DNA from: Candidatus Abyssobacteria bacterium SURF_5
GTDB taxonomy: Bacteria; Abyssobacteria; SURF-5
Direction: 5' to 3'
Assembly (NCBI GenBank): GCA_003598085.1
Contig: QZKU01000022.1
Coordinates: forward strand, 1 to 48,701
DNA length: 48,701 bases
Numbering within the stretch: position 1 is the first letter of the stretch; each line of letters starts with the position of its first letter. The translations under genes were made by a program, and so were the position numbers. Of this stretch, positions 1 through 48,701 are shown one piece after another. The notes beneath the pieces were generated by a model, which had not been told where the DNA came from, made no database searches, and saw nothing but the letters and a program-made list of their open reading frames with translations.

Positions 1-1
1 C

Positions 2-481
2 CATTGGTATATCGACGACCTCAAGCGACAGATCGCCGAGTTGCGTGCCGGAGGAGAGGATGCGCTGCAATCGAAGGGCCGACTCGCAAAGGCCCAGGCC
101 GATCTCAAAGAGCTCGAGTTGGCACGACTGCGCAAGGAGACACTCGTTGCCCCGGACGTCCAGCGGATCATTCGGGGTCCGCTCGAGGCAACGCGCACGC
201 GGATCCTCTCGGACTACAAGCGCCTGGCGCCACAGCTCCTGGGCCTCACGACGTTGTCGGAGGTCGAAGCCGTCTTGGAGCAGGCCGGTCGTGAACTCCT
301 CACCGAACTCTCGCGCATTCCGGAGCTCCTCCGAGGCCCTGCGGCATCTGACGCTGGAGGTGATCCCACGCGCGTGGAAGCTGTTCGCCCCGCCTCCGAA
401 GCTCACGCCAAGTCAGTGGGCCGAACGCAACCGGTTTCTCAGCCGCGAAACCGCTCCCGAGTGGGGAAAGTACCACGTTGA
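2..481 (+). CDS. phage terminase small subunit-like protein, 5'-partial
   Basis: The reading frame is open from the first bases, so the N-terminus lies outside the window. The visible part is a charged, probably helical and coiled-coil stretch (DDLKRQIAEL, then LAKAQADLKELELARLRKE) followed by VAPDVQRIIRGPLEATRTRI and LAPQLLGL. This order is typical of lambda Nu1-type terminase small subunits, which recognise phage DNA for packaging. The following gene is a terminase large subunit, which supports the call. The homologous-looking part ends near residue 110 (about position 330). The last 45 codons, rich in Arg, Pro and Ser, run under the large-subunit frame and look unnatural. The true stop may be near 350, and a frameshift in this frame is possible. 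Confidence 0.5.
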   Translation, partial: HWYIDDLKRQIAELRAGGEDALQSKGRLAKAQADLKELELARLRKETLVAPDVQRIIRGPLEATRTRILSDYKRLAPQLLGLTTLSEVEAVLEQAGRELLTELSRIPELLRGPAASDAGGDPTRVEAVRPASEAHAKSVGRTQPVSQPRNRSRVGKVPR

Positions 482-950
482 CCGGGCCCCCTACCAGGTC
501 GAGATGATGGACGCCATCGTCGAGCCCGGCGTGGAGGAGGTCACGTTCATGACCGCCGGCCGCGTGGGGAAGACGACGATCCTGGAGAACATCCTCGGCT
601 ATTACATCGACTACGATCCGTCGCCGATCCTCATCATCCAACCCACCGACCTCAAGGCGCGACGGTTCTCGAAGCTCAACCTCGGACCGATGATCCGGGA
701 CAATGCCGCGCTCGCCCGTCGGGTGGCCGCTCCGAACTCTCGCGACGCCGCGCACGAGATCCTCTATAAAGCCTTCGAAGGTGGTCATATCGTCGTGGGT
801 GGAGCGAACGCCCCGACGTCGCTCTCCGCGTACTCGATGCGGATCGTCCTCTTCGATCCGCCTCACGACACCTTGCCAATTCGGATTTGGGGGTACATAA
901 TTCTACAAAAAATCAACTTTAATGGAGGCGTTACAGCGGCGGTTGTATAA
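360..950 (+). pseudogene. GpA-type phage terminase large subunit, truncated at the Walker B motif
   Basis: The frame (0 mod 3) encodes a recognisable GpA-family N-terminus: LTPSQWAERNRFLS, then DRAPYQVEMMDAI, a Walker A-like AGRVGKTT, LILIIQPT-like text, and SAYSMRIVLFD. GpA terminases package phage DNA using ATP and cut it with a C-terminal nuclease. The protein matches the family up to about position 858, just where the Walker B acidic motif should follow. It then continues for about 30 residues without family resemblance and stops at 950. The rest of the ATPase and the whole nuclease are missing. The start is uncertain: 360 is a GTG, and CTG codons occur at 339 and 348. Positions 860-1108 contain nothing I recognise. 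Either a decayed prophage end or an assembly join would explain this. Confidence 0.7.
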
Positions 951-1108
951 GATGGAGCAGCGGTGTTTCAACTTGTTTCGTCATGTCTCCGTTCCACCTC
1001 GAGACAAATTTATATTAATAAGGAGTGACTCCATGTGCGCGATCCTTGAATGCTTTGGATCAAGGCGACGGCGCAGTCCCCGGGCATGGAGGAAAGGAGC
1101 ATCAAGAG

Positions 1109-1861
1109 ATGTTTTGGTACTTGAAAAAGAACTGGAACGATCCGGTACCCGGCATTGATGATGTCCGGCTCCATTACGTCTGGAGCCCGCGAGGATCTGC
1201 CCCCGATTGGGAGCGGTACGGGCAGGTTCGCAGTCTGAACACTTACGCAGAACGGGTCGAAGGAAAGGGAAGGGTTTCTCCTCATGAGGGGAGAGGGGAA
1301 ACCAGAGTTGTGAGGGCCTTGCCGCCCGGCATGCGCGAGAAGATCATTAAAATCCCGCCGGGACTCTCCAATGGCGAGTTCGGACTGCACGACGCCACTT
1401 TTCTGCTCCACCACTACTTCGAGATCAAGCAGAACGGATCCACCTTCTACAGTCAGACCTTCACTGAAGAGATCGTCTCGTGGGAAGTCGAATATCTGGA
1501 TTGGACGGGATCAATCCTTGCCGTATGCGCCCATTGGGCCATCGATGACATGGATACTCTCGCCTATACTCCGACCGAAGACCCGCGCTTTATCGAGTGG
1601 TACGGAAACGACAACGCGTTCAGATCAATCAAGGTGTATGATTGTCAGGACCTCTTGTGGTGGGCTAAAGGAAAATGGTCAATGCTTCAGCCGATGTCGT
1701 TGCCGCGCGTCTTTAAGACCCGGCTGTGGGCTCCGTGCGGCTCCCGCATTATTCAGGGGTGGCACGTGGTCCATGCTTACCGAAGTCCGGAAATGTGGCC
1801 GCTGAATGACAGTGACGAAATCTACGAAGGCTATGTTACGTACAAGGCGGGTGAGCGATAG
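1109..1861 (+). CDS. hypothetical protein next to glycogen genes, possibly polysaccharide-binding
   Basis: A 250-residue soluble protein with no signal peptide and no family I recognise with confidence. I chose the ATG at 1109 because GGAGGAAAGGAG precedes it at a suitable distance; the longer frame from 1025 has no such site. The body is rich in aromatic residues and looks beta-rich (HYVWSPRG, LHDATFLLHHYFEI, FYSQTFTEEIVSWEVEYLDWTG, PTEDPRFIEWYGNDN). This fits a carbohydrate-binding fold. Together with glycogen synthase about 1.1 kb downstream, it suggests, as inference only, a role in glucan binding or sensing. A low-complexity insert of about 15 residues around residues 55-68 (GKGRVSPHEGRGETR) is encoded by a palindromic DNA repeat and is probably not part of the original fold. 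Confidence 0.65.
   Translation: MFWYLKKNWNDPVPGIDDVRLHYVWSPRGSAPDWERYGQVRSLNTYAERVEGKGRVSPHEGRGETRVVRALPPGMREKIIKIPPGLSNGEFGLHDATFLLHHYFEIKQNGSTFYSQTFTEEIVSWEVEYLDWTGSILAVCAHWAIDDMDTLAYTPTEDPRFIEWYGNDNAFRSIKVYDCQDLLWWAKGKWSMLQPMSLPRVFKTRLWAPCGSRIIQGWHVVHAYRSPEMWPLNDSDEIYEGYVTYKAGER
1273..1303. repeat. palindromic repeat inserted in frame in a coding sequence
   Basis: GGTTTCTCCTC at 1273-1283 pairs with GAGGGGAAACC at 1293-1303, with one position able to wobble-pair in RNA. A smaller perfect palindrome, CCTCATGAGG, sits inside at 1280-1289. The repeat is translated as RVSPHEGRGET, which is out of character for the surrounding protein. It resembles palindromic elements that insert in frame into genes. 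Confidence 0.45.
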
Positions 1862-1896
1862 AAACATAAGCAACCTGTACATCGAAAGGCAGCCCA

Positions 1897-2790
1897 ATGA
1901 TGTTTATAGATGCTCACGTGCACGTCGTTTCATTTGACATCCGACAGGAGTTCCAGCGGATGGGCCTCTCCGCTATCTTTGACCATTGCCCGCCCGAGCA
2001 AACGAGACAGGCGATCGAGAGCCTGCTGGGCGACATGGATAAGGCGGATGTCGATTCCTCAATCGCCATAACATCGTGCGCTCTTGACATCTTTAATGAA
2101 TATCACAAAACCCGGCCACAGCGGATCTTCATTGGCTATCTCTACGATTCAAGAAACCCGAAGAGCGGATTTCGCGCACTCCGCAGGACGGTCGACGCGT
2201 ATCCCCATCTGGTCAAATGCGTGAAGACGATGTTTCCATATCTCGGCCAGCATCCGCTCCAGAAGGAATTCGCCCCGCTATACCGTTTCTGCGAACAACG
2301 CAGCCTGCCGATCCAGTTCCACATCGGAGGCGACCCCAACATGGAGAATCTCAGCAATCCGCTCTATTTCGGGAAACTCTCCTCTTTGTTTCCGAAGCTG
2401 AGCATTGTCTGTCTTCATGGAGGAGGCGGCATGTTCCAGAACCTTCCCCTTCTGATGAAATTGTGGCCGAACATCTACCTGGAAGTGGAAGCGCTCCAGC
2501 TGAACGAAGCCGAAGGCTCCCGTCAGCCGCATACCCTGCAGTATCTCCTGCAGCACATCGACAGCAGCCGCTTGATGTTCGGGAGCGACCGAATCTTTCC
2601 GGAAGAAAAATATTTTTGGCGCGTTCAGGCAGCTCGTTCACTCTCGTCCGAGCAGGCTGAAGATGTCTGCTGGAGAACTGCCAATCGGGTATTCGATCTG
2701 GGACTCGACAGGAGACGGAGACCCAGGGCCGCCGCCAAGACTGAAAAAAAGGTGGAAAAAAAGAAAATAACGACAAACAAAATCAAATGA
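1897..2790 (+). CDS. amidohydrolase family 2 (TIM-barrel metal-dependent hydrolase)
   Basis: A 297-residue protein of the amidohydrolase-2 family, which includes hydrolases and decarboxylases with one bound metal. The N-terminal metal motif DAHVHV is at residues 5-10, followed by a barrel with FHIGG near residue 145, CLHGGGG near 170 and FGSDRIFPEE near 230; together these supply the expected His and Asp ligands. The last 30 residues are a Lys/Arg-rich tail that probably lies outside the barrel. ATG codons occur at 1897 and 1900; a purine-rich AAAGGCAG lies upstream. It sits 35 bp after the preceding gene and about 170 bp before glycogen synthase on the same strand, so co-transcription is possible. 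The substrate cannot be read from the sequence. Confidence 0.8.
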   Translation: MMFIDAHVHVVSFDIRQEFQRMGLSAIFDHCPPEQTRQAIESLLGDMDKADVDSSIAITSCALDIFNEYHKTRPQRIFIGYLYDSRNPKSGFRALRRTVDAYPHLVKCVKTMFPYLGQHPLQKEFAPLYRFCEQRSLPIQFHIGGDPNMENLSNPLYFGKLSSLFPKLSIVCLHGGGGMFQNLPLLMKLWPNIYLEVEALQLNEAEGSRQPHTLQYLLQHIDSSRLMFGSDRIFPEEKYFWRVQAARSLSSEQAEDVCWRTANRVFDLGLDRRRRPRAAAKTEKKVEKKKITTNKIK

Positions 2791-2962
2791 GTGGCCAGTA
2801 ATAAGGCAAAAAACAATAAAAGCAACAAGGGATTGGGAGCAACCGCCCCTCTTTATAATCGTACAGGAAGAACCTGAGGCAGCACCTCCTTTCGCCCTCA
2901 ACTCGCCGGTGACGACCGCCCAAAAAAACCAATCCCGCAAGAAAGCCAAGGAGAAATCGCGA

Positions 2963-4483
2963 ATGAGGGTGCTGTTCGCGGCGTCGGAAGCGGTTCCTTT
3001 CGTGAAGACCGGCGGGCTGGCCGACGTCATTGGCTCGCTTCCTCAGGCCCTCCATCGTTCCGGAAAAGCGGATATATCCGTTGTTTTGCCCAAGTACAAC
3101 TGTATTAATACCGAACTCCACGATATTGTGCCGACCGGTCTTGGCGCAGAAGTGCCGATCAACGGAGTCGTCGAATGGGCCAACGTGTGGGAATGCAAGC
3201 GAGAGATCCATTATTTCTTCATTGATAACCCGCGGTTTTACGACAGGCCGCACCCGTACCAGGAAAACGGATCGGACTATTCAGATAATGCGGAACGGTT
3301 CATCTTCTTTTCGCGCGCAGTGCTCGAGCTGTGTCACCGCTTCGACGTACGCCCGGACATCATTCACTGCCATGATTGGCATACCGCACTGATACCGGTC
3401 TTTCTTCGAACCAAGACATTTTTCTTTGCCGGAAAGAGACCGGTGGCAAGCGCATTCACCGTCCATAATGCCGGGTACCAGGGGAAATTCCCGCCTGAGA
3501 AATTCAAGCAGACGGGATTGCCAAGCAGGCTCTTTAATTCTCAGGCAGGCCTCCGGCATGGCGACGGGATCAATCTGCTCAAGGGGGGATTGCTGTTTTC
3601 CGATGTGATTACAACGGTCAGCCCCCGCTATTGCGAAGAATTGAAGAGCTGGCCGGGCGGGAACGGACTCGAAGATGTTTTTCGACGGCGCTCTGACAGC
3701 ATGGTCGGCATCTTGAATGGAATCGACCTGAACGAGTGGAACCCGGCCTCTGATCCCTTCCTTGTGCGAAATTATGACGTGAATAATCCCGAGGGCAAGC
3801 GCGAATGCAAGCGCGCGCTTCAAAAGCGTCTTGCTCTTCCCGATCGAGACGATATCCCGCTCCTTGCCGCCGTCATGCGATTGACCGAGCAGAAAGGGAC
3901 CCACCTCGTCGAAGCGATCAGCGGGTATCTCGGGGCCGCCGATGTCCAATTCGTCATACTCGGCTCCGGCAATCCCGCTCAAGAAGAAACATTCAGGCGC
4001 CTCTCTCGTGATTATGCCCATAAGTGCTGCGCGGTCATCGGCGATACATACTGCTTTGATCAGGCGCTCGTGCACCAGGTGGAAGCGGGTGCGGATATCT
4101 TCCTTATGCCTTCCCTCTATGAGCCGTGCGGCCTCAGCCAGATGTTCAGCCTCAGATACGGCACCGTTCCGGTTGTGCGTATGATCGGCGGACTGGATGA
4201 CACGGTGAAAGAATATGATCCCGCGACCGGCAGCGGAAACGGGTTTACTTTCTTCGACCCCGTTCCGGAGCAGTTTCTCCATGCAGTCGATCGCGCGATT
4301 TCATGCTTCAGTGGACAAAAGACGCACTGGCGCCGAATCATGAAAAACGGAATGAGCGCCGACTTTTCCTGGGATACCGCGGCAGCTCATTATCTCGAAC
4401 TCTACGAACGCGCACTGCGCCTGAAAGACCGCGGAGTTATTGTGGCGGGGAAAAATTCAGAAACATCCCGGTATCGTCTCTGA
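2963..4483 (+). CDS. glgA: glycogen synthase (ADP-glucose type), GT5
   Basis: A 506-residue GT5 glycogen/starch synthase that transfers glucose from ADP-glucose to alpha-1,4-glucan in the cytoplasm. The family's N-terminal signature is clear: RVLFAASEAVPFVKTGGLADV at residues 2-22, where Lys15 of KTGG contacts the nucleotide sugar. HCHDWHT (near 135), FTVHNAGYQG, NGID and the C-terminal PSLYEPCGL with Glu follow in the normal order and at normal length. I chose the ATG at 2963 because AAGGAG lies nine bases upstream and family members begin here; an in-frame ATG at 2909 would add 18 Lys-rich residues. No branching enzyme, phosphorylase or pyrophosphorylase is nearby, so this is an isolated glg gene. 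Confidence 0.95.
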   Translation: MRVLFAASEAVPFVKTGGLADVIGSLPQALHRSGKADISVVLPKYNCINTELHDIVPTGLGAEVPINGVVEWANVWECKREIHYFFIDNPRFYDRPHPYQENGSDYSDNAERFIFFSRAVLELCHRFDVRPDIIHCHDWHTALIPVFLRTKTFFFAGKRPVASAFTVHNAGYQGKFPPEKFKQTGLPSRLFNSQAGLRHGDGINLLKGGLLFSDVITTVSPRYCEELKSWPGGNGLEDVFRRRSDSMVGILNGIDLNEWNPASDPFLVRNYDVNNPEGKRECKRALQKRLALPDRDDIPLLAAVMRLTEQKGTHLVEAISGYLGAADVQFVILGSGNPAQEETFRRLSRDYAHKCCAVIGDTYCFDQALVHQVEAGADIFLMPSLYEPCGLSQMFSLRYGTVPVVRMIGGLDDTVKEYDPATGSGNGFTFFDPVPEQFLHAVDRAISCFSGQKTHWRRIMKNGMSADFSWDTAAAHYLELYERALRLKDRGVIVAGKNSETSRYRL

Positions 4484-4507
4484 TCGATCGAGGATCAGAT
4501 CTTACAG

Positions 4508-4562
4508 GGCTGAAAGTATCGGAGCGAGCCTTCGCTCGCAGGCTGTTTTCGCCGCTTCAGCC
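4508..4562. terminator. bidirectional stem-loop between convergent genes
   Basis: This lies between the convergent glycogen synthase and MFS genes. An inner perfect stem GCGAGC/GCTCGC (4524-4529 and 4534-4539) with a CTTC loop sits within an outer stem GGCTGAA/TTCAGCC (4508-4514 and 4556-4562). The U-run is weak, so termination could be by structure alone. Confidence 0.5.
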
Positions 4563-5965
4563 TACCTCAAGCTTTTGCGGGCGATCTCCGTGAACGGGTG
4601 CAGCAGATAATTGAACCCGCTCGCAATGTTTATCCCTCGAACGCTCCTCAGGACCCGGATCAACTGTCCGACTTGCGCTTCTTCAGGCTCGGATATGTGC
4701 CTGAATAACTGAAAACCCAGCAGGCGCATCAAAGTGGAGGCGAGAAAGATGAAATGAAGCGGAACGATCTCGAAGGAAAGGAGGTTCAAGTGAGGCAAGG
4801 CAGCGTGCTTGAGTATCGATCCCGCCACGATAGGACCGGTCGCGGCGCCGAGCCCGCCGATTATGCTGTACGTGGAGAAGTAAAGCGAGCGGTTCTCCTT
4901 CGGAGAAATTCCAAGCAGCAAGTTGCTCATGCACAGGTTTATGCCGGCCCAAAAGAGCCCGCTTATGATGCTGATCATAACCGGCAAGGCGAGCGAGCCG
5001 GGCCGCACGAATATCCAGATGAAGGGGATGCAGATAGCGACTGAACTCGAGAAACGGATAACGGCCTTGTTCTTGACCGTGTCCGACATTCTCCCCCAGA
5101 AGCGCATTCCCAGCAGGTCTGCAAAACCCGATATGGTGCCCAATGCCGCCACGAATCCATAGCTGAACTGCAGGTCCTGCAGGAAGAACACCGTAAAGAA
5201 AGGCGCGGCGAAATGCACCGAAAACCCCCATACGAGCGCGAACAACAGGAATTTTCTGAAGTTGCGCTCGCGGAACGGCAGCGCCAGATTCGCCAGGAAA
5301 GGACGCGTGCGCATCGGCCGCACCATTACCGGCTCTGACACTTTGAGAAGGAACCGCATGCTGATGATGCCGAATATTATCGCTGAGATGAATACGACGC
5401 TGAACCCGAGAGATAGCCCGTCCGGCGAGGCATCCTTCAATACGTCAAGCAGCTTGCCATAGCCGAGCATCATTGCCATTCCCGCCGCCCCGCACAACAT
5501 GTTCCTGTTCCCGAAGAAGCGGCCTCTCATCGAACCGGGAACCATATCCGACATCAGCGACAGCCAGGAGACTCCGCTCACGGAATTGCAGCTATGGGAA
5601 AGAAAAATAAGACCGAGGATAAGACTGAACTTCAAGGAGGCCGGATGCACGGGCAGAAGCGCCGTGATCAGAATCGGCGCCCACATGAGGCGCGCCAGCG
5701 CCGCCCCCCAGCACCAGAAGACCTTCCGCTTGCCGGTTGTCTCGATCAGGTGCGACGTCGGCCACTGAAAGATCGTCACCAGGAACGGCATTGACGCCAG
5801 GATGCCGATCATGAATTCATCCATTCCCAGATGGAGCGCAAAACCCGTAAGAAAAACCCCGCCGGTGAGGGTTGCATACATGTTCGCGAATACCCCCTCA
5901 TAAACCGAATTCCTCAAATCGGTATCCGTTTCCGTGACGGGGGCAGCCTTTGCTACAACTTCCAT
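4562..5965 (-). CDS. major facilitator superfamily transporter
   Basis: A 467-residue polytopic inner-membrane protein with about 12 hydrophobic segments in two halves. The first loop after TM2 reads HLIETTGKRKVFWCW, and the second half carries WGRMSDTVKNKAVIRF, both matching the MFS loop motif between TM2/3 and TM8/9. ENRSLYFSTYSIIGGLGAATGP is typical of the TM10-11 region in this subgroup. GGAGAGGA lies five bases before the ATG. It follows the deacetylase gene by 112 bp with an intrinsic terminator in between, so it may be expressed partly by read-through. It is a plausible exporter of the product of the upstream aminomutase/ligase operon, which is inference from position. No substrate is predictable. 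Confidence 0.85.
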   Translation of the reverse strand: MEVVAKAAPVTETDTDLRNSVYEGVFANMYATLTGGVFLTGFALHLGMDEFMIGILASMPFLVTIFQWPTSHLIETTGKRKVFWCWGAALARLMWAPILITALLPVHPASLKFSLILGLIFLSHSCNSVSGVSWLSLMSDMVPGSMRGRFFGNRNMLCGAAGMAMMLGYGKLLDVLKDASPDGLSLGFSVVFISAIIFGIISMRFLLKVSEPVMVRPMRTRPFLANLALPFRERNFRKFLLFALVWGFSVHFAAPFFTVFFLQDLQFSYGFVAALGTISGFADLLGMRFWGRMSDTVKNKAVIRFSSSVAICIPFIWIFVRPGSLALPVMISIISGLFWAGINLCMSNLLLGISPKENRSLYFSTYSIIGGLGAATGPIVAGSILKHAALPHLNLLSFEIVPLHFIFLASTLMRLLGFQLFRHISEPEEAQVGQLIRVLRSVRGINIASGFNYLLHPFTEIARKSLR

Positions 5966-5997
5966 ATGAATCCTCTCCCAATAACGACTTCAGATAT

Positions 5998-6022
5998 AAA
6001 AAATTCCTGCGCAGGGCAGGAA
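5998..6022 (-). terminator. intrinsic terminator after the deacetylase gene
   Basis: Read on the minus strand, TTCCTGC-CCTGC-GCAGGAA forms a perfect seven-pair stem with a five-base loop, followed at once by six T. It lies 55 bp after the stop of the deacetylase gene and only 32 bp before the MFS start. It should therefore end, or attenuate, transcription between the two genes. Confidence 0.7.
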
Positions 6023-6077
6023 CCAATAAGGATGACAAACTGATGAAATATGAGGCGTACTTTACAGATACTGTCGG

Positions 6078-7811
6078 CTATACCGATGCTCCCGCCGTCA
6101 ACCCCGCAAAGAAATGCCGGGCGTTGACGCCGAGAGACCTGGTTCGATATCCCCCCTCCTGGACAATGAGAATAGGACACTCCAACTGCGCGATCATCCG
6201 GCCATTGAGCTCGAAATCGCGAGCGATTAAACTCCATGTCCCCGTCGGATCGTGCTTGGCCGTGTCAAGCCCGAATGCAATCACAACATAACGCGGGTTG
6301 AATTTCGCCACCCGCCTCAGTGCCCGCGTGAGAACTTCTCGATACTGTTCTCCTTCCACGTGCTCGGGAAGCGGGAAGTTCACGTTAAAACCTTCGCCGG
6401 CGCCGCCCCCCCGCTCATCCTCAAATCCGCTGAAATAGGGGAACGCGAACTGAGGATGGCCATGAATGGAAATGGTGAGAACATCCGGCCGCTCGTAAAA
6501 GATGTCCTGCGTCCCGTTGCCGTGATGGTAATCGATATCCAAAACGGCGACCTTCCCGTACGCGCTGAGGAAAGCAGCCGCGATGGCGGCCGAATTGAAG
6601 TAGCAGAATCCGCCGAAGGAACGCCGCTCCGCGTGATGGCCCGGCGGGCGCACCAGCGCATAGGCGAGGTTGTAGCCGCTCAGCAGCGCCTCAGCCGCCG
6701 TGAGCGCGCAGTCGACCGCCCGTTCTGCAGCGAGAAAAGCATTGCGGTTCAATGGCGTGAACGTGTCGATGCAATAATATCCGGCGCGTATCGCGAGCTC
6801 TTTGGGAGGGCGCGCCACGTTCCTGATCGGAAAAACGTATGGATAGATCGACCTGTTGCTTTCCATGCTCAAACAGATTCTGCGCAAATAGTCCACGAAT
6901 CTGTTGTCGTGGACCGACTTGATATATTTTTCGGAGAAGTGGCGCGGCTCGAGCCGTTCAAAGACGTCCAAGGAAAAAATCTCGCGGAGGATCGAACGAA
7001 TTCGCACCGGAGCTTCAACGTAACCCCGCTCGCGCACGTGATGGATGTCATGTTTCTCATTTATCACCAGCGCGACCTTCTTTCCGCGCAGCCGTATCTC
7101 TTTCGGAGGAGAGGGTCTTCGCTTCGAATATTTCGGCTCGCGAAGCATGACGGGATCGTCCTTGAACGACTCGACAACCAGGTCCACGTAATCGGGGGTG
7201 CACAGATAACGATACTTTCTTTCCAGGATTGCACGAACCGCGGCGCGAGCATAATCGCGACCGAGTGGAATCCCTCGGCCGAGATCGTCATATACGAGGT
7301 AGGGAGGGCACTGCAGGTCCGGTCGAACAGGCGTCTCATACGCCGTGTTCACTATCGGGCGAGCCCCGTAACGCTCATAAAAACGGAGACGAGCCGCGTT
7401 ATCCTTTAGAATCTCCGGTATCCGGCACAGCATCGGGTCGTCCGGCAGGCATTCAAAGAAAATGCCTGCCGCATCAAGCGCAAGAGCTTCCTCCCTTGCC
7501 CTTTCATAGAGAGCGCCTCCTATTCCGCCTCCCGCACGCAGGGGAGCCGCCGAAATGAAATCCAGAAACATGAAGTCCAGATCGGAGGCATGATACATCA
7601 GCGCAAAGCCCTTCACCTGTGCGCGCATGTCGTCGGCAACGAACAGGATCGGGCGGAAGAGGCGGGAAGGATCGCGCAGTTTTTCGGGAAGGCTCTCCAC
7701 TTGCTCTTCAGGCAATGCTCGAAATCGCGTCCGAAGGATGTCCTGGACCTGCGTGATCGCGTGCCTGTCGATGAGCACGCCGTCATCATGGATTCTTCGA
7801 ATGCGAAACAT
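6078..7811 (-). CDS. GNAT acetyltransferase fused to a histone deacetylase/acetylpolyamine amidohydrolase domain
   Basis: A 577-residue two-domain cytoplasmic enzyme. Residues 1-175 are a GNAT fold with the acetyl-CoA loop RAGGGIGGA at 92-100 and ending with FYERYGARP. Residues 240-577 are an arginase-fold Zn deacetylase of the HDAC/AcuC/APAH superfamily. All catalytic residues are visible: His392-His393 in RPPGHH, Zn ligands Asp427 and His429 in DIDYHHGNG, Asp516 in GLDTAKHDP, and Tyr555 in QEGGY. The family removes acetyl groups from lysine-like amines or polyamines. Joining an acetylase and a deacetylase in one chain suggests handling of a protecting acetyl group. The gene overlaps the preceding GNAT gene by 26 bp, implying translational coupling in the aminomutase/ligase operon. 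The substrate is unknown; an N-acetyl-beta-lysine derivative is my inference. Confidence 0.9.
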   Translation of the reverse strand: MFRIRRIHDDGVLIDRHAITQVQDILRTRFRALPEEQVESLPEKLRDPSRLFRPILFVADDMRAQVKGFALMYHASDLDFMFLDFISAAPLRAGGGIGGALYERAREEALALDAAGIFFECLPDDPMLCRIPEILKDNAARLRFYERYGARPIVNTAYETPVRPDLQCPPYLVYDDLGRGIPLGRDYARAAVRAILERKYRYLCTPDYVDLVVESFKDDPVMLREPKYSKRRPSPPKEIRLRGKKVALVINEKHDIHHVRERGYVEAPVRIRSILREIFSLDVFERLEPRHFSEKYIKSVHDNRFVDYLRRICLSMESNRSIYPYVFPIRNVARPPKELAIRAGYYCIDTFTPLNRNAFLAAERAVDCALTAAEALLSGYNLAYALVRPPGHHAERRSFGGFCYFNSAAIAAAFLSAYGKVAVLDIDYHHGNGTQDIFYERPDVLTISIHGHPQFAFPYFSGFEDERGGGAGEGFNVNFPLPEHVEGEQYREVLTRALRRVAKFNPRYVVIAFGLDTAKHDPTGTWSLIARDFELNGRMIAQLECPILIVQEGGYRTRSLGVNARHFFAGLTAGASV

Positions 7812-8352
7812 CGTCTTTCGTTCTTGGTAAGGCGGGCATCAAAACCGATTTCCTCGCCGGATAGGGATGTTTTGGCTCCAGGTTTTTCATGAAAATCAAC
7901 TTGTGGTCGCCTGCTTTGTAAAAATCTGTCAGAATCGAAACCAGTTCATACTGATTTTTCTTGTAAAACGTTCGGGCTTGCTCGAAAGCCGGCAACGAAG
8001 AAGTCTCAATATAGATTTGCCGGGCTCCCTGCGAGCGGGCGAGGTGCTCCATATGCTTCACGAGGGCGCCGCCGACACCTTGTCTCCCATAGTGAGTGCT
8101 GACCGCAATCCAGTAAAGGTCGTAGGCGGCGTCGGTGATCGGGATCAATCCAAAGCATATGTATCCCGCAAGGTCACCCTGTTCTCCGACCGCGCAAAAA
8201 GTCTGGTAATCCCCTCGCTCTGGAAAGCGAAGCGCATCGTCGAGCACCTCGATCGCAACCTTCATCTCGTGTTCGGGGAATACACGTCTCTCCCGCAAGA
8301 TCCGTACGATCTGATCCTTGTCCTCTCCTTTGAGCGGCCGAATGGTAATCAT
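7786..8352 (-). CDS. GNAT family N-acetyltransferase
   Basis: A 188-residue single-domain GNAT enzyme. The core signature is DLYWIAVSTHYGRQGVGGAL (about residues 77-96), where RQGVGG is the acetyl-CoA pyrophosphate-binding loop, followed by IYIETSSLPAFEQARTFYKKNQYE, the usual motif B. The family moves acetyl from acetyl-CoA to an amine. In the ablA/ablB system a GNAT acetylates the epsilon-amine of beta-lysine made by lysine 2,3-aminomutase. This gene shares an operon with an aminomutase, so the same reaction is a reasonable inference. It starts 9 bp after the upstream ATP-grasp gene and overlaps the next by 26 bp. The last 25 residues, rich in Lys and Pro, are an unstructured-looking tail over that overlap. 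Confidence 0.88.
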   Translation of the reverse strand: MITIRPLKGEDKDQIVRILRERRVFPEHEMKVAIEVLDDALRFPERGDYQTFCAVGEQGDLAGYICFGLIPITDAAYDLYWIAVSTHYGRQGVGGALVKHMEHLARSQGARQIYIETSSLPAFEQARTFYKKNQYELVSILTDFYKAGDHKLIFMKNLEPKHPYPARKSVLMPALPRTKDDVSHSKNP

Positions 8353-8361
8353 CAGACGGTC

Positions 8362-9348
8362 TCATCCCATTCTTTTCTGCACGAATTGAAGAAGCTCATC
8401 GATCATCTCCACATAGTGCAGGTCATTCTGGTTCCCCGCCGCCGCGAATCCCGCATCCGGACTGATGCACGGATTCGCGTTCACCTCCAACACGAACACT
8501 CTGCCTCGATCATCGACGCGTACATCAACCCGGCCGTAGTCCCTGAGTCCGAATAGACTGAAACATTCCAGAGCCGTCTCCTCCAGCTTGCGGGCGAGCG
8601 GGCGCGGGAGGCGCGGGAAAGTTCGCCGCGAATGCTGATATTCAAAAGACGAGACGTCCCATTTCGCGCGATAGCCGACGATCCGAAATAAATCCGGGGG
8701 AAAGCCATCAAAGTCTATTTCGGCTATTGGCAACGTCTCCGGCACCGGAAACCCGAAAAGGGAAATATTGAATTCCCGTCCCGCGATGTACTCTTCAATC
8801 AGGAGGCAGCCATACCGCTGGAACAAGTCACGCAGGCCCGCGCGCAGCTTGTTTGCTTCCCGAAACACCGATTCCTGATCGATTCCTACGCTGGCGTCCT
8901 CGAATCTGGGTTTAACGATCACCGGGAAATTCAGCTTCTCAAGCGCCGGGACTTCATTCCCCTCGTAGGCTTCAAACCTCGGGGTCTTGAATCCGCAGGA
9001 TGAAAGCAGGCGCTTCGACACCAGCTTGTCGGTACTCAGCATGAGCGCCGCGGTGGGCGAGCCTGAAAAAGGGATATCGAGCAACTCCAACACGGCCGCA
9101 GGATGACCGATTAACAGAGGATCTTCGTCCACACTCTCGCAGAGGTTCATCACCAGATGGGGCTTTTCTTCGGCGAGCTTTTGGACGACCGCTCCTACGT
9201 CTTTCGTGAAAGCGATTCGCGTGGATTCATATTCCAGTTCGGCGAGGGCCCGTTCCACGGCCTCCACCTGCGTCAGGACGTCAATGGAGGCTTCCGAAAA
9301 TTCGCGGCCCGTGAGGGCGGGCTCATTGTATAGGATAGCGACCTTCAT
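8362..9348 (-). CDS. ATP-grasp ligase, D-Ala-D-Ala ligase-like (second of pair)
   Basis: A 328-residue ATP-grasp enzyme of the D-alanine-D-alanine ligase fold, which activates a carboxylate as acyl-phosphate and joins it to an amine. Visible ATP-grasp features are FPVIVKPRFEDAS (Lys146), LLIEEYIAGREF (Glu185-Glu186), DYGRVDVRVDD (near Asp275) and LEVNANPCISPDAGF (Glu288, Asn290) for Mg-ATP. The N-terminal domain differs from true Ddl, with MNLCESVDEDPLL instead of the usual substrate loop, so a peptidoglycan role is unlikely. It overlaps the upstream ATP-grasp gene by 26 bp, and no mur genes are near. The place beside lysine 2,3-aminomutase suggests that beta-lysine or its acetyl form is a substrate, which is inference. 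Confidence 0.9.
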   Translation of the reverse strand: MKVAILYNEPALTGREFSEASIDVLTQVEAVERALAELEYESTRIAFTKDVGAVVQKLAEEKPHLVMNLCESVDEDPLLIGHPAAVLELLDIPFSGSPTAALMLSTDKLVSKRLLSSCGFKTPRFEAYEGNEVPALEKLNFPVIVKPRFEDASVGIDQESVFREANKLRAGLRDLFQRYGCLLIEEYIAGREFNISLFGFPVPETLPIAEIDFDGFPPDLFRIVGYRAKWDVSSFEYQHSRRTFPRLPRPLARKLEETALECFSLFGLRDYGRVDVRVDDRGRVFVLEVNANPCISPDAGFAAAGNQNDLHYVEMIDELLQFVQKRMG

Positions 9349-10336
9349 GTGCTACTTGCTCCACGCTGTATCTCTTTATCGCCGATGTCAGTATCTGCGC
9401 AATCAAATCGCGATAGGTCATCCCAACCCGATAGGCGATAAAACACAGGTCGGAATGGTCCGGGTTGAGGCCGGCCAACGGATTAACCTCCATGAAATTG
9501 GGGATTCCCTTGCTGTCCATGCGAATATCGATACGGCCGCCGTCGCGACAGCCAAGGCCACGCCAGGCCGCCAGTGCAATCTCCGCCGACTCCTCCGCAA
9601 TCCTTCCCGTGACCAGAGGATATTCAACGAACCGCTCCCATTCTTGCTTGTTCGAATAGGAATAAGCGTCCGCCTCGGACCCTTCGCGAAGGACCACCTC
9701 GACGACGCCAACTGCCGTCGCCGCCTTACCGGTGCCGGTTATGCCTACGGTGAGCTCTCTGCCGGGAAGATACGTCTCCACAAGGACCGGCTGCCTGAAT
9801 TGCCTCGCGATCGACAGACAGACCCGGCGCAACTGATCGCGGTCCACAATCTTTGAGGCGGCGCTAATGCCCTTTCCCGTGCCTTCCGCCACTGGTTTGG
9901 CAAAAAGAGGGAACGGAAGGGTTATCCCCTCGATGTCTTCTTCGCTTTCGACCACGGCAAAATCCGCCGTCGGAATCCCGAGGTCGCGAACGACATGCTT
10001 CGTCATTCCCTTATGCAAAGTCAACGAGAGCACCAGCGGGTCCGAAAAGACATAAGGGATATCGTATGCGTCGAGAAGGGCGGGAACCTGTGCTTCCCGC
10101 CCGAACCCGCGCATCCCTTCGGCAATGTTGAAAACCATGTCCCAGCGCCCGCCAGCGGCGAGTCGCCGGGTGAGGCTCTCGATATTCCCGATTCGCTCGG
10201 TCTCGTGGCCCAGCTCGGCCAGCGCCCGCTCCAGAGCCTCGATCGTATCGAGACGGTCGAACTCGGCCGTCTCTTCCTCGCCGTACCCCTTCTCCAGGTA
10301 CTCCTGCCGTAAATCATAGGTCAGCCCCATTCTCAT
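9323..10336 (-). CDS. ATP-grasp ligase, D-Ala-D-Ala ligase-like (first of pair)
   Basis: A 337-residue ATP-grasp enzyme, related to but clearly different from its neighbour. Visible are FPLFAKPVAEGTGKGI (Lys147 and a glycine-rich lid), LVETYLPGREL (Glu187), DGGRIDIRMD (Asp270) and NFMEVNPLAGLNPDHSD (Glu283, Asn285). VFNIAEGMRGFGREAQVP near residues 68-85 resembles the acceptor-side loop of Ddl enzymes. Its start codon overlaps the stop of the aminomutase gene as ATGA, so translation is probably coupled. An internal ATG at codon 3 is an alternative start. Two non-identical ligases in a row imply two successive amide or peptide bonds, or two alternative acceptors. The substrates are not readable from sequence. 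Confidence 0.9.
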   Translation of the reverse strand: MRMGLTYDLRQEYLEKGYGEEETAEFDRLDTIEALERALAELGHETERIGNIESLTRRLAAGGRWDMVFNIAEGMRGFGREAQVPALLDAYDIPYVFSDPLVLSLTLHKGMTKHVVRDLGIPTADFAVVESEEDIEGITLPFPLFAKPVAEGTGKGISAASKIVDRDQLRRVCLSIARQFRQPVLVETYLPGRELTVGITGTGKAATAVGVVEVVLREGSEADAYSYSNKQEWERFVEYPLVTGRIAEESAEIALAAWRGLGCRDGGRIDIRMDSKGIPNFMEVNPLAGLNPDHSDLCFIAYRVGMTYRDLIAQILTSAIKRYSVEQVAHEGRYPIQ

Positions 10337-11661
10337 CTGCAGGGCGCCCCTTGTTCCGCGTCGACATCCGTCCCGACTCCGGGGCTATCCGGATATCGAT
10401 AGACGTTGCCTTCGTAATTTCTCAAGAGCAGATAGCCGTCTTCCCGGCCAACCACGTTCTCCGGCAGCAGCGGCACCTTTCCGCCTCCGCCCGGCGCATC
10501 GATAACATACGACGGCACGGCGTAGCCGGTCGTATGACCGCGCAGACCCTGAATGATCTCGAGCCCCTTTGATACCGGCGTCCGGAAATGCGAGGAGCCC
10601 AGGATCGGGTCGCACTGGTAAAGGTAATATGGCCGCACGCGAGCCCGAAGCAGCCCCTGTAACAGGCTCTTCATCGTCTCGACGGTGTCGTTGATGCCGG
10701 CCAGCAGAACGGTCTGGCTGCCCAGCGGGATACCTGCATCGGCCAGGCGCTCGCACGCGCGGACGGTTTCCGGTGTCAACTCGTCCGGATGAGTGAAATG
10801 GATGCTCATCCACAGGGGATGATACCGCTTGAGCATCGAAGTCAGAGCCGGCGTAATGCGCTGCGGCAGCACGACGGGCGCCTTTGTGCCAATGCGGATC
10901 AGCTCCACGTGCGGGATGCGCCGCAGCCGCGACAAAAGCATCTCCAGCTTGTCGTTCGTGAGGGTGAGCGGATCTCCCCCCGAAAGCAGAACGTCGCGAA
11001 TGGCCGGCGTTGCTTCTATATACGACAGCGCCTTCTCCCAATTTTCGAACTTGCAGGGCGAAGCCTTCTTCCCAACCATCCGAGAGCGCGTGCAGTAGCG
11101 GCAGTACGTCGAGCAAAATTCAGTCACAATGAACAAGGCCCGGTCCGGATATCGATGCACCAGCCCATGCACGGGACTGTCCTCATCTTCACCCAGAGGG
11201 TCCGCCGACTCGCCGGGGGCCGCGAGATGCTCCGCCGCCACGGGAATAACGCTTCGGCGTATCGGTTGAGAGGGATCGTTTTCGTCCAGAAGCGTGGCGT
11301 AATGAGGGGTGATGGCTACCGGCAAAGAACCAGAGTGGAGGGAAATGCCTTCTCGCTCATCGTCGGTAAGTTTGACAAGATGCTCCAGCCGCTCGAGGGT
11401 CTTGATTCGATTGCGCAGTTGCCAGCGCCAATTCGACCAATCTGCCTCGGTGGCTTGCGGGAAAAAACGTTTTCGAAAAACCAGGACCCTGAGGTTTTGC
11501 TCAGCGACTGGTATACGGCGGGCGTCTCCACCGGCTCTTTTCCTCTTGAATGTTTCAGATCCTGTCGCACAGACACCCCACCTTTTGTCCTCCGACTGCC
11601 CGAGACCGGGCATGGTACCCGGAGGTTCGACTTCTTCAATACTAATGAAGTCCTTTTTCAT
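10333..11661 (-). CDS. kamA: lysine 2,3-aminomutase (radical SAM, PLP)
   Basis: A 442-residue radical SAM enzyme that interconverts L-lysine and beta-lysine using a 4Fe-4S cluster, SAM and PLP. The cluster Cys are at 183, 187 and 190 (CSTYCRYC), followed by TRSRMVG. LLSGGDPL (225-232) contacts SAM. The PLP lysine is Lys395 in DAPGGGGKVPL. The two Asp residues that bind the substrate epsilon-amine in characterised lysine enzymes are retained: Asp351 (YQCD) and Asp388 (IDAP). This argues for lysine rather than glutamate as substrate. The C-terminal segment after the PLP site is present, unlike in the short EpmB enzymes. About 50 extra N-terminal residues precede the usual start of homology. It leads an overlapping run of ligase, acetylase and deacetylase genes. 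Confidence 0.93.
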   Translation of the reverse strand: MKKDFISIEEVEPPGTMPGLGQSEDKRWGVCATGSETFKRKRAGGDARRIPVAEQNLRVLVFRKRFFPQATEADWSNWRWQLRNRIKTLERLEHLVKLTDDEREGISLHSGSLPVAITPHYATLLDENDPSQPIRRSVIPVAAEHLAAPGESADPLGEDEDSPVHGLVHRYPDRALFIVTEFCSTYCRYCTRSRMVGKKASPCKFENWEKALSYIEATPAIRDVLLSGGDPLTLTNDKLEMLLSRLRRIPHVELIRIGTKAPVVLPQRITPALTSMLKRYHPLWMSIHFTHPDELTPETVRACERLADAGIPLGSQTVLLAGINDTVETMKSLLQGLLRARVRPYYLYQCDPILGSSHFRTPVSKGLEIIQGLRGHTTGYAVPSYVIDAPGGGGKVPLLPENVVGREDGYLLLRNYEGNVYRYPDSPGVGTDVDAEQGAPCR

Positions 11662-11705
11662 TTACCCTGTTGTCCTCCAACATGAAAGTTGCCATAACCT
11701 TCTTC

Positions 11706-11936
11706 CTAAATGCTTCCACTCCGATGCTTCTTTTGCAAGCGGTACTGTTTGACCCAGATGACTTTTTTGCCTTCCTCCTCTCTCACCTCACCGCTGACAT
11801 GTACATTCTGATGAATCAACTGCAGCAGCTTCCCGCCCTTTTCCCGACCGTCGATCCGATACTCATTCTCATCGCCAGTGGCAACGGCGGCGGCAAGAAC
11901 CTTCCCTTTGGAATCCCACTCCACGGGAATAACCAC
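11706..11936 (-). CDS. small conserved-looking protein at the head of the aminomutase operon
   Basis: A 76-residue soluble protein (VIPVEWDSKGKVLAAAVATGDENEY, then GKLLQLIHQNVHVSGEV, then KKVIWVKQYRL) with a beta-rich, OB-like pattern. I cannot assign a function. The GTG at 11936 lacks a ribosome site. The frame stays open upstream to a TGA at 11979-11981 and reads PITEARLAKISG, which looks coding. GAGAAGG lies just upstream of an ATT at 11967-11969, so either ATT is the start or a frameshift has separated the protein from the ATG at 11998-12000. It ends 44 bp before the aminomutase start and lies just downstream of the sigma-54 promoter, so it is probably the first gene of the operon. It might be a small regulator or carrier-like partner, which is speculation. 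Confidence 0.6.
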   Translation of the reverse strand: MVIPVEWDSKGKVLAAAVATGDENEYRIDGREKGGKLLQLIHQNVHVSGEVREEEGKKVIWVKQYRLQKKHRSGSI

Positions 11937-12027
11937 GCCCGATATTTTTGCGAGTCTGGCTTCCGTAATTGGACCTTCTCACTTTCACTAGCTCAAACAT
12001 CGATATACAAATTATCGGTATATTAGG

Positions 12028-12043
12028 AGCAATAACCATGCCA
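12028..12043 (-). promoter_or_regulatory. sigma-54 (-24/-12) promoter of the aminomutase/ligase operon
   Basis: On the minus strand the sequence is TGGCATGGTTATTGCT. It matches the sigma-54 consensus TGGCACG-N4-TTGCW at every fixed position but one (T for C), with the correct GG-GC spacing. Transcription should begin near 12017, about 50-80 bases before the small protein. A sigma-54 activator gene ends only about 215 bp upstream, which strongly supports the assignment. Confidence 0.8.
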
Positions 12044-12106
12044 TAACGATAACGTCTTATTCTTCAAAGGGTTAAGCAGAGATCAGCAACGTACGCTTTC
12101 GGAATC

Positions 12107-12239
12107 GGAAGTTCCTCTTTTTTCGCCCGCGCTCATGCAGAAAAGCCTTGTCGGGCCCAGATAGACAGAAATGTCAAGAAAAAACATCATACCGGAACAA
12201 GATGTTCCTATTTGTGATAATATCAGAACTGGGAATTCC
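12107..12239 (-). promoter_or_regulatory. cluster of GGAA/TTCC palindromes upstream of the sigma-54 promoter
   Basis: Three short palindromes with the same half-site lie about 65-195 bp upstream of the -24 element: GGAAGTTCC (12107-12115), GGAACAAGATGTTCC (12194-12208, perfect six-base arms) and GGAATTCC (12232-12239). This is the usual position of upstream activator sites for sigma-54 enhancer-binding proteins. The adjacent activator gene is the natural candidate to bind them. Confidence 0.45.
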
Positions 12240-12258
12240 TGAATCGGAGGGAGTGCCT

Positions 12259-13689
12259 CTATGACCGGGAGCCGAATCGCCGAACCGGGCTCTCCTTGAA
12301 GTCTTCTTTGCGAAGCCCGTATTTCTTCATCAACTTGTGCAATTGGCGCGACGTTATACCCGCCGCCCGTGCGCTTTGTTCTATTTTTCCTTTGTGAGCC
12401 GACAGCAGCCCGTTGAGATATGTCACCTCCACCTGCTCGATTCCGCGGCGGCGGGCCTCGCTGATGCTGATCGAGGTGTCCAGACTTACCCATGAGCGCG
12501 GTGATTCGGAAACGAAGAGCTCGCTTGGGAAACTCTCGGGAGTGAGCATGGACGAGGACTCGAGAATGTAGGCGCGTTCGAGAAGGTTCTCGAGTTCGCG
12601 GATGTTTCCCGGCCAGGAATATTTTTCGAACGCTTCCATCACATACGGATGGACGTCGTAAATCTGTTTCGTGTAGAACTTGTTGAGCTTCTTGAGGAAA
12701 CCCTCGACCAGCAAGGGGATGTCCTCGATGCGCTCGTTCAGCGGCGGTATCTCGATCGGGAACACGTTCAGGCGGTAGTACAGGTCGCTTCTGAACTGGC
12801 CGGAATCGCACATCTTCTTGAGATCGGTGTTGGTTGCGGCGATGATGCGGACGTTCGCCTCGATTGATTCCTCGCCGCCCACTCGTTGGAACGTACCATC
12901 CTGCAGTATCTGCAGGAGCTTGATTTGAGCGGATGGCGTTACGGTGCCGATCTCATCGAGAAAAATCGTTCCTCCTTTAGCGATCTCGAACCGGCCAAGC
13001 CTGCGCCGGATCGCTCCCGTGAAGGCGCCTTTTTCATGTCCGAACAATTCGCTCTCCAGCAGCGTATCCGGAATGGCGCCGCAGTGAACGCTGATGAATT
13101 TATTACCCCTGCGATTGCTGTGCTCGTGGATCAGTTCGGCGAGCAGGCTCTTGCCGGTGCCGGTTTCCCCGATCAGGAGAACCGTGCTTTTTGTCGGCGC
13201 GACCGACCGGATTTTCTCGAAGACTTTTTTCATCAACGCGTTTCGCGTCTTGATGACGTCGAGATCGTCCGTATGCCAGAACTTGTCGCGCAGGTAATCG
13301 AGTTCGGACTGCATGATGACCATCTCGTAGATGCTCTCGATTACATATTTCACTTCGTCCGGATTAAGCGGATACGTAAGGTAGTTGCTCGCGCCCGCCT
13401 TGACCGCCATCACGGCTTCCCGGATCATTTCCGGTCGCGTCATGACCACGATCTCGACAGTCGGATACAGGTGCCAAAACGGCTGGAGCGCCGCCTTGTA
13501 ACCTTCGCCGGTTGTGGAATCCCGAAGGATCTCGATATCGATCAGAATAAAGTCGTGTCGCTTTTTCCGAAGCAGCTCGAAAGCGGCCGCCTTGTCTGCC
13601 GCGCTCGCGACTTTATAGCCGGCGCGAAAACAGGATTGGACTTGCCCGATGGTTTCGGCTTCCTGCGATATGACCAGTATCGATTTCAT
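12259..13689 (-). CDS. sigma-54-dependent response regulator (NtrC family) with degenerate receiver
   Basis: A 476-residue transcription activator. Residues 1-125 form a receiver domain, about 150-390 an AAA+ sigma-54 interaction domain, and the last 45 a Fis-type helix-turn-helix. The AAA+ domain is intact: Walker A GETGTGKS (174-181), the sigma-54 contact loop GAFTGA (221-226), Walker B TIFLDEIG (241-248), an arginine-finger region [13 protein letters not shown], and [15 protein letters not shown]. The receiver keeps a candidate phosphoacceptor Asp51 and Thr84. However, the acidic pair is replaced by Ser8-Gln9, and the conserved Lys before the Pro is Tyr106. Normal phosphorylation is therefore doubtful. 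No histidine kinase is adjacent. A sigma-54 promoter lies just downstream, before the aminomutase operon, which is its likely target. Confidence 0.93.
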
Positions 13690-13713
13690 TCCGTCCTCGT
13701 CTCTGAATAACTA

Positions 13714-13745
13714 CAGCAAGCGGAGAAAAATTTATCCGCTTGCTG
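13714..13745. promoter_or_regulatory. 11-bp inverted repeat in the 5' region of the sigma-54 activator gene
   Basis: CAGCAAGCGGA at 13714-13724 and TCCGCTTGCTG at 13735-13745 form a perfect 11-bp inverted repeat with a 10-base AT-rich centre. It sits at or just after the predicted transcription start, 25 bp before the start codon. There is no T-run, so it is more likely an operator or a 5' UTR hairpin than a terminator. A related TACAGCAACTGTA lies inside the promoter at 13756-13768. Confidence 0.5.
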
Positions 13746-13751
13746 CACCTT

Positions 13752-13780
13752 ATTATACAGCAACTGTACTCAGAAGTGAA
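13752..13780 (-). promoter_or_regulatory. sigma-70-type promoter of the sigma-54 activator gene
   Basis: On the minus strand TTCACT (-35, 13775-13780), a 17-base spacer and a perfect TATAAT (-10, 13752-13757) precede the activator gene by about 60 bp. A short palindrome occupies the spacer, consistent with autoregulation. Confidence 0.6.
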
Positions 13781-13876
13781 ACGGCTTTGTGGCCGCCGGG
13801 GGAAGGCGAGGGAAATGAAATACCTCATGCGCAACCACCCGGCATTCACACGTTCCGCCCGAGGCGGTGGGTTGTA

Positions 13877-13905
13877 TGGAAATCCTCCTGCTCCTGAAAT
13901 ATAAT
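13877..13905 (+). promoter_or_regulatory. possible sigma-70 promoter for the SGNH-like/amidotransferase genes
   Basis: TGGAAA (13877-13882), a 17-base spacer and TATAAT (13900-13905) lie about 190 bp upstream of the plus-strand gene at 14093. The -35 match is modest. The rest of the gap at 13690-14092 between these divergent genes holds the regulatory sites listed for the minus strand and no convincing small gene. Confidence 0.35.
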
Positions 13906-14092
13906 AAGAGTGCGCTTGCTTTCACCTTTCTGTGCCCGCTGTATCCGTGAGCCTGTGCATGAGCGGCTGCCGCGATGGGGGAGTTCCCCCAACTTCGATT
14001 CCAGGCCCGGGGCGCATTCAGTGAGGAGCAGGTAACCGGAGAAAGTAGACTATCAGCCGTTCCCGGAGCAAGGAGGCTTCTCGAAGAGAAAC

Positions 14093-15001
14093 ATGAAATC
14101 GAGGCTTACCAGGATCATATGTTCTTATTGCCTTTTCTTCGGGGTCATCATGTTTTCGGCCATTAAAGCCAGCAACCTGCTTACAGCCTCAGCATTTCCC
14201 TACATGCCGGACAGGCGTCTCCTCGAATTCGACCGGACGTTGGAGGGGTACGCCAGTTCGCCTTCGCCCGGCCGGCGCTACGTCATTCTGGGGAGCTCCT
14301 ACGCTGAAGCCCTCGACACCTCCTATATCAATCTCGGGCTGATCTCAACGGTTCCGCGGGAACATATGCACATTATCAAAAAATGCCCGCCTGCGGATAC
14401 GGTCCTTTATGTCTTCACCCTTCTGGACCTCTTTTATGCAAACTCTCCAACGCGCGAATATGTCATACGACCGCCGCTGCGGCGCCTGTATCTATGCAAA
14501 ATGAGCCTTCTCTACCGGGCGCGCCTCTTTGATCGAGTCGAGGAAAAGCCAGGCAGCTATCATGAGGAGTACCGGCTTCTGCAGTATGCAGCGGGAAGGG
14601 AGAGCCTGAAAGATCTGTGGGCGGATAGAACGATCCAGTTGATCGGAGGACTCGCTGCGTGCGAGCGAGTGGACCTTGCTCCGCTGAGAAGGCTGCAACA
14701 GCTTCATCCGAATATCATCTTCGTTCTTCATCCTATTTTGCCATTGAAATCGCTTCCCGAGAACAGCGCCTTCGCGCGACAGGTGAACCATCTCGTCACC
14801 CGGCAGCACGAGCTTCTGGAAAACATGCAGCAAAGCGGGTTGCCCTTTATCGATTTATCCAATGAGGTGAAATCCGAACAATTTATTGATCTCCTCCATG
14901 TCAGGCCGGAGGCCGAATTGGGCCGCAAACTCGAGGATGCCCTGATGGACAGAGAATTCCTCAAAGAGCCTCTGATTCGGGCGCCCGTTCCCGCGGGATA
15001 A
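14093..15001 (+). CDS. membrane-anchored SGNH/DltD-like protein
   Basis: A 302-residue protein with one N-terminal hydrophobic segment (IICSYCLFFGVIMFSAI, about residues 8-24), so probably anchored with its body in the periplasm. The body has two features of SGNH-fold esterases or acyltransferases: YVILGSSYAEAL near residue 63 in the place of the GDS serine block, and EQFIDLLHVRPEAE near residue 262 in the place of the Asp-x-x-His block. DltD and AlgJ/AlgX proteins of this fold add acyl groups to cell-surface polymers. No MBOAT partner is nearby. The closest AAGGAGG lies 16 bases before the ATG, so the start is fairly uncertain. It precedes a sugar amidotransferase by 89 bp on the same strand. 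The fold assignment rests on these two motifs only. Confidence 0.6.
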   Translation: MKSRLTRIICSYCLFFGVIMFSAIKASNLLTASAFPYMPDRRLLEFDRTLEGYASSPSPGRRYVILGSSYAEALDTSYINLGLISTVPREHMHIIKKCPPADTVLYVFTLLDLFYANSPTREYVIRPPLRRLYLCKMSLLYRARLFDRVEEKPGSYHEEYRLLQYAAGRESLKDLWADRTIQLIGGLAACERVDLAPLRRLQQLHPNIIFVLHPILPLKSLPENSAFARQVNHLVTRQHELLENMQQSGLPFIDLSNEVKSEQFIDLLHVRPEAELGRKLEDALMDREFLKEPLIRAPVPAG

Positions 15002-15090
15002 GGAAATGGATATCCTTGACAAATCAAAGGCTGCTGTGCTTCAATTAACGCATTCAACTACAGTCGAACTTTCTAACGAAGAGGGAGCCA

Positions 15091-16203
15091 ATGGCAAGAT
15101 GCCGTAGATGTCTGCTGACCGATGCGATTCCGGACGTGAATCTGGATGAGGACGGCGTGTGCAATGAATGCCGCGAGTTTCGGCCTGAAGTCTATGAGCC
15201 CGACCCGGTAACCAGGGAACAGCAGCAAAGACAGCTCGATTCGATTCTCACAAGGTATAAGGGCAGAGGCGCTTACGACGTGCTTGTCGGTTTGAGCGGC
15301 GGAAAAGACAGTGCTTATCTGATTTACCGGCTAAAGGAAGAATACGGGCTCAGGGTGCTGGCTTATTCTTTTGATAACGGCTTCCTGCCGCCGGCGGCGC
15401 TGAAGAACATCAGGCAGACTTTGGACACTCTCAAGGTTGATCACTACATGGCGCGCCCCAGCTTCGATCTGTTGCGGAAGGTCTACATTTACATGCTGAC
15501 ACGAACGTCCGGCAGCGTCATTCTGAAGCTCTGCCCGATCTGCGCTTCCTTCTATGGAAATATCGCAAAAAGTGTGGCATCGAAGTTCAACATCCCCGTG
15601 GTGGCTTTCGGATACTCGCGAGAACAGGATGACCCCAATTTCCGAATCCCCCGGAGCCGGTACTATGCATTTGCAACTCAATTCATGCCGCGGGACCTGT
15701 TCGATAATGTTCTCAATGCAGATGAACGCGCGTATCTGAAAGAAATCTATTGCGACCAGGTGAGAAAGATCATGCCGAACTGGCTGACTAGGGCGCTGGC
15801 GTGGGAATTGCCCACCTCCCAGTTCCGGTTTGCGATCCGGAAGTGGCCCATGGTCGTCGCTCCCTATAAGGTCTGGGGATACAATCCCGATGAGAACAAG
15901 AAAAAAGCCATAGAGTTGGGGCTGCTTGCAGATGGAAAAGCCCACCCGCTGGACACTAATTGCCATCTCGTGCCGGTCATGTATTATTCGGATTACAAGC
16001 GCCAGGGATGGACCGTGTTCGTCTATGAGTTGGCTCGCCTGGTGAGACAGGGTAAAGTCGATCGCTCCATCTGGGCCAAAGAATTCGACCAGGGCGACCT
16101 CGAGGTGGAAGAAGGCACCTTCCGGAAAGAAACAGTGGACTATGTCTTGGACCGGCTCGGAATAACCAGAGAACAACTGACGGCGAAAACAGCGGGGGGT
16201 TGA
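15091..16203 (+). CDS. N-acetyl sugar amidotransferase (WbpG/PseA-like ATP pyrophosphatase)
   Basis: A 370-residue PP-loop enzyme. The N-terminal zinc knuckle has Cys4, Cys7, Cys24 and Cys27 (CRRC...CNEC). The PP-loop GLSGGKDS is at 67-74, followed by the inserted KLCPICASFYG typical of the WbpG family. These enzymes use ammonia and ATP to turn a sugar acetamido or carbonyl group into an acetamidino or amino group in surface polysaccharides; the ammonia usually comes from an HisH-like glutaminase. No HisH/HisF-like partner is seen here, so the ammonia source must be elsewhere. The gene converges on the polysaccharide locus that begins at 16262, and a structured intergenic separates them. It probably tailors a sugar of that polymer. 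Confidence 0.88.
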   Translation: MARCRRCLLTDAIPDVNLDEDGVCNECREFRPEVYEPDPVTREQQQRQLDSILTRYKGRGAYDVLVGLSGGKDSAYLIYRLKEEYGLRVLAYSFDNGFLPPAALKNIRQTLDTLKVDHYMARPSFDLLRKVYIYMLTRTSGSVILKLCPICASFYGNIAKSVASKFNIPVVAFGYSREQDDPNFRIPRSRYYAFATQFMPRDLFDNVLNADERAYLKEIYCDQVRKIMPNWLTRALAWELPTSQFRFAIRKWPMVVAPYKVWGYNPDENKKKAIELGLLADGKAHPLDTNCHLVPVMYYSDYKRQGWTVFVYELARLVRQGKVDRSIWAKEFDQGDLEVEEGTFRKETVDYVLDRLGITREQLTAKTAGG

Positions 16204-16208
16204 AGGAG

Positions 16209-16235
16209 GAGCCTGTTTCGACCTGAAAACGGCTC
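16209..16235. terminator. stem-loop between convergent genes
   Basis: GAGCC (16209-16213) pairs with GGCTC (16231-16235), and GTTT pairs with AAAC inside, with one bulged base. It lies in the 58-bp gap between two convergent genes. The U-run is poor, so confidence is moderate. Confidence 0.4.
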
Positions 16236-16261
16236 TCCGCTTCTCAGCCGCTTCAATCGGT

Positions 16262-17920
16262 TCAATCTACGTATCCAAGCCCGCGCAACGAGTCTATGAT
16301 GCGCTCCTCATCCTCGGCGCCGTACGCGTCTTCCCCGTGCCCCCCGAAGGCCTCGGCAGTTGATTCGTCATAGGCGATGGGGTGCGCCTCAACGTATCCA
16401 TCCTGAAAAATCTCCACCAGCACCCGGCCGTCCATTTCCTTCGGAACCGGAAACCCGAGAAGGTAAAGGAGCGTTGGCGCAATGTCCTGAATGTTTGCGG
16501 CTGGAATCTCCCGCCGCCTGGCAAAGTTCGGACCGGCGGCGAGAAAAACTCCTTCAATGCGGTGCATTCCGCTGAGCGGCGGAGAATGCCTCGTATCGAA
16601 CCATTTTCTCTTATCGAGCCTCTCGTTGGGAACATAGGTGATCCCCGCGATGCTCAAATACAGGTCCGGCCCAAAGGTGGAATACGGACCCGAATACAGG
16701 GTTCTTTGATCTGCAATTTCGATCGGGCCCACTCTATCACTGAGTTGGCTCAGTTTTCGGGATATCTCTGAAAGCAGTTCCTCGTAATCCCGCCCGTGCT
16801 CCACAATACCGAATGGTTCCCTGCCTTTCACATTTATCCTCAGCCCGAACAGAGTGGTATAGGCCCTGGTCCTGGACCAAATGATGTCCCCTGTGTCGTT
16901 CCTTGCTTTCACCAGCGGAAACGTGAGAGGGATCTGCAGCACCTTCCTGGGGAGCAATCCATTCAAGAACCGCAGCTTCAATCGCTCGAGAATTCTAACC
17001 AATTGAGTTTTCTTCAGGACCAGCCGCGGAACCCGCCGCACGGTCATATAGTGGTGGTCCATAAGCCACCTATTGAGATAAAAGTCCCCATGGTATGGTC
17101 CGAAACCGTGGTCGGACACAATAATGACCGGCGTTTCCGCTTCAACTGTTTCAAGCAGCCGGCCAACCATGGTGTCAACCAGGCGATAGGCTTCCTGAAT
17201 CAAATTTCCCAGCGCTTTTGCGCTCTTTTCTGAATAATGAGGGTGGGCAGGATCGCCGAGGTGCCAGAAATAATGCTGCAACCTGTCCAACAGGGTCAGA
17301 ACGACAACGAAGACATCGGGTTGTTTCTCTTTTTGAAGGGCCACAGACACAGCAACCCGCTTTTCCTCGATCGAGACCATGTCCTCGAACAGGGCTCTGA
17401 ATTGCTCCACCACTGTCTTTGGATCGTTCTCCCAAGAAATGATGTCGCTGAAATCGCGATCCACCCGGTAACCACTGAACCTGCTCGCGATCTCCTCGCC
17501 CAATTCAGGCGGATGACAGTATTTCTCATCATTCGCGGCCACGGGAATGCCGGGAATGACGAATCCATTGATTTTTGGCGGCGGATAAGTCATCGGAATG
17601 TTGACCATACCCACGGTTAGCCCGGCTTTCGAGAGGAGCGATGGGAACGTTTCGCTCCGAATATCGCGGAATGAGCACGGCACCTGCTTCATCGAATCGG
17701 GTGCCGGTTTCGTGAAATGAAAAACCCCATGCTTTCCCGGGTTTTTCCCCGTCAGAAAAGAGGACCAGGCGGCCGGACTGTTTGGCGGAATCACGGAATC
17801 GAGAATCGCGGAGGTTCCTCGTTTGGCCAGTGCGGCCAGATTCGGCATGCGGCCCGCTTCGATCAGTGGCGACATCACGTCCCACGTGGCGCCGTCAAGG
17901 CCAATAATAAGCGCTTTCAT
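16262..17920 (-). CDS. type I phosphodiesterase-like protein, alkaline phosphatase superfamily
   Basis: A 552-residue alkaline-phosphatase-fold protein of the type I phosphodiesterase/nucleotide pyrophosphatase group. LIIGLDGATWD at the N-terminus supplies the metal Asp9. IPPNSPAAWSSFLTG (44-58) with GKNPGKHGVF holds the nucleophile region. VIIVSDHGFGPYHGDFYLNRW (about 263-283) and SPPLSGMHRIEGVFLAAGPN supply further metal ligands. There is no signal peptide or membrane segment, so it is probably cytoplasmic. Relatives sit in polysaccharide loci, where a role in transferring or removing phospho-groups is suspected but not established. It is a paralog of the protein at 37171-38880 and ends in the same GLGY(V/I)D tail. 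It is the last minus-strand gene of the 31-kb locus. Confidence 0.88.
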   Translation of the reverse strand: MKALIIGLDGATWDVMSPLIEAGRMPNLAALAKRGTSAILDSVIPPNSPAAWSSFLTGKNPGKHGVFHFTKPAPDSMKQVPCSFRDIRSETFPSLLSKAGLTVGMVNIPMTYPPPKINGFVIPGIPVAANDEKYCHPPELGEEIASRFSGYRVDRDFSDIISWENDPKTVVEQFRALFEDMVSIEEKRVAVSVALQKEKQPDVFVVVLTLLDRLQHYFWHLGDPAHPHYSEKSAKALGNLIQEAYRLVDTMVGRLLETVEAETPVIIVSDHGFGPYHGDFYLNRWLMDHHYMTVRRVPRLVLKKTQLVRILERLKLRFLNGLLPRKVLQIPLTFPLVKARNDTGDIIWSRTRAYTTLFGLRINVKGREPFGIVEHGRDYEELLSEISRKLSQLSDRVGPIEIADQRTLYSGPYSTFGPDLYLSIAGITYVPNERLDKRKWFDTRHSPPLSGMHRIEGVFLAAGPNFARRREIPAANIQDIAPTLLYLLGFPVPKEMDGRVLVEIFQDGYVEAHPIAYDESTAEAFGGHGEDAYGAEDEERIIDSLRGLGYVD

Positions 17921-17954
17921 CAGTTATTCTTCTTGGCAAAGGTGTCCCAGTGGT

Positions 17955-18242
17955 TTAAGTACCCGGCAGGAAAAAATTCTTGAGAATCCAGAACAAACCC
18001 AAGAAGCTAAAGGCAATGGTGAGATAGAGCAACATGAGGTCAACGACTAGGGCGCGGTCCAATTTGCGCGCCAGCGCCTGCTTTTCCCGGATTTCTTCAA
18101 TGGTAAGCCATTCGCCGTTATAGGGAAACTTGTCCTCCCTCTTCATTTCCTCAAGTTTTCGCTCAAGCGTTTCCTCGAGAACCGGAGTGATTTTCTGCCT
18201 ATAAGATTCAATCGCGTCTTGTTTCTTTTTCGAAAATCGCAT
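17955..18242 (-). CDS. small single-pass membrane protein with charged cytoplasmic helix
   Basis: A 95-residue protein. Residues 1-65 are highly charged and helical (KKKQDAIESYRQKITPVLEE, TLERKLEEMKREDKFPYNGEW). Residues 67-90 (VVDLMLLYLTIAFSFLGLFWIL) form one membrane span. GAGGGA lies six bases before the ATG. I do not recognise a family. It lies 10 bp after another small membrane protein and 34 bp before the phosphodiesterase gene, all on the minus strand, so it is likely co-expressed with polysaccharide genes. It could be a membrane tether or accessory subunit for the next protein, which lacks its own membrane segment; this is inference. Confidence 0.65.
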   Translation of the reverse strand: MRFSKKKQDAIESYRQKITPVLEETLERKLEEMKREDKFPYNGEWLTIEEIREKQALARKLDRALVVDLMLLYLTIAFSFLGLFWILKNFFLPGT

Positions 18243-18252
18243 AAGTGGTCCC

Positions 18253-18519
18253 TCAGAAAATGTAAATCAAAATGAGCACTATTAGATAAATGCTGGAAAA
18301 AGCCATAAGGACCCCAACAGAAATGGCGGCCAACAATCTTAACACTCTGCCTAACTTGTATAATGCCAATTTGGGTGGAGCGGGCAAAGAAGAGTCTTGT
18401 ATCATTCTCCCCTGAATTCGCGTGAAAATTTGTTTTTCAACTTCTTTCGCTATGATCAGCTTTTCTGACTGTACGAGTTCTCTTTCCATAAGAGTACTTA
18501 TCCCTTTAAATTTTTCCAT
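18253..18519 (-). CDS. small membrane protein with two-part C-terminal hydrophobic region
   Basis: An 88-residue protein with a charged N-terminal half (MEKFKGISTLMERELVQSEKLI, AKEVEKQIFTRIQ) and a C-terminal hydrophobic stretch of about 32 residues (LLAAISVGVLMAFSSIYLIVLILIYIF). I chose the ATG at 18519; the longer frame begins with a TTG at 18549 and has no ribosome site. No family is recognised. Overall design (charged helix, then membrane segment) matches the next small protein, and the two genes are 10 bp apart, so they may form a pair. Base use is AT-rich like the genes upstream. About 104 bp separate it from the methyltransferase gene. Confidence 0.6.
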   Translation of the reverse strand: MEKFKGISTLMERELVQSEKLIIAKEVEKQIFTRIQGRMIQDSSLPAPPKLALYKLGRVLRLLAAISVGVLMAFSSIYLIVLILIYIF

Positions 18520-18623
18520 CAAAAAGCACAGAGAAAAATAGTAGAGCAAACTCGATCACGTTTATCCGGCTACTCATATAAGCGAACGATCAATATGATC
18601 AAAAAAGTTCCGCCTTTTCGAGT

Positions 18624-19565
18624 CTAGCAGTCACCAAGCTTTGTTAGATTCCACCCCATCTGTGAGGAGGCCACGTCTTCTTCACGCTTAGCCGATATCT
18701 CAAAATAGTTTATCTGTGACATGAAAGAATCATGAAATTCTTGCTTAGTTTTTCCAAGTATATCCGGGTGTACGTGATAATGTTTTTTCGGTTGACAATA
18801 CCATATGTCGCGTATGGCGAAGCCGTGACTCGTGCAGAGGTCAATATATTGGGGTAGAAGGACGCGATTCATAGGAAGCTTCTTGTCATTCAACATTTTG
18901 AAAGTTCCGTCGGAATATTTCAGGTGGGAGAGCACGTTGTTTTCATTGAGAATTCGTAGCCGCGGATATCTCGTGAATACATGATAAGCATGATCCGACA
19001 GATCTACGGAATGAAACATTATTCCTCCCGGTTTTACCAAAGTTTTGAATGCAGAGAAAACGTCGTCCAAATCTTCCACATGCTCTAACACATGGTTTGA
19101 AAAAAGACAGTCCACTTTCGGAATGTTCAACTGGTATAGAAACTCACAACTCACGTGGTGGGGAATCATGTGTATCCGGGAAGATATTTCGGTGATTGAA
19201 AGTTTGCCTTCACAGCTTTCTTTATAACTCTGAGAAATAGATTCGATATATTGAAGTCTATTAGGAAATTCTCTTCGATGTGTAGTCAATTCATTAACTT
19301 CATCGGCTAGAAAAACTTCCCTTGCTCCCTCTAATATCATTAAAATGGCTGTTGTAATATCATTGCCCGGCCCAACTTCAAGAATCACTTTGCAGTCGAT
19401 TGGGCCCGCTTTCAGGTAACGGTTAACTATTTGCATATATAAAAAAGGAGAATAGTAATATTTGCGTCTGCCAAAAACCTTCTGCAATAGAACGTATACT
19501 TTTGGAGATAATGACTTTCTTAGAATCCGATAAGTCATATCAAGCACATTTTTGTACGCGGTCAT
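18624..19565 (-). CDS. class I SAM-dependent methyltransferase
   Basis: A 313-residue enzyme with a Rossmann-type methyltransferase core. VILEVGPGNDITTAIL (about residues 60-75) is the SAM-binding motif I, VFLADEV holds the acidic motif II residue, and DCLFSNHVLEHVEDLDDVFSAF (about 150-171) with LVKPGGIMFHS gives motifs IV-V. The N-terminal 50 residues (YRILRKSLSPKVYVLLQKVFGRRKYYYSPF) are typical of sugar or lipid methyltransferases in polysaccharide clusters. The gene starts 14 bp after the chain-length gene. It probably methylates a glycan of the locus; the acceptor is unknown. Composition is AT-rich like the four genes upstream. Confidence 0.85.
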   Translation of the reverse strand: MTAYKNVLDMTYRILRKSLSPKVYVLLQKVFGRRKYYYSPFLYMQIVNRYLKAGPIDCKVILEVGPGNDITTAILMILEGAREVFLADEVNELTTHRREFPNRLQYIESISQSYKESCEGKLSITEISSRIHMIPHHVSCEFLYQLNIPKVDCLFSNHVLEHVEDLDDVFSAFKTLVKPGGIMFHSVDLSDHAYHVFTRYPRLRILNENNVLSHLKYSDGTFKMLNDKKLPMNRVLLPQYIDLCTSHGFAIRDIWYCQPKKHYHVHPDILGKTKQEFHDSFMSQINYFEISAKREEDVASSQMGWNLTKLGDC

Positions 19566-19579
19566 TTCCCATTCTTTCC

Positions 19580-20977
19580 TTATATCACATTTTTCCTTTC
19601 GCGCACCCGGTCAATATAATTGAGGAACAATGCCAAGAATATCCCGCCCGCAAGACCAAAGACCCACGCAACCAGCAGGTTCAACCACAAAATCGGGAAG
19701 ACTGGTGTACTTGGGGGTGCGGCAGCATCAACTGTAACAAAGTAGGGGGTCTTATGACGTTCTTCGACTGTGGCGTTGTTCAGGTTCTGCTTCAGGTTCT
19801 GAAGGAAATCCCTCAGCGTCGTTATCTCCAGTTGCAGCTTGTCGTATTCTGCCTGCAGTTGGAGGTAGCCATTGATCCGTCCGCTGAGACTGTCCCTGAC
19901 TCGTGCAAGCGTGTCCCGCTTTGCGGCAAGTGTCGTCGCTTGAATCAGGTTCGCCGTTAAATTCTTCCGGAGAGTTTCGTAGTGCATGTCCGCCGGCTTG
20001 ATTGTGCTGTTCATGATCTGGTTGATACGGCTGCTGATCGCCTGCTCAATGCTCACCCGCCGCTCCTCAAGCGATATCATGCGGGGGTGGTCCGGCTTAA
20101 GCCGATATTTTTCGGACGCGATCTCGCCCTCGAGTCGAGCCAGATCCTCTTTCTGGGTTTGCAGGAAGCTGTCATAAGACAAGATGTCCGAGTTCAGAAC
20201 GAGGAGGCCCTCCTGCTCCATCTGCACTTCAAGACTCTCTCTCTCCTTGTCGTTCTGCTGGATGAGGACAAGCGTATCATTGATGGTCGCCTCGATGCCG
20301 GCTTTTTGATTTATCAGGATGGTCAATTCCTCCTGCAGTGAGGCGATATTGTTCTTCGAGTGGAATTGCTGGAGCCCGTCTTCTGCGTCGCGAAGCTTGA
20401 TTGTGTACTCTTCGATATCGTGTTCCAGATAATCGCGCATTCCACCAAATGGATTTGTCGCAATCCCCGAATAAAATTCATTGGCGGCCTCGACAAATAC
20501 ATTTGCGATAAGCGCTGCGACTTCAGGATCCCGGTCCCTCACGTCGATCTCGATCAGATTTTCCGAGTTGATGTCAAAGTCCGTATTCCACTTGATGTGT
20601 CGCAGGCTTCTCTTGCCCACCTTCCTTTCGACTATTTCGGCAACGGTACCACTCTTCAGTATGCCCAGAATTCCCTTCTGTACTGATTCTTGACCAGTCG
20701 GCAGAGGCGGCAAATTTCCGTTCGAGCCAGCTGTCAAATCGACGGAAGTATTTTGCGATGTAAAAAAGGCTGAGATTGTCGCCTGGTAAGTTTTAGGCAG
20801 CGTATAGCTGAGGACGGCGGTGGCTATAATGCAGGAGATGGTGACCACGTAAATCATTCCTCTCCTTCTGTAAATAATGGAAAGGTAGTCAAAAAGTTGA
20901 GGCTCCTTCTCTTTTATAGGCATATAACCAAAATGAAGAGATTCTTTCTCCACTGCCGAATAATCTGATTTAGTCAT
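19580..20977 (-). CDS. polysaccharide chain-length determinant (Wzz/GumC-like)
   Basis: A 465-residue polysaccharide co-polymerase. A first membrane segment follows the short cytoplasmic N-terminus (GMIYVVTISCIIATAVLSYTL, about 40-60). A large periplasmic part with long coiled coils follows (about 170-260 and 290-400), and then a Pro-rich PSTPVFPILWLNLLVAWVFGLAGGIFLALFL second span near 425-455. The chain stops 10 residues after that span, so it lacks the cytoplasmic tyrosine kinase of Wzc-type proteins. It sets polymer length with the Wzy-type protein, whose gene overlaps its start by 8 bp. AAGGA lies eight bases before the ATG. Confidence 0.9.
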   Translation of the reverse strand: MTKSDYSAVEKESLHFGYMPIKEKEPQLFDYLSIIYRRRGMIYVVTISCIIATAVLSYTLPKTYQATISAFFTSQNTSVDLTAGSNGNLPPLPTGQESVQKGILGILKSGTVAEIVERKVGKRSLRHIKWNTDFDINSENLIEIDVRDRDPEVAALIANVFVEAANEFYSGIATNPFGGMRDYLEHDIEEYTIKLRDAEDGLQQFHSKNNIASLQEELTILINQKAGIEATINDTLVLIQQNDKERESLEVQMEQEGLLVLNSDILSYDSFLQTQKEDLARLEGEIASEKYRLKPDHPRMISLEERRVSIEQAISSRINQIMNSTIKPADMHYETLRKNLTANLIQATTLAAKRDTLARVRDSLSGRINGYLQLQAEYDKLQLEITTLRDFLQNLKQNLNNATVEERHKTPYFVTVDAAAPPSTPVFPILWLNLLVAWVFGLAGGIFLALFLNYIDRVRERKNVI

Positions 20978-22442
20978 TTAGGTAATCCTTTTCTGTTTCC
21001 CTGTTCAACAGGATACTTGCCTCAGTCACGGCAAGAACCAACCAAAGGTGTTTCAAAAACATAAATGGTTGAAATGGAGCGGCGACCAGATATATTAAGC
21101 AGACCAGGAACAATATTCTGTAAGTGCAACCATGAGGCGGAGTTGGGGCGGGAATAGCCAATAGCCCTATCCGTATCACGATAAAAAATAAAAAACACCA
21201 GAAGATTAGAGCACCCAGTAGGCCGAAATCTGCAGCCGGTTGCAAGAACGTGTTATGGACGATGAGATTGAATACATTATTATAATCTGAGAAATTTCCC
21301 AAGCCGATTCCGGTCAAAGGGAAATGCCTTATCGCCCGAAAAGCGATCTGCGATGTATATATCCGAAAATCCGCCGAGCTGGTATTCAATTCCAAAAAGT
21401 TCTCGACCATATACGAGGTCAGTCCGACCAATGTGGCAGCAATTGCTATCAGGAGATACAACAGCAAAACATGTATTCCTTTGGACGGTTTGTACAGAAA
21501 ACTAATCAGGCAGACGACAACCGCCAGAGCCATCAAAGCTGATCGACTAAGGGGTGGACCCTGCGAGACTAGGAGAATGATGATGCAAAGCCAATACATG
21601 CACTTCCTTTTGACCCCCAAATCTTTCTCCCATAAAAGGTAGCCTAACAAAATAACTGTTGAAATGGCTGTAACGACGCCAAGTTCGTTCGGCGAAATCA
21701 TTAGAGCCGTCGATCGGGGCAGCAATCCGAAAGGAGTCTCCAGCCAGACAAATACTCCCGTCGAAAAGGTTATCTCCGATCCAGTTATAAAAAAATATGC
21801 AAGCTGAAATAATCCTATCACTCCCGAAATCAATCCAAAAATGAACATATAGTCCAGGAACCTTCTCACCTGATTGAAGTCGTTTACAAAAAGCACAATA
21901 AATGAAAAGAATCCTAACCGAGAGCATACATGGAGAGCCACCGTTAAGAGGCCTTTGATTTTTTCCCCAACACCTAGGCAAGGTGCCATCAAAGAATTGA
22001 GCCAGAAGACGGCGAGGCCAATGATGAATAAAAACGTGGGGCTGGCTCTGAACTCAGTCCTTCCTTCCAGACAGCTTCTCGCAAAAACAACCAAAAAGGC
22101 AATAACCAATACGATGAATCCGATCTCTATTATATTCTCAGAGATTACTGTGACGAAAGGTGTTAGAACTAGCAGAAAAAGAAGTAAATTATTCGTGAAA
22201 TTCCTAGAAAAGAAATAAGACAAGCAGGAAAGAAGCAGGAGGCATACTAAAAATAAGATCGCAAATTCAAATGGAATAACTGTTGATATGTTAATGGTAC
22301 CATAATAGAAATCAAGGTGCGAGAACACAAGAGGGTCAATGAAAACCAAAAAAGAAAGCATCAGCCCCACTGCAAATGCCAGGAATATGTGAGCCCACGC
22401 AAAAGGTAATTTGAAACTTCCGGTGGTAGCTTGGGGTTCCAT
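20970..22442 (-). CDS. O-antigen polymerase/ligase-like membrane protein (Wzy/WaaL family)
   Basis: A 490-residue inner-membrane protein with about 12 hydrophobic segments and a larger periplasmic loop near residues 340-390 (SYMVENFLELNTSSADFRIYTSQIAFRAIRHFPLTGIGLGNF). That loop, ending in H-F-P-L-T-G-I-G-L-G and followed by VHNTFLQPAADFG, is the signature of the O-antigen ligase/polymerase family. In a Wzx-dependent locus this protein joins repeat units at the periplasmic face of the membrane. It lies 3 bp after the GH39-like gene and overlaps the chain-length gene by 8 bp. Whether it acts as polymerase or ligase cannot be decided from sequence; the context with flippase, chain-length protein and exporter favours polymerase. 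Confidence 0.85.
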   Translation of the reverse strand: MEPQATTGSFKLPFAWAHIFLAFAVGLMLSFLVFIDPLVFSHLDFYYGTINISTVIPFEFAILFLVCLLLLSCLSYFFSRNFTNNLLLFLLVLTPFVTVISENIIEIGFIVLVIAFLVVFARSCLEGRTEFRASPTFLFIIGLAVFWLNSLMAPCLGVGEKIKGLLTVALHVCSRLGFFSFIVLFVNDFNQVRRFLDYMFIFGLISGVIGLFQLAYFFITGSEITFSTGVFVWLETPFGLLPRSTALMISPNELGVVTAISTVILLGYLLWEKDLGVKRKCMYWLCIIILLVSQGPPLSRSALMALAVVVCLISFLYKPSKGIHVLLLYLLIAIAATLVGLTSYMVENFLELNTSSADFRIYTSQIAFRAIRHFPLTGIGLGNFSDYNNVFNLIVHNTFLQPAADFGLLGALIFWCFLFFIVIRIGLLAIPAPTPPHGCTYRILFLVCLIYLVAAPFQPFMFLKHLWLVLAVTEASILLNRETEKDYLND

Positions 22443-22445
22443 AAT

Positions 22446-24518
22446 TTAGATCGCACCTATTTCTATGAAGTGAACGGAATATGGTTCTAGCTCAACCGGG
22501 AGAGTCAGGGTGTCTTCTTTTACGATTGTCACGGTTTGAGTCGGTTTCAGGACGATACCAGCCTTTCTATTGATTTCCTGAGCTTGGGTGAATACATCTG
22601 GATCGAAGGTTTGTTTATATGAGGAATAGTACTGCATCAAGCGCTTCTTTTCCTTTTCAGGCAGTTCCCACGCTGACGGATTGTAGTATCCCTTTCTCTT
22701 GATCATTTGGATGGCTTTTTCTCCTCCATCTGGTGGGACGTTTCTTTGAATAAGGTAACGCTGGAAAGAGTTTAGTTTAAGGTCCATCATCTCTCTGTTT
22801 ATGGTGTCCTTGTATTGGAATGCATTGCAGGTATTTTCGTCAATAACAAAATGACGTAATTCGTAGTTTTTCTCCTTTAGCAGTTCAGAAATACTCAACG
22901 TGATTCGCTGTTTAACGGTTTTCTTGTTTTCCAGAGCCTTGTAGTAAACGCTCGCATTTCCCAATACACTTCTAGTTCGTTCGTCGGCTGCTCGCAAACT
23001 CTTCGGTTCCACTCCTGTCTTCATATAATCGATCAATTGTTGGCGGGAAATCCTCTGGGATTGGAGATATTCCCCTGAAATTCTTTCAGCTTCCAAGTAT
23101 GCCAACATCGCAAGTTGCGTATTGACAGGGGGGTGATTCCACACCATGATGAAGAAACTTTGGCCATTGCGTACCGCGAGAGCGCCAATGTGAGGATATT
23201 CCGGAATATCAACTTTCAGCCGGTCCCCTCCCTGCATCCGCTCAAGTAAAGAAAAGACATGATATGCTGGTTTCTTTATGCCGTATTGTGTCAATATTCC
23301 TAAACTTCCATGTAATTCTGAGGGTTTGGAGAAGTAGTCCTGGATGCAAAAAAAGGTATGTGAATCCAGTCCGCTATTTTCCATCTCCTGTAAAAAAGCG
23401 GGAATATAGCTTGCGCCCACCACATCATCTCTTTCAACTGTAGATTCGACTCCATTTTTTCCAATTGCCAAATTCCATTCTGTCATAATCAGTGGGGTAT
23501 TTCGATCGAACCCGAATTCTTGCAACCATTTCCTGGTATATCGCCCGGCCTGAAATCTTTGGACAACGCTGACATTTGATCCATAATGATGCCATGCGAT
23601 AAAGTCGATTGGGATTTTTTCGTCATGACAAAACTTGATGAATCTATAGATTAAACACCCCTTTAATTCGGTGCCATCAATAGGAAGCGATTTCCCATTT
23701 ATATCATGATCCCACCGCGAAACAATGGGTCCCCCGATCTTGACAGAAATTCCATATTTCTCATGTATTCTCTTTGCAGCCAAATGAGAATGTTTATATA
23801 ACAGAAAATATTCCTGTTCAGTGCCTCGCCAATATCCTAAATCGGGTTCATTCCATATTTCATAGAGAATATTATCAAATTTGTTATCTATACTATAGTA
23901 CTTTATCGTTTCGTAAACCAGGCTTTCCCATTCGCCCCAGTTAGTAGGGGGCATTGAGTTCCTCTTTATTTCCATGTCCCATTCATCGCAATTTGATGTG
24001 CAACTCGAAATTCTGTCCGGCATGCCAAATAGGTTGAGAATTACCTTCCCTCCGCTTTTCTTTATTGTCGTCATCAATTCAACGTAATCTTCCTTTTTAT
24101 GGACTCCTGTGTCCAGCAGATGGAAGTATAGATGCAATCGATATGTATCATTTAAGGCAAAATCCTGATTGAAAGTGTCAATCACAAGTCGGTCTGCAAA
24201 TGCGTGCGGAAAACCATGGCCGTTCAGATCAATACTTGCGGAATATATGGTGGGCAATTTCCCCTCGATCCAATTTAGATTTATGGGTACGACTATGCTA
24301 TCCTCCATTTGATCAGTTGAGGCCAAGCGGCCTGATGCATCTGGAGCGGCAACATCGGTATGAGGAGTATCAGAAAGGTCAGCAGCGGGAGCATTTCTAC
24401 CCTTCTGCTTCGCGCAAAAAACGCTTAATACTACTACTAGGACGAAACCAAGCAGCATGCTTAATCTGTAACGGCTTTCTTTGTCGCCTTGCTTATACTC
24501 AGATATAATTTTGAACAT
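22446..24518 (-). CDS. membrane-anchored GH39-like glycoside hydrolase
   Basis: A 690-residue protein. An N-terminal hydrophobic helix (MLLGFVLVVVLSVFC, residues 21-35) anchors it, with the rest probably periplasmic; the Cys35 context (VFC) is a poor lipobox. A spacer of about 35 low-complexity residues follows. Residues 75-480 form a clan-A barrel: LYEIWNEPDLGYW carries the acid/base Glu224, and LIMTEWNLAIG carries the nucleophile Glu347. This pattern fits GH39 and related exo-glycosidases. Residues 480-690 form an extra domain with a C-terminal beta strand set. AGGGAGGG precedes the ATG by five bases. It lies directly upstream of the polymerase gene. A role in trimming or releasing polymer in the periplasm is likely; the linkage cleaved is unknown. 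Confidence 0.83.
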   Translation of the reverse strand: MFKIISEYKQGDKESRYRLSMLLGFVLVVVLSVFCAKQKGRNAPAADLSDTPHTDVAAPDASGRLASTDQMEDSIVVPINLNWIEGKLPTIYSASIDLNGHGFPHAFADRLVIDTFNQDFALNDTYRLHLYFHLLDTGVHKKEDYVELMTTIKKSGGKVILNLFGMPDRISSCTSNCDEWDMEIKRNSMPPTNWGEWESLVYETIKYYSIDNKFDNILYEIWNEPDLGYWRGTEQEYFLLYKHSHLAAKRIHEKYGISVKIGGPIVSRWDHDINGKSLPIDGTELKGCLIYRFIKFCHDEKIPIDFIAWHHYGSNVSVVQRFQAGRYTRKWLQEFGFDRNTPLIMTEWNLAIGKNGVESTVERDDVVGASYIPAFLQEMENSGLDSHTFFCIQDYFSKPSELHGSLGILTQYGIKKPAYHVFSLLERMQGGDRLKVDIPEYPHIGALAVRNGQSFFIMVWNHPPVNTQLAMLAYLEAERISGEYLQSQRISRQQLIDYMKTGVEPKSLRAADERTRSVLGNASVYYKALENKKTVKQRITLSISELLKEKNYELRHFVIDENTCNAFQYKDTINREMMDLKLNSFQRYLIQRNVPPDGGEKAIQMIKRKGYYNPSAWELPEKEKKRLMQYYSSYKQTFDPDVFTQAQEINRKAGIVLKPTQTVTIVKEDTLTLPVELEPYSVHFIEIGAI

Positions 24519-24539
24519 GTGTACCCTCCCTTGAGTTTC

Positions 24540-25808
24540 TTAATGTTCAATATTTGAGACTTTTCGAGGCAGGTTGTTGGATCCCTTTGGGCAAGCATCA
24601 ATCAGCCTTGCTGCCCCTATTACTACAGCAGCGATCAATAAAGCATCAAAAGGTATTCTGAATCTTATTCTGGTAAAAAAGATAGCAGAAAAGGCTCCAC
24701 TTGTAATGTATGAGACTAAGAGAAACCATTCCAGTAAACTCAGTTTCGTTCGGTAAGCCATAGCAAGACGTACAAGAAAAAAGAGAAGCAATGGCCAATA
24801 AGTGAATAACATGATATTCGTTTTCAAAGTGCTCATTTCGGAAGATGTGGCAAGTTCATTTTTATAATGGAAGTAATATGCAAACTTTAAAAAGTAGTTT
24901 TTGATCGTAAGAAGTTTGTTTTGCATAATAAAATCTATAGCACTATCACGATAAAATGTGTCCCGAGAAATTTCGTCCAAATTTTTCAATTCGGCTTCTT
25001 TAATGTATTTAGATATATCCACCATCGTACCTAGTAGCGGATCAAAATTCTCCGAATTTCCCAACAACAGGTTCAGCCCACCATTGGATGAAAAAGGTAC
25101 AGGACTCCCGAGCGTGGCCCAATTTCTTGCTGACCATATGCCAATGCAAAAGACGAAACCAAAAAAGAAAAAGAGGAGCTTTTTTATCTTCCATTTCTTG
25201 ATGAATGCGATCCACCCGCCAAAGAGAATAACTGTCGGCAGGAAAAGCGGAGCCGCAAGCACTAGCAAAGCGCTGAGACTACCAATCAGAGAGGCCTTTT
25301 TCATGCTAACGCTTGACCTTGCGAAAGTAAGCCATATTATCAAAATATAAAGGAGCATTGCAAGGGTTTGAGGGTATATCGTTCCAGCTGTATACGAAAA
25401 CAAAGGATAACCGATCGCGACCAGAACAGACGCTATTGCCCAAAAAGGAGACGTCTCATTTTTGACTAACCTGTAAAGGTAGTAAAGCGTAAGGCACAAG
25501 AAGCCGAAGTTAAGTATCCTGCCCGCTACTGGCCGACCGAACAAATAAGCTGGCAAGGCTAGTACTATTGGATATAGCGGAGGTCTGTAAGCAGTTGGCT
25601 TATGGCTTTCCAAACAGAAACAATGCTCAGAAACTAAATTGCGTGCAATCCTCCAGTACTGCCTTTCGTCGGGATATCTGAGCTTATCACCTAACACGAA
25701 AGAATAGATAACCCCTATGATGAAGAAAGCGACAAGCAAAGACAAGAGCAGAGTCCATTCGTGTCGTCCAGTAATCATCCTTAGGTGCAGCCCACCTCTT
25801 TCCGGCAT
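24540..25808 (-). CDS. GT-C family glycosyltransferase (ArnT/PMT-like), GT39/GT83 type
   Basis: A 422-residue polytopic membrane protein with about 10 hydrophobic spans. The first periplasmic loop contains YPDERQYWRIARNL with the acidic pair Asp47-Glu48, the catalytic signature of lipid-phosphate-sugar-using GT-C enzymes. CIGIWSARNWATLGSPVPFSSNGGLNLLLGN is the second conserved region of the ArnT/PMT group. These enzymes transfer a sugar from a polyprenyl-phosphate carrier at the outer face of the inner membrane. The ATG at 25808 follows AAAGGA by 11 bases; an internal ATG at codon 11 lacks a better site. It is the first gene after a good promoter, heading the AT-rich sub-operon. It could decorate the polymer or a lipid with a single sugar. 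Confidence 0.83.
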   Translation of the reverse strand: MPERGGLHLRMITGRHEWTLLLSLLVAFFIIGVIYSFVLGDKLRYPDERQYWRIARNLVSEHCFCLESHKPTAYRPPLYPIVLALPAYLFGRPVAGRILNFGFLCLTLYYLYRLVKNETSPFWAIASVLVAIGYPLFSYTAGTIYPQTLAMLLYILIIWLTFARSSVSMKKASLIGSLSALLVLAAPLFLPTVILFGGWIAFIKKWKIKKLLFFFFGFVFCIGIWSARNWATLGSPVPFSSNGGLNLLLGNSENFDPLLGTMVDISKYIKEAELKNLDEISRDTFYRDSAIDFIMQNKLLTIKNYFLKFAYYFHYKNELATSSEMSTLKTNIMLFTYWPLLLFFLVRLAMAYRTKLSLLEWFLLVSYITSGAFSAIFFTRIRFRIPFDALLIAAVVIGAARLIDACPKGSNNLPRKVSNIEH

Positions 25809-25886
25809 ACAGCGCGCTGTCCTTTCTCTTAATCTCTGTTTCTATTGGACAAATAATTTAGCAAGCTCTGTCCTGCGTAAAAGTAA

Positions 25887-25915
25887 AGTATACAATATTA
25901 TTACAATTCCTTCAA
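25887..25915 (-). promoter_or_regulatory. sigma-70-type promoter heading the AT-rich sub-operon
   Basis: On the minus strand TTGAAG (25910-25915), a 17-base spacer and TATACT (25887-25892) lie in the 247-bp AT-rich gap before the GT-C gene. Transcription would start near 25880, about 70 bases before the ATG. This gives the genes from 25808 down to about 18250 their own promoter inside the larger locus. Confidence 0.6.
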
Positions 25916-26055
25916 ATTTTTCTCATTTTTTCTCTTGGAAAGTTGACCATTTTTGATCTGTACATCTAGCAAATTTTTTTAATTTAAATCCCCCAAAGGC
26001 TCGCTTCCGGAAAACTGAGATTAGCACAGCGCCGACGCTGAATATAGCATATCAT

Positions 26056-27918
26056 TTATTCCAGATAACCCAAATCCCTCAGGGCCCGCATGCGCTCCTC
26101 GGACACCTCGTAAATTTCTTTGTGGTACGACAGTGAAAGCTGCGCCTCCACGTGGCCCTTCAACTCGGCATGCAACATCTGGGCTATATCCAGTTTCCCA
26201 TCCGCGATATCCTTCCCCTCCTTCGGGTCTGTGATACGGGAATAAAGTTCGATCCTCAGGCCGGCCCTGTTGTCTTCAATAAGCGTGTATTCAGGTGTAC
26301 GAAGCGCGTTCAGGTAAGGATAGGCGGAAGCGGAATCGGATGCCGACGAGATGACAGGAACAACCTCCATTGGCTTGCCCTCAATGGCCGGCGCCAATGA
26401 TCTCCCATAAACTTCGGGATGCTCTATTTCCGCATAATCCAGAACAGTCGGGAAAATGTCTGTCAGCCCGCATAAGATGTCGGATTCCCTAACCCGCTCA
26501 CAGGCTGCCGGCGGCTTGATTATCAGCGGCACGTGCACAGTCTCCTCATAAAGAGTCTGCCCATGCCCCCACCCTCCATGCTCATAAAACTCCTCACCAT
26601 GATCGGCAGAAACGATGATTAGGGATTTGTCGTATAATTCCATCTCTTTCAAATACTTCAAAAAGATTCCAACATGAAAATCGGTATACGCGATATCTCC
26701 ATCGTATAAAGCAAGACTCTTCTCTAGCTCCTCTGGTGTCTGATCCCGGGCCGACCCGAACCTCTTCCCCTGAAGCGGCTCTTCGGAAAAGAGGGCGTTG
26801 TACGGGGCGGGCGGATTGTACGGCCAATGCGGTTCCTGCAAATGCACATAGGCGAACGCGGGTCTTCTTCTATCGGCCTCAAGCCACTTTGTGACCGAGT
26901 GAAAGATGTTCTTTGCATTGAAAGCCTCGTATCCTCCATACATCCGAAGACGCTTCACTGCCTGCTCGATGGCTGTTTCCCCCTGTACGGACCAGCGCGG
27001 GGCGCCTAGCGGATAGCTGAGGTCGAACCCCTGAGAAAAGCCGACTTCATGGCCGGCAACGCGTATCCCCATGAAAAATCCCGTCTTCCAGCCTCGGCTC
27101 TTGAGGATTTCAGCGATAGTCTCAGCGGATTCCGGCAGCCGGTTATCCTTCTCAAATACCTGATGCATCGCCGGAGGAAGTCCGGTGAATATGCTGGAAA
27201 CGGAGGCGACTGTCCAGTTGGCAGCGCAGTACGCGTTTCGAAATAATGTCGCTTCGGGTAAAAGCTGGTCTATATTAGGGCTCGTGTCTCTGACATAGCC
27301 GTAGCATGACAGATGATCCGGCCGCAAAGCATCAAGAACAATAATAAAAATATGTATCGGGTTTTCGGGCCCCCTCGTCGCCACAACCGAAGAATGGCGG
27401 GGCCACGGTATCGCCACGCCAACCAAACCAATAAAAGCGGCGATTCGCAAAATCCCGAAGAGGGGCGAAAGCACCCCCACTCTTTCTCGGCGGTTTGTCC
27501 CGCTCCTGTTTCTTAAAAGCAGAAATAGAGCGAGGCCCAAAGCCAGGCATCCCATTCCGAATGCCGCGGTAATAGCCACTGAACGAGGAGAAAAAAAATT
27601 GCCGGCGAGCAGGTGCTTGTTCATGTGACTGCCTGCGACGACAAATACCGAGAAGCAAAGAAGCAATGAGAAATATCCGTATGTCAATCTGAGCGACCAC
27701 CTGATGAAAGCCCAAAAGATAAGCACAATTGTATCGAGACTGAATAAGAGCACGCCATATAGCGCAATCGCGAACAGCGCCTGCTTCAAGCTGAAAGCGC
27801 CTGCCGCAATCTTGACGAAATATTCTACGAAAAGGATCACCAGCAGGATAAACGCCGCCAGGAGACCGTGCCTGACATTTTGCACCTTCACATCGAAAAG
27901 AAATTTTTTTCGATCCAT
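26056..27918 (-). CDS. membrane-anchored sulfatase-fold (LtaS/EptA-like) protein, copy 1
   Basis: A 620-residue protein with five N-terminal membrane spans (residues 15-180) and a C-terminal sulfatase-fold domain from about 200. Metal-site text is visible: IFIIVLDALRPDHLSCYGY, then SLIIVSADHGEEFYEHGGWGHG and VHVPLIIKPP. At the position of the sulfatase formylglycine Cys, the segment NAYCAANWTVASVSSIFTG places Thr, so it should not be a true sulfatase. A phospho-group transferase of the LtaS/EptA kind acting outside the membrane is more likely. I chose the ATG at 27918, preceded by GAGG; an upstream TTG at 27939 lacks a ribosome site. It is a clear paralog of the next protein along the locus and ends in LRDLGYLE. 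Confidence 0.86.
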   Translation of the reverse strand: MDRKKFLFDVKVQNVRHGLLAAFILLVILFVEYFVKIAAGAFSLKQALFAIALYGVLLFSLDTIVLIFWAFIRWSLRLTYGYFSLLLCFSVFVVAGSHMNKHLLAGNFFSPRSVAITAAFGMGCLALGLALFLLLRNRSGTNRRERVGVLSPLFGILRIAAFIGLVGVAIPWPRHSSVVATRGPENPIHIFIIVLDALRPDHLSCYGYVRDTSPNIDQLLPEATLFRNAYCAANWTVASVSSIFTGLPPAMHQVFEKDNRLPESAETIAEILKSRGWKTGFFMGIRVAGHEVGFSQGFDLSYPLGAPRWSVQGETAIEQAVKRLRMYGGYEAFNAKNIFHSVTKWLEADRRRPAFAYVHLQEPHWPYNPPAPYNALFSEEPLQGKRFGSARDQTPEELEKSLALYDGDIAYTDFHVGIFLKYLKEMELYDKSLIIVSADHGEEFYEHGGWGHGQTLYEETVHVPLIIKPPAACERVRESDILCGLTDIFPTVLDYAEIEHPEVYGRSLAPAIEGKPMEVVPVISSASDSASAYPYLNALRTPEYTLIEDNRAGLRIELYSRITDPKEGKDIADGKLDIAQMLHAELKGHVEAQLSLSYHKEIYEVSEERMRALRDLGYLE

Positions 27919-28112
27919 ATCGCTAACCTCGGCCGCCAATGGTCGTCGATTGAGAATTCGAAAGGATTCCCGCTAAGACACCGCCCCTTCTTACGAAAAG
28001 ACAGTTTGATAATCTTGTCACGAAAGACACGCGGGCTCATCTGACGCTCTGCCAACAACCGTTATCAATACAGTAAAAAATGGTCCGCGGTTGCCCGGCG
28101 GCCTTTCGGAAA

Positions 28113-29996
28113 CTACTGCAAGTACCCGAGGTCCTTCAGCACGCGCATGCGCTCCTCGGACACATCATAGATATCCTTCTCGAAGGAATTCGAGATGGCA
28201 TCGCTTAGATTTACATTCAGTTCTTCCTGCAGGCGTTTAGCCTCATCCGGCTTTTCGACCGCCACATTCTCAGTCTCGTTCCGGTCCGCTTCCCGCAGGT
28301 ATAACTCGACCGCCGGCGCGGAGTCTCTCATATCCCCGATGAGCGTGTATTCCGGCGTCCGAAGAGCATTGAGGTAAGGATATGTTGTTGACGAATCGGA
28401 GGCGGATGAAATAATCCCAACCGGCTCGATCGGTCTTCCTTCGATCGCAGGTCGTAAAGACCTTCCGGCCGTCCCGGTCGTTTGAATCCCCGCATAATCC
28501 AGGATCGTCGGCAGTACATCGATCAACCCGCATAGATGCTCGGTCTCCTTTACACGGGCAGCGCCGGCCGGCGGTTTGATTATGAGCGGCACGTGGATCG
28601 TTTCCTCATACATCGTCCTGCCGTGTCCCCAGCCGCCGTGCTCGTGGAACTCTTCGCCGTGATCCGCCAGGAGGATTATCAACGAGTCGTCGTACAGGTC
28701 CCCTTTTTTCAGTGAATCAAAGAACTTGCCGATTTCGGCGTCGACATGAACAATCTCGCCATCGTAAAGATCGATGCTGTCGCGAAGCATCTCAACCGTC
28801 TGCTGCGCCTCTTTTATGTCGGTGCGGCCCTCCAGAGGCTTTTCGGAAAAAAGAGAATTGTACGGAGCCGGCGGAGTATACGGCCAGTGAGGTTCATTAA
28901 AGTGAAGGTATGCAAAAATCGGCTCGGAATCGATCTGCTCAAACCAGCCAAGCGCTGAGCCGACCAATTCTCCGGCGGTATAGGAACTGCGCGTTACCCC
29001 TTTTGTCAATGGCAACAGGCGTCGCCATGCCTGCTCGAATGCGGTATTGCCCCCGATAAACCAGCCAGGCTCCGTCAGCGGAGGCGGGTACACCTTATCG
29101 GCGCCCTGGCAAAACCCGATTTCAGAGCCGATTACCTGTAGCCCCGTGAAAAAACCCGTTTTCCATCCATTTTCCTTCAGAATCTCGGCCACGGTCTCCG
29201 CCTGCTGCGGCAGCCGGTTCTCGGTCCCAAACACCTGATGAACCGCCGGGTGCACCCCCGTCAGCAGGGTTGCGACCGATGTCACGGTCCAATTCGCGTG
29301 AGCGTATGCATTTCGAAAAAGCGTTCCATCAGATGCCAGAGCGCATATGTTGGGACTCGTCGGCCGCTCATATCCATAACACGTCAAATGGTCCGGCCTG
29401 AGCGTATCGATGAGAAGAACAAAAACATTAAGCGGCTTCCCATGCCGCTCTCCTTTCGATGAGACCGTTTTCTCGCCGGAGAAAAGCAGAGCCAGTAAAA
29501 CCACAATAACGGCGGCGCCTCGAAGGCCGAAAAAAAAGACCGACAGAGCGGCCCCTTTCGTTGCCCCAATCGCCTGCAATTTGCCGCGCCGGACAGAGCG
29601 AAAAATCATATATCCGAGCAGACAACATGCCGCCGCGAAAATGAGATTCAGCGCTATTGAAGGCGGCTCCGTTAAACGCCAGGGAATTAGACGCTTGTTG
29701 ATGTAATTTCCTCCGATTACGAGCACCGAAAACGGAATAACGAGTGAAACATATAATTCCGGAAGTTCCTCCCGCCGAATAACGCACCAGCTTGCGAACA
29801 CGACTGTATCGACAACGTATAACAACGTCGCATACAAGAGAAGAGCCAACAAAGCCTGCCTGAATGAAAAAACATCCATGCTTATCTGAGCGGCGTACTC
29901 CATCAGCAGCACCATCGCCAGAATTACCGCCGTCATTACTCCTAATCTCGAACTGATGAGTTTCACCTGATTCTGCATTGCATTCCCATCCTGCAT
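28113..29996 (-). CDS. membrane-anchored sulfatase-fold (LtaS/EptA-like) protein, copy 2
   Basis: A 627-residue paralog of the preceding entry with the same plan: N-terminal membrane spans (ISSRLGVMTAVILAMVLLMEYAA onward), then a sulfatase-fold domain with VFVLLIDTLRPDHLTCYGYERP, NAYAHANWTVTSVATLLTG and SLIILLADHGEEFHEHGGWGHG. Again Thr stands where a sulfatase has Cys. The frame extends to 30185, over the end of the preceding glycosyltransferase gene. I set the start at the ATG at 29996 because it aligns with the start of the paralog and lies 41 bp after the glycosyltransferase stop; ATG 29978 is the alternative. Tandem copies suggest either two acceptors or two substituents on the polymer. 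It ends in LKDLGYLQ. Confidence 0.86.
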   Translation of the reverse strand: MQDGNAMQNQVKLISSRLGVMTAVILAMVLLMEYAAQISMDVFSFRQALLALLLYATLLYVVDTVVFASWCVIRREELPELYVSLVIPFSVLVIGGNYINKRLIPWRLTEPPSIALNLIFAAACCLLGYMIFRSVRRGKLQAIGATKGAALSVFFFGLRGAAVIVVLLALLFSGEKTVSSKGERHGKPLNVFVLLIDTLRPDHLTCYGYERPTSPNICALASDGTLFRNAYAHANWTVTSVATLLTGVHPAVHQVFGTENRLPQQAETVAEILKENGWKTGFFTGLQVIGSEIGFCQGADKVYPPPLTEPGWFIGGNTAFEQAWRRLLPLTKGVTRSSYTAGELVGSALGWFEQIDSEPIFAYLHFNEPHWPYTPPAPYNSLFSEKPLEGRTDIKEAQQTVEMLRDSIDLYDGEIVHVDAEIGKFFDSLKKGDLYDDSLIILLADHGEEFHEHGGWGHGRTMYEETIHVPLIIKPPAGAARVKETEHLCGLIDVLPTILDYAGIQTTGTAGRSLRPAIEGRPIEPVGIISSASDSSTTYPYLNALRTPEYTLIGDMRDSAPAVELYLREADRNETENVAVEKPDEAKRLQEELNVNLSDAISNSFEKDIYDVSEERMRVLKDLGYLQ

Positions 29997-30037
29997 CGAC
30001 TGGTCCGCCTGCGCTCGTTCGTACAAAACGACCAATC

Positions 30038-31174
30038 TTAACGCTTTCCCAGTTCTTTGTAAACGGCCAGAGTCTGCCTGGCCGCTTTCTCCCATGAAAA
30101 AAATTTCGGCCTTTCGAGGCCCTTCTGTATTAAACTCGAGCGCAACTGTTCGTCTTCCCAGAGCCGAAGCATGCCCTGCGCGCATTCCCGGGGATCATGC
30201 GGATTGCATAAGACCGCCGCCTCGCCTAACACCTCCGGAAGGGCCGCGTCCGTGGAAGCGATCACCGGCACGCCGCTTGCCATCGCCTCAAGGGGTGGAA
30301 GCCCGAACCCCTCCTTTGTTGTGAGGAATGCGAAAACGCGCGCCATTGCAAGCAGGCATGGAAGGTCCTCGTCGGGTATGTAATCGAGGAATATTACCCG
30401 GTCCTCAATCCGGAGTTGCTCCAGCAACGGAAGCAACTGAGGAAAAAAGCGCTCCTTCACCCCTGCGATCACAAGCACCGGCGCTGTTGGAAACTCTTTC
30501 AGAAATACGAATCTTGCAAAGCTCTCGAGCAGCCCCTTGACGTTCTTGTGAGGACGAGTGTTTCCCAGATACAGCATGAACTTTTCCGGCAGTTTGTATT
30601 TGAGCCTTACCTCGTCGAGCCGCCGCGTGTCCGGCCTCTGATAAAACCGGTCGCCGATCGCTTCGTGGACGACAACGATCTTGGACTCGTCAATACCGTA
30701 CATTTCAACGATATCCCGCTTGGTTGCTCCCGAAACGGCGATGATCTTGTCCGCTCGATTCATGCTGAGGGGGTAGCTCATCCGGTAAAAATACTCCGCT
30801 CCTTTCTGGAGCACTACATTCCGATTCGATGAAAAGTGCGGATCGGTAACCGCCTGCAGGTCATGCACCGTCACGACCGTCTTGCAAGCGGGAAACAGCG
30901 GCGCTACCGGGAAGAGAGAATGAAAGATATCCAGCCTGTGCCGCTGCACGATGAGCGACAAATTGAGCCACGTGCCGAAAGATACCGGGCGCGACTTTAC
31001 CGGCACCTCGAAAAAGTTGGGCTTGTCAACGATCCTATCCACCGCCGGATTCTTGAAAAGAACATACTCGTTCTCGCCGTCGAACTCGGAGATCCGGTTC
31101 GCAAGATTATGCGTGTATCGCCCGACGCCGGTAAAATAATCGTATAAATATCTGCAATCGATTCCTATTCGCAT
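30038..31174 (-). CDS. GT4 family glycosyltransferase
   Basis: A 378-residue GT-B fold enzyme of family GT4. [23 protein letters not shown] at the N-terminus is the usual acceptor-side start. VTVHDLQAV near residue 102 and [16 protein letters not shown] near 145 follow. The C-terminal donor domain has [34 protein letters not shown] and [21 protein letters not shown], which holds the E-x7-E nucleotide-sugar motif. It is cytoplasmic or peripheral at the inner membrane and adds a sugar to the lipid-linked repeat unit. One base separates its start from the upstream glycosyltransferase stop. Donor and linkage are not predictable. Confidence 0.9.
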
Positions 31175-31175
31175 G

Positions 31176-32402
31176 CTATTCCATTTCAGCAGCGCCGGCT
31201 GGTTTCGCGCTCAGAAAATCGTCCACTATCTTCTCAAACTCATCAATTGTGCGCTCCCAATCCCACTTCTCTTTCACCGTCCGATACGCTTTCTCGACCA
31301 TCAGATTCGCCGCATCGGACGGATCCAGAAACTCGCTGACAACTGCCGCGAACGCTTTCGGCTCGCGAGGCGCAAGGCGTCCGGTCACTCCATCGACAAC
31401 GGTCTCGCGAACGCCGCCTTCACCGACCGCGACAACCGGAATTTTGCGAAGGGCTGCTTCGAGCGGAGTGAAGCCGAACGGCTCGCGAATCGGCGCGTAC
31501 ACAAAAGCCTTCGCCTCCTCATAATACCTGTGCAGTTGCTCCTCGGAAACGTTGCCGGCGAAGGTGACTTTCACCCCCAGCCGGTCGGCAAGCTTCCGCA
31601 CATAGCTCTGATACGACCCCGAAACTTTGTTGAAGATAATGACCAACTCGGGCCGTTTACCCGCTTCTATCTCGGCAAGCGCCTGAATAAGAAAATCCTG
31701 CGCTTTCCAGCGATTCAATTGGCCGACGCACAACACATAATTCCGCCGCGTCGCAACCTCGTCCCGAGAACCGTTCCCGGAGACTCCCTGATAAAGAACC
31801 TCTGAATCGAGCCCGTATTTCTCGCGTATCGTTTTTTGAGTGAAGCACGAATTGGTCAGGATCAGGCCGGCACTGCGCATGTTGTTCCTCTCGAGCATTC
31901 TGAGAATGCCGTGGTAAGGCGAAAGCAAAGCAAGAAGAAACGCGCGCATCTTCTCCCTGATGCCCGAGTAGCGCGGATGCGGCTCATTGATAAACCGGTA
32001 AAGTTCGTGACAATAGTAAATGGAGGGGGTTTTCAGAAAACGGGCCAGAAAAGGACACTGCGTGTACTTGCAATTATGGATGAGCACGAGGTCGTAGCCT
32101 CCCGCATCAATCTGGCGCGCGACTCTTTTCGTCGCCGCACGAAGCCGCGCAAGTTCCACAAGCGCCAGCGGAGAAAAAAGCAGAGCCTGCTCGCCTAGAG
32201 GAAACCAGAGGTTGAATCGGAAGGTGAAGACGTTGTTTGCCACTTTTGACAACGGCAGGAATTCCTGGCTTTCTTCAAAGCTATAAACGTCTATCTCCGC
32301 TCCCCGTTTTCTCAAGCGGCTGCAAAACTCGTAGATCGACCGCTTGCTCCCGCCGGAGGCGATATTATGGAAAACGGCTATTTTCCAGTTTCTTCCCCGC
32401 AT
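31176..32402 (-). CDS. GT4-like family glycosyltransferase
   Basis: A 408-residue GT-B enzyme. KIAVFHNIASGGSKRSIYEF at the N-terminus resembles the group with a glycine-rich GGS loop after the first strand. The donor half contains NYVLCVGQLNRWKAQDFLIQAL (about 240-261), VTFAGNVSEEQL and PIREPFGFTPLEAALRKIPVVAVGEGGVRE with the E-x7-E motif. It differs clearly from the flanking glycosyltransferases, so it is not a recent duplicate. It is separated from the upstream gene by 9 bp and from the downstream one by 1 bp. It should add one sugar of the repeat unit from a nucleotide donor. Confidence 0.88.
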   Translation of the reverse strand: MRGRNWKIAVFHNIASGGSKRSIYEFCSRLRKRGAEIDVYSFEESQEFLPLSKVANNVFTFRFNLWFPLGEQALLFSPLALVELARLRAATKRVARQIDAGGYDLVLIHNCKYTQCPFLARFLKTPSIYYCHELYRFINEPHPRYSGIREKMRAFLLALLSPYHGILRMLERNNMRSAGLILTNSCFTQKTIREKYGLDSEVLYQGVSGNGSRDEVATRRNYVLCVGQLNRWKAQDFLIQALAEIEAGKRPELVIIFNKVSGSYQSYVRKLADRLGVKVTFAGNVSEEQLHRYYEEAKAFVYAPIREPFGFTPLEAALRKIPVVAVGEGGVRETVVDGVTGRLAPREPKAFAAVVSEFLDPSDAANLMVEKAYRTVKEKWDWERTIDEFEKIVDDFLSAKPAGAAEME

Positions 32403-32411
32403 TGGATGCGC

Positions 32412-33611
32412 TCACTCGTTTCCAGGCACGCGCGTGCACAATCCGGCAAATAGATCAATCGTTTTTCGCGCGATCTCCGGCCAGGCAAACTCGGATGACG
32501 ACTCCCGCTCGAGTCCCTTTCGCGCCAGCTCGCCCCTCAACTGGTCATCCTGCAAAAGCCGAATCATCCCTTCTTTCAGTGCTTTCTTATCGCCCGTCTT
32601 TACAACGAGCGACGTTTGCTCGGGAAGCGCGACATCAAGAAAACACGGCAAATCCGAAATGAGCGTGGCCTTCCCGAATGCATACGCCAGGTGCAAAGCG
32701 CCGGAAGTCGTTCCGGAAAGATAGGGGAGTATCACAACATCGACGTCTTGAAAAATCTTCCAGATCTCTTCGTTCGATATGTAGCCCGGCAGCAACCGCG
32801 CCGACTCAAATCCCTTGGCCCTTTCGATAAGGTCCTCATCGCCTGGATTCACCACCCCTGCGATGACCGTATTAAAATGATGTCCTTCAATTTGCATTTC
32901 CTTGCACGCTTCAATGAATAATTCCAGCCCCTTATGGCGCTTGAAGCCGAAGAAAAGAATCGTAGGATGCTCGTTGCCGGGATGAGCTTCGGCGGCTGTG
33001 TTCTTCGAAAAAGTAGTGAACAAGAGATAATTGCCGTGGGGAATTACCTCCATCCTTGAACGGGGAATCGCACGCTCCTCTTCAAGCAGCCGGGCCGTCC
33101 GTTCGTTATGCACGATAACGGCGTCGCTTTTCCGGAGCAGAAAATCCGCCGATCTTCTCTCCATCGGCGATATCGAGGCGATTCTTTCACGGTTCACTTC
33201 ATGGACCGTTCTGACGATCTTTATTTGCAGGAGTTTGAACAAAAAATGAAGGAAAAGGTCCAAATACCAATGTTCGGTCGTGCTGTGAATATGAGCGGTT
33301 CGTATCTTGTTTCTCTTGAGCACAAAAACATATCGCGCAAAGTTCAGCAGAGTGATGAGCAGCCGAATAATCCTGTTTCTGTTGTACGGAGACAAAATGA
33401 AAATCTCCACCTCCGGCGCCAGCAGATCGAATTCCTTTTCTCCCGCTTCCTTGGTGGTGAAAATGAGAGTCAGGATGAGTTTGCCAATGCCTCTGTCTTT
33501 AACCAGCGCATTACACAACTGGGTCGTATAATGATAATGGCCTTCCCTGGGAACCGGAACAACGACCGTTGCGTTCAACGGCCGCGTGTCTTTTTGAGAA
33601 GCCTCTTTCAT
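32412..33611 (-). CDS. GT4-like family glycosyltransferase
   Basis: A 399-residue GT-B-type enzyme. The N-terminal half (VVVPVPREGHYHYTTQLCNALVK, then KIRTAHIHSTTEHWYLDLFLHFLF) and VRTVHEVNRERI suit a lipid-linked acceptor domain with amphipathic helices near residues 85-130. The donor half has ILFFGFKRHKGLELFIEA, LLPGYISNEEIW and VVILPYLSGTTSGALHLAYAFGKATLIS. In the last of these, the usual E-x7-E is replaced by S-G-T-T-S-G-A, a known variation in some GT4-like proteins. The start codon overlaps the upstream stop as ATGA. It is likely to add a sugar in repeat-unit assembly; the missing first Glu makes the assignment slightly less certain. Confidence 0.82.
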   Translation of the reverse strand: MKEASQKDTRPLNATVVVPVPREGHYHYTTQLCNALVKDRGIGKLILTLIFTTKEAGEKEFDLLAPEVEIFILSPYNRNRIIRLLITLLNFARYVFVLKRNKIRTAHIHSTTEHWYLDLFLHFLFKLLQIKIVRTVHEVNRERIASISPMERRSADFLLRKSDAVIVHNERTARLLEEERAIPRSRMEVIPHGNYLLFTTFSKNTAAEAHPGNEHPTILFFGFKRHKGLELFIEACKEMQIEGHHFNTVIAGVVNPGDEDLIERAKGFESARLLPGYISNEEIWKIFQDVDVVILPYLSGTTSGALHLAYAFGKATLISDLPCFLDVALPEQTSLVVKTGDKKALKEGMIRLLQDDQLRGELARKGLERESSSEFAWPEIARKTIDLFAGLCTRVPGNE

Positions 33612-34753
33612 CCGTTCACAACCGTCTTATAAACTTCCATTGTTTTGGTTGCAGCCGTCTCCCAGGAAAATTCGTGAGCGCGTTTAAGAGAGCGCTCTCT
33701 GAGCGCTTGCGAAAGAGCATTGTCCGAGAGCACGGCAAGCAGCGCTTTTTTCATTTCCTCCCGGTTGGTGGGCTCGAAAAGAAGGCCGGCATCTCCAACA
33801 ATTTCGGGCAGCGAACAGGCATTGGAGGTGACGACGGGGATCCCGCACGCCATGGCCTCAATCACCGGTATCCCGAAGCCCTCGAGCAACGAAGGAAGCA
33901 CAAACAAATCAGCGCCGTTATAGAAGGAAGGCATGTCTTCCTGGGGAATATATCCCATGCATTTAATGCTTTCCTCGAGATTCAATTGCGCGATCTTCCT
34001 GAATATCGTGTTGAAGAACCATCCACGCGCTCCGACAAGAACCAGGCGGTGAGGAATCCGGTGGTCCCGCTTGATGGAACCGAAAATTTCTATTAACCTC
34101 TCCACGTTCTTATTCGGTTGGAACGTCCCGACAAAAAGGATATACGGCCCTTCAATGCCATGTTTCTGCAGCGTTCTCGCTACGGCATCCCTGTCTTCAA
34201 GCATCCGGTATATGGGAGAAATCCCGTGGTAGATGACTGCAACTTTTTCTTCGGCTACCTCCAGGTACGTGCAGATGTCTTTCTTGGAAAATTCAGATAC
34301 CGTAACGATTTTGTCGGCCTGGCGGGCCGATCGCGTCGTGTGCCTTTTCTTGAATTCCACCCATTCCGGTCTCAGGGAATCGGGAGTACGCATATAAGCC
34401 ATGTCGTGGATGGTCACCACACTCTTGCCTCGAGACACCCGGGGCACAAGGTCGTCCAGTCCGTGAAAAATATCGAATTTACCGGCAGCAAGCTCGATGG
34501 GAACCAGCCAATCGCGAAACACCTGCGGCGGAATCCGGCTGATTTTTGTCTCCATTCGGGCGCCGTTGAATTGCGAAAGGAATTTCCGGCATTCAGCAAG
34601 ATGGCGGCCCTTCAGAAAATTCGCGAACAGCACGAAGTCGTGCCCGTCCCCCAGCGACAACAGCCGCAGGGCGAGATGGTAAATGTACCAGTAGACGCCT
34701 GCTTTCTCCGTCCCGTCCAGGCAGTTTCTTGTCACATCTAAAATGATTCTCAT
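33608..34753 (-). CDS. GT4 family glycosyltransferase, tandem paralog A
   Basis: A 381-residue GT4 enzyme. RIILDVTRNCLDGTEKAGVYWYIYHLA begins the acceptor domain; FDIFHGLDDLVP, VVTIHDMAYMR and ADKIVTVSEFSKKDI follow. The donor half shows YILFVGTFQPNKNVERLIE, CMGYIPQEDMPSFYNGADLFVLPSLLEGFGIPVIEAMA with E-x7-E, and CSLPEIVGDAGLLFEP. I chose the ATG at 34753, with AGGA just upstream; the frame extends to 34843 without a ribosome site. It is closely similar along its whole length to the next gene upstream (34783-35931), so the two arose by tandem duplication. Likely role is adding related sugars at two positions of the repeat unit. Confidence 0.9.
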   Translation of the reverse strand: MRIILDVTRNCLDGTEKAGVYWYIYHLALRLLSLGDGHDFVLFANFLKGRHLAECRKFLSQFNGARMETKISRIPPQVFRDWLVPIELAAGKFDIFHGLDDLVPRVSRGKSVVTIHDMAYMRTPDSLRPEWVEFKKRHTTRSARQADKIVTVSEFSKKDICTYLEVAEEKVAVIYHGISPIYRMLEDRDAVARTLQKHGIEGPYILFVGTFQPNKNVERLIEIFGSIKRDHRIPHRLVLVGARGWFFNTIFRKIAQLNLEESIKCMGYIPQEDMPSFYNGADLFVLPSLLEGFGIPVIEAMACGIPVVTSNACSLPEIVGDAGLLFEPTNREEMKKALLAVLSDNALSQALRERSLKRAHEFSWETAATKTMEVYKTVVNG

Positions 34754-34782
34754 GTATCCTACCGCGGCGTGGAGCCGGCAGG

Positions 34783-35931
34783 TCACGCCGAAGAGCAAAC
34801 TTTCTGATAAACGCCCAATGTTGCCATCGCGGCCTTTTCCCACGTAAATTCCGCAGCCCGCTTCTTGCCCGACTCTCTGAGCCGGTCTGCAAAGGAACGG
34901 TCGCTGATGATCTTGAAGATGCCTTCCGCTATCTGCTCGACTTCGGTGGGATCAACAAGAAGCGCCGCCCCGTCTGCAATCTCCGGGAGTGAACAAACGT
35001 TCGACGTCAACACCGGAACCCCCGACGCCATCGCCTCGAGTACCGGCATGCCGAACCCCTCATGCAGCGACGGAAAAACAAACGCGTCCGCCCCGGCATA
35101 CAGGAGCGGCATATCCTCTTGCGGAACGGGTCCCGTACAAGTTATTACCTTTTCCAAACCGAGTTCATGAATCCTGTTGAACGTGCCCTCGAAGCGCCAT
35201 CCTTTCGCGCCGACCAGCACCAACTGGTGAGGAATCGATTCCTGCTTCCTTAGCCGATAATACGCCTCGATCAGGCGGTCGATGTTCTTGTGCGGCCAAA
35301 AGGTGCCGATGTAAAGCAAATACGGTTTCTTCACAGAATAAGAAGCGAGGGCTTTGGCAATCAGCTCTTCGTTATCCAGTTGTCGATATAATGGATCGAC
35401 CCCGTGATGTATGACCGTTATCTTGTCAGGCGGCAGATTCAAATGGGCTGAAGCCTCCCGCTTCGTGAATTCGGAAACTGCAATGATGTGATGCGCCCTC
35501 TTCGTAGACGCCGTAGTTATCTTCTCATTCGCTTGTATCCATTCCTTCTTCAGCAAATGCGGAATCCGCCGGTAGGCGAGGTCGTGAAGAGTCACAATCC
35601 GTTTCGCTGAACGAGTGGGGGGAACGTAATCAACCATTCCATGAAAAACGTCAACCGGCCCGACCGCCAGTTCTATCGGCAATCCCAGACTCCTCCACAC
35701 CTGCGGGGGAATGCGGCTTATCCGTTCTCTGAAGGAGGCGTCCGGAAATAAAGAAAAGAATTCCCTCGTCGTTTCGAGATGTTTTCCCTTGATGAAGTTC
35801 GCGAACAGCACGTATTCATTCTTCGAATCCGCCTTCAAGAGATTCGAGACAATGTAGTATATGTACCAGTAATAGCCGGCTTTGCCGGCGCCCGGTGAGC
35901 AGGCCCTCAAAACATCAAGCGCGATCTTCAT
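34783..35931 (-). CDS. GT4 family glycosyltransferase, tandem paralog B
   Basis: A 382-residue GT4 enzyme nearly co-linear with paralog A. Shared text includes KAGYYWYIYYIV, SRIPPQVWR, VDVFHGMVDYVPP, RIVTLHDLAYRR, AHHIIAVSEFTKREA, YLLYIGTFWPHKNIDRLIEAY, PVPQEDMPLLYAGADAFVFPSLHEGFGMPVLEAMASG (E-x7-E) and CSLPEIADGAALLVDP. Divergence is spread across both domains, so donor and acceptor choice may have shifted. One base separates the upstream glycosyltransferase stop from this start, and 29 bp lie before paralog A. It is probably translationally coupled with the rest of the glycosyltransferase run. Confidence 0.9.
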   Translation of the reverse strand: MKIALDVLRACSPGAGKAGYYWYIYYIVSNLLKADSKNEYVLFANFIKGKHLETTREFFSLFPDASFRERISRIPPQVWRSLGLPIELAVGPVDVFHGMVDYVPPTRSAKRIVTLHDLAYRRIPHLLKKEWIQANEKITTASTKRAHHIIAVSEFTKREASAHLNLPPDKITVIHHGVDPLYRQLDNEELIAKALASYSVKKPYLLYIGTFWPHKNIDRLIEAYYRLRKQESIPHQLVLVGAKGWRFEGTFNRIHELGLEKVITCTGPVPQEDMPLLYAGADAFVFPSLHEGFGMPVLEAMASGVPVLTSNVCSLPEIADGAALLVDPTEVEQIAEGIFKIISDRSFADRLRESGKKRAAEFTWEKAAMATLGVYQKVCSSA

Positions 35932-35932
35932 C

Positions 35933-37144
35933 TCAGTTATTCGATGCGCTCCTCTTGGTCAACACCTGCGTGTATATGCCCAGGATTCGCTTCATATGGG
36001 CTTCGGCCGTATATTCTTGCTCCGCCCGCTGTCTTCCCTTGATCCCCATCTCGTTTGCCCGCTGCCTATTTTGCAGCACAATTCTGAGCTTGTCCGCCAG
36101 GTCGGTCGAATTATTCGGCTCAAAAAGGAGGCCGGTTTCTCCGTCCACTATTATTTCGGGTATTCCTCCGACGCGGCTGCCAATAACCGGTCGTCCTGCC
36201 GCCATCGCTTCCAGAAGCACAAGCGGGCAGTTTTCGAGGATCGTTGCGGGCAGAACAAGCACAGTAGCGCGGGTATAATATTGCTTCAGACGCTCGGGCG
36301 GCACTCCTCCGGTAAACCGCACGCATTCCTGAAGCCCCAATTCCTTCGACAGCTTGAGCAACTCTTCTTCGGCGGGCCCGCTGCCGACGATATCTGCAGT
36401 CAGCTCCGGCACATCCTTGAGCACCTCCCGCAACGCCCTCAGAAGCACATGCACTCCTTTTCCCGGAAACAGGCTTCCGATGAAAAGAATTTTTGGGGCG
36501 CCGTCCGGGACGGGGCTTGCTTCAACGTCAAGCCGGCTCACGAAATTGGGTACGTGCTCCGTTGCGATCCCAAGATGAGAAAAGATTTCACCAAGCGCCT
36601 TGCTCGGCACTATCACCCGGTCGAACCGCCTTCGCAAAAGAAACTCGAGCGCCTTTCGCGCCGGCAGACGAAACCAGAAGCTCCGCCTGCCGAGGCACCC
36701 GATCCTCAGGCAGTGCATCCCATGACCCAGCAAACATACTTCTCCCGTAACATCGATGCCGCTTCCGTTGGGGCAGACGATGCGGCAGTCATGAATCGTC
36801 TGAACCAGCGGCAGAGCCAGAGGAATTGCGGAAATGATGGATAAAGGAAAAAGGAGGTTATTATGCAGATGCACGAGGTCAGGCTTTGCCTCGCTCAACA
36901 GCGCCCGGAATTCTGAAATCAGCCCGGGATGAAAATAGACTCGTTTGAATCGTCCCGTCCTCTCAAGATCGCCGGCACTCCTGAGAATCCGGGCGCCCCG
37001 GTCCAGAGCGGCAACCGCCTTGTCCTGGCAGGCGACCGTGAAGACTTCGTGTCCCAAAGCCTCCAGCCTGCAGGCAAGTTCTCGTCGATACTGCTCAGCC
37101 CCTCCAAGCACATTGGAATCGTCATGAAACATTAATACTTTCAT
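35933..37144 (-). CDS. GT4 family glycosyltransferase
   Basis: A 403-residue GT4 enzyme. VLMFHDDSNVLGGAEQYRRELA carries the GGAE loop typical of this family, and PDLVHLHNN and VQTIHDCRIVCPNGSG follow with a Cys-rich stretch (ICPNG, CLLGHGMHCLRIGC) near residues 125-150 that is common in this subgroup. The donor half has ILFIGSLFPGKGVHVLLRAL, VRFTGGVPPERL and ENCPLVLLEAMAAGRPVIGSRVGGIPE with E-x7-E. It begins 26 bp after the phosphodiesterase-like gene. It should transfer one sugar during repeat-unit assembly at the cytoplasmic membrane face. Confidence 0.9.
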   Translation of the reverse strand: MKVLMFHDDSNVLGGAEQYRRELACRLEALGHEVFTVACQDKAVAALDRGARILRSAGDLERTGRFKRVYFHPGLISEFRALLSEAKPDLVHLHNNLLFPLSIISAIPLALPLVQTIHDCRIVCPNGSGIDVTGEVCLLGHGMHCLRIGCLGRRSFWFRLPARKALEFLLRRRFDRVIVPSKALGEIFSHLGIATEHVPNFVSRLDVEASPVPDGAPKILFIGSLFPGKGVHVLLRALREVLKDVPELTADIVGSGPAEEELLKLSKELGLQECVRFTGGVPPERLKQYYTRATVLVLPATILENCPLVLLEAMAAGRPVIGSRVGGIPEIIVDGETGLLFEPNNSTDLADKLRIVLQNRQRANEMGIKGRQRAEQEYTAEAHMKRILGIYTQVLTKRSASNN

Positions 37145-37170
37145 TTTTTGAGGACGGAATTTTTCAACGT

Positions 37171-38880
37171 CTAATCGATATATCCCAGGCCCTTTAAACG
37201 TCGCCGTATATCGGCTTCTTCCTCAGCCGGCGTGCCGTCGCCCGGCTCGCTTTCGGCCGCAAACACGTGGTCTCCCTCCTCGACCCTCACCGGCTTGAAA
37301 ATTATCGGATGGTCGGAAAGGAAATCGTTTTGGAAAGCCTCGGCAATAACCTTGCCATCCATGTCTTCCGGCACGGGAAGGCCCAGCAAATGCATTATTG
37401 TGGGAGCCATGTCCTCTATATGCGCATCCTGAATTCCGGCCCCCTTCTTCGCGTTGCGATCCCTCATGAAAAAGATGCCGTTCATACGGTGAATAGCGGG
37501 GCTGAAATCGGCCGGTTTCTCAAAAATCGGTTTGCCGAACAACTCGCCTCGCGGAAGTATCGCCGTCGCGCGGGTGACAAATTGGATATCGGGCGCAAGC
37601 TCCATGCACGGGCCGGCGTAAATCTCCTCGCGGCGGTAGGCTTTTTCAACCACGCGCTCGCCGTCGTGGTCCCTCAGGTTCTGGAGCTTCCGGATTATCT
37701 CGTCGCGGAGCCTCTCGTATTCCTCGCCGGATGCTACGATTCCCTCCGGCTCTCTGCCCTTCACGTTGAGGTAGATCACCTCTTCGCCGCCCGTCCAGCT
37801 CGAATACGCCCTGGTCCTCGTCCAATCGATGACCGGCGGCGCTTCCGTCGCGTCTCTTGCCGGTTTGAGAAACTTCAGGTTGCGCGCCCTGATCCGGCTG
37901 AGCATTCCAACAATTCTCTCGCCAAGAATCTTCCTCATGAGCGGTCCAACAAGGAAATTGCGAAGCGCTCTCAGTGGACTGAGCCTGAACGAGCCGCCCT
38001 TCTTCAACACCAGCAAGCCCTCGTCCCGAAGCCATCTGTTCACATAAAATTTTTCGTGGATCGGGCCGAACCCGTGGTCGGACATGATAATGACCGACGT
38101 GTCTTCGTCAAGCGTGGAAATGATGTCTCCAATGAGATCGTCGACGAGTTCGTAGGAAGTTTCGATCAGGCCGCGGAACTTTGCGCATTTCTCGGGAAAC
38201 TGTTTCTGGTATTCAGGAATCGTGTATTTCCACGCGACGTGCGCCACCTTATCCGTGATCGAAAACATGACCATCGCGAAGTCCCATGCATTCTTGCTCA
38301 TCAGAAGCTTGGCCGCCTCGTGCACCTTGCGGGTGCCGTGAACCATGCTCTGATACGCCAAAACTTCGTCGCCGGTATTCAGAAAGACATCCACCGCATC
38401 CGTGTCTATCGGATAATCCCCGAGCGCTGCGATAAGCTCCATGTGCAGCTCCGGTGGATGCGTGAACACGCTCATCGGGCTGGGCGTGAGCAGGCCGCCA
38501 ACCAGAAACCCGTTGACTTTTTCCGGCGGATACGTAACCGGCACATTCACCACGATCACTCTCTTACCCTGCTCGCTCAAAAGGTTCCAGAGGGTTTTCG
38601 CCTTGATCGATTTCGCGCTGATGACAGGGCGGGCATAGCTGTTCGGCTTCTTCTCCATGAAGAAATAGACACCGTGCTTGCCGGGCTTTTTCCCCGTCAT
38701 GAAGGAGCTCCAGGCGACCGAACTGTTCGGAGGAATCGTCGACACCAGTGTGCCGTGCGCCGATTCTTTCAGAAGGCGCGCGAAATTCTTCAGGCGCCCC
38801 TTCTTGATCATCGGCGATATAATGTCAAAAGTGGCCCCGTCTACGCCGATTACAACAACTTTTTTCTTTCTCTGATCCAC
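37171..38880 (-). CDS. type I phosphodiesterase-like protein, alkaline phosphatase superfamily, second copy
   Basis: A 569-residue paralog of the protein at 16262-17920. VVVIGVDGATFDIISPMI supplies the metal Asp. TIPPNSSVAWSSFMTG with GKKPGKHGVY carries the nucleophile region, and VIIMSDHGFGPIHEKFYVNRW further metal ligands; AIHRMNGIFFMRDRN and a GLGYID end follow. It has no membrane segment. I set the start at a GTG at 38880, preceded by GGAG at six bases. The in-frame ATG at 38910 lies inside the terminal inverted repeat of the adjacent repeat element and so may not be original. It heads the glycosyltransferase run after the repeat. A role in phospho-group chemistry of the polymer is plausible but unproven. 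Confidence 0.87.
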   Translation of the reverse strand: MDQRKKKVVVIGVDGATFDIISPMIKKGRLKNFARLLKESAHGTLVSTIPPNSSVAWSSFMTGKKPGKHGVYFFMEKKPNSYARPVISAKSIKAKTLWNLLSEQGKRVIVVNVPVTYPPEKVNGFLVGGLLTPSPMSVFTHPPELHMELIAALGDYPIDTDAVDVFLNTGDEVLAYQSMVHGTRKVHEAAKLLMSKNAWDFAMVMFSITDKVAHVAWKYTIPEYQKQFPEKCAKFRGLIETSYELVDDLIGDIISTLDEDTSVIIMSDHGFGPIHEKFYVNRWLRDEGLLVLKKGGSFRLSPLRALRNFLVGPLMRKILGERIVGMLSRIRARNLKFLKPARDATEAPPVIDWTRTRAYSSWTGGEEVIYLNVKGREPEGIVASGEEYERLRDEIIRKLQNLRDHDGERVVEKAYRREEIYAGPCMELAPDIQFVTRATAILPRGELFGKPIFEKPADFSPAIHRMNGIFFMRDRNAKKGAGIQDAHIEDMAPTIMHLLGLPVPEDMDGKVIAEAFQNDFLSDHPIIFKPVRVEEGDHVFAAESEPGDGTPAEEEADIRRRLKGLGYID

Positions 38881-38900
38881 TTGTTTCTCCAGGCGCCTGC

Positions 38901-39073
38901 CTAATGCCATTCACTTAAGGCGAGGCCGACTGCTTTTTGTACGAATTGCATTCTGCCGCTCCCTTGAATTTCCCCCTTTGGAAAAGGGGGACTAAGGGGG
39001 ATTCTAGACCGCGATGTTGTTTGTGTCGCATTTCATACATCCTCTTTCGAGGTGCTTAAATGAATGGCATTAG
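38901..39073. repeat. 173-bp element with 19-bp terminal inverted repeats and an internal REP-like palindrome
   Basis: CTAATGCCATTCACTTAAG at 38901-38919 and CTTAAATGAATGGCATTAG at 39055-39073 are inverted copies with one mismatch in 19. Inside lies a perfect palindrome TCCCCCTTT-GGA-AAAGGGGGA (38971-38991), followed by a second AAGGGGGATT. The internal palindrome is of a type scattered through many bacterial genomes. No coding capacity is visible. The element fills almost the whole gap between the radical SAM and phosphodiesterase genes, and its left end supplies an ATG in frame with the latter. Confidence 0.65.
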
Positions 39074-39084
39074 CCGGTCGCTCG

Positions 39085-40533
39085 TCAACGTTTGAAATCC
39101 AGAATGTGGCCGAGGACCGCCTTCGCCCCCTTTGCGACATAATTCGCGTCTTCCCACGAGCGGATGCGGGACAACTGGCGCAACACGAACCGGGCGTTAA
39201 AGAACCTCTTGTACACCGCCCGGCACATCTCGGAAACTTCCGCCGGCTCCATGTCGGGCGTCTTCAAAATGGGTTCCATCATTCCGTAGCGGTCGTAATC
39301 GAGCGGGTCGATCAGAAACCAATCGTTCTCGACGGCCATATCGTATAGTCCCGTGCCGGGATAGGGAATAACAATGGTCGATTGCAGCATCTCGGCGTAT
39401 CCCTTCGACATGAGGTTGTCGGCCAGATCGCACGTGCGCTGCGCATCCTCGCGCGTCTCCCACGGATAGCCAACCATGATCGTCAACTGTACGTCGATTC
39501 CGGCTTCGCTCGCCGCGCGACAGCCCGCCGTGATATCCTCAACCCTCAGATTCTTGTTCAGCATGTCCAGCGTCTTCTGACTCGCTGATTCAAGCCCGCA
39601 CTTCACTTTCCGGTAGCCGGCCTTCTTCATGAGATTCGCGTCGCTCTTGCGAAGCAGATCGAACCGGAAGTTGCTCGAGAAGAGGATTTTCTTGTTGTAT
39701 CCCCGTTCGATCATTCCTTTGCAGAACGTTTCGAGCCATGCACCCGAGGGAAACGTGCCGGTATCATCAAAAATTTCCCGGACCCCATATTCCTCAATCA
39801 GAAAACCGATCTCATCCAGCAGGCTCTCCGGTTTCCTCGCGCGGAATTTGGGGTATAAAGTCTTCCAAGAACAAAACTTGCAATTCCACATGCAGTCCCG
39901 GCCTACCATCGTATAGAAGAAAGGGTCCCTCTTCTTCCATTTCTCAAAGTACAGGTGGGCCTTCGTGAGCTTTCTGTCGATGAGCGGAAGACTGTCGAGA
40001 TCAGTATCCAGTGAAAAGCGGCCGGTATCGCGGATCGTATCGCCGTCACGATAATAGATGCCGGCCGGAAGCTCCGATTTGTCCCGCAGAAAACGCGCCA
40101 GCTTCAGCAGCGAAACGTCATAGTCGCCGCCTGTTACCGCGTAATCGATCTTCGAGTTTAAAAATGATTCCATCGGCCTGGCCGTTATATGATCCCCGAA
40201 GAAAACGATTCGCGTTCGCGGCTCAACCTCTTTTATCCGACCTGCAATTGCCCAGAGCCGCCTCATTATCGGGGTTTTCGTCTCGATCGCAACCAGGTCC
40301 GGCCGCTCCCGCTCAATAAACCGCAGGAAGTCCGAAAATTCAATACCCTCGGCAATACAATCCATCCAGAATGCCTCGAACCCGTTCTCCTTCAGCAATG
40401 TAGCCGCAGAGGCGGGAACCAAGGGAAAAATATACGAGGGGAAGTGGAACCATTGAAATTGACGGTTCTGAGTCCACATCGGAGAATAGCTGTTATTCTC
40501 GAATGATGGATAAGCGATACAGACTTTCATCAT
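39085..40533 (-). CDS. B12-binding-type radical SAM protein
   Basis: A 482-residue enzyme. Residues 1-150 have the fold order of a cobalamin-binding domain (KVCIAYPS, GFEAFWMDCIAEG, PDLVAIETKTP, IVFFGDHITA), but no DxHxxG motif, so any cobalamin would bind base-off without a His ligand. Residues 205-430 are a radical SAM barrel with cluster Cys214, Cys218 and Cys221 in GRDCMWNCKFCSW, and KCGLESASQ and TIMVGYPWET in the usual places. Members of this class perform methylations and other C-C chemistry on lipids, sugars and natural products. The upstream glycosyltransferase stop is immediately adjacent. The substrate is probably a lipid-linked glycan, but this rests on location. Confidence 0.86.
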   Translation of the reverse strand: MMKVCIAYPSFENNSYSPMWTQNRQFQWFHFPSYIFPLVPASAATLLKENGFEAFWMDCIAEGIEFSDFLRFIERERPDLVAIETKTPIMRRLWAIAGRIKEVEPRTRIVFFGDHITARPMESFLNSKIDYAVTGGDYDVSLLKLARFLRDKSELPAGIYYRDGDTIRDTGRFSLDTDLDSLPLIDRKLTKAHLYFEKWKKRDPFFYTMVGRDCMWNCKFCSWKTLYPKFRARKPESLLDEIGFLIEEYGVREIFDDTGTFPSGAWLETFCKGMIERGYNKKILFSSNFRFDLLRKSDANLMKKAGYRKVKCGLESASQKTLDMLNKNLRVEDITAGCRAASEAGIDVQLTIMVGYPWETREDAQRTCDLADNLMSKGYAEMLQSTIVIPYPGTGLYDMAVENDWFLIDPLDYDRYGMMEPILKTPDMEPAEVSEMCRAVYKRFFNARFVLRQLSRIRSWEDANYVAKGAKAVLGHILDFKR

Positions 40534-41364
40534 CTATTCTCCATCCACAGCGGCTTCTGAATGAAGCAGCTTTTCATGCATTAATTGTTTTACCACACGG
40601 AGAATGAAAACGGGATTTCCAACCACATATCGCTTCCACAACCGTTTTGGGTCCTGCACTAGCCGGAACAGCCATTCCAGGCTATGATCGTTCATCCATG
40701 CCGGGGCGCGTCTCTCTCGGCCCGTCACGAAATTGAAGAGACCTCCGACAGCCCAGCAAATGCTGACATCGAGCATGCCGCGGTACTTGAAAATCCACTT
40801 TTCCTGGATCGGAGAACCCATGCCCACGAGCAGGATGTGCGGACGGGATTGATTGATCATATGAACGACCGGCCGCGAATCCTTTCGATTAAAATAGCCG
40901 TGATGGGTTCCCACAACATCGAGACCCGGAAATCGCTCCTGCAATACTCGCCCCGCCTCCTGCGCTACTCCTTCATGACCGCCAAGAAGAAAAAGCGAAT
41001 ACCGTTTGCGCCGAGCCAGCTCGCACAAATCATAAATCCAGTCCGCTCCGGTCATGCGGCACGGGAGACTCTTGCCCAACAAACGAGCTCCAAACAGAAG
41101 GCCGGCTCCATCGACGTAGATGACATCGGCCTTCTGCATCGCCATCTTCAAAATCTCATCTTCATACACCAGATTCATCGTTCTGACGTTTCCATAATTT
41201 ATGGTAAGCCGCTTCTGCGAATCCAGGCAGTCGGAGACTATGTTTAGCAGGTCCTCCAGGCGCAGCTTCATGAGAGGTATCCCGAACATCGATACGGTAT
41301 TATTCGCATCATTCCGCAAAGCGTTTGTGCCCGCATAATTCTGAGCGTGTTCGATTGTATGCAT
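40534..41364 (-). CDS. WecG/TagA/CpsF family glycosyltransferase (GT26)
   Basis: A 276-residue GT26 enzyme. MFGIPLMKLRLEDLL and RLTINYGNVRTMNLVYEDE lead to ADVIYVDGAGLLFGARLLG and the family core TGADWIYDLCELA; LFLLGGHEGVAQEA, VVGTHHGYF, LLVGMGSPIQEKWI and a C-terminal RAPAWMNDHSLEWLFRLVQDPKRLWKRY follow. The family usually adds the second sugar, often ManNAc or ManNAcA, to a polyprenyl-diphosphate-linked first sugar. That makes it an early step of repeat-unit assembly, so an initiating phosphoglycosyltransferase is needed from elsewhere in the genome. It lies 16 bp after the deacetylase gene and directly abuts the radical SAM gene. Confidence 0.92.
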   Translation of the reverse strand: MHTIEHAQNYAGTNALRNDANNTVSMFGIPLMKLRLEDLLNIVSDCLDSQKRLTINYGNVRTMNLVYEDEILKMAMQKADVIYVDGAGLLFGARLLGKSLPCRMTGADWIYDLCELARRKRYSLFLLGGHEGVAQEAGRVLQERFPGLDVVGTHHGYFNRKDSRPVVHMINQSRPHILLVGMGSPIQEKWIFKYRGMLDVSICWAVGGLFNFVTGRERRAPAWMNDHSLEWLFRLVQDPKRLWKRYVVGNPVFILRVVKQLMHEKLLHSEAAVDGE

Positions 41365-41380
41365 GATACGAAATATTTCC

Positions 41381-42232
41381 TCAGCCCTTGCTCTCGATTC
41401 GTCTCGACAGCAGAGTGTTTTTTATGCTTGCCAACCTGCGTTTCAGGCGCTTATCCAGATACTTGACGTCTTTCATCGAACAACTCTGGAAAAGAGCCAT
41501 ATACTGCTTTGCGGTCAGCGAGAGGAAGCCTTCTGCATATCTCTCGCGGCCCACGTAGCCCGCCCCTCGAAAGGCGTTCAATCCGACGGAACCCTTCTCG
41601 TAGTCCACATATTTCAACTGGCTCGCATATTTTCGGATTGCCGAGCGCTTGAGATCGATGACATCCGTTATATCAACCAATAGGTTTGGAACGATGGCAG
41701 TCCATCCCTCGTAAGCATTGACCGTAAAGTCGACTTCACCCAAACTTGCGAGCAGATCGGCAAAAACACGATTCACGTTCAGATGGTCGATGTGATTATC
41801 GAGAAACGTCGGCAGATAGACCACGTCCGGCCTTTCCTCGCGAAAAAGAACCGTCAGCCTCCGTATGAGCGCCGGATGCGACTTGAGCTCCGTCTCCGGC
41901 TCGTCAAGCATTACCAGCTTCCGTATCCCCAGCAAATCGCAGGCCGCGCGCGCCTCGGCCTTCCGAATGTTCATTACGGCTTCTTTGTCAGGATTCAGAT
42001 AATCGCCCGCCTTGCCGTCGGTCATGAATACGACCGTAACCGAGGCCCCGTCGGCCGCATGCTTGGCGAGCGTCCCTCCGCACGAAAGCGTCTCATCGTC
42101 AAAATGAGGCGACAAAACGAGCACGCGCCGGCCCGGCGGACACTCCACCCACTTCGGCGCATACATCAGATTCTCCGGCCTGAAGAACGTGTTGATGAAG
42201 TCCTTCAACTGCTTTCCGTGGATTCTCTCCAT
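41381..42232 (-). CDS. PIG-L/LmbE family deacetylase
   Basis: A 283-residue Zn-dependent de-N-acetylase. VLVLSPHFDDETLSCGG (about 37-53) carries the H-x-D-D metal motif (His43, Asp45, Asp46). VVFMTDGKAGDYL, RKAEARAACDLLGI and FLDNHIDHLNVNRVF follow, the last containing the third His ligand. The family removes acetyl from N-acetylglucosamine-like groups on lipids, mycothiol precursors or polysaccharides. I chose the ATG at 42232; the longer frame runs into the Wzx gene and has a Cys/Arg-rich, non-homologous start. It follows the Wzx gene by 19 bp. A free amine made on a lipid-linked sugar could then be the target of the nearby GNAT, which is inference. Confidence 0.88.
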   Translation of the reverse strand: MERIHGKQLKDFINTFFRPENLMYAPKWVECPPGRRVLVLSPHFDDETLSCGGTLAKHAADGASVTVVFMTDGKAGDYLNPDKEAVMNIRKAEARAACDLLGIRKLVMLDEPETELKSHPALIRRLTVLFREERPDVVYLPTFLDNHIDHLNVNRVFADLLASLGEVDFTVNAYEGWTAIVPNLLVDITDVIDLKRSAIRKYASQLKYVDYEKGSVGLNAFRGAGYVGRERYAEGFLSLTAKQYMALFQSCSMKDVKYLDKRLKRRLASIKNTLLSRRIESKG

Positions 42233-42251
42233 ATTTTCCGCTTTTTCGCCG

Positions 42252-43709
42252 CTACGTCTCCCTTCTGGCCGTGAGCAGAAAGGTGATTTCGGACTTCTTG
42301 ATCGAGGAGAGCAAGAAAAATGCCGATACATACACCAGCACCGCCAAAAGCACTTGGAGCACAAGAGGGGCAAAACCGGTCACCGTAAGCGTTAGCCACA
42401 TCAATCCGACTGCAACAATCAACTTTATGAGTGCAACATGAATATCGGGCCGGCGGCCGTCAAAAATACGCGTGGCAAAAAGGTATCGGACCACGGAATC
42501 AATCCCAAAGGTGATAAAGGTGGCAATGCCCGCGCCAACGAAGCTGTACTTCGGAATCAGGATCAGGTTCAGCGAAATATTAAGGGCCGTATTGAAAAGC
42601 AAGAAAACCCCGAACTTCTTGGTATACGTGGAGTTCAGGATGAGAACACGAAATGGAGTGAACGCGAACGCCAGCGCGCAGATGACGCAGAAAATCCTTA
42701 AAATCGAACTGGATGGCGCATACGCCTCTCCAAATACCAGAAGAACGATGTCTCTCGCATAGTACCCCATCAGCAGCAACACCGGAAAAGAGATCGCAGC
42801 AAGAATGCGCACAATGCTCTCGATAACCCGCCGCAACGATTCCTTCGAAGTTACCAGCATCGAGGAAACTGTCGGCATTAAGACCATATTGATGCTTATC
42901 GACGCAAACATGATCGGCTCGAGCAGTTTGTACGGGGCGGCATAAATCCCCACCACTTCGTATGACTTCATTCGGGCCAGCATGAGAGTGTCAACCCGGA
43001 AATGAATAAAGGCGAGGACCCCTAAAATCGCGAAAATATAGGAGTTGCTCAAAAGATACTTCGCAATGCTCTTGTCCAGTCCCGGGCGGATAAGCCCGAC
43101 GTCTTTCCGAATAATCAGATAATAGGTGAGCCATCGCCAGAACGCCCAGAAAATGTAGGCTCCCAGGAGCGCGCCGATCTTGAACCCGAGGAAAAGCAGG
43201 CAGATGCCGGACGCTACCTGCAAACAGGTGTACGCCGTATCAACCAGCGAGGTCAGATGCATGCGTTCCAATGCCCGCAGCGCGGAGGCAAACGGGCCTT
43301 CCAGCGCCGTAAACATCAGCAGCGGCGCCGCCAGCAGGATCAGTTTGTAGCTCTCTGGAGAATCGGAAAGAATATGCGAAGCAATAAAGAGAACCGGCAG
43401 GGCCAGAAGACTCAGGCATAACTTGATGCCGAAGAGAGTGCTCAAATACTCCTTTAGGTTCGATCGGTTGCGCGCAATGTCCCGGATCGTAAGCGGATCA
43501 AGCCCGAAATCTACGATGGCATATCCAATGCCCAGAAGAACAAAAATCAAGGACCAGAGCCCGAACTTCTCCTTGCCGAGCATCCTGACCGCAATGATAT
43601 TGAAGGCGACAAACGCCAGCCGCGAGATGATTCCGCCCGCTTGTACCGCCAGCAGATTCCTGATGGCTCGGGGCGCGATCCGTACTTGCTTTGTAGCGGT
43701 ATCTTCCAT
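42252..43709 (-). CDS. polysaccharide flippase (Wzx/MATE-like)
   Basis: A 485-residue inner-membrane protein with about 14 hydrophobic spans. AIRNLLAVQAGGIISRLAFVAFNIIAVRMLGKEKFGLW is the usual start of the Wzx/RfbX family, followed by YAIVDFGLDPLTIRDIAR. Later text includes YSFVGAGIATFITFGIDSVVRYLF near the end, as in other members. It moves lipid-linked repeat units across the inner membrane to the Wzy polymerase encoded 20 kb further along. It follows the GNAT gene by 12 bp. Together with Wzy, Wzz and Wza proteins here, it marks a Wzx/Wzy-dependent pathway. Confidence 0.91.
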   Translation of the reverse strand: MEDTATKQVRIAPRAIRNLLAVQAGGIISRLAFVAFNIIAVRMLGKEKFGLWSLIFVLLGIGYAIVDFGLDPLTIRDIARNRSNLKEYLSTLFGIKLCLSLLALPVLFIASHILSDSPESYKLILLAAPLLMFTALEGPFASALRALERMHLTSLVDTAYTCLQVASGICLLFLGFKIGALLGAYIFWAFWRWLTYYLIIRKDVGLIRPGLDKSIAKYLLSNSYIFAILGVLAFIHFRVDTLMLARMKSYEVVGIYAAPYKLLEPIMFASISINMVLMPTVSSMLVTSKESLRRVIESIVRILAAISFPVLLLMGYYARDIVLLVFGEAYAPSSSILRIFCVICALAFAFTPFRVLILNSTYTKKFGVFLLFNTALNISLNLILIPKYSFVGAGIATFITFGIDSVVRYLFATRIFDGRRPDIHVALIKLIVAVGLMWLTLTVTGFAPLVLQVLLAVLVYVSAFFLLSSIKKSEITFLLTARRET

Positions 43710-43721
43710 AAAAACCCATCT

Positions 43722-44846
43722 TCAGCCCATGAAGTCGGTATCACCCAGCGTGAGAAACCAATTCTTCTGATTCCGCATGAAAGCAAAATGCGGAAACTCC
43801 GGATCGATCTCCTGGTAAACGAGCGGCTTGCTCTCGTCCCTCGAAAAGAACCCGTACCGTTCCAGAGTCTTGCGCTGAGGAGAATGCTCGAGCATGGCGC
43901 ACTTCACGTAGTCCGTCTTTCGCCGCACAAAAAATCCGAGCGCGCTCTTCAGGAGAGCCCCCATGACTCGCTCCGACTCGTAACAGAAGAAATCCATGAT
44001 ATAACCGATTCGATGCCCCTCCTGAGTCTCCTCAAGAGCAAGCACGGCATAACCGAGCATCATCTGCTCATCCGAACACTTCAAAATGTGGAACTTCGCC
44101 ATCGGGTTCTGTAAGTATCTCCACTCCAGATACTCCTTGTCGCGTACTCCGCAAATGGCCAGCGTCGGCGCAAGCGATTGCCACAAAACGTCGAATTCCT
44201 CATCGAAACCTTCGACTTCCTCAACCCGAATGTTCTTCTTGCGAATCGGGCTCTTGAAAGTAAGCCTCAGCCGCATAAGGAATCCCGATATCGAGGAAGC
44301 GAGATTCGACAAAAAAGTACATTTTGTCCGTTCTTGAACCGCCAACCTCCAATTCGTTCTGCAAAACAGGACGGGCAGCCCAAGTAAATCCTCGCCCCCA
44401 ATAGCGGCTTTTATGATCGGATAATACCTCTCGTTGGGGAATCCGAGCCCAACCGGCAAATTCAGTTCCCGATAGCGCGCAAATGCACCTTGGTACACGG
44501 ACGTGATTATCCCTTTGCCCCAATAATCGGGGTCGACACAGTTGTCCACGGGCTGCGTGAAGAGGCAGATCTCGTCTCCGACTTTGAATCTGGACACCGT
44601 GTTCGCCCACTGTCCCACAATTTTTCCGTCGATTTCTTTGACAACAATGACTTTCTCGCGCAGCCAGGACGTGTCGGCGAACTTCCAGCGCCAGCACTCG
44701 AGGGAACGCGCTTCCTGAAATGTCTTGTTGAACAACTCATTCAACTGGAATTCGTCCCCGGGTTTATAACGACGCACATCCAGTTCCGACAGAAAAGTCT
44801 CTATCTGATCGTGAGTCTTCAGTTTCGCGGCATCCGGTTTGTTCAT
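43722..44846 (-). CDS. GNAT-type acetyltransferase of polysaccharide loci
   Basis: A 374-residue protein with two GNAT-like halves. The N-terminal half contains DEICLFTQPVDNCVDPDYWGKGIITSVYQGAFARYRELNLPVGLGFPNE (about 100-150), where YWGKGI occupies the acetyl-CoA loop; DKEYLEWRYLQNPMAKFHIL and GYIMDFFCYESERVMGALLKSAL belong to the second half. Such proteins occur beside surface-sugar genes and probably acylate an amino sugar. I chose the ATG at 44846 because it overlaps the upstream stop as ATGA; the longer frame to 44888 lies over the upstream gene. The nearby PIG-L-type deacetylase could provide its amine substrate. Start and fold are fairly sure, the substrate is not. Confidence 0.78.
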   Translation of the reverse strand: MNKPDAAKLKTHDQIETFLSELDVRRYKPGDEFQLNELFNKTFQEARSLECWRWKFADTSWLREKVIVVKEIDGKIVGQWANTVSRFKVGDEICLFTQPVDNCVDPDYWGKGIITSVYQGAFARYRELNLPVGLGFPNERYYPIIKAAIGGEDLLGLPVLFCRTNWRLAVQERTKCTFLSNLASSISGFLMRLRLTFKSPIRKKNIRVEEVEGFDEEFDVLWQSLAPTLAICGVRDKEYLEWRYLQNPMAKFHILKCSDEQMMLGYAVLALEETQEGHRIGYIMDFFCYESERVMGALLKSALGFFVRRKTDYVKCAMLEHSPQRKTLERYGFFSRDESKPLVYQEIDPEFPHFAFMRNQKNWFLTLGDTDFMG

Positions 44847-46357
44847 ATTCTTCGAAGATTTAATCTGTTCTTGAATCCTGCCGCCCAAATTTCAAATGGA
44901 AGCGCCGTGCTGGCAAGCCGCAGCCTCAAGGAAATGATGAGCATGGCAATTCTTTGCACAAGACCGGCATCTTTCCGCCGAATCTTTAGCTTCAGAAACC
45001 ATCGAAAATAGTAATCCCTGAAGTGGGTGCTTTTCCTGGATATTTTTCTCGTCAGCACATAGCCTATTGGCTCGGCAAATACCAGATCATACGTTCCCCA
45101 GTCGGTCGTGCTGGTGGGCGGTGAATATCCTTGCTGAATACTAACATCATAGAACAGTGCTCCAGGAAGCGGAATAAAGTATCGAAGAATAGGTACAGCT
45201 AAGGGAATCTGCATTATTTTACAGCACTGTCTTATCGTTGACTTCATGGACGACTCCGGCTCGCCCGGAAACCCAATTATATAAGAAAACTCGGCGCCTA
45301 CGCCATTACTCGAAAGTATCTGTGCCGCTTGAACATTGACTTCAGGTCGGCGCTTCTTATTGATCCTTTCAAGAGTCTCTTCGCAGCCGGATTCCCCTCC
45401 AACAAAGAGAAAGACGCACCCGCTGTCATGAAGAAGCTTCGCAAATTCGTCTCCATATTTTGCAATATGGGTCGATTCGCCGGTACAGGCCCAGTTCAAC
45501 TTCATCCCGCGCTCAATAAGCCCGTGACAAAACTGCTCAACCCGCTTCTTTGAGACCATGAAGTTTGCGTCGTTGAAGATAATAAAATCAAATTGATACT
45601 GCTCATGCAAGCTCTGAATTTCATCAAGCATTCGATCAGCGTCGAGCGCCGTGTACCGTCTCGCCGTTACACCCGGACTGGCGCAAAAAGCGCATCCCTC
45701 AGGGCAACCATAACTCGAATAGTACGTTAGGCAACGCAACGGTCGGTGGCCCCATTCCTCTCCTCTGACAAGGGAATAAAATTGCCTGAAGACCGGATTT
45801 ACCGGATCTGAATCAAAATATCGGTTCAGGTCGATTAAATGGTATGGCAACGCCGGGAGATCATTGAGATCTGTAAACTGCCGTGGGGCAGTCACACATA
45901 CTTCACCGTTGCGTTTGAATGCAATCCCATCGATCGAATCAAGCGGTTTCTTTTCTCGCAGCGCCCGAAAGAGTTCCCAAAAAGTTTTTTCCCCCTGACC
46001 TATCACGCAAATGTCGCACAGATCTTCGTCAAATATGGTTTTGTATGACGTAGAGACAAACCAGCCTCCCCAAACCACTGGCAAATGAGGATACGCTTGT
46101 CTGATTGCTCGCGCGGCCTTCGCTGCCATATATACCTGATACCCAACAACAGCAGTAATCCCCACGCAAAGAGCATCCTTGCATTCCTCAAGCAATTCAC
46201 CCACGGGATCGTCATCGACGATTCCATCCACTATTCGTACGTCAACCTGCTCGCTTAAAAGAAGTGATGCCGCAGCCAGCAACTCCAGTGGCGCCCGCTG
46301 ATACGTGGCGCCGGTTTCCATCCACCTGGGTCGATAAAGCACAATTTTCGGATCCAT
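44843..46357 (-). CDS. B12-binding radical SAM protein
   Basis: A 504-residue enzyme. Residues 1-160 form a cobalamin-binding-type domain (IVLYRPRWMETGATYQRAPLELLAAASLL, VDVRIVDGI, LPVVWGGWFVSTSYKTIF, CVIGQGEKTFWELF), a common arrangement in the BchE/HpnJ-like group. The radical SAM barrel has cluster Cys218, Cys222 and Cys225 in SYGCPEGCAFC, FIIFNDANFMV, FLFVGGESGCEETLERINKK and YIIGFPGEPESS. I chose the ATG at 46357, with GAGGTG five bases upstream; the frame to 46453 lacks a site. The two radical SAM proteins here are not close paralogs. The C-terminal 70 residues are basic and partly hydrophobic, suggesting contact with membrane lipid. Confidence 0.87.
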   Translation of the reverse strand: MDPKIVLYRPRWMETGATYQRAPLELLAAASLLLSEQVDVRIVDGIVDDDPVGELLEECKDALCVGITAVVGYQVYMAAKAARAIRQAYPHLPVVWGGWFVSTSYKTIFDEDLCDICVIGQGEKTFWELFRALREKKPLDSIDGIAFKRNGEVCVTAPRQFTDLNDLPALPYHLIDLNRYFDSDPVNPVFRQFYSLVRGEEWGHRPLRCLTYYSSYGCPEGCAFCASPGVTARRYTALDADRMLDEIQSLHEQYQFDFIIFNDANFMVSKKRVEQFCHGLIERGMKLNWACTGESTHIAKYGDEFAKLLHDSGCVFLFVGGESGCEETLERINKKRRPEVNVQAAQILSSNGVGAEFSYIIGFPGEPESSMKSTIRQCCKIMQIPLAVPILRYFIPLPGALFYDVSIQQGYSPPTSTTDWGTYDLVFAEPIGYVLTRKISRKSTHFRDYYFRWFLKLKIRRKDAGLVQRIAMLIISLRLRLASTALPFEIWAAGFKNRLNLRRI

Positions 46358-46700
46358 AGTCACCTCGCGCTGATCTCGCTTTCTTTGTCTTGCCCATACA
46401 AACAAACGAATGACTTGATCGCCGATTCTTGGTCCGGAGTCAAAAAGACCCAACCCCAGACAAGAATCGCTGCGGGGTGAACCAGGCCCTGTGCTTGGCC
46501 CAAACTATCTTTCTACCTCATTAGCAGATGATCCTCCTGCTCCCGTAAGTTGCAACCACCTTGTTTACCTTAAAATTAACTTCAGGAGTGGTATTAATAA
46601 TGGTTGGTCTTGCTCGCTTCCAGTCAGGTTCTTGAGAGAAATGTCGTGTTAGACTTACACGAGCAAGAAGCCGCTTGACGGGCACGCCTCCGAGAAGCCC
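46358..46700 (-). other. structured non-coding gap between the export lipoprotein and radical SAM genes
   Basis: No convincing gene is present in this gap. A 9-bp inverted repeat TCTTGCTCG/CGAGCAAGA (46608-46616 and 46660-46668) encloses part of a six-pair hairpin TCGTGT/ACACGA (46644-46649 and 46657-46662), the two structures overlapping at 46660-46662. It lies just after the export lipoprotein stop and could end or process its transcript. There is no T-run, and I see no strong promoter for the next gene. Confidence 0.4.
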
Positions 46701-47507
46701 CTACCGGGAAATGATAACGTTGTTTCGATTCTGGTCTCCCTCAAACGCATCTTCCACGGCCGGGATCAAAGCGATACCTCTCTCGGTTTCGACGATGGGA
46801 TGCACGATATTGTAAAGATGTCCAAAGAAATCATCCACCTCAGCAATAAAGCTGGAGGGGACAAAGACGACATCGCCTTTTTGCAGAAGCGGGTTCTGAG
46901 AGAAATCTCCTTCTCTCAGGAAATCCCTGAGATTTATAAGACGAGCCTCAAGCTTGTCTCCATCTTTCCGAAGAAGCGCCACCGACTTCAGCTCGGCGCT
47001 GGGCAGATACCCGCTGGCCGCCGCAACGCCATCAATAAGCCGCATCTGTCCGTCAATCGCAAAAACACCCGGATTCAACACTTCGCCGAGCACCGTCACC
47101 TTGTTGCTGAACGAGCTTTCAACGTTCAACGCAACAACCGGCTCCACATAATACCGTTCATATTCCGCCGTCAGAAGCTGCGTCAACTCCCGCGCCGTCT
47201 TGCCGGTAACCGTCACGTGTCCCAAGAAGCTCAATGCCACGTCGCCGGAAGGACTCACCGTCACCTGCTGGCTCAGCTCGGGATTATTCCAAACAGAGAT
47301 CGCTATCTTATCCCCCGGACCAAGCGTAAACCCGCTCAATTGCGGAGCAACATCTACAGCAGCAGGCGCCGGCGCCGCAGGGGCGGCGACAACAGGTTCC
47401 TCTTTTGAGAAGAAACCCGGCGTTTCACATCCCATAACATTAAGACAGAAAAGAATGATTACAAGAGCCGAGACAACAGTCTGAAAAGCTTCTCTCCGAA
47501 TCCGCAT
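46701..47507 (-). CDS. polysaccharide export outer-membrane lipoprotein (Wza/GumB-like)
   Basis: A 268-residue lipoprotein. A signal peptide with a hydrophobic core (VVSALVIILFCLNV) ends at VMGC, with Cys27 the likely lipidated residue. An Ala/Pro-rich linker (residues 36-52) leads to the export domain GFTLGPGDKIAISVWNNPELSQQVTVSPSGDVALSFLGHVTVTGKT (about 59-103) and an SLBB-like domain VTVLGEVLNPGVFAI (about 137-151). It is shorter than E. coli Wza and closer to GumB-size proteins, lacking the C-terminal outer-membrane barrel helix region. GGAGG lies seven bases before the ATG. It is the first gene of the 31-kb minus-strand locus, with a good promoter about 175 bp upstream. Confidence 0.91.
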   Translation of the reverse strand: MRIRREAFQTVVSALVIILFCLNVMGCETPGFFSKEEPVVAAPAAPAPAAVDVAPQLSGFTLGPGDKIAISVWNNPELSQQVTVSPSGDVALSFLGHVTVTGKTARELTQLLTAEYERYYVEPVVALNVESSFSNKVTVLGEVLNPGVFAIDGQMRLIDGVAAASGYLPSAELKSVALLRKDGDKLEARLINLRDFLREGDFSQNPLLQKGDVVFVPSSFIAEVDDFFGHLYNIVHPIVETERGIALIPAVEDAFEGDQNRNNVIISR

Positions 47508-48048
47508 GAAATTACCTCCGTCGGCCGGGTACTGCCGGGGAATATATGATGAGAAAGATTCTTTGGGTGTCGCCGCCGTTTGAGCCGCCGCTCAGTGATC
47601 AATCGGCTTTAGCCGCCATTCCTCAGCCGCAGCCGAAAAATCGATATCGGACATGGAAAAGATTGAATACAAAGGTGAGCTATTTTATCGGTAATTCAAT
47701 TTCTTTGTCAAGTTTTTTCTGCTCGGAAAACCGCCGCCCCACGCCCGCTCATTGCCCGCGCGTTCGCCCGAATAGCATAACCAATTCGTTGCTGCATGGC
47801 AGTCATTCCAGCTCGAGGGAAACCATTTTTTTCTTGCAGGTCCTGCGGCTGAAAATTCGGTCGACTGGAGAGGATCTTGACGGAGACATCTCTTTTTCTG
47901 CAAACCTGCCTCGTCAGGCGCTCCATAAAAGACTTGACTAGGCAGGAATGGAATGAATAAGGAATCTGCGGTTGGGATTTCTATCCCGCTTCAGAAGATA
48001 TTACAAAGTCGGGTATTTGTGAAGGATGCGCTTTCGGACAAGCACCGG
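47508..48048. other. non-coding gap with the locus promoter
   Basis: Open frames here (for example 47546-47941 on the plus strand) show no protein-like composition or ribosome sites. The stretch holds the sigma-70 promoter at 47682-47711 and its long leader on the minus strand. The part from 47712 to 48048 shows nothing I recognise. Confidence 0.5.
47682..47711 (-). promoter_or_regulatory. sigma-70-type promoter of the polysaccharide locus
   Basis: On the minus strand a perfect TTGACA (47706-47711), an 18-base spacer and TAAAAT (47682-47687) precede the export lipoprotein. The predicted start near 47675 leaves a leader of about 170 bases, long enough for RNA-level control. I found no convincing ops/JUMPstart sequence in that leader. 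Confidence 0.65.
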
Positions 48049-48133
48049 TGCCGGAGGAGGGAATCGAACCCTCATGGTGCCAAGCACCGGGGGATTTTGA
48101 GTCCCCTGCGTCTACCAGTTCCACCACTCCGGC
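48049..48133 (-). tRNA. tRNA-Leu (anticodon CAA)
   Basis: An 85-base cloverleaf on the minus strand. The acceptor stem GCCGGAG/CTCCGGC is perfect. The anticodon stem GGGGA/TCCCC encloses the loop CTCAAAA, giving anticodon CAA (reads UUG). A long variable arm with GTGC/GCAC, as expected for a type II tRNA, and a T-arm with GGTTCGATTCC follow. The 3' CCA is not encoded; ACCG follows the acceptor stem. Confidence 0.95.
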
Positions 48134-48455
48134 TGTTGTCTGGTAATTCAAAAATAGCAAAAACGGGAGCGGTTTGTCAATTTTTCCAGCCCAAGGTCCA
48201 AAGCATGCCCCGGACCTGATCAGGGGTCCAACCTCGAAAGTAGAAAAAGAAGACAGTCCGCTGCGGATAGGGCAGATTTTTTGAATCAATAAAATGATCC
48301 CGAGACCGGATTCTCGAGATATTAAAGAGTTCAGGAAAAAGAAGAGGAATGGCGGGAAGAAGAGGTAAAGCAATGCGTCAAGAGAAGACTTGGCCCGGAA
48401 TCTTTCTGTCATTTCTAAATATTGCACCGCAAGACCTGCCCTCGCTTTCATTGCC
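48134..48455. other. intergenic stretch with nothing recognised
   Basis: No frame here has a convincing start and composition. A minus-strand frame across 47981-48490 reads through the tRNA gene and is not a gene. I see no promoter or repeat with confidence. Confidence 0.4.
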
Positions 48456-48614
48456 TTATGAGCGGGCGACGGCGATCCCCTTCTGCTCAATTACCCGGAG
48501 CGCTTTCTCGGGGCTCATCGACCAGATGATGATGGATACTGGAATATCCGTCCTGGTATGCCAATACTTAATGCCTTTGGAAAACAAATGCCTTTTGAAC
48601 GTTGAGCTCCTCAC
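48456..48614 (-). CDS. possible small protein of 52 residues
   Basis: A GTG-initiated frame (RSSTFKRHLFSKGIKYWHTRTDIP, then VSIIIWSMSPEKALRVIEQKGIAVARS) overlaps the end of the transposase fragment by four bases. The C-terminal half has a protein-like helical pattern. There is no family match I recognise and no ribosome site. It may be a remnant or chance frame. Confidence 0.25.
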   Translation of the reverse strand: MRSSTFKRHLFSKGIKYWHTRTDIPVSIIIWSMSPEKALRVIEQKGIAVARS

Positions 48615-48700
48615 AAGAATTTGTGGGTTAATTGTGGCATAGGAAGGTCTCCGAGCACGTGATAAAGGGCAAGCGAAAAGGTTTCAAATGTGCGGTAGCC
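48611..48700 (-). pseudogene. probable transposase C-terminal fragment, cut by the window edge
   Basis: The frame enters from beyond the window and ends at a TGA at 48611-48613. The 29 visible residues (GYRTFETFSLALYHVLGD, then LPMPQLTHKFL) resemble the C-terminal end of ISL3-type DDE transposases, where a G-[FY]-R-x-F-E motif is common. Whether the full gene is intact cannot be seen here. No terminal repeat is identified within the window. Confidence 0.4.
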
Positions 48701-48701
48701 G

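Follow-up and report, generated by a model that had tools for sequence, protein, structure and literature searches.

Between a gene for a sigma-54 enhancer-binding protein and an operon for a lysine 2,3-aminomutase-type enzyme (KamA), a -24/-12 motif lies on the minus strand of a 48.7-kb stretch of DNA, the whole of which is called the window here. Does this motif act as a promoter, and does the neighbouring regulator govern the aminomutase operon through it? The initial annotation had paired regulator, promoter and pathway in this way, adding that the product would be formed only in response to a specific cue such as stress or nutrient limitation. From sequence comparison we conclude, with a probability of about 0.9, that the motif is a genuine sigma-54 promoter and that the activator encoded beside it controls it. 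The features on which the argument draws are collected in Table 1.

Table 1. Genes and predicted regulatory elements of the aminomutase locus (positions are those of the window).
Feature	Position	Strand	Basis
MFS transporter, probably the final gene of the unit	4562..5965	-	family match; homologue in L083
Histone-deacetylase-superfamily amidohydrolase with N-terminal extension	6078..7811	-	family match; also in several homologous operons
GNAT-type acetyltransferase	7786..8352	-	family match
ATP-grasp ligase 2 (D-Ala-D-Ala ligase-like)	8362..9348	-	family matches
ATP-grasp ligase 1 (D-Ala-D-Ala ligase-like)	9323..10336	-	family matches
kamA, lysine 2,3-aminomutase-type radical SAM enzyme	10333..11661	-	2a5h alignment 4e-145; substrate Asp/Arg residues kept
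Conserved small ORF, OB-fold family, 90 codons stop to stop	11706..11978	-	homologues; structural model of one homologue and fold search with it
Sigma-54 -24/-12 promoter (predicted), TGGCATGGTTATTGCT	12028..12043	-	motif match; position conserved relative to activator sites
Activator site 1 (predicted, proximal), TCGGAATCGGAAGTTCCTC	12099..12117	.	centre 65 bases upstream of -24 T; 19.1 bits, rank 1
Activator site 2 (predicted), CCGGAACAAGATGTTCCTA	12192..12210	.	centre 158 bases upstream of -24 T; 17.6 bits, rank 3
Activator site 3 (predicted, distal), TCAGAACTGGGAATTCCTG	12223..12241	.	centre 189 bases upstream of -24 T; 17.8 bits, rank 2
Sigma-54 enhancer-binding protein, 476 aa	12259..13689	-	receiver degenerate; AAA+ domain with GAFTGA; helix-turn-helix-like C-terminus

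The motif itself was described correctly. It departs from the consensus TGGCACGN4TTGCW at one position, a C to T change that is a frequent variant, and retains both the -24 GG and the -12 GC at the right spacing; it lies downstream of the activator gene and upstream of kamA, with a small ORF intervening. Judged from the -12 position, transcription is predicted to start near 12017, and the genome encodes sigma-54 (one rpoN, E 1e-65). We rejected the match alone as proof of a promoter, its count being close to background in window and genome: with up to two mismatches to the consensus, the window holds six matches against 7.1 expected from shuffles, and pattern searches of the 5.1-Mb genome return five matches to TGGCAYGN4TTGCW against one for a reversed control. 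This near-background frequency, together with the absence of such a motif from most kamA operons elsewhere, is what a chance sequence would lead one to expect, the operon then being read from another promoter; the only sigma-70-like site found in a scan of the region, however, is on the opposite strand. A weaker -24/-12-like match, TGGCAAGGTTATTGCC at 37342-37357 on the minus strand, falls inside an ORF of the same strand (37171-38910) and is probably fortuitous.

Three upstream palindromes, a combined pattern unique in the genome and conservation at homologous loci raise TGGCATGGTTATTGCT above chance. An inverted repeat, TCGGAAC-N5-GTTCCGA, recurs upstream of activator-linked promoters, including that of the window. 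When the whole 48.7 kb was scored with a matrix trained without the window, on activator-positive loci of which some are close relatives, the three predicted sites ranked above every other position, the next best of which reaches 11.1 bits, and they still stand out when whole lineages are left out of the training. A site followed after 48-64 bases by the promoter is matched once in the 5.1-Mb genome, at this locus, as is a pair of sites 30-31 bases apart, the pattern formed by sites 2 and 3. Across loci, the palindrome usually occurs three times, with centres some 195, 165 and 63 bases upstream of the -24 T; for most loci the distance from the middle to the proximal copy falls at about 91-93 or at about 102-104 bases, values one helical turn apart.

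One scan recovered 80 loci carrying the first ATP-grasp gene, nearly all of them with kamA. With a sigma-54 matrix that is approximate, being derived from general knowledge of the consensus, motifs of at least 11 bits were found in the 920 bases upstream of kamA in 19 of 68 loci (2.75 expected from shuffles). Their distribution is uneven: such a motif is present between the activator gene and the next gene in all nine loci with an adjacent close orthologue, the window counted, and in several genomes a second promoter of this kind lies about 120-130 bases before the matched kamA start. Close orthologues of the activator were identified in 14 of the 40 operon-carrying genomes. Both the operon and the activator are present in a cultured relative, Desulfoferrobacter suflitae DRH4. 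In every scorable activator-positive genome (13/13) and in no activator-negative one (0/25), the 1.6 kb preceding kamA contain at least two palindromic sites, a difference with Fisher p ~2e-10, the true weight of which is smaller because some genomes are related and the matrix was trained on the positive loci. Combined-pattern matches in activator-negative genomes are few and poor. The near-palindrome TGGCAAGCATCTTGCA in L085/L099, which occurs without activator sites, was set aside. As neither the close orthologue nor the sites were found for 25 of the 38 scored operons, control by this activator belongs to a subset of kamA operons. A search upstream of homologous operons had been set in advance as the test that could refute the initial annotation; the motif proved to be conserved where the activator is present, and the proposed link from regulator through promoter to pathway thereby gains strong comparative support from sites, conservation and co-occurrence.

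An independent set, obtained by searching the class to which one of the positive genomes belongs for orthologues of the activator, provided 19 further activator loci; the full arrangement is present in ten of them and in none of 190 shuffles. Among the new orthologues, the six closest (63-67% identity) are all positive, most with the same geometry (centres near -62, -165 and -195), and at more distant orthologues (54-56% identity) the adjacent arrangement is mostly absent. Some loci deviate in detail. L055 has a near-perfect promoter, but its sites lie at -267 and -308 rather than -63. Four Syntrophaceae-type loci (L040 2824, L058 4995, L052 6066 and L038 6119) keep TGGCAYGG and the activator sites and have a -12 element without GC, in which TTTCA, TTCCA, TTCTCA or TTCCT replaces TTGCW. 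Three top-ranked sites at conserved distances, uniqueness in the genome and the 13/13 versus 0/25 distribution would all be unexpected of a chance match, which we regard as extremely improbable. Neither of the other two genomes from this phylum has kamA or the activator orthologue; horizontal gain or loss of the module is therefore likely.

The activator has a well-marked AAA+ domain (PF00158, E 3.4e-68), with GAFTGA kept in the alignment, and its orthologues are 51-70% identical. Its receiver keeps the phospho-site Asp, and the acidic pair and Lys are replaced in 15 of 15 aligned orthologues; these losses, and the lack of a kinase gene among the neighbouring window genes scanned, make a canonical phosphorelay doubtful. 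Two-component signalling of the canonical NtrC type was accordingly rejected as the default, the acidic pair and Lys being gone. The far side of the activator gene (14093-17920) encodes an unassigned protein of 302 aa, an amidotransferase that resembles WbuX but scores below cut-off, and a member of the type I phosphodiesterase family. The genome holds at least 33 activator-like matches, any of which might serve a genuine promoter at this place, and promoter-like motifs do occur without the orthologue in L041 and L070. The palindromes, however, co-occur perfectly with this orthologue group and adjoin its gene, and the next best paralogue in the genome is only 39% identical, so that activation by a different protein seems very improbable.

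The aminomutase would not be the first gene of the transcript. The small ORF, missing from the gene list of the initial annotation, lies between the motif and kamA; it is thus the predicted first gene after the promoter and kamA the second. Many related loci carry homologues about 30-55% identical (tblastn), placed ahead of kamA or next to the activator gene. No Pfam family matched it, but a modelled homologue (pLDDT 88) shows an OB arrangement of five strands and a helix, and a fold search with that homologue gave OB domains as the best hits, for example those of LysRS and single-stranded DNA-binding proteins, at a TM of ~0.55 that denotes likeness of fold only. At the expected start of the window copy (11940-12000, minus strand) there is no ATG, GTG or TTG, which may reflect an unusual start codon, a disrupted frame or a mistake in the assembly; an ATG some 20 codons further upstream belongs to a different frame. 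At L039, L048, L064, L043 and L079, only the small ORF stands behind the activator-linked promoter, and a separate promoter precedes kamA. By analogy, the promoter of the window could be real and yet serve mainly the small ORF, with kamA and the genes beyond it read from a promoter of their own or by weak read-through. We consider this unlikely here: the gap between the small ORF and kamA is only some 45 bases and contains no terminator-like site on the operon strand, no second motif was found, and where the two genes are split kamA keeps the same activator sites.

The enzymes encoded downstream point to the chemistry that a single transcript would deliver. KamA aligns over 363 residues to lysine 2,3-aminomutase 2a5h and keeps the Asp of YQCD, the Asp of DAPGGGGK and the Arg of CTR, which we take to be the lysine contacts of that structure; against the AblA equivalog model TIGR03820 it scores 484.7, the cut-off being 525.4. 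The GNAT protein matched general acetyltransferase families only and none of the AblB-type models; an identity as an AblB-containing osmolyte (ablAB) operon was therefore set aside as unsupported by the family models. In the histone-deacetylase-superfamily protein, about 260 residues of N-terminal extension have no Pfam match. Gene order makes the MFS transporter a probable member of the transcription unit. The most likely product, as we infer it from the gene content, is a beta-lysine-derived, ligase-built and acetylated compound.

In the mechanism that we favour, the activator would bind the three palindromes, which lie about 91, 184 and 215 bases before the predicted transcription start, and DNA looping would bring it into contact with sigma-54 RNA polymerase on the -24/-12 element, where its AAA+ GAFTGA module would open the promoter. 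The transcript would then comprise the small OB-fold ORF, kamA, the two ATP-grasp ligases, the acetyltransferase, the deacetylase-like amidohydrolase and probably the transporter, and the encoded enzymes would make the beta-lysine-derived compound. Relatives would use this activator to control chaperones, OB-fold proteins and envelope proteins as well, presumably in response to stress.

The range of genes preceded by this arrangement in related genomes bears on the cue. Besides the kamA operon, they include the small OB-fold gene, exported OB-like proteins, genes for a DUF2914 protein, a DUF418 membrane protein and a Rho_N-domain protein, a PALP/DUF1611/creatininase operon, and a 56-aa ORF followed by groES-groEL. 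In L189 (6249-8440, minus strand), groES-groEL lies directly 3' of the activator orthologue behind a sigma-54 promoter and three activator sites; in L064 (8191, minus strand) an Hsp20 gene, divergent from the activator gene, has a promoter with a matching site arrangement; and in L210 (1148, minus strand) and L211 (3224, plus strand) a gene for a small Lpp-like lipoprotein beyond the activator has a similar promoter with a TGGTCC variant of the -24 element. Chaperones under the same arrangement make a stress-type regulon likely, and we consider it likely that the activator governs such a regulon, the beta-lysine-type biosynthesis operon included. The combined pattern finds no targets in the genome of the window besides this locus; by that test, therefore, stress genes are not co-regulated there. 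Of the cue that had been suggested, stress is thus plausible, given groES-groEL and Hsp20 in relatives; nutrient limitation finds no such backing, nor does the word "only", other promoters being possible.

The small OB-fold protein, usually encoded beside the activator, may feed back on it. We would offer even odds on the broader proposal of a previously undescribed sigma-54 stress regulon in Desulfobacterota-like bacteria and some others, in which an orphan activator with a degenerate receiver acts through TCGGAAC-N5-GTTCCGA sites on chaperones (groES-groEL, Hsp20), a new small OB-fold family, envelope proteins and a beta-lysine-peptide operon; searches of the literature on this gene cluster, on sigma-54 with chaperones and on PrsR sites returned no description of the module. 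A one-line motif match has in this way become a testable regulatory module with an activator, a DNA site, a promoter geometry and a list of targets. The link between a beta-lysine-type operon and chaperone genes points to a protective compound and offers a concrete route to the inducing condition, while a sigma-54 stress regulon with a non-canonical receiver, if true, would pose a clear signalling question.

Several known systems resemble parts of this locus. PrsR, the PEP-CTERM sigma-54 response regulator (TIGR02915), is the top named family for the activator, yet the score of 364.6 bits is below the curated cut-off of 502.6. The ablA-ablB operon, which makes the salt-induced osmolyte N-epsilon-acetyl-beta-lysine (cited in PMC3543383), likewise combines a lysine 2,3-aminomutase with an acetyltransferase, whereas the window has a GNAT protein that is not AblB-type and adds two ATP-grasp ligases and the histone-deacetylase-like enzyme. 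KamR together with sigma-54 drives kamA at the kam locus of Bacillus thuringiensis (PMC4428206, citing Zhang et al. 2014). Here too a sigma-54 promoter (TTGGCATAACTATTGCT in kam) precedes the lysine 2,3-aminomutase gene and the activator gene is adjacent and in the same direction, a likeness of promoter type, first enzyme and gene order that would suit a lysine-induced operon for lysine use in the window as well. KamR, however, has a PAS domain and serves a lysine metabolic pathway, whereas the window activator has a receiver-like domain, other binding sites and another operon; the passages of PMC4428206 on the kam locus mention no ATP-grasp ligases, of which the window operon has two. Ligases, acetyltransferase and amidohydrolase point to the building rather than the breakdown of beta-lysine, and chaperones are under the same control in relatives, so that a role in lysine use appears improbable. 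The reading that we prefer, a neighbouring activator acting on a biosynthetic operon through conserved sites, has a further parallel in the sigma-54 regulons of Desulfovibrio vulgaris (PMC4641369, PMC3333781). The main texts of those two papers mention neither an aminomutase nor Hsp20 nor a GGAA-type consensus, but the regulons that they describe share with the window an activator beside a sigma-54 promoter and conserved palindromic sites, and stress responses are among their targets.
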